Source: Thermoplasmata archaeon
Lineage (GTDB): Archaea; Thermoplasmatota; Thermoplasmata; Lutacidiplasmatales; UBA184
Assembly (NCBI GenBank): GCA_022750205.1
Contig: JAKIWD010000004.1
Span: forward strand, 1-40,838
Length of the DNA stretch: 40,838 nt
Direction: 5' to 3'
The translations under genes were made by a program, and so were the position numbers. How positions within the stretch are numbered: the first letter of the stretch is position 1; each line of letters begins with the position of its first letter. The notes under the pieces were generated by a model. It was given only the letters and a program-made list of their open reading frames with translations, made no database searches and was not told the origin of the DNA. This document shows, piece by piece, positions 1-40,838 of this stretch.

Positions 1-102
1 ACCAACCCCCACCAATTCTCATTGAAGTCGCTCAAGTACGACCAGATTTCAGCGCTCTATGGACCGACTCGTGACGAAACCCTCCGGAGAGCTCCAGCGT
101 GA
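1..102 (+). CDS. 3' end of an unidentified upstream gene (partial)
   Basis: The first frame is open from base 1 to a TGA at 100-102 and encodes 33 residues, ending in a basic tail (DETLRRAPA). The stop overlaps the GTG start of the following glycosyltransferase in a four-base GTGA overlap, a common arrangement for translationally coupled genes, which is the main reason to believe this frame. Too little remains to assign a family. Given what follows, a polysaccharide-cluster gene is plausible, but that is inference. The third frame is also open up to base 74, so the assignment is not certain. Confidence 0.5.
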   Translation, partial: TNPHQFSLKSLKYDQISALYGPTRDETLRRAPA

Positions 103-1079
103 AGCTACCCTCTCGGGCCACCCGAATCACCGGCGGGGTCGTGGCCTATCGGGACGCCGACCGGATGGGTCGAGCGATCGATTCGCTGACCTCGCAGCGA
201 TTGCCGCCCGGATTCTCCTGGGGAACGATCTGGCTGGTGGTCAGTCCGAGCACCGACGCCACGGCCGAGATCGCGCAAGAGCGCGCTCGCCGTGACCCTC
301 GTATCCAAGTCGTGCTCGAAGCCGAGCGACGTGGAAAAGCCGCTGCGCTCGCTGAGGTCTTGAGCCGGGCCGACACCGACTACATAGTGCTGCTCAATGG
401 GGACGCTTGGGCGGAACCGGAGGCGGTGGCCATGTTGCTCCGAGAGGTTCGCGACGCTTCGCAGCGATTTGCGGTGATGGCGCGGCCGGTGCCCGACGCT
501 CGCCGGTCATCCGCCTTAGACTCGATGATCGACCTGCTCTGGGAGGTCCACCACGACTTCCACCTTGCGACGCTCGGTTCGGGGGAGGGCACTCACCTGT
601 CGGACGAGATGATGCTGGTCCCCGGGCGCGACCCGCCACCGCTGCACGCTGGGATCATCACGGACGGCCCTTTCATTGGTGACTGGGTCCGTTCCGGCGG
701 TGGTTGCCTGGCGTACGCCTCTGAAGCGCGGGTGCACATCGCTGTACCGGCGACGCTTCGGGAGCATCTCGTGCAGCGGCTGCGTATTCACCGCGGACAC
801 CGCCAGGTCGCCCGCCTGACCGGGCAGCACCCATCCACGCTCCCGAGACGCGCGCTCGAGGATCCCAGAGCTGCGTTCAGCATGCTCTCCCGGCGGGCCC
901 AACGAACCGCCCACGGCGGCCGCCTCATGATCGCGTTGATCGCAACCGAGCTGCTCGCCGCGGGCCTTGCGGGGTGGTCGATCCTTACGAGGCGCTCGGA
1001 GCCCACGTTATGGGAGAGGATCGAGGGCAAGCCGTGGGAACGACCGTCCCCTGGGCAGCGTGAAGAGCCCGCGGTATAG
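99..1079 (+). CDS. Family 2-like glycosyltransferase
   Basis: Predicted 326-residue GT-A-fold glycosyltransferase that would transfer a sugar from an activated donor to a lipid- or protein-linked acceptor at the inner face of the membrane. The N-terminus reads as a GT2 start (ITGGVVAYRDADRMGRAIDSL), followed by the WLVVSPSTDATAEIA strand-helix and a donor/metal-site region YIVLLNGDAW where GT2 enzymes carry the DxD-like motif. A hydrophobic segment near residues 270-290 (MIALIATELLAAGLAGWSIL) could hold it at the membrane. It starts at GTG in a GTGA overlap with the upstream stop, with GGAG about ten bases before. It is a paralogue of the gene at 10503-11477: both have the same layout and the same C-terminal LWE-x-[IV]-EG tail. 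Donor and acceptor are unknown. Confidence 0.8.
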   Translation: MKLPSRATRITGGVVAYRDADRMGRAIDSLTSQRLPPGFSWGTIWLVVSPSTDATAEIAQERARRDPRIQVVLEAERRGKAAALAEVLSRADTDYIVLLNGDAWAEPEAVAMLLREVRDASQRFAVMARPVPDARRSSALDSMIDLLWEVHHDFHLATLGSGEGTHLSDEMMLVPGRDPPPLHAGIITDGPFIGDWVRSGGGCLAYASEARVHIAVPATLREHLVQRLRIHRGHRQVARLTGQHPSTLPRRALEDPRAAFSMLSRRAQRTAHGGRLMIALIATELLAAGLAGWSILTRRSEPTLWERIEGKPWERPSPGQREEPAV

Positions 1080-1092
1080 TTCGTCGCTCGGG

Positions 1093-3252
1093 ATGGTTTC
1101 GCTGGACGCGGCCGACTCCGAGGAGGTAGCGCGGGGGCCCGAGCCTAGGCTACCGCCAAGCGCGTGGAGGTGGCCCCGACAGTTCACGCCCGTCATCCTA
1201 CTGCTGATATCGGCGACCCTCGCCGCATTCGTCTACTTCCTCGTGTCCGAGCTTCGATGGTGGGAGTTCCAGACTGCGACATGGGACCTGGGCATCTATC
1301 AGCAGGCGCTCTGGTCGACCTCCCACGGCCGTCCATTCTACGAATCGGCCGACTACGAGACTGGCGGCTTCTCGACCTTCCTACAAGTGCACAGCGCGTT
1401 CACCCTCTATGCGATTGTCCCGCTCTACGCCGCATTCCCATCCCCGTCCACCCTCTTCGCCGTTCAATCGGCCGTTGTCGCGGCCGCGTGTATCCCGCTC
1501 TACTATTTTGCCAACGCCATCACCTCAAACGCGCGGCGCTCACTTCTTGCGGCGCTCCTGTATCTGGCCAGCTCTGCGACGATCAGTTCCGTGCTCTACG
1601 ACTTCCACGTAGAGGCGTTCGTCCCTCTCGTCTACTTCTCCTTCCTCTACTGCTTCGAGACCCGACGGTACCTCGCCAGCGGCGCGGTGGCGCTCGTTGG
1701 ATTCGCCACCATGGAAGTGGTCCCAGCACTTCTCGCCGGGGTCGCCCTCTGCTACGGAATCCCCGAACTCATCACGCTCCTGCGGCGGCTGCGAAACACG
1801 CGAGGAGCGTGGTTCACCCCCTTGCTAGAGTGGCCACGAACTTCGGCCCTTCGGTTTCTAGCCTCGATCTCGCTGCTTGTAGCGTCGGTGGCGGGGTACC
1901 TCGTTCTCCTCGAAATTCGAGAAGTATGGCTCGCGGGATGGCTTGGGGTCTCGAGCTTTCCACCGAGCGCGGTGATGGGAGGATACACCATTGGCGCGAG
2001 CCCTTCGACGCTCGGGCTGTCTCTGAGCAACCTCGGCGTAGGTCTCGGGTGGAAGCTCGAGTACTGGGTTCTCCTCTTGTCGCTCGTGGCATTCTTGCCC
2101 CTGCTGTCTCCTCGATCCCTCGCGCTCACCCTCCCGTGGTTTTCCTTCACCATGCTCAGCGCGGATCTCAATTTGACTGAAATCGGGTGGCAGTACGGGT
2201 TTCTCGCGGGTCCTCCCCTTATCGCAGGACTTGTCTTCGCCCTGCCCCGATTAGATCGAATAGACTGGCGGCAATTTGTTCGCCGAAAGCTCCGCGGAAA
2301 TCGCCAGCTCGTGGGCCGGCCTTCGGGTTGGAGTCGACGTGCTGCTGGAGCAGGGTGGCTGGTGCCTGCTAGCCTCCTTCTGGTGACGAATCTCGCAATC
2401 TCCCCACTCGGGCCAGGGCTGCTCGGGTTGCCCGACGGGAACGGGTACCGGTGGTCGTATCCTGCGCCGCCCGGATTCGCAGCTGCGGTGCAGCTTGCCG
2501 GCCTGATACCCGCGGGGTCCGCGATCTTGGCGAGCGACGACCTGTTTCCGTTGGTCGCCAACGACCTCAACGCGTACTCCCTTCACTGGGATTACGACCC
2601 GACGCTAGTGCTGCCCTTCAACGCCACCAGCCCGCCAACATATGTGTTCCTCGCTCAGAATCGCCTATACGCGGTTCCACCCTGGCTAGAGTCAGAACTC
2701 TACAATTCCACCATCTTTGGCCTTCGAGGGGAAGTGTGGAGCACACCCGCGGGGGCCGTCCTCCTGTTCGAATCCGGCTACCGAGGGCCCCCGGTGGCGC
2801 TGGCAGTCCCCCAGACGCGGACGATGGTGATCGATCCGTCGGAGCTCAGTCTCGGGCCAGCAGGCTACGAAGCACCCGACCCGGTGAGCCCGACCGGCGT
2901 CGCCGTGTCCTCGGCCGCGGGAAGCCTCGGTCTCATCGCCCAGAGCGCGGGGTATGTCATCGCGGGAGGTACCTACCTCTTGAACCTCTACCTCCACACT
3001 TGGACCAACTCTTCGGCTTCCCCCTCTCCGACGACCGACGCGTTGACGGTTGACGCGAACGCATTCGGGCAGAGTCTCTTGTTCGAGACTAGTGTCCCAT
3101 ACGGCCCGTTTTCGGGGGCGGGTTACGCCGCGTTCAATCTGACGCTTACCTTGCCGGAGCTGTCGCTCGAGGTGGTCTACCGATTCTACGCCGCGGGGGC
3201 GAACCTCGGTGTCTCCCTCGCGGAGATCCGTCTCACTCCCACAGCTGGATAA
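1093..3252 (+). CDS. DUF2079 family GT-C-type membrane protein
   Basis: Large polytopic membrane protein (719 residues) of the DUF2079 family, related by topology to GT-C glycosyltransferases that use lipid-linked sugars outside the membrane. After a first span (TPVILLLISATLAAFVYFLV) comes the family signature: WDLGIYQQALWSTSHGRPFY, then LQVHSAFTLYAIVPLYAAFPSP. D in WDLGIY is the usual candidate catalytic acid. Further spans run to about residue 480 and are followed by a soluble C-terminal domain of roughly 220 residues with NSS/NLT sequons, probably extracytoplasmic. The frame is open upstream to 967, but that extension overlaps the previous gene and is arginine-rich, so ATG 1093, 13 bases after the upstream stop, is preferred; GTG 1060 is an alternative. 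Enzyme activity is inferred, not demonstrated for the family. Confidence 0.82.
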   Translation: MVSLDAADSEEVARGPEPRLPPSAWRWPRQFTPVILLLISATLAAFVYFLVSELRWWEFQTATWDLGIYQQALWSTSHGRPFYESADYETGGFSTFLQVHSAFTLYAIVPLYAAFPSPSTLFAVQSAVVAAACIPLYYFANAITSNARRSLLAALLYLASSATISSVLYDFHVEAFVPLVYFSFLYCFETRRYLASGAVALVGFATMEVVPALLAGVALCYGIPELITLLRRLRNTRGAWFTPLLEWPRTSALRFLASISLLVASVAGYLVLLEIREVWLAGWLGVSSFPPSAVMGGYTIGASPSTLGLSLSNLGVGLGWKLEYWVLLLSLVAFLPLLSPRSLALTLPWFSFTMLSADLNLTEIGWQYGFLAGPPLIAGLVFALPRLDRIDWRQFVRRKLRGNRQLVGRPSGWSRRAAGAGWLVPASLLLVTNLAISPLGPGLLGLPDGNGYRWSYPAPPGFAAAVQLAGLIPAGSAILASDDLFPLVANDLNAYSLHWDYDPTLVLPFNATSPPTYVFLAQNRLYAVPPWLESELYNSTIFGLRGEVWSTPAGAVLLFESGYRGPPVALAVPQTRTMVIDPSELSLGPAGYEAPDPVSPTGVAVSSAAGSLGLIAQSAGYVIAGGTYLLNLYLHTWTNSSASPSPTTDALTVDANAFGQSLLFETSVPYGPFSGAGYAAFNLTLTLPELSLEVVYRFYAAGANLGVSLAEIRLTPTAG

Positions 3253-3342
3253 ATTGACCGTTCGCCGGGCCCGAGCGATTTTCCAACTCGGCCACCCCTG
3301 AAGACGAGCGACGCGGTGCTTCCCCCCACATAGAGGTCCAGA

Positions 3343-3448
3343 TGAGAGAGCGGTTGTCGCCGCTCGGAACCGCCCGTCTCTCAACCGGCCCGAATCTTCG
3401 CGACGGAAGCGGGCCGGTTGGCAGTGGTGCGTGCGGAGCTTCCCGCAC
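3343..3448. other. Nested hairpins in a convergent gap (terminator or structured RNA)
   Basis: Three inverted repeats lie side by side between two converging stops (3252 and 3458). Hairpin 1: TGAGAGAGCGGTT (3343-3355) pairs with AACCGC (3368-3373) and TCTCTCA (3377-3383) around a three-base bulge. Hairpin 2: CAACCGGCCCG (3382-3392) pairs perfectly with CGGGCCGGTTG (3410-3420), with an inner CTTC/GAAG stem (3396-3399 with 3406-3409). Hairpin 3: GTGCGG (3431-3436) with CCGCAC (3443-3448). The structure is symmetric, so it could act on transcripts from either side. Either a bidirectional termination/3'-end protection element or an independent small RNA is possible; no known RNA family was recognised. 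Confidence 0.4.
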
Positions 3449-3457
3449 GGGCCTCAA

Positions 3458-4618
3458 TCATGGGGGAGGAATTTCATTGAGTGGTAAGTTGGCATCATAG
3501 CTCCACAGTGGGATGCCTTCCGCGGTGCACGCGGCGATGAGGGCACTCGGCGTGCCCGGGGGAATCGGCAAGTAAAGAGTGGCCGCTCCGTCGGGTGGTA
3601 CGTCGACCGTCGCCTCGGCTGCGGCCCCCGTCGAGGGTGTGTACCCAAGGGTCAACAACTGCGCGATGTCGACGCTGAGAGATAGGCCCCCAAGGGGAGT
3701 ATACTGCCCGGTGGGCGACCAGACGGCGTTCCCGAAATAGAAAACGCGGCCCGAGCCCAATGGTACGTAGGCCAGTGAGGTGCGAGCTCCGGTCCCCGAG
3801 GGCCCCGGCGGCGACTGGAAGCCGAGGGGTACGCCTCCATGTAGCTCCAACTCCGTCACATTCGCCCCGTAAAGTGAACCGTTGTACGTGATCCCGAGGG
3901 CACCAGTTAGGGCCGAGGGTAACGATCCAAGAGGAGGGCCACCGACGGGCTCGCCGGGCACTGACGTGCTATTGGCGGGATCCGTCAGAGGGAAACCCAC
4001 CAAATCCATCTGACCTTCCCACCCCAGCCCGCCGGGGCAACAGCCTCGCTGGGTCGATCCGGGCAACGCCTGGAAGAATCCGATGGGACCCCCAGCCCAG
4101 ATGAGAGTCCCTCCGTTGTGGATCCACTGTGCGAGCAGGGAGGAGTTGTGGGAAAGGAGCGAGTCCGGAATCACGCCATATTCCGCCACGACAAGGGTCG
4201 CTCTTGGATTGGCGAGCAGCGTTTGGCCGAGAGCCATGGCGTCAACGGCCACGACTCGCGCGGTGGATCCCTGCTCCTCGAGGAGAGTCGTCACGCGCTG
4301 GTCAAGCGCCAATACGTCCCCGTACGACCCGAAAACTGCCGGGTACGCCGGGTCCACGAGCAGAAACGCCGGACCCCCGCTCCGGTTGAGCGTTCCGGGT
4401 AGGATCCCGACATGTACGGCGATGGGGAATGGGCGACTCGACGAAAGGACGATCGCGAGTGAATCATTGCCCGTGGGCGACATCGATAGGGAGATCGCCA
4501 GTGGCGACTCGTGGACCGAGAACCAACCCACCGCGGACTCAACGAGCAAAGCGGCGACGAAAATCGCGAGGACCCCGGTGGCCCACGCGAAGGTTCTTCC
4601 CGGTCTACGCGCCGCCAT
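3458..4618 (-). CDS. Membrane-anchored surface protein, second copy of a duplicated pair
   Basis: 386-residue protein with an N-terminal span (TFAWATGVLAIFVAALLVESAVG) and an extracytoplasmic body with several sequons (NRS, NSS, NST, NGS, NVT). The middle has the look of a class I amidotransferase-like (DUF4350/ThuA-type) fold: FLLVDPAYPAVFGSYGDVLA, TLVVAEYGVIPDS, then GGTLIWAGGPIGFF. No catalytic Cys-His pair is evident, so an enzymatic role is doubtful. It is a paralogue of 6111-7355, sharing LVDPAYPA, GGTL[IV]WAGGP and GQ[ML]DL[VA]GFPLTDxA. ATG 4618 lies 14 bases inside the preceding GT-C gene, which indicates coupled expression; the frame is open further upstream to 4711, but that part is an arginine-rich shadow. 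Function unknown; probably a partner of the adjacent membrane transferase. Confidence 0.72.
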   Translation of the reverse strand: MAARRPGRTFAWATGVLAIFVAALLVESAVGWFSVHESPLAISLSMSPTGNDSLAIVLSSSRPFPIAVHVGILPGTLNRSGGPAFLLVDPAYPAVFGSYGDVLALDQRVTTLLEEQGSTARVVAVDAMALGQTLLANPRATLVVAEYGVIPDSLLSHNSSLLAQWIHNGGTLIWAGGPIGFFQALPGSTQRGCCPGGLGWEGQMDLVGFPLTDPANSTSVPGEPVGGPPLGSLPSALTGALGITYNGSLYGANVTELELHGGVPLGFQSPPGPSGTGARTSLAYVPLGSGRVFYFGNAVWSPTGQYTPLGGLSLSVDIAQLLTLGYTPSTGAAAEATVDVPPDGAATLYLPIPPGTPSALIAACTAEGIPLWSYDANLPLNEIPPP

Positions 4619-6110
4619 TTCCGCTCCAATTTCGCCGGAGACGCTGCCACGCCGGGCGGAGGAAGAGCCGGAGGGACGCCGACGCGCCAAGGTACAGCAC
4701 CGTCGAGCCACCCACCAGGCCGGAGATCAGCCAAATGGCGCCTCGAAGCCCTGGCACCTCGACGTAAGCGATCGCAACGTGGTTCACCCAAGAGACCGTC
4801 GGAGCTCCCAACATCCATGCGAGAGGGTAGAACATGCCAAACGGGGTAAGAAATGACCAGTACATTGCGATCCCAGCAGCGGTGAGCACGGCGAAACTTG
4901 TCTTGACCGCCCGGTTTGAGAAGAGCGGTGCGGCGACGAGAAGGAGTGGTAAGAGGCCGACCACATTCTCCGGCTGCGGGGCGGAGTCGGATACAAAGAT
5001 CGCCACACCGCCGATCAAACACGCGACCGCCAGCGCTGTTGTCCGGTCCGCAACGCTTACCGCCGTTCCATGAAGGCGCACGTAGACCCCGACCGTGGCG
5101 CCGATGACTGCGATCACCGCGAGCGATCGCAACACTCCGAAGGCAATCATCGAATCGGAAGCGGTCGTTGTCAACGTCGCATACACCCCCGCGGCCCGTG
5201 GAGATGCGGCATTGAACACAGCCAGAACACTGATCCCTCCGTAAGTGGGGCTCCCGGCCTTTGCCAACAGTGCTGCGGCGGTCTGGGGGAGGATGTAGAG
5301 GAACGGCACGACGCTTACGCCGAGCCCGATCACCCACCTCCCGAGGTTTTTCAAGCGCCCCCGCTCGGGTACCGAGCCGGTCGGAATGGAAGCCATCAAC
5401 GCCGCCGCGAAGAGGGGGAGAAAAACCAGCGGGTAGCCTTTGGCAAACACCGCGACACCGAGGGCTAGGCCCGCAGCCATCCATCGTTGGTGCGCGCTTA
5501 GGACGACGGCATAGAGAACGAAGAACACCGCGAGGGTATCGACTTCGCCGTGGACGCTCGACGCCCAGATGACCAAGGGATTCAGGAACCAGGCCGCCAC
5601 GACCCACTCCCCACTTCCGGGTCCTGAGCGCTCTCGGACGACGCGTAAGAGGAGAAGGGCAACACCGAAGTCGGACGCGATCAGCGGCAGCTTCCACGCC
5701 AGAAGAGCTGCGCTGGTCGGGAAGACCGCCGCGTCTACCCCCGTGGCTACGGCGACCGGCGCGATAGCCGGCACCGAAATCAAGAGAGATTGAGGGCCGC
5801 TCAAAAGGGTGATCAACGCGACGAACGGCTCGGCGAGATATGGAGCGAGGGGGGGATTGAACCATGTGGTTGAGGCGTACGGGTTGCCGGAGTACACCAC
5901 CGACACCGAGCTCAGGACGAACCCGGGAGTGTCCACTGCCCATGAGCTCAGTGGGGCAATGATAAGGCGGACCGCGAGCCCGATCAGGAAAATCCATCGT
6001 AGCCGTCTGTTTTGGGGAGCGCGAACCGCCCGACACGCCCAGCGAACGCCCCGGACAAACTCCTGCCTGAACCGATCGAATACGGCGGTGCCCCGAGCGA
6101 CCTCGGTCAA
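4605..6110 (-). CDS. GT-C-like polytopic glycosyltransferase, second copy of a duplicated pair
   Basis: 501-residue multi-span membrane protein resembling GT-C mannosyltransferases (GT87/DUF2029 or PIG-M type), which transfer sugar from polyprenyl-phosphate donors outside the membrane. Visible landmarks: first span FLIGLAVRLIIAPLSSW followed by an acidic residue (AVDTPGF), a TTWFNPPLAPYL loop, AAWFLNPLVIWASSVHGEVDTLAVFF, and AAGLALGVAVFAKGYPLVFLPLFA, the pattern typical of this superfamily. It is a paralogue of 7333-8892. The predicted start is TTG 6108-6110, directly abutting the TAG of the upstream gene with no spacer, so translation probably relies on coupling; its own stop overlaps the downstream gene by 14 bases. 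Donor and acceptor cannot be read from the sequence. Confidence 0.78.
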   Translation of the reverse strand: MTEVARGTAVFDRFRQEFVRGVRWACRAVRAPQNRRLRWIFLIGLAVRLIIAPLSSWAVDTPGFVLSSVSVVYSGNPYASTTWFNPPLAPYLAEPFVALITLLSGPQSLLISVPAIAPVAVATGVDAAVFPTSAALLAWKLPLIASDFGVALLLLRVVRERSGPGSGEWVVAAWFLNPLVIWASSVHGEVDTLAVFFVLYAVVLSAHQRWMAAGLALGVAVFAKGYPLVFLPLFAAALMASIPTGSVPERGRLKNLGRWVIGLGVSVVPFLYILPQTAAALLAKAGSPTYGGISVLAVFNAASPRAAGVYATLTTTASDSMIAFGVLRSLAVIAVIGATVGVYVRLHGTAVSVADRTTALAVACLIGGVAIFVSDSAPQPENVVGLLPLLLVAAPLFSNRAVKTSFAVLTAAGIAMYWSFLTPFGMFYPLAWMLGAPTVSWVNHVAIAYVEVPGLRGAIWLISGLVGGSTVLYLGASASLRLFLRPAWQRLRRNWSGNGGA

Positions 6111-7355
6111 CTACGCATCCCCGATCGGCGCTTCGTCGGCCACGCGAGGTACGGCGCCCACGAAGGGCAAGGGAGGAGAACCGATGGATTCTCCCCAGAG
6201 CGCGAACGTCGTCCAATCCACCCCGCAGCGGACGAGGACCGCCACTCCACCGGTGTAGTTCGCCAGCGACAGGGACTTGACGATCGACTCCCCCGGACCG
6301 AGCTGCACATCCTGCGAGGTGGACGGCCCTGATACGGGTGTAAAGCCGAGCCCAATCAACTCGGCCATGTCCGAGGCAACGTCCAACGTCCCGCCGGTTA
6401 TCCAGCCATTAGCGAAAGGGACGTAGGATTGGTAGGATGAGAGGTCCGCGCCGCCGAAGTAATAGATTCCCCCTTCGCCGACCGGGAGGAAACAGATCGA
6501 CGTTCGAGGCGACACACCGGCCGGTCCTGGCGACGCGGCGATCGTCCCTAGCACTACTCCTGCGTGAGCCACGACCTCCGACACGTTCGCGCCGTCCGCC
6601 GTTCCCGGATACTGCAGATCGAGGGCGCCCCCGAGCGACGATTGATTCGTTCCGAGAAGCGGAGGGGAGGGCGTCGTGGTGGCGGTCCCCCGCGGGGCGA
6701 GACGAGCAACGTCGGTGAGTGGGAATCCAGCGAGATCCAGCTGCCCTGCCCACGCTGGGCTGTCGTAGTGGAAACCAGAGGGGACTGTCGGGTGGCCGGC
6801 ACTGAAGCCGAGCGGGCCCCCTGCCCACACCAGGGTACCCCCGCCCCGGATCCAGTTGCTAAGTGTATGCGAGACCGCCGACAATATGGAATCCGGCGCG
6901 GGGGTACCGACTATCACAAGCACGGCGTTAGGGTCCTGCTGTAGGACCCCCGGGACATCGCTCCCCCTGACGGAGTAGACCGGTATGGAGGACCCCATCA
7001 GTTGCAGCGTCGCTTGGATCCGTAGTGGAATCACGGACAAATCGCTGTAATCCGAGTACAGCGCCGGGTATGCTGGGTCAAGGAGAACGAACACACCCGA
7101 AGCACCCCTCGCACCCCCGGAGGCGACTGCGGCAAGGTGCGCTGTTAGGGTCAAGCTTCTTGAATTGACGGTGAACGTGTCCGACAGACCCGTTGTGCCG
7201 GATAACGACTCCGACACCGAGACGGTGAGAGGGGGCCCCGCCTGCTGTATTCCAATCCCGAGGAGACCCTCGCACAGCAATACGCCAACCACGGCGAGAA
7301 CGAGCGCCGCACCCGGTACCGCCGATTGGGGCCTACCTACGGACGAGACGGCCAA
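6111..7355 (-). CDS. Membrane-anchored surface protein, first copy of a duplicated pair
   Basis: 414-residue protein with an N-terminal hydrophobic segment (GAALVLAVVGVLLCEGLLGIG) and a secreted body rich in Ser, Thr and Gly. The core matches its paralogue at 3458-4618: VLLDPAYPALYSDYSDLS, AVLVIVGTPAPDSIL, GGTLVWAGGPLGF, GQLDLAGFPLTDVA, and a later region GGIYYFGGADLSSYQSY aligned with GRVFYFGNAVWSPTGQY. An amidotransferase-like alpha/beta fold is inferred, without an obvious catalytic triad. The only usable start after the in-frame stop is TTG 7353-7355, which overlaps the upstream GT-C gene by 23 bases. The stop (6111-6113) touches the next gene. Role unknown; the constant partnership with a GT-C protein suggests an accessory or substrate-presenting subunit. 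Confidence 0.72.
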   Translation of the reverse strand: MAVSSVGRPQSAVPGAALVLAVVGVLLCEGLLGIGIQQAGPPLTVSVSESLSGTTGLSDTFTVNSRSLTLTAHLAAVASGGARGASGVFVLLDPAYPALYSDYSDLSVIPLRIQATLQLMGSSIPVYSVRGSDVPGVLQQDPNAVLVIVGTPAPDSILSAVSHTLSNWIRGGGTLVWAGGPLGFSAGHPTVPSGFHYDSPAWAGQLDLAGFPLTDVARLAPRGTATTTPSPPLLGTNQSSLGGALDLQYPGTADGANVSEVVAHAGVVLGTIAASPGPAGVSPRTSICFLPVGEGGIYYFGGADLSSYQSYVPFANGWITGGTLDVASDMAELIGLGFTPVSGPSTSQDVQLGPGESIVKSLSLANYTGGVAVLVRCGVDWTTFALWGESIGSPPLPFVGAVPRVADEAPIGDA

Positions 7356-8892
7356 TGGCCCGGCTCACCCCCACCCGCCAATCCGACGGCAACGAATGCC
7401 TAAATGCAATAAACCAAACGACTAGCAAGGCTGCACCTGCGATGATCCCGGGAACGAACCAAAAGTATCCAGGAGGCGCACCGTACCCACCGTGCCCATA
7501 CGTGACGAAGACCGAGTTCGCGACAGCGGTTGGCCCAGGTCCGAGGAGGAGTATGAATGGGGTGAATCCCTCGAGCGGGGTGCCGAATACCATGTAGAGC
7601 GCGAACGCGGACAGCGAGACTATCCAGGTCAAGCGGCTGCTGACCCTCCCAAGAGAGAGGGAGGAAGCGAGCCCAAGGGGCACTATGGCGAGGAGGTTTT
7701 CGGGTTGCGGAGCCGGATACGCAAGCAGGAGGCCGGTGACGGTCGCCAACGACGCAACCGACAGCATCGGGAGGAGCCCGGCAGACGAGGCGATGTCGGA
7801 CCTTCGGATGCGCCAGCCAACGCCGGCTGCCACGACGATCGCCGTCCCCACCGCAATCAGCTCGAGCACTTGAAGGAGGACAAGGCCGGGAATCACACTG
7901 CGCCAGGCGTGGGTGAATCCTCCGAGAGCCGGGCTCCCACTATTGTACATCACGAAGATGCTGAGACCCCCAAAATCGGAGACCACGGTCGGGCGCCCGA
8001 CGACCGCAGGAATGAAAGCAAGATACGGCAGAAAGATGGCGCTCACGAGGACCAACCCCAACGCGAACTCGGCGAGCCGTCGAATTGGCCGACCAACGGA
8101 TTCCGCGGAACTGCGACGCGCAGAGATGAGCACTGCGACGGCAAGCGGAAGCAGGACGAGCGGGTACGCCTTCGCAAACGTGGCCAACCCGAGGAGCGCA
8201 CCGGCAAGAAACCCCCTGCCGTACGCAAGAGCGACGATCAGCAAAACGACAAGGAGCGCGGCGAGGCCATCCGGCTCCGCGTGCACCGACGAAACCCAAA
8301 TGGCGAGCGGATTCAGAAAGAAGGCAATGCCGAGCCATGGCGCGAGCTCAGGCCTACCTGACCGGCGTGCGAGCCAGACCAGTCCAAGGGTCGTACCGAC
8401 GTCCGCCGCGATCAAGGGGAGCTTGATCGCGACCAGCATCAGCGGAGAGGCCACCCACGGGCTGATGAACCCCGGTCCAATCGCCGCGGTCGAGGGCAGA
8501 AGACCAGGGGCGTAAGTGATGAGCTGCTGGGGTGAATAGACGAGCAGCAGTAGAGTCACCAAGGGTAACTGGAGGAACGCGGAAAGCGGAGGGTTGAATA
8601 GCGTTCCGCCGAGGTATGGCGAGCCTTGAAACACGAAGGAGAGGTCGCCTTGGGCGAAGCCGGTCGTATCGGTGCTCCACGAAGTCAGCGGCGCCAGCAC
8701 GAGGCGCACGACGAGTCCCACCAGAATCGCCCACCGGAGTCGGCGGAACGAGGGTTCGGTGAGAACCGTTCGGAACCTGCTGCCGAGCCACTCGAACGGG
8801 TGCGGAGGCAACCCCACGAATGTGATCAACCAGGATCCGCAAGCCGGTGGAGTGTCCGAGCCGGTCGAGGAGAGTTCGGGGGGCGTCGTCAC
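7333..8892 (-). CDS. GT-C-like polytopic glycosyltransferase, first copy of a duplicated pair
   Basis: 519-residue polytopic protein, paralogue of 4605-6110 and head of a four-gene overlapping operon. Shared landmarks: RRLRWAILVGLVVRLVLAPL, SWSTDTTGF (candidate acidic residue of the first outer loop), FNPPLSAFLQLP, AIKLPLIAADVGTTLGL, FFLNPLAIWVSSVHAEPDGL and LLGLATFAKAYPLVLLPLAV. This is the GT-C pattern of polyprenyl-phosphate-sugar-dependent transferases (GT87/PIG-M-like). It has a proline-rich cytoplasmic N-terminus of about 40 residues that the second copy lacks in this form. The start is GTG 8892. The 190 bases upstream, before the family-4 glycosyltransferase, hold AT-rich stretches at about 8950-8960 that could be promoter elements, but none is convincing. 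Confidence 0.8.
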   Translation of the reverse strand: MTTPPELSSTGSDTPPACGSWLITFVGLPPHPFEWLGSRFRTVLTEPSFRRLRWAILVGLVVRLVLAPLTSWSTDTTGFAQGDLSFVFQGSPYLGGTLFNPPLSAFLQLPLVTLLLLVYSPQQLITYAPGLLPSTAAIGPGFISPWVASPLMLVAIKLPLIAADVGTTLGLVWLARRSGRPELAPWLGIAFFLNPLAIWVSSVHAEPDGLAALLVVLLIVALAYGRGFLAGALLGLATFAKAYPLVLLPLAVAVLISARRSSAESVGRPIRRLAEFALGLVLVSAIFLPYLAFIPAVVGRPTVVSDFGGLSIFVMYNSGSPALGGFTHAWRSVIPGLVLLQVLELIAVGTAIVVAAGVGWRIRRSDIASSAGLLPMLSVASLATVTGLLLAYPAPQPENLLAIVPLGLASSLSLGRVSSRLTWIVSLSAFALYMVFGTPLEGFTPFILLLGPGPTAVANSVFVTYGHGGYGAPPGYFWFVPGIIAGAALLVVWFIAFRHSLPSDWRVGVSRAIGRLVRR

Positions 8893-9082
8893 AGCTGGAT
8901 AAAGCTCACCGACCCCGCCTATCAGGGCTTTTGTGGACCGGGTGGGTTCGAGTTAAGGGTTGGTGGACGGATGATTCCCCGGCCGCAGTACCTCGCGCCG
9001 CGCGCTCCAACCCTGCGCGCCGTGGCGATGTACTCGCGCTCGTCGAGGATTCCATAAACCTAGAGCTCGCCGCCTCCGTCAA

Positions 9083-10258
9083 TCACTCACCAGTAATTGC
9101 CCCGAGGATGAGGGCCGAGATCTGCCGAGATGAGGCGTCCCACGAGTACTTTCCGACGGCGGCGAGACAACCCGCGGCCAGTCTAGCCCGCAAGTCTGGA
9201 GAGCCCCAAATCAAGGAGATTGCCGCGTCCAGCCCCGCGGGGTCGGCGTCGGAGTAGGTAAGCGCGGCGCCTTCCGCCCCGAGCGACTCGGCCGCCTCGA
9301 TGGTTTCGGGGATGACGGAGGGGCAACCATAGTGGAGGGCTTCGAGGGTAACGAGGCCAAACGCCTCGGTGGTCGTCGAAGGGAGGACCAACGCCCATGC
9401 CGCCTGATACTGACGGGCGAGGGAGAGGTCATCGAGCCGGCCGAGGAAGCCGACCGCTTCCGCGATGCCGAGGCGGCGGGAGAGTCGCTCGAGCTCAAGA
9501 CGTCGATCACCTTCACCGACGATCCACGCTTCGACGGCGACGCCCGATTTCCTAATCCGCGCAATCGACTGGAGCAACAACTCTGGGCGCTTGTAGGCTC
9601 GGGCCCTGTCTAAACCACCCACGAACAAGAGGCGATGGGCGGGCCCCGGCGCGGGGGGAGGGGGCTGTGACGCCAGGGCGGGCGGCCACCCGGATCCAAT
9701 TCCAGGGCCGGGCGCGACTGGGTGAATCCGGCGAGCCAAGAGTCCCTCCTCGGCGAGGTGTCTTGCGTACTTCGGGCCCTGGGGTATCACCGAGCTCGCG
9801 ATCCGCAACCACCGAAACTCCCACGCCTGGTAGAGTTTTGCGTACGGCCTCGATCCCAGCAAGTCACCATGATAGGTGGCTACCCATGGGATTCGAGCGA
9901 CCCGGGCGTACCCCCCGGCCAGGTCTCCGGTTAATGAAGGCTGGTTGGACCACACCACATCGGGACGGAAACGCCGCAAGCCAGTCAGCAACGCTCCAGG
10001 CAGGATGAACCGCTCGCCGAGGAATTGGACTGATGCGAGGTAGTGGAGGCGGTAGGGAGTGGGTTGGGGCGGTGAATGCGGAGTGCCCGGTCCAGCGCCC
10101 ACCTCCAAGTTTAGATTCGAGGTGAACACTTCAACTGTGCATGAGCGCGATAATCGAGTTGCCACTACTCGATGGTTCAACTCCGCGCCGCCCACGGAGG
10201 GCGCGAACACCGGGGTTACCAGGGCAACCTTTGTGGCTCTCCCCGCGACCTCCTTCAT
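9083..10258 (-). CDS. Family 4 (GT-B fold) glycosyltransferase
   Basis: 391-residue cytoplasmic glycosyltransferase that would add a hexose from a nucleotide-sugar to a growing glycan. N-terminal Rossmann domain begins KVALVTPVFAPSVGGAELNH, with the Gly-rich acceptor loop; FRPDVVWSNQPSLTG and VATYHGDLLGSRPY follow. The C-terminal donor domain has HRLLFVGGLDRARAYKRPELLL, AWIVGEGDRRLELERL and the E-x7-E motif region TTEAFGLVTLEALHYGCPSVI, all characteristic of GT4. ATG 10258 is supported by a typical short N-terminus. It is divergent from the family-2 enzyme at 10503; the 244-base gap holds weak AT-rich stretches (around 10288-10306) that could be its promoter. The sugar is not predictable. Confidence 0.88.
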   Translation of the reverse strand: MKEVAGRATKVALVTPVFAPSVGGAELNHRVVATRLSRSCTVEVFTSNLNLEVGAGPGTPHSPPQPTPYRLHYLASVQFLGERFILPGALLTGLRRFRPDVVWSNQPSLTGDLAGGYARVARIPWVATYHGDLLGSRPYAKLYQAWEFRWLRIASSVIPQGPKYARHLAEEGLLARRIHPVAPGPGIGSGWPPALASQPPPPAPGPAHRLLFVGGLDRARAYKRPELLLQSIARIRKSGVAVEAWIVGEGDRRLELERLSRRLGIAEAVGFLGRLDDLSLARQYQAAWALVLPSTTTEAFGLVTLEALHYGCPSVIPETIEAAESLGAEGAALTYSDADPAGLDAAISLIWGSPDLRARLAAGCLAAVGKYSWDASSRQISALILGAITGE

Positions 10259-10502
10259 CCCGACGCCCAGAACAAGGTCGCTGTCTGAACAATAGAGCAG
10301 ATATCTTCATTGCTTAGCCCGGAGGTGCGAGGTTGAGCTTCCCAGGTGAGGTGGATTGTCTGGGTCGGGCTGGCCAGGAGAGTCGCGGCCTCGATGTTGG
10401 ATTCAGAGTCGGATGCCCACTGAGAGCGGAGCACGCTTGGTCACCGCTCGCAAGGCTCGTGGATGACCAGAGCCTGGCGCTTCGGGATCACCGGATTTCG
10501 GC

Positions 10503-11477
10503 ATGATTGAGCCCGAGTCCGCGACCCAAAGACACTTTCGAAGCCCGGCTCAAAGCCGGCCCACGGTGAGCGTCTGCATCCCCGCCTACAACGAGGAGCG
10601 CAATCTAGGGGCACTGCTTACCCGGCTCGAACAATCCCCCCTCGTCACCGGTGAGCTGGTCGAGATCCTCATCGAAAGCTCCGGAAGCACGGATCTAACG
10701 GCGACGATTGCGAGGTCGTGGGCCACCCGATGGGGAGTAGTCCGGCTGTTGGAACCCGGCGCTCGGATGGGACTTTTCGCCGCGTTGGAGCGACTGATCT
10801 CGGCCGCACGTGGCGAGGTTGTGATCCGTCTCGACGCCGATGTACGCCTCGATGGAGCGGTCCTCGATCAACTGGTCGAGGCGCTCGAGCCTCCCGCCTC
10901 CGGGATTGCCGGCCCGCGCATCGTGCCGCTGCCAAGCCCGAGTCGCCTCGTTTCGGGAGCAAGCGCCGCGGAATGGGCGTTGCACCATCAGGTCAGCCTT
11001 CTTTGCCCGAAGACGACGATCGTGCAGGCCTTCCGCCGGATGGACGCACCCTTTGACGTCGGTAATCGGCTGGAAGATGCCGCGTTGCAGGCCGACGTGG
11101 AACGTACGGGACGCAAAGCTGTCTACGTCCCCACGGCGATAGTCTACATCTCCCCACCGTCCGACATGAGGGGGTTTGTGGCGCAACGAGCGAGAACCAT
11201 TCGAATCATCCAAGGCTATCTCCGCCAGGGCCACGCTCGGCCGGCAACGGCGTCTCCGTCGATCGTCTGGCGGGCCTTGTGGGCGGAGGTGCAGGGCCGG
11301 GACACGCCCATCGCAAGTTTAGCCCTCTTTGGGGCCGTGGAATTGTTCTCACGGACGCTCGCCTGGGTGCGGGGGCCGGGAGCCGCCGGCTCTGCGCCGC
11401 TTTGGGAGCCGGTAGAGGGAACCAAGGAGCCGGGGTGGGCCAACAATGGTGGGTCCCCGCCGTCGACCGGCGCGTAG
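10503..11477 (+). CDS. Family 2 glycosyltransferase
   Basis: 324-residue GT-A enzyme. The nucleotide-binding start is clear (PTVSVCIPAYNEERNLGALL), followed by EILIESSGSTDLTATIA and the DxD region VVIRLDADVRLDGAVLD. DVGNRLEDAALQADVERTG corresponds to the ED-containing acceptor/catalytic region, and a QRARTIR basic motif follows, like the QxxRW region of processive GT2 enzymes. A hydrophobic stretch (IASLALFGAVELFSRTLAW) may associate with the membrane. Compared with 99-1079 it is a diverged paralogue with the same length and LWEPVEG C-terminal tail. It converges on the FkbM methyltransferase with a 57-base gap. No clear TATA element was seen upstream. Confidence 0.85.
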   Translation: MIEPESATQRHFRSPAQSRPTVSVCIPAYNEERNLGALLTRLEQSPLVTGELVEILIESSGSTDLTATIARSWATRWGVVRLLEPGARMGLFAALERLISAARGEVVIRLDADVRLDGAVLDQLVEALEPPASGIAGPRIVPLPSPSRLVSGASAAEWALHHQVSLLCPKTTIVQAFRRMDAPFDVGNRLEDAALQADVERTGRKAVYVPTAIVYISPPSDMRGFVAQRARTIRIIQGYLRQGHARPATASPSIVWRALWAEVQGRDTPIASLALFGAVELFSRTLAWVRGPGAAGSAPLWEPVEGTKEPGWANNGGSPPSTGA

Positions 11478-11534
11478 CCGCCTGGGCCCCCGCGACTCCG
11501 GAGTGCGACGGGAGCGATCGCAAGGGGGCCTACT

Positions 11535-12536
11535 TCAACGATTATTCCTGGAGTGCGGAGCGCTTGACCGGACCGTCCTGAGACGAAGGTAGAGGTATGA
11601 CAGGGGTCCATGGTTCGCGAGCGGCAGCTCAGCCCGGGGCAATCTTCGGAACGGCACGCTAGGGTCAAATCGGAAGACGTCGAATCGGCGGAAGAGTTCG
11701 TCCAGTTGGGCCTCGCGCCCCATCCAACCGTCCGGGTTCCACTCGAGTATCAAATTGCGCACCCGACCTTTTTCGATTAGCTTTGAACAACCCTCGAGGG
11801 CCTGGGGTTCGGCACCCTCCACATCGATCTTCATCACGTCGACCTGGTCAATCCCAAGCGCCTGAAGGTGATCGTCGATCCGAACACAGGGGATAGTCGT
11901 AGCTGGCCCTTCGCCCGCCCGCGTCAAGGAGTGCGAGCCACGGTTGCTGTCGGGAGATAGGTGCAGGGTACGGAGTCCGGCCGTCGACCAGGCAGCCTGC
12001 GGGACGAGCGTCACGTTTGGAAATCCATTGCCCGCGACGCTCTGAGTGAGCAGGCCGAACGCGCGCGCCTCTGGCTCAAACGCGACAATCCGGCTGGACC
12101 GGGGTGCCGAACTTGCGGCGGTTATCGTAAACCAGCCGATATTGGCACCGACATCCACCACGACTCCGGCATCCTGGACGAGTAATCGCCAAATTTCTGT
12201 GGTTGCGGATTCATAGTAACCGAGGATCGCAATGTTGGGCGAAAGGAACGAAGTGTCTTCGGGATCGATGAACAGCGTGACACCGTGGCGCAACCGGACT
12301 TGCGACATTGGTGCTTTCTGAAACTGGCGCTGCACGGAGCTGCGGAGTTCAGCGTCGGGACCGATCTCCCCCCCCAGAAAGCGCCAGACCAAGCGGGGGA
12401 AGCGGCCAGGTCGGGCCCGCAGGACGCTGAGGCCCGTGGAGATTACCGCGGCTGCATAGGTGGACATCGGGACGATGAACGGATCGCCCGCAGCACTCGC
12501 CATGTCCGAGGGGTCCACCGCGGTCGTCGAAACCAT
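11535..12536 (-). CDS. FkbM family SAM-dependent methyltransferase
   Basis: Predicted O-methyltransferase of the FkbM family, which often methylates sugar hydroxyls in surface glycans. The SAM-binding motif I is VVVDVGANIGWFTITAA, followed by RIVAFEPEARAFGLL (acidic SAM-ribose ligand) and the family block VDVMKIDVEGAEPQAL, then RNLILEWNP. The N-terminal 100 residues before the catalytic domain are poorly conserved-looking. The frame is open to 12662, but the first 42 codons are basic and low in sense; ATG 12536, preceded by GAGTGAT, is preferred, and ATG 12467 is also possible. Its place among glycosyltransferases supports glycan methylation. The 288 bases up to the SPFH gene hold no recognisable gene. 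Confidence 0.83.
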   Translation of the reverse strand: MVSTTAVDPSDMASAAGDPFIVPMSTYAAAVISTGLSVLRARPGRFPRLVWRFLGGEIGPDAELRSSVQRQFQKAPMSQVRLRHGVTLFIDPEDTSFLSPNIAILGYYESATTEIWRLLVQDAGVVVDVGANIGWFTITAASSAPRSSRIVAFEPEARAFGLLTQSVAGNGFPNVTLVPQAAWSTAGLRTLHLSPDSNRGSHSLTRAGEGPATTIPCVRIDDHLQALGIDQVDVMKIDVEGAEPQALEGCSKLIEKGRVRNLILEWNPDGWMGREAQLDELFRRFDVFRFDPSVPFRRLPRAELPLANHGPLSYLYLRLRTVRSSAPHSRNNR

Positions 12537-12824
12537 GGATGCTATCACTCGAAATCGGGCTCGTTGGCTGTGCGCCCATGCCGCGAATAACGAGGGCCTC
12601 TTATGGCCTCGCCGAGGCACAGGGTCCGGGGGGACATTCGCGCTACAACGCAGAGATTTCACTCTAGAAGCCGGAGAAGGGCGTCGATCTTTGGACGTGA
12701 TTTGTCAGCCCACAGCCGGCCCAGAAGTCGACACAGGTCCAGCTCCGTGTGGCGCTGAATCAGCCCCTAGTGCGTGACGGGACAGAGTACGCCTTAACCG
12801 GTACCTCAACAATTCGCGGCCCCT

Positions 12825-14042
12825 CTACGGACTCGGGGGGGCTCGAGGCTTCGTCAGTGGCGCCGCCGCGCCGGTGGGGTCTGAGTGGGATGGAGGAGCC
12901 GAAGTGGGCATGTTCGGCGGCCCGGGCATCGTGGGCGGAGTAGGTGGCGGTGCGTTACGGGCCGCTGCGATATCCGGGTCAACCATTGCGGTCGACTCAT
13001 CGGACTCAGCCTTGATCTCGTCCTCGATGGACTTGATCTCGGAGAGCAGTTCGGACTGCTTAGGGATTGGCCCGAGCAGGTCGTCCATCGTGCCGATGCT
13101 CTTTTGCAGGTCCTCCAGAGAGTTGAGCGGGCGGTCGGGAACGCCTCGCGAAACGCCGAGGTACTCGCTCGCGCCTTCCATCAGTCGCGTGAACTCGAAG
13201 GGGAACAGGATCTTGGTAGCCTGACCGTTGCCCACCGACGCGAGCGTGTCCAGCGAGAGGACGGTCAATGCCTTGGCGTCCAGGGTGCTCGCTCCCAGCG
13301 AGAGCACACGAAGGCGTTGGCTCTCTCCCTGGGCTTCTAGGATCGTCGCCATACGACCACCATCGGCCTCGAGGATCTTGGACTGGCGTACCCCCTCTGC
13401 CTGGAGAATGCGGGAGCGCTTCTGGCCTTCTGCCATTAGGATGGCGCTGCGCTTCTCTCCATCCGCGCGAAGGACGGCCGCACGGCGTTGACGCTCGGCG
13501 GCCGTTTGCTCTTCCATCGCGGACTTGACGGGGCCGACCGGGTCGACCTCCTTGATCTCGACGGCCTCGACGCGGACGCCCCAACGGTCGGTCGCCTCAT
13601 CCAGGATGTCGCGAAGCCGGGTGTTGATACGCTCTCGGTTGTACAGGACCTCGTCCAATTCCATGTCGCCGATGATCGACCGGAGCGTGGTCTGGGCGAG
13701 GGCGACGGTGGCGATGTGGTAGTCCTGGACCTGGAAGATCGCCTTGGCCGGGTCGACGACCTTGATGTAAATGATCGCGTCGACGTTCGTCGGGGAGTTG
13801 TCCTTGGTGATGACCTCCTGCCGGGGCACCTCGAGCACCTGCGTCCGTAGGTCGACCTTGATCACGGTGGCGAGGGGCGAGACGTAGTTGATACCCGGGT
13901 TGATGATCCGCTTGTACGACCCGAGTACCGTGACGATCCCCTGCTGATACGGGTTGATCGTGACGATGACGCGCGACAGGACGATGATGAGCACGAGGAA
14001 GAAGACGACGAGTACCAGTGCGTAGACTCCCGTGTAATCCAT
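12825..14042 (-). CDS. SPFH/Band 7 (stomatin-like) membrane protein
   Basis: 405-residue stomatin/prohibitin-type scaffold. A single N-terminal span (YALVLVVFFLVLIIVLSRVIV) leads into the Band 7 domain (INPYQQGIVTVLGSYKRIINPGINYVSPL to about residue 190), then a long coiled coil made of repeated A-[ED]-G units (ADGEKRSAIL, AEGQKRSRIL, AEGVRQSKIL, ADGGRMATIL). The tail from about residue 310 is acidic and then Pro-rich, longer than in the smallest stomatins. Family members oligomerise in membranes and influence proteases and lipid organisation. It lies 19 bases downstream of nfeD, the standard partner of slipin genes, which strongly supports the call. The Pro-rich tail is unusual and of unknown role. 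Confidence 0.93.
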   Translation of the reverse strand: MDYTGVYALVLVVFFLVLIIVLSRVIVTINPYQQGIVTVLGSYKRIINPGINYVSPLATVIKVDLRTQVLEVPRQEVITKDNSPTNVDAIIYIKVVDPAKAIFQVQDYHIATVALAQTTLRSIIGDMELDEVLYNRERINTRLRDILDEATDRWGVRVEAVEIKEVDPVGPVKSAMEEQTAAERQRRAAVLRADGEKRSAILMAEGQKRSRILQAEGVRQSKILEADGGRMATILEAQGESQRLRVLSLGASTLDAKALTVLSLDTLASVGNGQATKILFPFEFTRLMEGASEYLGVSRGVPDRPLNSLEDLQKSIGTMDDLLGPIPKQSELLSEIKSIEDEIKAESDESTAMVDPDIAAARNAPPPTPPTMPGPPNMPTSAPPSHSDPTGAAAPLTKPRAPPSP

Positions 14043-14061
14043 GGTTCGTTTCCCTCGATTT

Positions 14062-14532
14062 TTAGCTCAAGGAGCTTGTGTCGTTAACTGGCGCGACCCG
14101 GACCGAAACACCCTCTCCGGAAAGCACTCGAACCTTGGTCCCGATCGGGATCCCGTGGTCCGCGCGGGCCGACCAGATCTCCGATCGAATGCGGACCTTG
14201 CCCTGGAGCGTGTCCGGGGTCACATCCGCGATGACCGTGCCGATCTGTCCGGTAAGGCCGGAGGTGGTGGTCGTCATCGGCCCGTGGGTCGGGGCGACCC
14301 ATCGGTAGTACGGGAGTTCGATGAGCGTCGCGGCGATCCCCGTCACCGCGATCAGCACGACCCCCCAGGGCGTCCCCAACGAGTCCGAGAAGAACACGGC
14401 CATGAGGCCACCGACGAGCAGCACGCTCGCCGGGATCAGAAGCAGGGCCCCGGGGTGGGCCAGCTCTAGGGCCAATAAGATGAGTCCGATGATGATCAGG
14501 AGGACCCCGACCGAATCGTAGAAGGCCGACAC
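14062..14532 (-). CDS. NfeD-like membrane protein with OB-fold domain
   Basis: 156-residue NfeD short-form protein. Three to four hydrophobic segments (SVGVLLIIIGLILLALELAHPGALLLIPASVLL, then WGVVLIAVTGIAATLIEL) precede a C-terminal OB-fold (GLTGQIGTVIADVTPDTLQGKVRIRSEIWSA), ending with the conserved IPIGTKVRVLSGEGVSVRV. NfeD proteins act with SPFH proteins; the OB domain is thought to contact the partner. There is no ClpP-class protease domain, so this is the short form. Start is GTG 14532. An AT-rich element GATAAG (14563-14568) on the other strand reads CTTATC about 34 bases upstream, consistent with a promoter for the nfeD-SPFH operon. Confidence 0.92.
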   Translation of the reverse strand: MSAFYDSVGVLLIIIGLILLALELAHPGALLLIPASVLLVGGLMAVFFSDSLGTPWGVVLIAVTGIAATLIELPYYRWVAPTHGPMTTTTSGLTGQIGTVIADVTPDTLQGKVRIRSEIWSARADHGIPIGTKVRVLSGEGVSVRVAPVNDTSSLS

Positions 14533-14539
14533 GCTATCG

Positions 14540-14593
14540 GGCGCGGCTAGGTCCGCGCCGCTGATAAGCGTTCGGCCCGGGACTTCAGTCCCG
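14540..14593 (-). promoter_or_regulatory. Promoter and paired hairpins upstream of nfeD
   Basis: Reading the minus strand: CGGGACT-TC-AGTCCCG (14578-14593) is a small hairpin just after the metallopeptidase-like gene and may mark its 3' end. The TATA-like CTTATC (14563-14568) comes next. A second inverted repeat GGCGCGG/CCGCGCC (14540-14546 and 14553-14559) sits between the TATA element and the GTG start, where the transcript 5' end or an operator would be. Only the repeats are seen directly; their roles are inferred. Confidence 0.4.
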
Positions 14594-14601
14594 TGCGAGT
14601 T

Positions 14602-15174
14602 TCAGCGGATGTACGTCTGCGTGGTGGCGAGGTCGAAGCGGGTGACGACCTTGAGCCGACGCCCGTCGCCGCGGGGGGCGAATTGGAGGAACGGGTACAT
14701 CCTCCACAGGTCGCCCTCGGCCATGTGCGTGGCCGGGTGCTCCGCGCCGAACGCGGCGCGGGTCACGTAGGCCGTGACGCGGCGCACCTCGGATTCGTCG
14801 AGGTATCCGAGCGCGTGGAGGTACTCGTGGGCGAGGATGACGTATACGAAGCTGTTGAACTCGGTGGACGTCTTCGCATGGGCGCGCATCGTCTGAACGA
14901 GTCCCTCGTTCAGCACGATCAAGTTGCCGGTGACCTGCCAGTACGCTCCGAGCGAAGGCGGCAGGTTGGACAGGCCGAGCCCGAGCCCCGGACGCTCGAT
15001 CCCGAGGGCGTGGCGCACGGCACCCCGCACCACGCGGAACACGCCGTCGTAATCCAAGGTCGCCTCGAGCCGTCCCGCCAGCGCGAACGGCCGGGGGTCG
15101 TGTACGGGAAGGAGAGGGCTCCCGTGGACAGAGGGCGTCGGGACCCCGGCTCCGAAGGCACTGAGAAGCTTCAT
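14602..15174 (-). CDS. HExxH-motif protein, putative zinc metallopeptidase
   Basis: 190-residue protein without signal peptide or membrane span. The central motif HEYLHALGY (His116, Glu117, His120) is a zinc-peptidase HExxH signature inside a helix (FVYVILAHEYLHALGYLDE). Candidate third ligands are Glu127/Glu129 or His150 further on, but this cannot be settled by eye. Nothing else links it to a named peptidase family, so the activity is unproven. It is divergent from the RIO kinase operon; its TATA-like element (TTCAAATAG on the plus strand, 15198-15206) lies 28 bases before the ATG, which implies a leaderless transcript. Association with RIO/KH genes could mean a role in translation or ribosome quality control, but that is speculation. 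Confidence 0.68.
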   Translation of the reverse strand: MKLLSAFGAGVPTPSVHGSPLLPVHDPRPFALAGRLEATLDYDGVFRVVRGAVRHALGIERPGLGLGLSNLPPSLGAYWQVTGNLIVLNEGLVQTMRAHAKTSTEFNSFVYVILAHEYLHALGYLDESEVRRVTAYVTRAAFGAEHPATHMAEGDLWRMYPFLQFAPRGDGRRLKVVTRFDLATTQTYIR

Positions 15175-15197
15175 CGTACGAAATATGCCGGCGCCCC

Positions 15198-15206
15198 TTC
15201 AAATAG
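15198..15206 (-). promoter_or_regulatory. TATA-like element for the HExxH gene
   Basis: CTATTTGAA on the minus strand, flanked by C/G tracts (CCCC...GGGG), centred 28 bases before ATG 15174. The same core in the other orientation (CTTCAAATAGGG) precedes the gene at 20176, so it may be close to a local promoter consensus. Confidence 0.5.
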
Positions 15207-15268
15207 GGGTGGTTACGCCGACGCCACGGCGCCCGGAGCGCTCCGGAAATCCCACCGGGGTGCCAACC

Positions 15269-15278
15269 TATATTATTT
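15269..15278 (+). promoter_or_regulatory. TATA-like element and ribosome site for the RIO kinase operon
   Basis: TATATTATTT (15269-15278) is centred 28 bases before ATG 15301, the spacing expected for initiation at or next to the start codon. A GGAGGT sequence (15292-15297) also lies four bases before the ATG, so both leaderless and Shine-Dalgarno modes are possible. Together they fix the start at 15301 although the frame is open much further upstream (to 14593). Confidence 0.6.
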
Positions 15279-15300
15279 CGGCGGCGGGCTCGGAGGTCCG

Positions 15301-16077
15301 ATGGGTAAGGCCGAACAGCTCCTCTTTCCCCGGATGGAACGGGTGGAGGATCGCCGACGCGAGCGCCAGCAGGGAAAGCTGCTGGACGAGTTCTTCGACC
15401 ATGCCACGCTTGTCACGGTCTCCCGACTCGTCAATCAGGGACAGTTCGATACCCTGGACTACCCGATCTCGACGGGCAAGGAGGGGGGAGTCTTCCGTGC
15501 GACCGGGCAGGAAGGTTTTCGGGCGGTGAAGGTCTACCGGGTCGGCAACGCGGTCTTCCGTCACCTTCCGGCGTACGCGGTCGAGCAGCTTCGCCGGGAG
15601 TCGAGCGAACGCAACTACGCCCGGTTGATCTACGCGTGGACGCGCCGGGAGCACACGATCCTCCGGCGCCTTCGGGACGCGCACGTGCCCTGTCCTGAAG
15701 CCTATGGCCACCTGCGCAACGTGCTCGTGATGGAGTTCATCGGGACGGACGGGATCGCCTCCCCCCGACTCCAGGAGGCGGAGGTGAAGGATCCCCAGGC
15801 GATGGCGGACGACATCGTCACACTGGTACGCCGGATGGTGCGCGACGCCGGGCTGGTCCACGGAGACCTCTCCCCGTACAACCTCCTCTATCACGGCGGG
15901 ACCGCGACGGTCATCGACGTCGCCCAGTCGATCCCGGTCGAACACCCGCAGGCACGCGAGCTGCTACTGCGCGACATCAAGATCCTGACCAAGTACCTCC
16001 GGAAGCTCGGCGCCGAGATCCACCCGGATTCGTTCCTCGAAGCGGCCGGCGGGAATTCGCTGCCGGCGCGGAGCTGA
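15301..16077 (+). CDS. rio1: RIO-type serine/threonine kinase (RIO1-like)
   Basis: 258-residue atypical protein kinase/ATPase needed for small-subunit ribosome maturation in archaea and eukaryotes. An N-terminal helical segment (about 1-50) leads to the nucleotide loop STGKEGGVFR (57-66), the ATP lysine in FRAVKVYR (Lys77), the hinge VLVMEFIG, the catalytic loop VHGDLSPYN (Asp189, Asn194) and the metal motif VIDVAQS (Asp206), where RIO kinases have Asp-Val/Leu instead of DFG. The IDVAQS sequence and overall layout fit RIO1 better than RIO2; the RIO2 winged-helix domain is absent. It heads a co-directional run with the KH protein (one base between stop and start) and PriS. The upstream open extension is rejected on promoter evidence. 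Confidence 0.94.
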   Translation: MGKAEQLLFPRMERVEDRRRERQQGKLLDEFFDHATLVTVSRLVNQGQFDTLDYPISTGKEGGVFRATGQEGFRAVKVYRVGNAVFRHLPAYAVEQLRRESSERNYARLIYAWTRREHTILRRLRDAHVPCPEAYGHLRNVLVMEFIGTDGIASPRLQEAEVKDPQAMADDIVTLVRRMVRDAGLVHGDLSPYNLLYHGGTATVIDVAQSIPVEHPQARELLLRDIKILTKYLRKLGAEIHPDSFLEAAGGNSLPARS

Positions 16078-16078
16078 G

Positions 16079-16651
16079 ATGCCGACGCTCTTCGTTCGGA
16101 TCCCCGACGACCGGATCGGGGTGCTGATCGGCACGGGAGGCGCGACGAAACGCCGAATCGAGGAGAAGACCGCGACCCGCGTGACGATCGACCCCGAGGA
16201 AGGTGAGGTCGAGCTTGAATCCAAGGTCGAAGGCGACCCCGGCGGGGTGCTCAAGGCCCGCGACATCGTCCTCGCGGTCGGTCGCGGGTTCTCGCCCGAA
16301 CGGGCGTTCCGCCTGCTGAAGGACGATGTCTACCTCGCGGTCGTCGATATCAAGCAGGTCTCGGGCAAACGAGACAAGGCCGCGGTCTGGCGGATCCGCT
16401 CCCGGGTGATCGGGGAGCGCGGTCGCGCCCGCGCCCGCATCGAGGAGCTGTCCGGCTGCTCGGTGAGCGTGTACGGCACCACGGTCGCCCTGATCGGGGA
16501 CGAAAAGCAGCTCGAGCGCGCGACGCGCGCCGTCCAGCTCTTGCTGCGCGGCAGCGAGCACGCGGCCGTCTTCCACCTGCTCGCCCGCCTTCGCCAGGAA
16601 GCCCTCGCGGAGGAGGCGATGACCGTCCCGGACCTCCCCGAGCCGGAGTAG
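16079..16651 (+). CDS. KH-domain protein, archaeal Dim2/Krr1-like
   Basis: 190-residue protein with two KH modules: the first at the N-terminus has the GxxG loop as IGTGGATKRRIEEKT, the second (about 90-165) carries VIGERGRARARIEELSGCSVSVYG. Between them is the conserved block GFSPERAFRLLKDDVYLAVVDIK typical of the aDim2/Pno1 family. These proteins bind the 3' region of small-subunit rRNA and work with RIO kinase and Nob1 in ribosome assembly. The gene begins one base after the RIO stop, so co-translation with its functional partner is expected. ATG start is clear. Confidence 0.92.
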   Translation: MPTLFVRIPDDRIGVLIGTGGATKRRIEEKTATRVTIDPEEGEVELESKVEGDPGGVLKARDIVLAVGRGFSPERAFRLLKDDVYLAVVDIKQVSGKRDKAAVWRIRSRVIGERGRARARIEELSGCSVSVYGTTVALIGDEKQLERATRAVQLLLRGSEHAAVFHLLARLRQEALAEEAMTVPDLPEPE

Positions 16652-16655
16652 CTGC

Positions 16656-17915
16656 GTGGCGAAGATCGCGGTCCTCGACCCGCGTTCCCTGGCGTGGGCG
16701 CGCCATCGGTTCGAAGCCTACTACGCCGACGCGGCGCTGGAGCCGCCCCCCCGATTCGCCCGACGGGAGTTCGCCGCCTTCCCGTTCGCGGAAGCGACGT
16801 TGATGCGCCGGCACGGAAGCTTCCGCACCGCCGAGGACTTTCGGGACTTCCTCCTGCGGGAGGTGCCGCGCCACGTCTACTACTCCTCCGCGTACTATCG
16901 ATATCCCGACCACGCCCAGATGTCAGGGAAAGAGTGGCTGGGCGCGGACGTGATCTTCGACCTGGACGCCGACCATTTACGCGGAGCCGAGTCGCTGACC
17001 TACGCCGAGCAGCTGCTGCGCGTCAAGGATCGGGTCCGCGACCTGTGGGATGACTTCCTCGTAGGGGATTTCGGCATCCCGCCGGAAGAGATGTCCCTGG
17101 TGTTTTCCGGCGGCCGCGGCTATCACATCCACGTTCGGAGCCCGGCCTACTGGCCCCTGAGCAGCCCGGAACGCCGAGAGCTCGTGGAGTACATCCAGGG
17201 TACCGGATTTGACGAGACGACCGCCGTCATGGAGGAACGGACGGTCGAGCCGATCAGCTCCTCGGACTCCGACGGTGACTCGCCACGGCCTGGCCGGAGT
17301 TCCCGGGCGCGAAGTTTCCGGCGATTGCACCCGCCCACGACCCCGGGCTGGCGCGGGCGGACCACGCGGTCATTCCTCCGCCTCCTCGAGCGATGGGAGG
17401 CGGCGGGGCGGGAAGTGGCGGCTGCCGAGCTCGAGCAGCTCGGAATGCCGAAGCCGGCGGCCCGTCGCCTCGCGCGACAGTTGGTGACCGACGGCCGGGG
17501 CGCGCAGATCCGCGAGACCCTGAGCCTTGACGTGTTCCACGGAGGGGTACCCAAGGAGCTCCTCGAAACCGTGCTCCGGCAGGCCCGGATCGAGGTCCAG
17601 GGCGAGACGGACGCCCCGGTCACGACCGATATCCACCGACTGATCCGACTCCCCGGCTCGCTCCATGGCGGATCGGGATTCCGTGTCGTTCCGCTCGACC
17701 GCGCCGACCTGGACGCCTTCGACCCGTGGACCGATGCCCCCGTGGTCGCCGACATGAACGCGCGCACGGAGGTCGAGCTCGTCGAGTCCCATGCGTACCC
17801 CTTCCCGGGGACGTCGACCGAGGGACCTCCCGGACGTCGGGTTGCGCTGACTACGCCGGCGGCGCTGTTCCTGGTGCTACGGGGCGAAGCGAAGCTTCCG
17901 CCTTCACCGGGATGA
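16656..17915 (+). CDS. priS: DNA primase small (catalytic) subunit
   Basis: 419-residue archaeal/eukaryotic-type primase catalytic subunit, which makes RNA/DNA primers with PriL at the replication fork. The catalytic aspartates lie in ADVIFDLDADHL; the conserved SGGRGYHIHVRSPAYW follows, and near the end VTTDIHRLIRLPGSLHGGSGFRV carries the nucleotide-binding Asp/His region. No cysteine occurs in the protein, so a Cys-based zinc knuckle as in some archaeal PriS is absent. It starts at GTG four bases after the KH stop. The last 22 codons overlap the convergent FAH-family gene; that tail looks non-conserved in character. PriL is not in this window. Confidence 0.93.
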   Translation: MAKIAVLDPRSLAWARHRFEAYYADAALEPPPRFARREFAAFPFAEATLMRRHGSFRTAEDFRDFLLREVPRHVYYSSAYYRYPDHAQMSGKEWLGADVIFDLDADHLRGAESLTYAEQLLRVKDRVRDLWDDFLVGDFGIPPEEMSLVFSGGRGYHIHVRSPAYWPLSSPERRELVEYIQGTGFDETTAVMEERTVEPISSSDSDGDSPRPGRSSRARSFRRLHPPTTPGWRGRTTRSFLRLLERWEAAGREVAAAELEQLGMPKPAARRLARQLVTDGRGAQIRETLSLDVFHGGVPKELLETVLRQARIEVQGETDAPVTTDIHRLIRLPGSLHGGSGFRVVPLDRADLDAFDPWTDAPVVADMNARTEVELVESHAYPFPGTSTEGPPGRRVALTTPAALFLVLRGEAKLPPSPG

Positions 17916-18894
17916 CCAGCCGGCCGATCCGCTCGATGGAGCCTTCCACCGCATCGCCCGGCTTGAGCCGACGGGTCTCCTTGCCGAATTCGAAGCCGGG
18001 GGTCCCCCCGAGCGTGCCGAGGGAGATCAGGTCACCGGGCTCGAGAGTGATGCCACGGGAAAGGTGGGCGACGACTTCGGGCAGGCGAAACAGGTAATCG
18101 TTGGTGTCACCGGTCTGCCGGACCTCGGCACCGACCTTGAGCTCCATGCGGAGGGGATAGGGGCTGCCGAGCTCCTCCTTGGGGACGATCCACGGGCCGA
18201 CCGCCATCGACGCGTCGAACCCCTTGCCCATCACCCAGTCGGCCGGGCCTTCGCCCGGATACTGCAGGTCCCGGTAACCCATGTCCAGGGCGATGGTGTA
18301 CCCGGCGATATGGTCGAACGCCTGGGCGGGAGTGATGTGTTTTCCCGCCTTGCCGATGACCGCCGCGAGCTCCACCTCGATGTCGGGGAAAGTCCCGGCG
18401 TCGTGCAGAACGAGCGGCTCGTTGGGTCCGACCAGGCTGTTGAAGAAGCGCGTGAACGCGTACGGCTGTTTCGGGATCGGCTTCCCTTGTTCCGCGAGGT
18501 GGCTGCGAGAGTTCGAGGCGAGGCAGTAGATCTTCACGCCGTTGATCACGGGGGCCAGAAGCCGGACCCCTTCCTCGGCTTTGAAGAGGTACCGGGCCCC
18601 GGTCGCCGCGCGAGGGGTCCAGCCGGCCTTACGGCGGCGATCGATGTAGTCGAGGATCTTCTTCGTGAGATCGACGGATTCCGGGCCGCCCGCGAAGAAG
18701 GCCCGCATGTCGCGGAACCGGCTCGGGTCGGCCCCCTTGACCGGATTCACCCCGAAGTAGTCGCGGCATGCGGTGTCCAGGTCCACGTACTCGTTGGCGT
18801 CGGTGAGCATCCCAAAGTGGAACTGGTCGCCCAGCAGGAAGTGGACCAGCTTCACGGACTCGGGATTGGCCTCCGGCGGCTCCGGAGCGCCCAC
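17851..18894 (-). CDS. Fumarylacetoacetate hydrolase family protein
   Basis: 347-residue enzyme of the FAH superfamily, which hydrolyses or decarboxylates acyl-pyruvate-type beta-diketo acids with a divalent metal. Metal-site residues are visible in TFPDIEVELAAVIGKAGKHI (Glu-x-Glu) and GYTIALDMGYRDLQ (Asp); SLGTLGGTPGFEFGK and LKPGDAVEGSIERIGRLVIPV form the conserved C-terminal end. The N-terminal half (VKLVHFLLGDQFHFGMLTD) is the usual small domain. The substrate is not predictable: aromatic or sugar-acid catabolism are both possible. Start GTG 18894 has a TATA-like GGTTAAG (18916-18921, minus strand) about 24 bases upstream, so the mRNA is probably leaderless. Its final 22 codons overlap the end of priS on the other strand. 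Confidence 0.87.
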   Translation of the reverse strand: MGAPEPPEANPESVKLVHFLLGDQFHFGMLTDANEYVDLDTACRDYFGVNPVKGADPSRFRDMRAFFAGGPESVDLTKKILDYIDRRRKAGWTPRAATGARYLFKAEEGVRLLAPVINGVKIYCLASNSRSHLAEQGKPIPKQPYAFTRFFNSLVGPNEPLVLHDAGTFPDIEVELAAVIGKAGKHITPAQAFDHIAGYTIALDMGYRDLQYPGEGPADWVMGKGFDASMAVGPWIVPKEELGSPYPLRMELKVGAEVRQTGDTNDYLFRLPEVVAHLSRGITLEPGDLISLGTLGGTPGFEFGKETRRLKPGDAVEGSIERIGRLVIPVKAEASLRPVAPGTAPPA

Positions 18895-18897
18895 GGC

Positions 18898-18921
18898 CTA
18901 TAACGGTGGCCGTGACTTAAC
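18898..18921. promoter_or_regulatory. Overlapping divergent promoters
   Basis: The 40-base gap between two divergent starts holds CTATAAC (18898-18904), centred 34 bases before ATG 18935, and CTTAAC (18916-18921), whose complement GTTAAG is centred about 24 bases before GTG 18894. The two initiation regions cross each other, so the FAH-family gene and the small surface-protein gene may compete for transcription. Confidence 0.45.
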
Positions 18922-18934
18922 CCAGGCCTAGCCA

Positions 18935-19540
18935 ATGGTTAAACCGCCCGGGCCCCCTCCGCCCACAGCGGGGTGGGAAGTGGCGGATCGCGCGTATCAC
19001 CGCCCACGCTGGCTCGTACCGGTTGCCATCGCGACGGTGGTGGGTTTGACCCTCAGTGGGTTCGTCGCCGCGGGCTCCCTGAAGGTGACCAAGGGGCCCA
19101 CCGAGCACGAGATCGGCAACTACGTCGCAGCCTCCAACGTCGGGACGTGGTGGAGCGTCGTCAAGCTCGCGACGACCACGTTGCCGTCCGGGCCGACCGC
19201 CCCGAGCAACACGACTGCGGCTCCTACGGTATTGCCGAGCAACGGCACGGTGAGCTACGGTCTCAACGGTGGGGCCAGCGGAGGCGCCGCCCTGCTCTGG
19301 ATCTTCCAGGCGCTCGTCACGGCCCCCCTCAATACCGAGATCGAGCTCGAATTGAATTACTCGTTGAGCGGCAACACGAGCCGCTTCACGGTCTACCTCG
19401 AAACCCCGTCTTCGGCTTTCTCGGGCACGCTCGATGTCCGCCTCTACTACTCCATCGCCGCCTCGGCCCTCTCCGGGGGCACGATCCAGAGCGTCACCGA
19501 GCTCTCCGCGAAGTGCCTGACCGTCGGGACGTGTCCATGA
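18935..19540 (+). CDS. Small membrane-anchored surface protein, TWW/CP-terminal family, copy 1
   Basis: 201-residue protein, family not recognised. A cytoplasmic N-terminus (PPGPPPPTAGWE) precedes one hydrophobic segment (WLVPVAIATVVGLTLSGFVAAG), then a Thr/Ser-rich extracytoplasmic domain with sequons (NTT, NGT, NYS, NTS). It shares with the next two genes a GTWW motif shortly after the membrane segment, a strand FTVYLETPSSAFSGTLDVRLYY and the exact C-terminal end C-LTV-GTCP. The two terminal cysteines could form a small disulphide loop outside the cell. The stop overlaps the next start as ATGA (19537-19540), so the pair is co-translated. A TATA-like element lies 34 bases upstream. Confidence 0.7.
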   Translation: MVKPPGPPPPTAGWEVADRAYHRPRWLVPVAIATVVGLTLSGFVAAGSLKVTKGPTEHEIGNYVAASNVGTWWSVVKLATTTLPSGPTAPSNTTAAPTVLPSNGTVSYGLNGGASGGAALLWIFQALVTAPLNTEIELELNYSLSGNTSRFTVYLETPSSAFSGTLDVRLYYSIAASALSGGTIQSVTELSAKCLTVGTCP

Positions 19541-20085
19541 GGCTGCAGGAGCTCCATCGCCGGAGGATGTTCGTTGCCCTACTCGTCGTGGGGTTGGGCA
19601 TCGCCGGGTTCTCCGGGGGCGTGATCGGAGCGGCATTGACGGTGAAATCCGGTACCGAGACCGCCGATGGGGCGGCCGAGACCGGCGCTGCGATCACCTG
19701 GTGGTCGCAGACGGCGATCTCGCTCGCCACCATCCCATCTCCTGCGCCGGGGGTGGCGAATGCCAGCGAAACGACACCGACCCTGCTTACGGGAAGCAAT
19801 GCGTCGTACGTGTTCGTGACCGCGAAAGCGAACGACTCGGCGCTCCGCTGGGACTTCCAACTCAAGACGCCGCCCGTCCTCACCGAGTTCGAACTCACCG
19901 TCACGATCCTGAACCTTTCCGCGTCGACCCCCACGTCGGTGACGGTGTACCTCGAGACACCGGCGACGTCGCCCTCCGGGACGGTCCTCGTCAGTCTCTA
20001 CTTCGACCAGGGCGCCGGGGCCGCCGGCTTCCGCAACGTGAGCCAGGTCTCCCAGGAGTGCTCGGCCTTCGGCACGTGTCCGTAA
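19537..20085 (+). CDS. Small membrane-anchored surface protein, TWW/CP-terminal family, copy 2
   Basis: 182-residue paralogue of its two neighbours. Basic N-terminus (MRLQELHRRR), one hydrophobic segment (MFVALLVVGLGIAGFSGGVIGAAL), then LTVKSGTETADGAAETGAAITWWSQTAISLATIPSP, a beta-rich body with NAS, NDS, NLS and NVS sequons, the strand VTVYLETPATSPSGTVLVSLYF and the terminal VSQECSAFGTCP. The start is the ATG in the ATGA overlap with copy 1; the frame is open upstream to 18973 but only as a shadow of copy 1. The signal resembles that of secreted beta-sandwich subunits, for example TasA/camelysin-like fibre proteins, but there is no sequence proof. Confidence 0.7.
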   Translation: MRLQELHRRRMFVALLVVGLGIAGFSGGVIGAALTVKSGTETADGAAETGAAITWWSQTAISLATIPSPAPGVANASETTPTLLTGSNASYVFVTAKANDSALRWDFQLKTPPVLTEFELTVTILNLSASTPTSVTVYLETPATSPSGTVLVSLYFDQGAGAAGFRNVSQVSQECSAFGTCP

Positions 20086-20124
20086 TCGCTCACTCCTTCC
20101 ACTCCGCCCGACTGCCCGCCCCAA

Positions 20125-20135
20125 CTTCAAATAGG
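20125..20135 (+). promoter_or_regulatory. TATA-like element for copy 3 of the TWW family
   Basis: CTTCAAATAGG, centred about 46 bases before ATG 20176, which predicts a short leader of about 20 bases. The same CTTCAAATAGGG string occurs at 15197-15208, there most usefully read on the opposite strand. It shows that copy 3 can be transcribed independently of copies 1 and 2. Confidence 0.45.
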
Positions 20136-20175
20136 GCGACACTCCATCCCGCGGCACTCCGGGGGTCCCAGCCGC

Positions 20176-20736
20176 ATGAAGCATACTCGAGTATCGGTCA
20201 AGGCGATCTACCTCGCGACCGCCCTTAGCTTGGCCGCCTTCGTCGGCGGCTATGCGATGGCCGGTGCGTTGACCATCAACTCCAGCGGTACCGAGGCCGC
20301 CAGTGGCAACTTCGAAACTACCTCCGCGATTACCTGGTGGACTCAGGCCTCGGTCGGTCTGGCCTCGACCCCGAGTCCCCTCCCGACGAGCTTGGCCTCG
20401 ACCACCGCCACGAGCCCCGTCTCCCTGCCGGCGACAAGCTCTGGGTTGATGATCAATGCCGGCACGGTCGGCAATGTGGCGCACTACTTCAAAATGACCG
20501 AATCGACCGGGGCGCCGACCTCGACCGAGCTCGAGATCGTCTTCTCCATCTCGACCGGGGCGGGGCCCACGATCACCACCGTGACCGTCTTCATCGAGTC
20601 CCAGGCGACCGCCCCGTCGTCGGCCCAGACCTACACGCTCTACTACGACCTCGGATCGGCGGCTTCGTCGAGCATCGTGCTGAACAGCGTCGAGCAGATC
20701 TCGCAGCAGTGCACCTCGGTCGGTAGCTGCCCGTAG
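20176..20736 (+). CDS. Small membrane-anchored surface protein, TWW/CP-terminal family, copy 3
   Basis: 186-residue third paralogue. Basic start (MKHTRVSVK), hydrophobic segment IYLATALSLAAFVGGYAMAG, then ALTINSSGTEAASGNFETTSAITWWTQASVGLAS, a Ser/Thr-rich beta domain containing TTVTVFIESQATAPSSAQTYTLYY, and the terminal ISQQCTSVGSCP. The GTEAA...ITWW block is closest to copy 2. It carries almost no charged residues after the anchor, as expected for a surface or filament subunit. It has its own promoter but lies only 14 bases from the zinc-ribbon membrane protein downstream, suggesting joint expression with it. No function can be assigned. Confidence 0.7.
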   Translation: MKHTRVSVKAIYLATALSLAAFVGGYAMAGALTINSSGTEAASGNFETTSAITWWTQASVGLASTPSPLPTSLASTTATSPVSLPATSSGLMINAGTVGNVAHYFKMTESTGAPTSTELEIVFSISTGAGPTITTVTVFIESQATAPSSAQTYTLYYDLGSAASSSIVLNSVEQISQQCTSVGSCP

Positions 20737-20749
20737 CGCCCTCGGACCC

Positions 20750-21511
20750 GTGTCGCCCGACGTCGACGGGATGGCTCCCGCCGACGCGAGTCCTCTGGTC
20801 GAGGGCACCCACGCCTACCGGCATGATGCCACGCCGGTTCCACTTCTCGGTGTGGCGGTAGGGCTGCTGGCCTTGGCCGGCTGGTTGCATGTGATCGGCT
20901 CGACGGCGGGTTCGTCGCGGTTGCCGCTCTGGGTGCTGTTCTTAGGGATGGGCGTGATCGTCCTGAGCGGCGGCGTCGCGGCCGTCCTCCTCGGCGGCGA
21001 CGACCCCGAGTCGGAGGCGACGGACCTCGATCTTGTCGCCCCTCGTGAGCCCGCGGCTGAACCGCTGGGGGCCGCTGCGCCGCCCGCGACTTCACCGCCG
21101 ATGCGGGTGTGGGATGGGCCGGAGCCTCCCGAACCGCCGCGACCTCGTGCGACGATTTCCGGATCCCTCGGGACGGGTCCAGCCCTGGATTCGCGCTCCC
21201 CGACGCTGAATCGTGAGTCCGCCGGTGGACCGACGCGCGCGGCAGGGATGGGTGCCGCGCTGCCCGTGACCGCCCCCGCACCGGCCGCAAGGGACGCGCG
21301 CGAAGGCATCGACGCTTCGTCAGCGATGGGGTCGCCGGGTGGGCGCGAGGCGGCGCTCGCGTGCGCCACGTGCGGTCGTTCGCTCCCGTCCCGGGACGCG
21401 TGGAGGCGATGCCGCAACTGCGGTCGACCGCTCTGCACCTCCTGCCTCACCAGCTCCGTGCGGCGATTGGGCTCGGGCTATTGCGATTCGTGCGCCAAAG
21501 CCCTGAGCTAA
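20750..21511 (+). CDS. Two-span membrane protein with C-terminal zinc-binding module
   Basis: 253-residue protein. Two hydrophobic segments (VPLLGVAVGLLALAGWLHVIG and LPLWVLFLGMGVIVLSGGVAAVLLGG) are followed by a long disordered Ala/Pro/Arg-rich linker (about 85-200) and a cysteine module: CATCGR, CRNCGRP, CTSC, YCDSC. Four CxxC pairs could bind two zinc ions in a cross-brace, similar in spacing to FYVE/RING/B-box-like folds, and would lie in the cytoplasm if both termini are inside. The start is GTG, 14 bases after the copy 3 surface protein, so they likely form one transcript. The role is unknown; an intracellular adaptor for the surface proteins is one possibility. Its last four bases overlap the convergent riboflavin reductase. 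Confidence 0.65.
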   Translation: MSPDVDGMAPADASPLVEGTHAYRHDATPVPLLGVAVGLLALAGWLHVIGSTAGSSRLPLWVLFLGMGVIVLSGGVAAVLLGGDDPESEATDLDLVAPREPAAEPLGAAAPPATSPPMRVWDGPEPPEPPRPRATISGSLGTGPALDSRSPTLNRESAGGPTRAAGMGAALPVTAPAPAARDAREGIDASSAMGSPGGREAALACATCGRSLPSRDAWRRCRNCGRPLCTSCLTSSVRRLGSGYCDSCAKALS

Positions 21512-22194
21512 TCGGACGGGGCCCGGCGCGGGTCCCAGGTGACGAGCAGCCCCTGATCGCATCGTTCCACATCGCTAAGCCTCAGGCCGATGGCCTCCCC
21601 GTCGTTCTCGGCTCCCGGTCCGGACATCATCGGGGGAGCCGACGCGCCGCCGATCAACACCGGCGCCACGAAGACCGTCAGCTGGTCGACGAAGCCCTCG
21701 CGGAGGAATGACGCGATCACGTCGGCCCCGCCCTCCACGAGCAGCTGGCGGACTCCCCGGCGAGAAAGCTCGCGCAAGAGTCCGGCCAGGTCGACGCGCG
21801 CGGGACCCGCCCGATACCCCCCCACGTGCGGGGGGAACGGGCGCGCGCAGCCGGCGTTCGTTGCGATCAGCGTCGGTTGACGCTCGTCGAGCACACGGGC
21901 CGCCGCCGGAGTGCGACCCCGACTGTCGAGGACCACCCGAAGCGGCTCCTTCCCCCGAGGGGCGTCCATCAGCTCCCAATGCACCCGGAGCGACGGATCA
22001 TCGAGGATCACGGTGCCGATACCGACCAGGATCGCGTCCGAGGCCGCTCGCAACTGCTGCACCCGGCGCAGGTCGGCCGGGCCGGACAATCGCGCGCGGC
22101 GACCCCCGGAGTACGCCAGTCGGCCGTCCGCGGACACCGCGCAGTTGACCAGCACCCGGGGCCTCGGCGGAAGGACGTTGGGCGTGTCCGCCAT
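21508..22194 (-). CDS. Archaeal riboflavin-pathway reductase (RibD C-terminal family)
   Basis: 228-residue 2,5-diamino-6-(ribosylamino)pyrimidinone 5'-phosphate reductase, the NAD(P)H-dependent step of archaeal riboflavin synthesis. Its DHFR-like fold is visible as RPRVLVNCAVSADGRLA, then SDAILVGIGTVILDDPSLRV, LRVVLDSRGRTP, RQLLVEGGADVIASFL and FVDQLTVFVAPVLIGG. The length fits the stand-alone archaeal form without deaminase domain. ATG 22194, four bases after the upstream stop, is chosen over the longer open frame to 22272. It is the last gene of the FEN-1 / formiminotransferase operon. Other RibD_C reductases act on pterins, so the substrate rests on family resemblance. Confidence 0.88.
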   Translation of the reverse strand: MADTPNVLPPRPRVLVNCAVSADGRLAYSGGRRARLSGPADLRRVQQLRAASDAILVGIGTVILDDPSLRVHWELMDAPRGKEPLRVVLDSRGRTPAAARVLDERQPTLIATNAGCARPFPPHVGGYRAGPARVDLAGLLRELSRRGVRQLLVEGGADVIASFLREGFVDQLTVFVAPVLIGGASAPPMMSGPGAENDGEAIGLRLSDVERCDQGLLVTWDPRRAPSD

Positions 22195-22198
22195 ACGA

Positions 22199-23710
22199 CT
22201 AGGCCGTCCGACGACCGAGCTGCGCGATCTCCGCACGGTACGCGTCGGTCGCGAGTCCGGCGGAGGACGCATCGGGTAGGTTGATCGTCGCGTTCGCGAG
22301 CGCGCCCGTGATCGCCGCGTCGAGCAATGCCCGAGCGGTGGTTAAATCGCTGGCCAGCGCGGGAGGGAGTTCACTGGCGACCTCGGTCAGAAGGTCCGCC
22401 GCACGTCGGGCGGCCCGCGCAGTACCGAGCGGCACCTCCGTCGCCGTTCGGATCGAATGACTCAGGCTCGCCCGGGCGTTCGGCTCGTCCGGAGTTGCCT
22501 TCACCGCTTTACGTGCCGCTCGCATCGCCTCGTAAGCTGCCGAGTCGGCGTCGATCCCCGTGACCAGCTCGCCGCGAAGCGATTCGAGCGTCGCGAGCGC
22601 CCCTCGAAGATGCGGTGGGAGCGCCTCGGGCTTGGCGGCGTAGCGGACGACCATCTCGCCGAGCGCCACTCCAAACGCCCCGGCGGCTGCGGCGGCGCTT
22701 CCCCCGCCGGGAGTCGGCGTGCGGGCGCCGAGAGCACACACGAAGTCGGCAAGCCGCCCGGTGGCGTAGCTCGGCGCTGACTGATCGGGAGTTCGGGGAG
22801 CGGCACCGGTCGTCGCACGAACCTTTCGCTCGAGGATAGTCCCGCGGTCGAACTTCGAGAGCTGAAGGTAGAACTGCGCCGCGTCGAGGAGGGCGTCCTC
22901 CGGGACTAGGCCGACGATCTCCGACTCTTCGACCTGGGTGCCGTTCTTGACCGCCTCGCTTCGGACAGCCTCCAGGGCTCGATGGATGGGTGTCTGCCGA
23001 TAGTCAGTAAGGTTCATCGACACCTGGGCGCGGTCGGGCCCGTGAGTCTCGAACCCCAGCGCCTTGACCTCGGGCAACCCCCCGTCGCGGCCCCGGACGG
23101 CATGGGCGATCCGCTTGGCGACGGCGACGTCCGGCGTCGCCAGGTAGGCGTTGTAGGCGATGAGAACCGGTCGGGCGCCGATCGCCACCGCGCCCGCCGT
23201 GGGGTGGACGCGCGCCTCGCCGAAGTCGGGTCGTCGGTCCGGATCGGTCGCGATCGAATCGCGGATCCCCTCGAATTCGCCGCGTCGCACCTTGGCCAGA
23301 TCCTGACGTTCCGGTCGCCGCGCCGCTTGAGCGTAGAGGTACACGGGGATGAACAACTCCCGGGCCACGCGCGCGCCTAGAGCCTCGGCGAGGGCGACCG
23401 CCTCGGACATGGTCGACTCCCCGAGCGGAATGAACGGTACGACGTCGGCAGCCCCCATGCGGGGATGCTCACCGTGGTGGGTGGTAAGGTCGATCAGGTT
23501 CGCCGCAAGACGGATCATGCGGAACAGCGCTTCCGAGAGCGGGGTGCCTTCTCCGACCAGGCTGATCACCGAGCGGTGGTGGTCGGCATTGCTCTCCACG
23601 TCCAGGAGGGCCACGCCCGGGACGCCCGTCGCCTCCGCCGCGAGGCGGCGGACCTTCTCGGCGTCCCGGCCCTCGGAGAAATTCGGGACCGCCTCGAAGT
23701 ACTTCGTCAC
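22199..23710 (-). CDS. Fused glutamate formimidoyltransferase - formimidoyl-THF cyclodeaminase
   Basis: 503-residue bifunctional folate enzyme. The formiminotransferase part begins YFEAVPNFSEGRDAEKV and contains the catalytic-region histidine in DLTTHHGEHPRMGAADVVPF, then RPVLIAYNAYLATPD and the second subdomain VSMNLTDYRQTPIHRAL (to about residue 300). After a short linker the cyclodeaminase domain starts at LADFVCALGARTPTPGGGSAAA and runs to the end, with the all-helical pattern. Together they move a formimino group from formiminoglutamate to tetrahydrofolate and close it to methenyl-THF with loss of ammonia. No histidine-degradation genes are nearby, so it may serve one-carbon metabolism. 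GTG start overlaps the FEN-1 stop as GTGA. Confidence 0.93.
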   Translation of the reverse strand: MTKYFEAVPNFSEGRDAEKVRRLAAEATGVPGVALLDVESNADHHRSVISLVGEGTPLSEALFRMIRLAANLIDLTTHHGEHPRMGAADVVPFIPLGESTMSEAVALAEALGARVARELFIPVYLYAQAARRPERQDLAKVRRGEFEGIRDSIATDPDRRPDFGEARVHPTAGAVAIGARPVLIAYNAYLATPDVAVAKRIAHAVRGRDGGLPEVKALGFETHGPDRAQVSMNLTDYRQTPIHRALEAVRSEAVKNGTQVEESEIVGLVPEDALLDAAQFYLQLSKFDRGTILERKVRATTGAAPRTPDQSAPSYATGRLADFVCALGARTPTPGGGSAAAAAGAFGVALGEMVVRYAAKPEALPPHLRGALATLESLRGELVTGIDADSAAYEAMRAARKAVKATPDEPNARASLSHSIRTATEVPLGTARAARRAADLLTEVASELPPALASDLTTARALLDAAITGALANATINLPDASSAGLATDAYRAEIAQLGRRTA

Positions 23711-24744
23711 CCGACCTCCCCGCCGCCGAACGTGTCGAGCAGGGTCTGATGGCCACGGGTGACCTCGTCGGGCCCGGGGGGCGTCGGGCGGCGGCGCCCG
23801 CGCGCGACCGCAGCCCGGACGCGGTCGACCGAGAAACCGTGCCCCTCGACGAGCAGACGCTCCAGCAACGTCTCGTCGACCGGACCGAACGGCGGGAGGA
23901 CCACGTCCTCCGTGGCCGGGTGCCGAAAGATCTCGGCCACCGGCTCCACCTCCGCGGGATCGATGCCCACGGCTCGTAGCGTCGCCTCCCAGCCGAGGTG
24001 CTGTTGCACGAGCTTGAGGGCCTTCTTGGGGCCATAGCCCTTGGCGCCGTCGTTGAAGTCCGTACCGACCACCAGTCCGACGAGGATGAGTTCCTCGCCC
24101 GAGATCCCCAGCGTCGAGAGCAGCTCGGCCCGGTCGATGACCTGGGCGGCCGGTGCCGATCCCCCCCGCGCTCGAGCGCTGAGCCCCCGAACGAGTCGGG
24201 GGGCGCCGAACAACAGGCTGTCGTAGTCTTCTGAAGCCGCCGCCCAGACCTGCCCGCGCGCCGCCATGAACGCGGCCTGCGCCTCTCCCTCCGAGGGAGC
24301 CTGGACTGTCGGAACCCCGAGGGCCGCGAGCAATCGTTTCGCCTCCTCGACCATCGGGCGGGTCAGCCGCGAGGTCTGGGCCGCCTTGCGCCGCGCCGTT
24401 TCCAGATCACCGGCCGCGAGCGCCTCGTGCCATTGGGCTTCGGCCTTCTCCTTAGCCAAGAAGCGGGTCCGCAAGGTCCCGGCCTTGAGTTCGGGTGGTT
24501 TTCCATCGAAGACCCACACCGGTAGTACCCCCTGTCCCAGGAGCGCGGTCGTGCGATACAGGACCCCCATCAGGTGGCTCGTCGTCTGACCCTGTGGATC
24601 CGACAGCGGCCGCCCGTCACGTTGCCGGATCGTGGCGAGGAACTGGTAGATCGCGTTGTAGCCGTCGACGGCGAGAGTGTGACCGCTCAGACGCTCCCAC
24701 GGGAGCTCCTCGGGATGAACGATGTCGCGGAACGGGAGCCCCAC
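23707..24744 (-). CDS. fen: Flap endonuclease 1
   Basis: 345-residue structure-specific 5' nuclease that removes flaps in Okazaki-fragment maturation and repair. Metal-binding residues are in place: Asp27 (LAVDGYNA), Asp80 (VWVFDGKPPELK), Glu152/Glu154 (APSEGEAQAA), Asp173/Asp175 (ASEDYDSLLFG) and Asp229 (GTDFNDGAKGYGPKKAL, the helix-two-turn-helix). The C-terminus has a PCNA-interaction-like box, QTLLDTFG (333-340), with the first Gln, the Leu and the Phe of the PIP motif but Gly where the second aromatic residue is usual, which suggests a weaker or variant clamp contact. GTG start; divergent from the PAC2 gene. First gene of a three-gene minus-strand operon. Confidence 0.95.
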   Translation of the reverse strand: MGLPFRDIVHPEELPWERLSGHTLAVDGYNAIYQFLATIRQRDGRPLSDPQGQTTSHLMGVLYRTTALLGQGVLPVWVFDGKPPELKAGTLRTRFLAKEKAEAQWHEALAAGDLETARRKAAQTSRLTRPMVEEAKRLLAALGVPTVQAPSEGEAQAAFMAARGQVWAAASEDYDSLLFGAPRLVRGLSARARGGSAPAAQVIDRAELLSTLGISGEELILVGLVVGTDFNDGAKGYGPKKALKLVQQHLGWEATLRAVGIDPAEVEPVAEIFRHPATEDVVLPPFGPVDETLLERLLVEGHGFSVDRVRAAVARGRRRPTPPGPDEVTRGHQTLLDTFGGGEVG

Positions 24745-24806
24745 GCGTCGGCGAGCCGAGGCGACTACTTGGGGGTTTCCGGCGAGAGGAATCCGCGGGG
24801 GACGAA

Positions 24807-24816
24807 CCTACATGTA
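24807..24816 (+). promoter_or_regulatory. Weak TATA-like element for the PAC2 gene
   Basis: CCTACATGTA, centred about 27 bases before ATG 24838; a poor TATA match but at the spacing seen for other genes here. It supports the internal ATG rather than the longer open frame, which would overlap the FEN-1 start region. Confidence 0.3.
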
Positions 24817-24837
24817 CCGACGCCGATTCCGGCGGCC

Positions 24838-25626
24838 ATGTCCGAGCCGTACCGCTGGACGGACGATGACCCCTCGGGCGCCACCGCCCCGGGTGCCACC
24901 ATCCTCTCCAGCTTTCCGACGGCGGGTCTGGCGGCGACGATTGCCGCCCACTACGTGATCACCTCGTTGAACCTTCCCCGGATCGGTATCCTGGAGTCGT
25001 TGGATGCGCCGCCCGTCGCCATCGTGCAAGGGGGTGAGGTCCAACCCCCGGTGCGCTTCCACGGCCGGACCGACCTTGGCGTCGTGCTATCGGAGTTTCC
25101 CCCGACGGTGAGCGCCGTGGGCCCGCTGGCCGCGGGGATCCTGGATGGGGCCGAACGGCGAAAGGCACGCTGGGTCGTCTGCCTGGAAGGAGTCGTCCCC
25201 CATCCGGTGGAGGATGAAGGTGACTCCGACGGATCGGAGCCGAGCGTTTGGTGGGTGGCCTCGCGGAGCGACGAAGAGCTGCAACGCGCGGTGGATCGCT
25301 CCGGCGCGCGGCCCTTGGGCGACGGGGTGATCGGAGGGGTCTCTGGTGCCTTGCTCGTCGGCGGACTTCGCCGCCCGGTGCCCGTGCTCGTCCTTCTCGT
25401 GCGCGCGCGCGAGAGCGCGGGGTTCCCGGACCATCGGGCCGGGGCGGCACTGATCGAAACCCTGGACAAGATCCTACCCCAGCTGAAGATCGACACGGGG
25501 CCGCTGCGCTCGCAGGCCGAAACGATCGAACGGGCTCTGCGCGCCGTGATGAAGGGCCGAGCGCCGACTCACCCCGGCGCAACGCCCGACCTCTCGGGGT
25601 CCGGCGGATCGGGGATGTATCAGTAA
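24838..25626 (+). CDS. PAC2 family protein (proteasome assembly chaperone-like)
   Basis: 262-residue protein of the archaeal PAC2/PbaA-like family, related to eukaryotic proteasome assembly chaperones. Typical features are ATILSSFPTAGLAATIAAHYVITSLNLPRIGIL at the N-terminus, VQPPVRFHGRTDLGVVLSEFP, the long acidic insertion around VEDEGDSDGSEPS, DGVIGGVSGALLVGGLRRPVPVLVLLVRA and a C-terminal helix TLDKILPQLKIDTGPLRSQAETIE. The exact role in archaea is not settled: some homologues bind the proteasome, others do not assist assembly. The frame is open upstream to 24574 but overlaps FEN-1; ATG 24838 gives the normal family N-terminus. The Gly/Ser-rich end is probably disordered. Confidence 0.87.
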   Translation: MSEPYRWTDDDPSGATAPGATILSSFPTAGLAATIAAHYVITSLNLPRIGILESLDAPPVAIVQGGEVQPPVRFHGRTDLGVVLSEFPPTVSAVGPLAAGILDGAERRKARWVVCLEGVVPHPVEDEGDSDGSEPSVWWVASRSDEELQRAVDRSGARPLGDGVIGGVSGALLVGGLRRPVPVLVLLVRARESAGFPDHRAGAALIETLDKILPQLKIDTGPLRSQAETIERALRAVMKGRAPTHPGATPDLSGSGGSGMYQ

Positions 25627-25632
25627 CGCAGC

Positions 25633-25797
25633 CTAGAACGTCTCGGCGTACGTTAGAATGTAGAGCGCTCCGACGACCATGGTGGTCAGGAGTACGAGCA
25701 GTGCGACGGGATTAGAGCCAAAATGCCAGACCGTCACCCCGATCAGGGCTGCGGGGAGCAGCTGGGTGACCAGGAGGGCGCCGACCCGTCCGTCCAT
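25633..25797 (-). CDS. 54-residue double-span membrane protein
   Basis: A short open frame encoding MDGRVGALLVTQLLPAALIG and then VTVWHFG, followed by a second hydrophobic run from NPVALLVLLTTMV and ending GALYILTYAETF. Two membrane spans separated by a short His/Asn turn are predicted. Support: ATG start with a TATA-like element centred 27 bases upstream, uninterrupted codons with GC-rich third positions, and placement in a gap that exactly fits it between the PAC2 gene (convergent, six bases away) and the FtsZ-like gene. Function unknown. Membership of an archaeal small-membrane-protein family is likely but cannot be tested here. Confidence 0.6.
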   Translation of the reverse strand: MDGRVGALLVTQLLPAALIGVTVWHFGSNPVALLVLLTTMVVGALYILTYAETF

Positions 25798-25819
25798 CGG
25801 CGACGGGGAACGGAGTCGG

Positions 25820-25828
25820 CTTTTAACG
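25820..25828 (-). promoter_or_regulatory. TATA-like element for the 54-residue membrane protein
   Basis: The plus strand reads CTTTTAACG; on the minus strand GTTAAAAG is centred 27 bases before ATG 25797. The 56-base gap downstream of the FtsZ-like gene has no other AT-rich stretch of this kind, so the small gene appears to have its own, probably leaderless, transcript. Confidence 0.55.
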
Positions 25829-25853
25829 GTTCGGCCGGCCGGTCACTTGTGGA

Positions 25854-26690
25854 TCATCGCAGCATCTCGGGACCGCCGGTCGGGGACAGCACCTCGAAGG
25901 TGAGCTCGGCGATCCCCGCGTCGAGCGTGGGGGCCAACGGCATCGGGGTAAGCGGAGGCTCGGGCACCCGGGGCGGCATCGGATCGCGCACCTGTGGCGG
26001 CGGTGCGCGGACCGGTTCCGACTCGGCGAGTCGCTCGATCCGACGCGCCTCGACGACGGCCTCGATCGGCGCCACGATGGAATGTTCGATGTAGGCACCG
26101 ACGACCTCGGCCCAGTGGTGAGCGACCCGGTTGAACGGGAGCGAGCCCTGGTGCGGGACGAGTGTCTCGTTGTCGAGCATGTGAAGCCAGCCGCGGCCTG
26201 TCTCGCGCTTATCGATGAAGCCGTCCACGAAATGCAGACGGCCCAGCGCCCGCTCGGCGGTCGCGCGTCGCTCGCCCTCGGCGCGGAACGGTTTGACCGC
26301 GAATACGCTCACGAACTCCGCCGACCGGGCCGCCGCGTCGAGGACGAACGGAAGGGCACCCGTGCCCGTCCCTCCGCCCAGGCTGGCGAGGATCGTGACG
26401 AAGGTCGTCCCTTCGAAGATGCGTTCGAGCGCGGGCTCGGCCGCGTGGGCCAAGCGGGCGCCGGCGGTCGGCGACCCGCCCGTCCCGGCGTCGATCGCGC
26501 TCGGCGTGCCCAGGAAAACCCGCCGGTCGAACTCCTCAGCGTCCTGGACGCGGCTATCGCAGTTGACGGCCACCGTCTCCAGATACCGAAGGTGCTGGCG
26601 TGCGATCTCGCGTCCGATCCGGATGGCGCCCCCGCCCACGCATACGAGAACGAACCGGACATCGTGGCCGAGACGCAAGGTCTCGATCAC
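25854..26690 (-). CDS. FtsZ/tubulin-like GTP-binding protein lacking the usual C-terminal domain
   Basis: 278-residue member of the tubulin/FtsZ superfamily. The T4 signature GGGTGTGA (105-112) is intact, within TFVTILASLGGGTGTGALPFVLDAA; VFAVKPFRAEGERR matches the FtsZ strand after it. The T1 loop reads GGGAIRIG (19-26) instead of GAGGN. The segment NRVAHHWAEVVGAYIEHSI fits helix H7, but afterwards comes only a Pro-rich stretch (about 225-255) and a short end, so the T7 synergy loop and the activation domain are missing. It could bind GTP but hardly form a normal FtsZ active site. GTG 26690 has GAGGAAGGG before it; an earlier GTG at 26771 would shorten the gap to the upstream regulator but the added stretch has weaker codon bias. 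Confidence 0.78.
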   Translation of the reverse strand: MIETLRLGHDVRFVLVCVGGGAIRIGREIARQHLRYLETVAVNCDSRVQDAEEFDRRVFLGTPSAIDAGTGGSPTAGARLAHAAEPALERIFEGTTFVTILASLGGGTGTGALPFVLDAAARSAEFVSVFAVKPFRAEGERRATAERALGRLHFVDGFIDKRETGRGWLHMLDNETLVPHQGSLPFNRVAHHWAEVVGAYIEHSIVAPIEAVVEARRIERLAESEPVRAPPPQVRDPMPPRVPEPPLTPMPLAPTLDAGIAELTFEVLSPTGGPEMLR

Positions 26691-26799
26691 CCCTTCCTCG
26701 AGCTCGTCATCGCGACTGTCGGCTAGATCGTTCCGGCGTTCCGCGCTCCTCGAACCGTGCACCGCACCCACCCCTCTTTGTCGCGTCGGACCTCGGCCG

Positions 26800-27297
26800 C
26801 TAGCGGCCGACGAACCCCCGATCTTTCAGGCGCTGGCCCGCCTTGCCCAGGGCCTCGACCTGGGCGCGGGCGGCGGCGGCCTCGTGGACGAACCGGCTGT
26901 GGCGCTGGACAAGGTCGGCGACCTGCCCTTGCATCTCCCCGACCCGCACGAGTTCCGCGAGCAGATCGCCCAGCGGCCGGTCGTTGCCGACCAGCTTGGC
27001 GTGGACGATGAGCATCGCCACCTCTTCGCGTCGCAGGCGCACGGGCACTTCGACGATCTCTCCGGCTTCGGCTGCCGGTACGACCGCGGACATGGCCCGG
27101 TCTCGGAGGAACGAACGCAGCGCTTCCCGCATCAGCTCCGACCGCGTCCGGAACTCGCCGTCGGCGACGAACGAGTCCATCAGCTGGAGCTCTCGGCGGT
27201 TGCACCGTAGGGCGATGCGCTCATCCTCCGGCCCGATCCGATCGTCCGACGGCTCGCGCGCGTCGGATGCCGGGCGGTTCCGGGTTTTGTCGAACAC
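26800..27297 (-). CDS. Ribbon-helix-helix (CopG-type) transcription regulator, tandem RHH
   Basis: 165-residue DNA-binding protein. Residues 26-68 form a classic RHH unit (ERIALRCNRRELQLMDSFVA, then EFRTRSELMREALRSFLRDRA). A second strand-helix-helix pattern follows at about 80-120 (EIVEVPVRLRREEVAMLIVH, PLGDLLAELVRVGE), so the protein may be a pseudo-dimer with two RHH units. The C-terminus is helical, with a possible coiled coil. It is immediately upstream of the FtsZ-like gene, which recalls the haloarchaeal CdrS-ftsZ2 arrangement where an RHH protein controls cell-division genes. GTG start; TATA-like CTTAAA (27328-27333) centred about 34 bases upstream. Confidence 0.8.
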   Translation of the reverse strand: MFDKTRNRPASDAREPSDDRIGPEDERIALRCNRRELQLMDSFVADGEFRTRSELMREALRSFLRDRAMSAVVPAAEAGEIVEVPVRLRREEVAMLIVHAKLVGNDRPLGDLLAELVRVGEMQGQVADLVQRHSRFVHEAAAARAQVEALGKAGQRLKDRGFVGR

Positions 27298-27660
27298 GAC
27301 TGGGCGCTTCTATGCAAAACCCAGCTACTTAAACGAATGCTCGCGCCTGCGGCGGAGCCGCGCTGAAGCGGTGCCGCCCGCCGAAAACTGACGTGTCGAA
27401 CAAAGCTGCGCGGCCGTCGAACGTGGTCCCGGAACGCTGGCTCGGCCGTATAACCGGTTCGATTTTGGCCCGACTTTCGTGCCGCGGCGGCCACTGCGCA
27501 CTCATGCGCATCGACTCTCTCCCGGTCCGATGAAGTCGCGACCGCAGGCGGTCGTCTCGGCCAACGTCTAAATACGTGCCCGAAGCATTTCACTGACGGT
27601 CATCTTTGGGTAGGGGGAATCATTAGCGAACGTTCTCACCCCGCTCGCGCCCGGCGGGGA
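27298..27660. promoter_or_regulatory. 363-base divergent regulatory region with palindromes
   Basis: No gene seen. Toward the RHH gene lies CTTAAA (27328-27333). Toward the pilin gene lies TCTAAATA (27568-27575), predicting a leader of about 60 bases. A further AT-rich stretch, GTATAACCGG, lies near 27448-27457. Two palindromic sites stand out: TGCGCA-CTCA-TGCGCA (27495-27510) and CGACCGC-AG-GCGGTCG (27539-27554), the latter ending 14 bases before the pilin TATA element. Such short paired inverted repeats are the kind of site RHH dimers bind; regulation by the adjacent RHH protein is an inference. Confidence 0.5.
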
Positions 27661-29796
27661 ATGCGCCGCCGCGCGTCGCGCGGAGTTTCCGATGTCATCG
27701 CCACGATCTTGCTGCTGGGCCTGACGGTCACGCTGTTCGCCTCGATCTTCTTCTTCGTCAACACGTTCCCTGTCCCGCCACCGCAGCCGGAGAACCAGTT
27801 CACCGCCGGACTGACCTACGGCGGGTCTGGCGCACTGACGATCGAGACCGTCTCGATCACCCATCTCGCCGGGCCTTCGATCCCGAACAACGACCAAGTC
27901 TACATCACGTCGGCCGCGCACCCGTCGCGGAACCCTCCTCCCTTCCTGGTGAGCGCGGGGCTGTCCGGTTCGGGAGCCTGGAACTTGGGGCAGGTCTGGA
28001 CCAAGAACATCTCGACCTACGCGCTGACGGCGCCGGACAACCTCACGGTCTCGGTCGTCTCTGCGTCCCAGCTCATCTTCCGCATCTCGCTTCCCGGCAG
28101 CAACCCGAACACCCCGCCGGACTTCATCGCGGTCGGGACCACCCCCGCCGCCCCGGCCGTCGGCGTTGCGATCGTCGTGTACGCCCAGATCGCCGATTCC
28201 AACTTGAAGTCGAACTCGGTCTACGTCAACTACTCCGAACTTCCCGGCAGCGGCGGTGCCTCCAAGCACGTCATGACCTTCTCCGGGGCGACCGGGTTGT
28301 GGACGTTCACGATCCCGTCGGGGACGACCAACGCCGCGGGAACGTACTACCTGTTCATCAACGCCTCCGACAACAACGGGCTGAAGAACTCGGTGGCGTT
28401 CGCCGTGACGCTGACGGCGCCCAACGCCCCGATCACCGTCTCCCTGACCGCGACCCCCGCGACGATCGTGGCCGGTTCCGCGGTCACGCTGACGGCGCAG
28501 GTCGTCAACCTCGGCTCGGGTGCTGGGCTCGCCACCGTTTCCTTCACCGCGAACGCCGCCGCGGTCGGCAGCTCCTCGCAGTCGATCGCCGCCGGCGGCG
28601 TCGCCAGCTTCACCCAGGCCTGGACCCCTTCGGTCGTCGGGGTGTACCAACTGTTCGCCGTGGCGAGCATCGCCGGCGGCTCGAGCGCGAGCGCGGCGCT
28701 CAACGTCACCGTGTTCCCCGCCATCCTGCTCCTGGCCCACAACGTCGCCAGTGGGACGAACCAGCCCGACAACTCCAGCGGTTGGTTGGCGTCGGAGCTC
28801 ACGGCCGACGGGATCCCGTACTCCGCCCAGTTCGTCTCGTGCAAGACCGCATTGACTTCCGGGCTGTTCAGCAGCTACAAAGTGGCCATCGTTGACTTCG
28901 GGAGCGCGTTCGGCTCTTGCCCGAAGAGCGCCTCGACGACCGACCAATCGGCGATCACCGGCGCCTCCACCACGAGCTTCTGGGTCGTGGGGTCGATCGC
29001 GTTCGGCGCGGCGGCGTGCAACGCGAACTTCAACTCGGCGTTCTTCAGCCTCCTGGGCGCGAAGTACACGGCAGGACAAACGTGCATGACGCTCCCCAAT
29101 GCCACGGGCACGGCCACCTACGCGGCCAGTCTCGCGAGCGGGGTCCGCGCCGATGGGGTCCCGGCGTCGATCGTCATCAACAAGACCATTGCGGGGACGA
29201 GTAACGAGGTCCCGTACGATTACTTCAAGATCGGCGCCACGAACACGGCCTATCTCACCGTGGGCGGCAACCCGGTGGGAACCTGGGCGTCCGGAGCGGT
29301 CAAAGGGGCCGCCCTCGCCTCCGAGCCCGCCTTGCTGGCCGCGGCGCTCCCGACCAGCAACAACTGGGGCACCGGTGCCGCCGGCGCCGCCGTCACCTAC
29401 AACATCGTCGACTGGCTGTCCGGATTGACCAATGCCACTTCCAACGGCCGTGCCCTCGCCGACTACGGCGTGGCCGAGACCCTCGTCGTGGGCGTCAACC
29501 ACGCGCAGCTCACGAACGTCTACGCTGCGATCCGCGCGAACGGGCCGATCGGCGGCCCGGTCACCGTGACGCTCTACGTGAACGGCACGCCCGCGCTCTT
29601 CGGCGGGGCGCCGGTGGAGACCCAGGCCACGGTGACCGGCGGAGGGGGCGTGGTGTTCGTCTCACTCACGTGGCAGGCGCCCTCGTCGGGCCGCTACACG
29701 CTGTCCATCGTGATCACAGCGGCGGGCAACGACTACGACATCGCCAACGACCAGCTGGGGATGTCCATCCTCAACCAGGCGACGAACTTCGCGTAG
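27661..29796 (+). CDS. Large type IV pilin-like surface protein
   Basis: 711-residue protein beginning with an archaeal class III (prepilin) signal: RRRASRG followed by VSDVIATILLLGLTVTLFAS, with likely prepilin-peptidase cleavage after Gly8. The hydrophobic helix would pack in a pilus-type core or anchor the protein. Behind it are beta-type domains: an Ig/CARDB-like repeat (ITVSLTATPATIVAGSAVTL to about residue 350), then an alpha/beta-looking region ILLLAHNVASGTNQPDNSSG to about 600 that suggests an amidotransferase-like fold, then another CARDB-like domain (VTVTLYVNGTPALFGG). Sequons are frequent. It is far longer than ordinary pilins (100-200 residues), so it may be a minor tip or adhesive pilin. 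The long antisense frame across it is a shadow. Confidence 0.8.
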   Translation: MRRRASRGVSDVIATILLLGLTVTLFASIFFFVNTFPVPPPQPENQFTAGLTYGGSGALTIETVSITHLAGPSIPNNDQVYITSAAHPSRNPPPFLVSAGLSGSGAWNLGQVWTKNISTYALTAPDNLTVSVVSASQLIFRISLPGSNPNTPPDFIAVGTTPAAPAVGVAIVVYAQIADSNLKSNSVYVNYSELPGSGGASKHVMTFSGATGLWTFTIPSGTTNAAGTYYLFINASDNNGLKNSVAFAVTLTAPNAPITVSLTATPATIVAGSAVTLTAQVVNLGSGAGLATVSFTANAAAVGSSSQSIAAGGVASFTQAWTPSVVGVYQLFAVASIAGGSSASAALNVTVFPAILLLAHNVASGTNQPDNSSGWLASELTADGIPYSAQFVSCKTALTSGLFSSYKVAIVDFGSAFGSCPKSASTTDQSAITGASTTSFWVVGSIAFGAAACNANFNSAFFSLLGAKYTAGQTCMTLPNATGTATYAASLASGVRADGVPASIVINKTIAGTSNEVPYDYFKIGATNTAYLTVGGNPVGTWASGAVKGAALASEPALLAAALPTSNNWGTGAAGAAVTYNIVDWLSGLTNATSNGRALADYGVAETLVVGVNHAQLTNVYAAIRANGPIGGPVTVTLYVNGTPALFGGAPVETQATVTGGGGVVFVSLTWQAPSSGRYTLSIVITAAGNDYDIANDQLGMSILNQATNFA

Positions 29797-29800
29797 TGGT

Positions 29801-30877
29801 CTACGTGCGGCCACCCGCGAGGGGGGCTTCGGCGGCCGGAACGGGGCGCGTGAGTGCGGCCCCACATTTCCAGCAGCTCGTCTCGTTCGCGTACACGACC
29901 GCTTGGCAGTTGGGGCAGTGCATCTCAGCGGCGCCCCGGGCCGGCGCGGACCCTTTGGGCGATCCTGCCGGTGGCGAGCCGGTCGAAGGCGAACTGGTCG
30001 CCACGTCCGGAGAGGACGCAGGAGGCGATCCGGGGCCGGCGCCTCCTTGGCGAGCGGCCTCGCGTCGCTTGAAGACGTAATAGATGAGTAGGGCGAGAAA
30101 GAAGACCGCCCCCGGATAGAAGAACATGTCCTGGTACAAGCTCGGGATCACGAGCTCGACCGTGCTGGTGTAGCTGCCCGAAACAGGCCCCTCGATCGCG
30201 CCGTACCCGTTGTTCGGGTCGAGGAAGATCCACGTGAGATTCTGGTCCGGTCCGCTCCGGTACGCCGTCGCGAACTGGAACCACCAGATGTTCGACCCCG
30301 ACAGGGGCTGGTCGAAGTAGACCGTCGAGGGACTCGTCAGGTTCGAGGGAAGCGTGGAATTGGGAGAGTAGAACGGGTAGGGGGTCGGACAGTACGGCGA
30401 ATTATTCCCCGTAGCCCCCACGCAGGTGGTGACGAACAGTTCTACCCAGAGCAATCCGCTCGTGTTCGCGGGCACGTACTGGGGGAATACCTCGACGGAG
30501 AAGTTGTACGTCGCGCCCCCCGCGCCGTCGAACGGGGTAACGTGGGCGTTCTGGAGCACCGAACCCCCATTCCCGTACGGCGCAAAGTTGTCCGAGTTGC
30601 CGAGCGGGCTCGGCTGGCGGACGATCTGGGCCTCCCACAGGGAACCGATCGGGGCGGCAACGAGGAGGACCGCCAATCCCATGATGGCCAGCTGGCGGGG
30701 GCGCTTCCACCCCAGGTAGATGGGGATCGCCAACCCGAAGAACAGGAACGTCGGGATCGAAATGACCGGAGAAAGGAGGAGGAAACTGCCGATCAGCGTG
30801 GCGGTAGCGAGGGCGGCGATGAGGAGCCGCCCGACGGGCTTTCCAACAAAACTCTTAACGGAGTTTCTTTGCTCCAC
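29801..30877 (-). CDS. Membrane protein with extracytoplasmic domain and cytoplasmic zinc ribbon
   Basis: 358-residue protein, family not recognised. Hydrophobic segments at the N-terminus (LLIAALATATLIGSFLLLSP, IPTFLFFGLAIPIYLGW, LAIMGLAVLLVAAPIGSLW) are followed by an outer domain of about 160 residues with many sequons (NFS, NTS, NST, NLT), a fourth span (MFFYPGAVFFLALLIYYVF) and a positively charged FKRREAARQ stop-transfer. The tail is a Ser/Pro/Gly-rich linker plus a single zinc ribbon (CPNCQAVVYANETSCWKCG). It is convergent with the pilin gene (four bases apart) and divergent from apgM, sharing the CTAATAAG element. It resembles the surface protein at 36645-40004 in layout, not in sequence. 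Confidence 0.7.
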   Translation of the reverse strand: MEQRNSVKSFVGKPVGRLLIAALATATLIGSFLLLSPVISIPTFLFFGLAIPIYLGWKRPRQLAIMGLAVLLVAAPIGSLWEAQIVRQPSPLGNSDNFAPYGNGGSVLQNAHVTPFDGAGGATYNFSVEVFPQYVPANTSGLLWVELFVTTCVGATGNNSPYCPTPYPFYSPNSTLPSNLTSPSTVYFDQPLSGSNIWWFQFATAYRSGPDQNLTWIFLDPNNGYGAIEGPVSGSYTSTVELVIPSLYQDMFFYPGAVFFLALLIYYVFKRREAARQGGAGPGSPPASSPDVATSSPSTGSPPAGSPKGSAPARGAAEMHCPNCQAVVYANETSCWKCGAALTRPVPAAEAPLAGGRT

Positions 30878-30903
30878 AGTCGAGGGGACGCGAGTCGGGT
30901 GCT

Positions 30904-30913
30904 CCTAATAAGT
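30904..30913. promoter_or_regulatory. Shared AT-rich element between divergent genes
   Basis: CCTAATAAGT. On the minus strand it is centred 32 bases before GTG 30877. On the plus strand it lies only seven bases from ATG 30916 but 25 bases from GTG 30934, so if it is the apgM TATA box the real start of apgM would be GTG 30934 on a leaderless mRNA. Confidence 0.4.
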
Positions 30914-30915
30914 CG

Positions 30916-32262
30916 ATGGGGGCGAATGGTGTCGTGACACCGGCCGAGGTGCCCCGGCGCGCCCTCATCATCCTCGACGGGCTCGGAGATCGGCCGCATC
31001 CCGAGACCGGCGGCCGAAGTCCGGTCGAGGCCGCGCACACCCCGAATCTGGACCGGCTCTGTGCGACCGGCGCCTTGGGGGCGGTCACCGTCATCGCCCC
31101 GGGGGTGGCGCCGGAATCCGACGCCGGCGTGCTGGCGCTGCTGGGGTACGACCCGATCCACGACTCACCCGGGCGCGGGGTCTTGGAAGCCATGGGGGTC
31201 GGGATCCGCTTGGCCCCGGGCGACGTCGCCTTCCGTCTGAACTTCGCCACGTTCGACGGAGAGGGGAAGATTGCGGACTCTCGCGTGGGCCGGTCGATGG
31301 GGACCAGCGAGTCAAAAGAGCTCGCGCGGGCATTGACGCAATCGGACCTCCTCGGCGACCTCGGTATCCTCGCCGAGGTCCGCGCCACGGTCGGACATCG
31401 GGGCGTGCTCTGGCTCCATCCGACCTCGGGCGGGTCGCTGTCCCCGAACGTGTCGAACTCCGATCCGTTCTACGAGAAGATTGGCGGAATGGGCCAGGCC
31501 AAGCACGTCACCGACCCGCGATCGCTCACGGTGCTGCCCCTCGACCGCTCAACCGAGGCTGCGCGCACGGCCGCCGCCGCGAACCGATTCCTAGAGACCG
31601 CGGCCGCGATTCTTCCCGGCCAATTGGTGAACGCTCGGCGTGCGATCTCGGGCCGGAAGCTCGCCAACGGCCTCCTGCTTCGGAATGCGGGGTCGGTGCC
31701 GGTGGAGGGCCAGGGCCCGCCTTCGTTCGAGAGCAAGTATGGGTTCACCGGCGCCGCCGTGACCGAGATGCCCGTCGAGCGCGGGATCGCGCGGCTCGTC
31801 GGACTCGCCGACCGGTTCGTGGGTCCGATGGGACCGGATCGCGATGCCGCGCTCGAGGAGCGGGCCCGCGTCACGCTGGAGGCGCTGCACGACTACCCGT
31901 TCGTCTACGTGCATCTGAAGGGGCCCGATGAGCCGGGTCACGATGGCCGGGCCGCCGCGAAAATGGAGATTGTCGAGCAGCTCGACCGCTCGTTCTTCGG
32001 GCCATTCGTCAGGGCCGCCGACTGGGGATCGGTCCGGATGGCCGTGACCGCGGACCATGCGACCCCCTGCATCCTCAAGGCTCATGCCGACGATCCCGTA
32101 CCACTCCTCGTCGCAGGTGCCGGGGTGGCGCCGCCCATTGGCGGCGCCGGAACGGGACCACCGGTCAAGTTCGGCGAGCTGGCGGCGGCGGCGGGACGAT
32201 TGGGTGCTCTCCGCGGGTCGGACGTGATGCCCCTGCTGGTTCGGGGCGTTCCGCCCCCATGA
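30916..32262 (+). CDS. apgM: 2,3-bisphosphoglycerate-independent phosphoglycerate mutase, archaeal type
   Basis: 448-residue metalloenzyme of the alkaline phosphatase superfamily that interconverts 3- and 2-phosphoglycerate. Landmarks: ALIILDGLGDRPHPETGG (metal Asp21), the nucleophile region APESDAGVLALLGYDP (Ser68), FRLNFATFDGEGKIADSRVGR, FVYVHLKGPDEPGHDG and MAVTADHATPC (metal ligands). The length and sequence fit the archaeal ApgM group rather than bacterial GpmI. It is the first gene of an operon with trm5 (ATGA overlap) and ppsA, connecting two steps of the lower glycolytic/gluconeogenic path. The start may be GTG 30934 rather than ATG 30916. Confidence 0.95.
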   Translation: MGANGVVTPAEVPRRALIILDGLGDRPHPETGGRSPVEAAHTPNLDRLCATGALGAVTVIAPGVAPESDAGVLALLGYDPIHDSPGRGVLEAMGVGIRLAPGDVAFRLNFATFDGEGKIADSRVGRSMGTSESKELARALTQSDLLGDLGILAEVRATVGHRGVLWLHPTSGGSLSPNVSNSDPFYEKIGGMGQAKHVTDPRSLTVLPLDRSTEAARTAAAANRFLETAAAILPGQLVNARRAISGRKLANGLLLRNAGSVPVEGQGPPSFESKYGFTGAAVTEMPVERGIARLVGLADRFVGPMGPDRDAALEERARVTLEALHDYPFVYVHLKGPDEPGHDGRAAAKMEIVEQLDRSFFGPFVRAADWGSVRMAVTADHATPCILKAHADDPVPLLVAGAGVAPPIGGAGTGPPVKFGELAAAAGRLGALRGSDVMPLLVRGVPPP

Positions 32263-33287
32263 AGAGTCGGGCGCTCGTCGTCCCCCGCGCCCATGCCGAA
32301 GCGGCAAGGAGCCGATTGCGGGAGCGCGGCTGGCTCCGCCCGGATCTCGAGGTCAGCCGGACCGAACTCACCGTTTCCTTCCCGATCGTCGACGCAGCGA
32401 ACCCCCTCGCCGCCGACGGGACGATCGAGGTAGGAGAGTTCCGGCCGACCCGGGTCGCGCCTCGCTCGTACCGGGAGGGAGTCCGAGGCCTCAACGCCGA
32501 GGAACGAAGCCACCTGCCTCGCGCCTTCGATGTGGTGGGCGATGTCGTGTTGATCCGACTCCCCCCGGACCTGGCCGCGCGGGGCCCCGAGGTGGGGGAG
32601 GCGCTCCTGCAGTTCGTCCCGGGTGCCCGGAAGGTGGGGTGGGACCAAGGAGTTCACGGGCCCGAACGGCTGCGCAAGTTGGTGGCGCTCGCGGGCCAGG
32701 GAGCTTGGGCGACCCGCCACCGCGAGAATGGCCTCGAGATCGATGTCGATCCCGAGGTCGCCTACTTCTCCCCGCGGCTCGCCCGGGAGCACGCGAGGGT
32801 CGCCGATCTGGTACGTCCGGGAGAGCGCGTCTTCGACGTCTGTTGTGGCGTCGGACCGTTCGCGTTGACGATCGCCCGGGACGGCAACGCCGCGACGGTC
32901 ATCGGGATCGACGTGAATCCTGCGGCGATCGCACTATTGCGGTCGAACGCGCAGCGCCTCGGGTTCACCGACCGGATCCGCGCGGAAGTGGCGGACCTGA
33001 CCGACTTTCTGCCTCACGCGGGCACCGCGGATCGCGTGATCTTCAATCTTCCCCGCGAAGGAATTAAGTATCTTACCTCGGTGAGCGAGGCGGTGGGACG
33101 TGGCGGCACGCTCCACTTCTACGAAGTGATCGATCGCAGCGCAGCCGAGCGGCGCCCCGGCGAATTGATCGCGACGGTGGGCGGACCGGAGACCTGGTCG
33201 GCCGAAGCCTCACGGGTCGTGCATCCCTACTCCCCCAGTTCGGACCTCGTCGCGCAGACGCTCCACCGGCGAACCGCGAGCGCCTGA
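32259..33287 (+). CDS. trm5: tRNA (guanine37-N1)-methyltransferase Trm5-like
   Basis: 342-residue class I methyltransferase that methylates G37 next to the anticodon. The N-terminal ~70 residues resemble the D1 recognition domain of Trm5; a D2-like segment follows with AFDVVGDVVLIRLP. The SAM motif is VFDVCCGVGPFALTIARDG (191-209), then VIGIDVNPAAIALLRSN, and the catalytic-region motif is FNLPREGIKYL (262-272). NLP fits Trm5; the related Taw2 enzyme of wyosine synthesis remains an alternative, because the two families are close. It overlaps apgM by ATGA and ppsA by one base (TGATG), so the three are translationally coupled. Confidence 0.87.
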   Translation: MKSRALVVPRAHAEAARSRLRERGWLRPDLEVSRTELTVSFPIVDAANPLAADGTIEVGEFRPTRVAPRSYREGVRGLNAEERSHLPRAFDVVGDVVLIRLPPDLAARGPEVGEALLQFVPGARKVGWDQGVHGPERLRKLVALAGQGAWATRHRENGLEIDVDPEVAYFSPRLAREHARVADLVRPGERVFDVCCGVGPFALTIARDGNAATVIGIDVNPAAIALLRSNAQRLGFTDRIRAEVADLTDFLPHAGTADRVIFNLPREGIKYLTSVSEAVGRGGTLHFYEVIDRSAAERRPGELIATVGGPETWSAEASRVVHPYSPSSDLVAQTLHRRTASA

Positions 33288-35647
33288 TGCCGCAGATCGT
33301 CAACCTCGCCGAGGTCTCCGACGCGGACATCGCGCTCGTCGGAGGCAAAGCGGGCAAGCTCGGCGAGATGGTTCGGCAAGGACTCCCGGTCCCGCCGGGC
33401 TTCGTCGTGACGACCGACGCCTTCAGCGCCTTCGTCGAAGCGACCGTACTCAAGGCCGAGATCCCCGGCGCGCTCGAGACGCTCGACGTCGACCGACCGG
33501 ACAGCATCGATTCGGTGGCCAAGCGCATCCGCGACCGGTTCGAATCGACGGAGTTCCCGCCGGAGCTGCGTGCGGAGATCGAGGCCGCCTTTGCCGCGTA
33601 TTCGCGCGAACACAACGCCCGGTTCTCGGCGGTGCGCTCCTCGGCGACGGCCGAGGACTTGGAAGGCGCATCGTTCGCCGGCCTCCAGGAGACGTACCTC
33701 AACGTGACCGGGATCGACCAGATCCTCACCTCGATCCGAAAGTGCTGGGGGTCGTTGTTCACCGCGCGTGTCCTCGTCTATCGCGCCCGTAAAGGGTTCG
33801 ATCATTCGTCCGTCAAGCTCGCGGTCGTCGTCCAGAAGATGGTCGACTCCGTCGTGAGCGGCATCCTGTTCACGCGCGACCCGAACACCGGCGAGAACCA
33901 CATGATCATCGAGGCCGGCTGGGGCCTCGGCGAGGCGATCGTCGGGGGCGAGGTCACTCCGGATCACTACGTCGTGGATGGCGCCACCCAGCGGATCGTG
34001 CAAAAGCAGCTCTCCGAGCAAGCGTTCCGTCTCGTGCGGGACCCGGCCGGCGGCAACCTGCGCCAGGACATCCCGGAACGGGAACGGTCGGTGCAGAAGC
34101 TACCGGACGATCAGATCCTGCGGCTTGCGTCGCTGGCCCGTGTCATCGAGTCGCATTATCGCCGACCGATGGACGTCGAATGGTGTGCCGATGCGGCCTC
34201 GCTGTACATCGTCCAGGCGCGCCCCGTGACGACCATCCCCGGAAATCCGCAAACCTCGACCTCCGCTCCCCCGGGTAACCTGACCAACCCCCGGACGGCT
34301 CCCCCCGCGCCCCGGAGCGAGGAAAGTGGGCCCGACCTGATCCCCTTGGTCAAAGGGTTCGGGGCCAGCCCCGGGATCGCCGGCGGGGTCGCGCGCCTCC
34401 TTCGCAAGGCGGCGGAGATGGGCAAGCTGCAACCCGGTGAGATTCTCGTCACGACGATGACGACGCCCGATATGGTACCCGCGATGGCGCGGGCCGCCGG
34501 GATCGTCACCGACGAGGGCGGCATGACGTGTCATGCCGCGATCGTTTCGCGGGAGCTCGGCGTTCCGTGCGTCGTGGGCACCCGCTCCGCGACGAAGGTC
34601 ATCTCCGAAGGGACCGAGATCACCGTGGACGGAAGGGCCGGAGCGGTCTATCCCGGCCTCTCCCACGCCCGCAAGGCGGCGGCCTCGACCCCCATCGCGC
34701 ACTCGGGCGGGGGCGAACACTCCAGCCCGGTCACCGCGACGAAGATCTATGTGAACGTCGGCGTCCCGGAGAAGGCGGCGGAGTACGCACGCCTGCCCGT
34801 CCAGGGTGTCGGGCTCCTCCGCATCGAGTTCATTTTCACGGCCCACGTCCGCGAGCACCCACTTTCGCTCATCAAGCGGGGGAAGGGACCGGAGCTCGTG
34901 GACCGGCTCGCCGCGGGTCTTGCAACCGTTTGTGAGGCCTTCGCCCCGCGCCCCGTCATCATCCGAACCTCCGACTTCAAGACCAACGAGTACCGGGGGA
35001 TGCCCGGAGGCGCCGAGTTCGAGCCGTCCGAAGAGAATCCGATGATCGGCTGGCGCGGTTGTTCGCGGTACATTTCGCCCGTCTACCGCCCCGCATTCCT
35101 GCTCGAGCTCGAGGCGATCCACCGCATCCGGACCGATAAGGGGCTCAAGAACGCCCACGTGATGCTCCCGTTCGTCCGCAACACCTGGGAGCTCGAACAG
35201 ATCGCCGAGATGTTCAAGGAGAAAGGGCTACGGCGCTCCCGGGACTTCCAGTTGTACCTGATGGCCGAAGTACCCTCGACGGTACTAATGGCCCGTGAGT
35301 TCGCCAAACACTGTGACGGCTTTTCCATCGGATCCAACGATCTCACCCAGCTCGTCCTCGGGGCGGACCGGGACTCCGAGACCCTCGGACGGATGGGCTA
35401 CTTCGACGAGCGCGACCCGGCGGTGCTCCGCGCCATCGAGCTCCTGATCGAGGGCGCACACGAGGCCGGGCGCACCGTCGGGATCTGCGGACAGGGACCG
35501 AGCGTGTATCCGGAGTTCGCCGAGTTCCTCGTGCGCCAGGGGATCGACTCGATCTCGCTCAACGGCGACACCGTCGTCTCGACCATCCGCTCGATCGCCT
35601 CCCTCGAACAGCGCATGAAGCTCGAGGGGATGCGGCGGCCCCGCTAG
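33287..35647 (+). CDS. ppsA: Phosphoenolpyruvate synthase
   Basis: 786-residue three-domain enzyme that makes phosphoenolpyruvate from pyruvate and ATP, releasing AMP and phosphate. N-terminal ATP-grasp domain: VGGKAGKLGEMVRQGLPVPP, RSSATAEDLEGASFAGLQET, IEAGWGLGEAIVGGEVTPDHY. Central phosphohistidine domain: GGMTCHAAIVSRELGVPCVVG, with His at about residue 415. C-terminal PEP-binding TIM barrel: GVGLLRIEFIF, EENPMIGWRGCSRYI, FSIGSNDLTQLVLGADRD and the active-site Cys in VGICGQGPS. Length matches other archaeal PpsA. The gene ends in a four-base convergent overlap with the acetyltransferase. It supplies gluconeogenesis, matching apgM in the same operon. Confidence 0.96.
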   Translation: MPQIVNLAEVSDADIALVGGKAGKLGEMVRQGLPVPPGFVVTTDAFSAFVEATVLKAEIPGALETLDVDRPDSIDSVAKRIRDRFESTEFPPELRAEIEAAFAAYSREHNARFSAVRSSATAEDLEGASFAGLQETYLNVTGIDQILTSIRKCWGSLFTARVLVYRARKGFDHSSVKLAVVVQKMVDSVVSGILFTRDPNTGENHMIIEAGWGLGEAIVGGEVTPDHYVVDGATQRIVQKQLSEQAFRLVRDPAGGNLRQDIPERERSVQKLPDDQILRLASLARVIESHYRRPMDVEWCADAASLYIVQARPVTTIPGNPQTSTSAPPGNLTNPRTAPPAPRSEESGPDLIPLVKGFGASPGIAGGVARLLRKAAEMGKLQPGEILVTTMTTPDMVPAMARAAGIVTDEGGMTCHAAIVSRELGVPCVVGTRSATKVISEGTEITVDGRAGAVYPGLSHARKAAASTPIAHSGGGEHSSPVTATKIYVNVGVPEKAAEYARLPVQGVGLLRIEFIFTAHVREHPLSLIKRGKGPELVDRLAAGLATVCEAFAPRPVIIRTSDFKTNEYRGMPGGAEFEPSEENPMIGWRGCSRYISPVYRPAFLLELEAIHRIRTDKGLKNAHVMLPFVRNTWELEQIAEMFKEKGLRRSRDFQLYLMAEVPSTVLMAREFAKHCDGFSIGSNDLTQLVLGADRDSETLGRMGYFDERDPAVLRAIELLIEGAHEAGRTVGICGQGPSVYPEFAEFLVRQGIDSISLNGDTVVSTIRSIASLEQRMKLEGMRRPR

Positions 35648-36486
35648 CGGGTTCGCCGCGGCGGTCGCCAGCGGGGGGGCGACATCGCACCGCCCGTCGG
35701 GAGCGCCAGCTCCGCGTTCCGGGGAAGCTCGTAGACCCCGTAGGTCCTCACCGTCTGAAATCCCAATAGCCGCAGTCGGGCGGTGAGCCGGGGACTGTCC
35801 GAGTGCATGGCGACCAGTCGACCGGCCGGGATCGAGCGGGCGAGCGCCGCCCGGACGAGCGCGGACGCGGCGCCCTGGCCCCGCGCGGCCGGTTGGGTCG
35901 CCACAGCGTGTACTCCCGTGAGCCCCCGGTGCGTGTGAACGAGCGCCGCGGCGATCGGACCCCTCGCACCGTCCGCCAGCAAGGGAACGAGTTCTTCCTC
36001 GGGGTTCGGCCGCTCCCAGGCCACCTGGACCGATCGGCGGAACTCGTCCCGTTCGCGCGCCCCGACCCAGAAGTCGACGACCACATCGAGGTCCGACGGT
36101 CGGGCTTCGCGGACAACGGGCGAGGCCGGGCCAGTGCCCGGGTCGACGGCGGTGGCAAGCAGCAGCTCGTGGGCCTCTTCCCGCAACTTGAAGCCCAGAG
36201 AGGTGAGGGTGCGATCGATGTGCGGCAGCGTGGGCTGCCGTGCGCGGACCTCGGGCCGCAAGGCGCGCTGGAAGTAGTGGTCCAGCGCCCGCTCGAAGAA
36301 ACCGGATTGTCGATCCGCTGAAACTCGAACGTCTTGAATGAAATTGAATCGCGGGACCGCGATCCTCTCATGCGTGACGAGGCGGGCCCCCGCCGTCTCG
36401 AAGGTGTACCCTCCCAGCGTGTGGATGAACGCCCGCTCTTCCTCCAACGCGTGTTCGATGCGGGATTCTTCGTGCACAACGGACAT
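35644..36486 (-). CDS. GNAT family acetyltransferase
   Basis: 280-residue protein with a GNAT domain in the C-terminal half. The acetyl-CoA pyrophosphate-binding motif is VHAVATQPAARGQGAASALVRAAL, followed by a typical final strand (FQTVRTYGVYEL). The N-terminal half (about 1-125) looks like a degenerate second GNAT unit or substrate-binding domain, with an RVSADRQSGFFERALDHYF helix. The acceptor (amino acid, polyamine or protein N-terminus) cannot be inferred. ATG start with TATA-like AGATAAG (36513-36519, minus strand) centred 30 bases upstream, consistent with a leaderless mRNA. It is divergent from the large surface protein. Confidence 0.83.
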   Translation of the reverse strand: MSVVHEESRIEHALEEERAFIHTLGGYTFETAGARLVTHERIAVPRFNFIQDVRVSADRQSGFFERALDHYFQRALRPEVRARQPTLPHIDRTLTSLGFKLREEAHELLLATAVDPGTGPASPVVREARPSDLDVVVDFWVGARERDEFRRSVQVAWERPNPEEELVPLLADGARGPIAAALVHTHRGLTGVHAVATQPAARGQGAASALVRAALARSIPAGRLVAMHSDSPRLTARLRLLGFQTVRTYGVYELPRNAELALPTGGAMSPPRWRPPRRTR

Positions 36487-36512
36487 GCGACGCCCCGCGC
36501 TAGCCCCGCGGG

Positions 36513-36519
36513 CTTATCT
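36513..36519 (-). promoter_or_regulatory. TATA-like element for the GNAT gene
   Basis: AGATAAG on the minus strand, centred 30 bases before ATG 36486, in an otherwise GC-rich context. Confidence 0.45.
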
Positions 36520-36611
36520 GGCGTCGGGAGCCGGAGCGGGAGCCTGCGCCAGACCGACCTCGCTGCTCGCCGGTCGCTCGAGGATAAATCCCCTCGATTC
36601 GAATGACATGG

Positions 36612-36618
36612 TTTTTAT
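36612..36618 (+). promoter_or_regulatory. TATA box that fixes the start of the large surface protein
   Basis: TTTTTATA (36611-36618), the best TATA match in the window, is centred 30 bases before GTG 36645. It lies inside the longer open frame that begins at ATG 36603, so that upstream ATG would be untranscribed and GTG 36645 becomes the likely start of a leaderless transcript. Confidence 0.6.
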
Positions 36619-36644
36619 ACCCCCACTCCCCCTTTATTTCGTCC

Positions 36645-39600
36645 GTGGACCTTTTTCGCACCCCTCTGGGTAGTGGAGGGACGCGTCGCCAATTTACGGA
36701 ACGGTTCGGCCCCTGGCTGTTGATCGCGTTGGCGGGGGTGCTCCTGGCGGGCGGGCTCGGCCTGAGCTCGTTCAGTGGCCACGCGGCCCCAGGAGGCCTC
36801 TCCGCGCCGCATCCGGCGGGTACCCACCTCGCCCCAGCGGTTCACATCGTCCCGCTCTCGCACGGCGATCTGGTCGTTTCGGCCACCAACTCCCCCTTCC
36901 TGATCAGCCCCGCGACCACGGGTTCGAACGTCTATCAACAGGGGGGTAACATCACGGTCTTGGCCGGCGGCACGCTGATCGTCCGCTCGATCACGCTCCA
37001 GTTCGTCCAGTTCATCGGAGCCACGGGAGACGCGCTCCAACGCTCCAGCCACCTGTACACTTTCGTTGACCAGGGGACGGTCCAGCTCGTGAACGCCTCG
37101 CTGACGACCGACGTCCAGATCCTCAACGCGTACCCGAAGTTGACGCTCAACATCTCGAGTGGCGGTCAGTTCGCCCTCACCAACAGCACCTTCGACTTCC
37201 CGGGCTGGGTCTCCGTTTATGGCTCCGGCTCGCTGCTCAACGCCACCCACAGCCTGATCACGGGCGATCGCGAGGTCGGCAACCTCACCGAGAACATCAC
37301 CATCCAGCGGGACACCCTCTTCGCCCCGTCCCTCGCGGTGAGCGGCGGGGCCCACGCCTTCCTCGGCGCCTCGGCCTGGGCGAGCACCTACGCCGACAAC
37401 ATCACTGCGTCCGGTCGGCCGGGCCTCAATCCGGTCACCTCCAACCAGGGTCAGGCGATCAACCAGACCACGGGCGCGACCTGGAACATCTGGACCACGT
37501 GGACGGACTCGGAGAACCTCTCCCGGGACCTGCTGTACCCGTCCGTGAGCACCGGATGGTTGCAGTTCAACTACTCGACCTCCGTCAGTCAGACCGCCAC
37601 GGGAAACTCGGTGGGGTACGGCGCGAGCTACCCGCTCCCCGCCATTGAGTTCAACAGCGCGTTCGTCTACCTCAACGTCTCCCTCACTCCGGCAGTGATC
37701 GCGGCGATCAACGCCGGCGGCATTCCTTCGTTCCTCGAAGCGACGGGCGCGTTCGGCAACACCGCCACCCTGGGCGTCACGCTGGGGACCACCGGGGCGG
37801 TGGCCTCCGTGGACATCTCGGCCGTCTCCTTCCACCTCGTGACGGACCTCGACTACAACATGACCGTCTCGGGGTCGGGCTCGATCTTGACCGCCGTGGA
37901 CTCCAGCCTCGACCTGAACTGGAACCTCACGCCGGGCTCGGTAGTGCCCGCCGGGTTCTACCCCCCCTCCAGTTGGGGCTCCAACAAGCTGCTCGTGAGC
38001 GACGCCTCGGCTGCCTACCTCGCCAACCTCACGATCCCCGTGAGCCGGGGCGGCGTCTTCTGGAACCAGTCCGCGGTCCTTCCCGACGCCAGCTCCACGG
38101 TGAACTTCTACCGATGGAGCGAGGTGCCCGTCGTCGCGGCCAACTCGGTGCCGATCGCCGGAGCCCATCTCACCGCGTTCTACGCGTACGACAACAGCCA
38201 GGCGAACAACGCCACGGCCACCGCGCTCAACAACCTCCCCGTCTCGGACCCGGAGCTGGCGAGCTACGCCGCGACCGCCGGCGGGGGCGACTACGGCACG
38301 ACCGGCCCCTTCGGCAACGGCCAGCTTCTCCTCGCTTCGACCGTCCTGTCACAGAGCTCGCTCCCCGACGGCGTGTACCTGGGCGGCTACCACGTCGCCG
38401 TCGCGCTCGCTGGCGGCGGTGCGGGCGCCACGAAATGGGGCTACGCCTCGGTCGCGGCGTACCCCTCGGACATGAACCCGGCCGGGCCGGACGTGGCCGC
38501 TGCGTTTGACTTCCCGACCTACGCCCCCTCCCTCGCCGTGAGCGATCTGACGGTCAACGTCGACGGGGCGCCCGTCGCGGCCGTCACGCTGGGCCAGACG
38601 GTCAACGTCACCGCCACGGTCAAGGATTCCGGCTCCGGACCCGTCGCCACGTTCGCCGTGACCCTGACCTACGTGCAGAAGTCGCCGCTGCCGGCCGTGG
38701 TCATCGCCGGGCCGGAGAACTTCAGCGCGCTCGCCGCGGGCAATTCCCAGGTCGTCAGCTTCAGCTGGAAGACGAATGAATCGGTTCTCGGCGATTTCGG
38801 CTTCTACAACGGGACGTTCGCCCTGGACGCGGCGTGGAACGGCGGCACCGGGCCCAACGCGGGTACCACTACCTATGCGTTCACGATCCCGCTCGCCCCT
38901 TCGCAGATCACGCTGACCATCCAGCCGCCCGGCCAGCCGCTCAAGCCCGGGACGGCCTACGTCGTCCTCGGCGAGGTCATGTTCAACGGTTCGGGCCAGA
39001 GCACGATCAACCTGACCGCCATCGCTCCGAACGGCGACCGCTACCAGATCGGCGCGATCCAGACCGAGCACGGCTCGTTCCTGATCGACATTGAGGTGAC
39101 CTCGACGATGCCCTCGGGGACGTACGCGATCAACGCGAGCGCGGCGTACGACCAGCGCACGGTCTACGTGCTCGCCCCGGCGGCGTTCAGCATCGCCTCG
39201 ACGGCGACGACCAACTCCAACTTCCTGACCCAGACGTTCCTCGGGCTGCCGGTGTTCCTCTGGATCATCATCGTGGCCGCCATCTGCGCGGCGATCGGGA
39301 TCTTCTTCTTCGTCGTGCGCCGCCAGGCGCGCGGCAAGCTCGTCGAGTGCGGGGAATGCGGCCAGCTCATCCCCGAGGACGCGACCGTCTGCCCCAAGTG
39401 CGGCGCCGAGTTCGAGAGCGACCTCGTGCGCTGCAGCCGGTGCGGCTCGACGATCCCGGCCAACTCCCAGGTCTGTCCGGAGTGCGCGGCGCAGCTGATC
39501 GGCAAGCCCGAGGAAGGCGCGCGGGACCCCGAGCGCCAGGGCTACAATGACTTCGTCGAGCGGTTCCGTGCCGAGGCCCGCAAGGAGCTCGGCGACAACT

Positions 39601-40004
39601 ACGGCGAGGGCGCGTTCTGGGACTGGTGGAAGCGCCAGCCGTCGTACCTGGCGTTCAGCCAGTGGAAGCTGCAGCAGCAGCAGGGCTCTCGCTCGGGCAT
39701 GGGCGCTCCCCCGACCTCGCCGCCCGGACGGGGCGGGGGGGGGAGCGGAGGCGCCGCGGCCATGGACGCGTCGCTCGCTCCGGGCGCGACGCGTCGCCCG
39801 GCCCCGGCCGCGAGGGCCGCGTCCCCACCGCCGGCGGCCCGTCCGGCCGCTGCAGCCGCGGCGACCCCGGCTCCTCCGACCCCATCGACCTCCGCCGCCC
39901 CAGCAGGCGCCGCTGGCGGGGGGCTGAAACCCTGTTCGAACTGTGGCAAGGAGATCCCGCCAGACTACCTCGTCTGTCCGTTCTGCGGTGCGGTGACCCA
40001 GTAG
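36645..40004 (+). CDS. Large surface protein with three cytoplasmic zinc ribbons
   Basis: 1119-residue type I-like membrane protein. N-terminal signal/anchor (WLLIALAGVLLAGGLGLSSF), then about 800 residues of Thr/Ser/Asn-rich beta structure with dozens of sequons, including right-handed-helix-like stretches (GGNITVLAGGTLIVRSITLQF) and a CARDB-like domain near 640-740 (LTVNVDGAPVAAVTLGQTV). A single span (VFLWIIIVAAICAAIGIFFFVV) and RRQARGK follow. The inner tail has two adjacent zinc ribbons (CGECGQLIPEDATVCPKCG and CSRCGSTIPANSQVCPECA), a helical segment with FWDWWKRQPSYLAFSQWK, a long Ala/Pro/Gly linker and a third ribbon at the very end (CSNCGKEIPPDYLVCPFCG). It could be an S-layer or adhesion protein linked to an inner partner. 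Function unknown. Confidence 0.8.
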   Translation: MDLFRTPLGSGGTRRQFTERFGPWLLIALAGVLLAGGLGLSSFSGHAAPGGLSAPHPAGTHLAPAVHIVPLSHGDLVVSATNSPFLISPATTGSNVYQQGGNITVLAGGTLIVRSITLQFVQFIGATGDALQRSSHLYTFVDQGTVQLVNASLTTDVQILNAYPKLTLNISSGGQFALTNSTFDFPGWVSVYGSGSLLNATHSLITGDREVGNLTENITIQRDTLFAPSLAVSGGAHAFLGASAWASTYADNITASGRPGLNPVTSNQGQAINQTTGATWNIWTTWTDSENLSRDLLYPSVSTGWLQFNYSTSVSQTATGNSVGYGASYPLPAIEFNSAFVYLNVSLTPAVIAAINAGGIPSFLEATGAFGNTATLGVTLGTTGAVASVDISAVSFHLVTDLDYNMTVSGSGSILTAVDSSLDLNWNLTPGSVVPAGFYPPSSWGSNKLLVSDASAAYLANLTIPVSRGGVFWNQSAVLPDASSTVNFYRWSEVPVVAANSVPIAGAHLTAFYAYDNSQANNATATALNNLPVSDPELASYAATAGGGDYGTTGPFGNGQLLLASTVLSQSSLPDGVYLGGYHVAVALAGGGAGATKWGYASVAAYPSDMNPAGPDVAAAFDFPTYAPSLAVSDLTVNVDGAPVAAVTLGQTVNVTATVKDSGSGPVATFAVTLTYVQKSPLPAVVIAGPENFSALAAGNSQVVSFSWKTNESVLGDFGFYNGTFALDAAWNGGTGPNAGTTTYAFTIPLAPSQITLTIQPPGQPLKPGTAYVVLGEVMFNGSGQSTINLTAIAPNGDRYQIGAIQTEHGSFLIDIEVTSTMPSGTYAINASAAYDQRTVYVLAPAAFSIASTATTNSNFLTQTFLGLPVFLWIIIVAAICAAIGIFFFVVRRQARGKLVECGECGQLIPEDATVCPKCGAEFESDLVRCSRCGSTIPANSQVCPECAAQLIGKPEEGARDPERQGYNDFVERFRAEARKELGDNYGEGAFWDWWKRQPSYLAFSQWKLQQQQGSRSGMGAPPTSPPGRGGGGSGGAAAMDASLAPGATRRPAPAARAASPPPAARPAAAAAATPAPPTPSTSAAPAGAAGGGLKPCSNCGKEIPPDYLVCPFCGAVTQ

Positions 40005-40071
40005 TCGCGCGGTTCCCCGGGCGCCCCCGGCGTCGGCGGTTAACCCCGCGACGAACTTCCGCTGACCAACC

Positions 40072-40079
40072 GTTTTAAG
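40072..40079 (+). promoter_or_regulatory. TATA-like element for adenosylhomocysteinase
   Basis: GTTTTAAG, centred about 36 bases before ATG 40112, predicting a leader of about ten bases. The 107-base gap after the surface protein shows nothing else. Confidence 0.45.
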
Positions 40080-40111
40080 CCGGGCCCGTTCCTCGCGACC
40101 CGGCAGGCTCG

Positions 40112-40838
40112 ATGGTCGGCGACGTCGCGCGGGGCAATCTCAAGCTCGACTGGGCGCGCTCCCACATGCCCGTCCTCTCCGACATCCGTCGGCGGTTCGA
40201 GACCGAGCACCCCTTCCAGGGGCTCACCGTCTCTATGGTGCTCCACGTCGAGGCGAAGACCGGGGTGCTCGCCCAGACCATTCGCGCCGGCGGCGCCACG
40301 GTCCACCTGGCTGCCGGCAATCCGCTGTCGACCGACGATGACGTCGTGGCCGCGCTCAACGCCTCGGGGCTCGACACCCAGGCCCGCAAGGGCGAGTCGG
40401 TCCAGGAGTACGAAGCGGCGGTCCACGCGATGCTCGCCGCCGACCCGGACGTGATCGTCGACGACGGAGCGGACCTCGTGGCCCTCGCCCACACTGCGCG
40501 CCCCGGACGCGGGAAGATCCGGGGCTCGACCGAGGAGACCACGACGGGGATCATCCGTCTGCGGGCTCTCGAACGCTCGGGCAAGATGCGGTTTCCGGCC
40601 ATCGACGTCAACGACGCACTGATGAAACACCTGTTTGACAACCGGTATGGAACGGGTCAATCGGTTCTGGACGGAATCTTCGGGGCGACCAACCTGCTGG
40701 TCGCCGGCAAGGTCTGTGTCGTCGCCGGTTATGGATGGGTCGGCAAAGGGATCGCCTCCCGACTGCGGGGGATCGGCGGGGAGGTCATCGTCACCGAGGT
40801 CGACCCGGTCCGCGCGCTCGAAGCGCGTCTCGAGGGGT
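40112..40838 (+). CDS. ahcY: Adenosylhomocysteinase (5' part, cut by the window end)
   Basis: 242 codons of S-adenosylhomocysteine hydrolase, which splits the methylation by-product SAH into adenosine and homocysteine and so keeps SAM-dependent methyltransferases active. The frame is open to the edge, with no stop. Recognisable blocks: MVLHVEAKTGVLAQTI, VDDGADLVALAH, RGSTEETTTGIIRL, FPAIDVNDALMKHLFDNRYG and the NAD-binding segment VVAGYGWVGKGIASRLRGIG followed by VIVTEVDP. Glu and Asp residues of the substrate site (EAKT, DDGAD, TEETTTG) are present. About the C-terminal 40% lies outside the window. ATG 40112 fits the usual family N-terminus. Confidence 0.94.
   Translation, partial: MVGDVARGNLKLDWARSHMPVLSDIRRRFETEHPFQGLTVSMVLHVEAKTGVLAQTIRAGGATVHLAAGNPLSTDDDVVAALNASGLDTQARKGESVQEYEAAVHAMLAADPDVIVDDGADLVALAHTARPGRGKIRGSTEETTTGIIRLRALERSGKMRFPAIDVNDALMKHLFDNRYGTGQSVLDGIFGATNLLVAGKVCVVAGYGWVGKGIASRLRGIGGEVIVTEVDPVRALEARLEG

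Follow-up and report, generated by a model that had tools for sequence, protein, structure and literature searches.

An FtsZ-family protein ending before the T7 loop, encoded behind a ribbon-helix-helix gene in Thermoplasmata

INTRODUCTION

FtsZ and the tubulins are understood as polymers in which the active site of each subunit is completed by the next, and a subunit without the T7 face can neither activate its neighbor's GTP hydrolysis nor extend a normal protofilament. What, then, might an archaeal cell do with an FtsZ-family protein that stops before the T7 loop and is encoded directly behind a ribbon-helix-helix (RHH) gene? The question is raised by a locus in a 40,838-nucleotide stretch of archaeal DNA, analyzed here at its full length and referred to as the window. 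Its host belongs to the Lutacidiplasmatales (UBA184) and is represented by a MAG of 2.24 Mb (88.6% complete, 7.6% contamination); by name, its relatives are Thermoplasmata MAGs of this order, among them Candidatus Lutacidiplasma silvani and UBA184 (PMC9287336). The reading that we tentatively prefer is that of an RHH-autoregulated, GTP-liganded protein that would not polymerize and could help to control division or shape as a switch or adaptor, with a miniprotein as its membrane tether in Lutacidiplasmatales. Judged from sequence, the protein may plausibly take part in division or in shaping the cell.

RESULTS

A GTPase domain that ends after helix H7

The original prediction had read the T1 loop of the window protein as GGGAIRIG and the T4 motif as GGGTGTGA, both correctly, and had recognized an FtsZ/tubulin GTPase domain from the T4 motif and the strand after it. 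This assignment was borne out by the Pfam Tubulin model (PF00091), the best model for the protein (E = 3.4e-16, residues 42 to 179, above the curated cut-off), and by Foldseek, for which all 50 of the 50 PDB matches listed for the AlphaFold2 model were FtsZ (best E = 4.5e-12; 4u39 was among them for its FtsZ chains only). A profile of 22 relatives likewise matched FtsZ structures at 1e-19, with coverage mainly of the N-terminal half. Placement outside the tubulin superfamily was ruled out by these Pfam, profile and Foldseek matches.

The same prediction had the protein turn Pro-rich after H7 and lack both the T7 loop and the C-terminal domain, which was confirmed by structure prediction: the AlphaFold2 model (mean pLDDT 83) consisted of a Rossmann GTPase core with H7 as its long last helix (residues 213 to 251), followed by a Pro-rich tail of low confidence. 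On TIGR00065, the model of full FtsZ, the protein scored 77 bits versus a cut-off of 295; the GTPase domain was present, and the T7 NxDxxD loop and FtsZ_C were absent. Of the 40 family members that were scanned, none had FtsZ_C and all carried the Tubulin domain. The canonical FtsZ L003 was alignable only up to residue 192 to 245, its own T7 motif beginning at ∼240, and when the C-terminal halves of three FtsZs were compared with every reading frame at 18 loci, the window's among them, the best E was 0.27. These three results exclude a frameshift or split gene that hides the C-terminal domain. That the gene is an assembly artefact or a decaying pseudogene is scarcely conceivable: the contigs do come from MAGs, and the window genome is incomplete and contaminated to the degree given above, but dozens of independent species showed the same architecture, their frames intact and under purifying selection, and no hidden C-terminal half was found.

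Following the Pro-rich linker, copies from Lutacidiplasmatales (family f1) end in a peptide resembling ELTFEV, which may be reminiscent of the SepF-binding C-terminal peptide of FtsZ. This peptide varies by family (ELTFEV, LDDFLENY and VLPIGM), and partners may therefore differ between families.

What the protein lacks is precisely the half that would contact the next subunit, as expected under the main rival to the switch or adaptor reading. According to this rival, the protein is a filament cap or poison subunit whose nucleotide face docks onto the T7 face left free at one end of a filament of canonical FtsZ or of the RHH-linked full-length paralogue; since a capping subunit has no T7 face, nothing would add beyond it, and filaments would be limited in length or positioned. 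We regard a cap as rather unlikely, for reasons that emerge from the sequences and genomes compared below.

An RHH gene and operator-like repeats upstream

The genes for the RHH protein, the FtsZ-like protein and a miniprotein follow one another in operon-like order on the minus strand (Table 1). The original prediction did not include the third gene, the repeated operator-like sites or, at L004 of this genome (see below), another pairing of RHH and FtsZ-like genes.

Table 1. Coordinates of the promoter elements and genes of the locus within the window
Feature	Position	Strand	Remarks
Operator-like site 1, TGTTCGACA	27394-27402	-	∼105 bp upstream of RHH start; extended TGTTCGACACGTC at 27390-27402
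TATA-box-like TTTAAGTA	27326-27333	-	36 bp before RHH start; same offset in largest locus group
Operator-like site 2, TGTTCGACA	27288-27296	-	Overlaps RHH start codon; offset +1 in largest locus group
Tandem RHH protein, presumed autoregulator	26800-27297	-	165 aa; gene order kept in relatives
T7-less FtsZ	25854-26771	-	305 aa, GTG start at 26771; tubulin/FtsZ GTPase domain to H7, then a Pro-rich linker and a conserved peptide (ELTFEV) at the C-terminus
Two-TM (predicted) miniprotein, third gene	25633-25797	-	54 aa, two hydrophobic stretches, conserved SNP turn

The RHH stop codon and the GTG of the FtsZ-like gene are separated by 28 bp in the window and by 28 to 62 bp in most of 27 measured relatives. 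Taken alone, the first RHH of the window protein is weak (RHH_1, E = 0.0044, below the cut-off; CdrS NCBIfam model, 9e-5). RHH_1 was matched in 14 of 16 family members (best 9.5e-8), and in L057, a relative from f9, the second repeat was matched by NikR/ParD models, so the earlier description as a tandem RHH protein was correct. On the CdrS model NF058555, the window protein reached 22.4 bits versus a cut-off of 100; an RHH protein of the L061 type, paired with full-length FtsZ, reached 73.8 bits. Of the suggested CdrS-ftsZ2-related module, the kinship to RHH-linked (CdrS-type) loci held, and the RHH gene does lie immediately upstream of an ftsZ-family gene on the same strand, but the curated model does not class the RHH protein as CdrS.

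Within −300 to +40 of the RHH start (29 loci, 9,860 bp), TGT(T/C)CGACA occurred 54 times, versus 4 times across the remaining 346,925 bp, and all upstream copies shared one orientation. In the largest locus group, copies lie at −105 and +1, on either side of the TATA-like box (−36). The extended 13-mer TGTTCGACACGTC had a single exact occurrence in the window genome, at the RHH promoter. L004 carried a related but different operator repeat, TGTCTGACA, and in other families repeats seen by eye close to the TATA box were TGTCCGACA, TATGACA and GTCCTAC. Because the operator-like repeats concentrate around the gene's own TATA box, we infer from sequence that the RHH protein autoregulates its operon. 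A wide RHH regulon was rejected, as exact matches to the 13-mer across ten genomes lay almost only at its own promoter, along with scattered one-mismatch sites.

Toxin-antitoxin pairs often have an RHH antitoxin and operator repeats, and the regulator gene comes first in the pair described here. That the RHH protein is an antitoxin against a division-blocking FtsZ-fragment toxin is nevertheless extremely improbable, given that the pair is retained class-wide, with the same locus neighbors in most Lutacidiplasmatales and low dN/dS, and is present where no canonical FtsZ target was found (see below). A different proposal is that the GTPase domain binds the RHH protein and tunes operator occupancy by GTP or division state, acting as a sensor in transcription control and not as a cytoskeletal element. 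This would suit the RHH gene adjoining the T7-less FtsZ gene wherever inspected, in nine families, while other neighbors change, as well as an operator motif found mostly at its own promoter and a GTP pocket that most families preserve. Simple autoregulation accounts for these observations as well, however, the third gene of the operon encodes a predicted membrane protein, and CdrS regulates ftsZ2 with no such feedback reported (PMC7439475); we consider a sensor distinctly unlikely.

A third gene in Lutacidiplasmatales

The miniprotein, 54 to 65 aa long across Lutacidiplasmatales, had no Pfam match. Its gene lies on the same strand, 47 to 133 bp downstream of the FtsZ-like gene in most of 27 loci measured. 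Among 30 f1 loci fetched, the RHH gene was present in 29 and the miniprotein gene in 28; in the genome of locus L055, the RHH gene was found at locus L202. In genus g2 (L071 and L072), the three genes were kept together with different flanking genes. dN/dS ranged from 0.05 to 0.39 across the three genes (seven species pairs) and from 0.10 to 0.37 for the miniprotein (six species pairs); the three-gene group is under purifying selection. Hand counting gave a strong match (E < 1e-40) for the FtsZ-like protein in 72 of 103 f1 genomes, and the ∼31 MAGs without one included some at 88 to 93% completeness. Since the miniprotein gene was seen only in Lutacidiplasmatales, membrane tethering by its product cannot be general.

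Divergent from the RHH gene, a plus-strand gene at 27661 to 29796 encodes a 711-aa protein with an archaeal type IV pilin N-terminus and a CARDB repeat, and it often neighbors the RHH gene in relatives, too. Elsewhere in the window (18980 to 20736, plus strand) are three tandem paralogues of 172 to 186 aa with an N-terminal hydrophobic segment.

A family found throughout the class

Profiles of the T7-less proteins were run against Thermoplasmata and loci were inspected, which revealed an RHH gene followed by a T7-less FtsZ gene in nine families (f1, f3, f5, f8, f9, f22, f29, f30 and f32). The restriction to Lutacidiplasmatales that came out of the first searches was overturned by the f9, Methanomethylophilaceae (f8) and later matches. 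Rather than a haloarchaeal-type FtsZ2 operon, the module represents a Thermoplasmata family that spans the class and has a third gene in Lutacidiplasmatales. The proteins measured ∼226 to 316 aa in f5, f8, f9, f22, f29, f30 and f32; an AlphaFold model made for the f8 type likewise ended after H7 (pLDDT 84.5), and hhalign linked the Lutacidiplasmatales proteins to the other families through H7 (2e-25). In 293 genomes of the phylum, matches outside Thermoplasmata had full-length frames, the exceptions being a few short ones (G465, G484 and G594); other archaeal phyla were sampled by a pattern-limited scan only. T7-less FtsZ is apparently an undescribed, class-wide Thermoplasmata family, and no T7-less archaeal FtsZ of this kind was reported in the openly accessible literature (subscription papers aside).

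GTP-contact residues of T1 to T6 were largely intact in f8, f9, f22, f29, f30 and f32 (a mixed f3/f30/f32 column was left out of this comparison), and with the pocket intact in most families, we infer that T7-less FtsZ binds GTP. In the Lutacidiplasmatales proteins, the T1 Asn is replaced by Arg and T3 has drifted, so GTP binding is only putative there. In f3, of the same order, L292, L210 and L211 have lost the T1 and T4 GTP motifs and kept the RHH neighbor. For the cap reading, the conservation of nucleotide-face loops in most families is favorable, but the T3 loop and the T1 Asn, the parts that drifted in Lutacidiplasmatales, belong to the interface that a cap would use, and the pair is still kept in f3 (L210 and L292) despite loss of the GTP loops.

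The phylogeny of the GTPase region, proposed as a check, placed 37 T7-less sequences in one clade with moderate support (UFBoot 89, SH-aLRT 50), sister to the RHH-linked full-length FtsZs L061, L062 and L063 (UFBoot 82, aLRT 93). The most divergent rows were left out of this tree, as the full set was blurred by long branches. Several independent truncations are not favored, because the 37 sequences form a single clade. Based on sequence comparison, the family probably goes back to an RHH-linked (CdrS-type) ftsZ locus that was duplicated early in Thermoplasmata, one copy then losing T7 and the C-terminal domain.

Other FtsZs, and genomes in which none was found

The window genome contains four further tubulin-superfamily genes. 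Canonical FtsZ, which the original prediction had suggested looking for, is present besides L004: there are two near-identical copies, possibly a strain mixture in view of the 7.6% contamination, and a second canonical type. SepF is present as well. In L004 (G000:C173), an RHH gene (1064 to 1429) lies directly upstream of an FtsZ-like gene (1435 to 2442), whose product has FtsZ_C and a degraded T7, the second T7 Asp being Ser. Many Thermoplasmata genomes have 5 to 8 FtsZ-family genes, an unusual expansion. No tubulin/FtsZ match was found in several near-complete genomes, some of them single contigs: G127, G136 and G152 (f19) by a Pfam search, and G184, G196, G207 and G237 by the T7-less profile only.

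In favor of a cap, canonical and full-length RHH-linked FtsZ coexist with the T7-less form in f9, f22 and f30, as does canonical FtsZ in Lutacidiplasmatales. The situation differs in f8, the Methanomethylophilaceae, which are gut methylotrophic methanogens. Most of the genomes compared in this analysis are MAGs. All 15 near-complete f8 genomes searched (several single-contig) encode T7-less FtsZ, and a single Pfam model, applied at E ≤ 0.1, detected canonical FtsZ in none of them. Other tubulin matches in these 15 genomes, where present, were weaker than T7-less FtsZ, and G110, G154, G181 and G228 had no tubulin homologue besides it by the same Pfam model and threshold. In the wider search, exactly one match was counted by hand in 56 of the 59 f8 genomes having a match at 1e-32. 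The f8 loci L280 and L281 encode the same proteins as SUSZ01000003.1 (isolate SIG7) and JAFYAH010000022.1 (Candidatus Methanomethylophilaceae archaeon). The copy in G122 is degraded (GGHAGTE at T4), with the RHH pairing kept. SepF was weak or undetected in f8 and clear in related families; in a Snf7 search for an ESCRT/CdvB replacement in f8, even Sulfolobus scored below the cut-off.

These genomes weaken the earlier idea that the protein may cap. The cap model would fit genomes with full FtsZ but not the f8 genomes without another tubulin homologue. Because all 15 f8 genomes keep the T7-less form with canonical FtsZ undetected, its core role need not be capping canonical FtsZ; at least in f8, it probably does something that does not require canonical FtsZ. 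It is possible, though somewhat unlikely, that f8 has no filament-GTPase FtsZ at all, that a nonpolymerizing, RHH-controlled, GTPase-domain-only switch outlived FtsZ there and is relied on for a core task in division or shape, and that the window operon is a membrane-linked version of it. No report of this f8 situation was found in the openly accessible literature.

The f8 genomes also hold further FtsZ relatives. Seven of the weaker matches were inspected (L266 to L272, 266 to 282 aa); they are short, degraded paralogues that lack NxDxxD, and five of them have an RHH-like gene immediately upstream. P2, a second RHH-linked FtsZ-like protein of f8, keeps a C-terminal part but has lost the T7 residues. 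T7-less FtsZ could form a noncanonical polymer, either alone or as a heteropolymer through another interface, or could supply one of two complementary halves with the second RHH-linked FtsZ-like protein (L004, or P2 in f8). The window genome carries both pairs, most of the 15 f8 genomes have both proteins, and L004 and P2 both lack T7 residues; P2 was undetected in several f8 genomes, however, and its sequences are highly divergent, and we judge this explanation highly unlikely.

DISCUSSION

Under the preferred switch or adaptor reading, the RHH protein would set the level of T7-less FtsZ through autoregulation, and T7-less FtsZ would bind GTP. Having no T7 face, it would neither complete a neighbor's active site nor form canonical protofilaments, which is why we propose a switch or adaptor role. 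Its nucleotide face and C-terminal peptide would instead be offered to partners, and in Lutacidiplasmatales the miniprotein would hold it at the membrane.

A conserved branch without the polymerizing half, but with the GTP pocket mostly kept, would show the FtsZ fold working without polymerization. Its persistence where canonical FtsZ was not detected turns division in the f8 gut methanogens into a concrete question with named genes, and the RHH partner with its operator sites gives a direct way into the control of division in archaea. Together, T7-less FtsZ and RHH make cell division in Thermoplasmata newly testable.

Three known systems invite comparison. Chloroplast ARC3 carries a MORN domain, and MciZ is an inhibitor that acts at FtsZ ends. 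By analogy, and in mode of action only, T7-less FtsZ may resemble them as FtsZ-fold or FtsZ-binding proteins that limit filaments without being one. They differ in having no RHH partner and, in ARC3, in the MORN domain; we claim no family link.

Like FtsZl1 (Tubulin_2, PF13809), T7-less FtsZ has a recognized GTPase domain without the canonical C-terminal domain and probably forms no ordinary filaments (PMC2875224). FtsZl1 proteins are long, with a coiled coil and a helical C-terminal domain, occur in vWA/OmpA/kinase operons and have an unrecognizable T6-H7 region (PMC2875224, Makarova and Koonin 2010). In contrast, T7-less FtsZ is short, T6-H7 is present and Tubulin (PF00091) is the best model. 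Tubulin_2 had no match in the window protein at E ≤ 1 and weak secondary matches in 11 of 40 members. Membership in FtsZl1 or FtsZl2 was rejected, as Tubulin_2 is not the main domain and the structural models end after H7 without a further domain (cf. PMC2875224).

The CdrS-FtsZ2 pair, which occurs in Haloarchaea and in further archaea, differs in both of its members. FtsZ2 is a full-length FtsZ, whereas the protein described here ends after H7; the CdrS model has 61 positions, whereas the window RHH protein is a tandem and falls far below the cut-off of that model. The two systems are nevertheless alike in that an RHH gene lies directly upstream of an ftsZ-family gene, with presumed cotranscription (PMC7439475), and in the tree the T7-less clade stands next to RHH-linked FtsZ.
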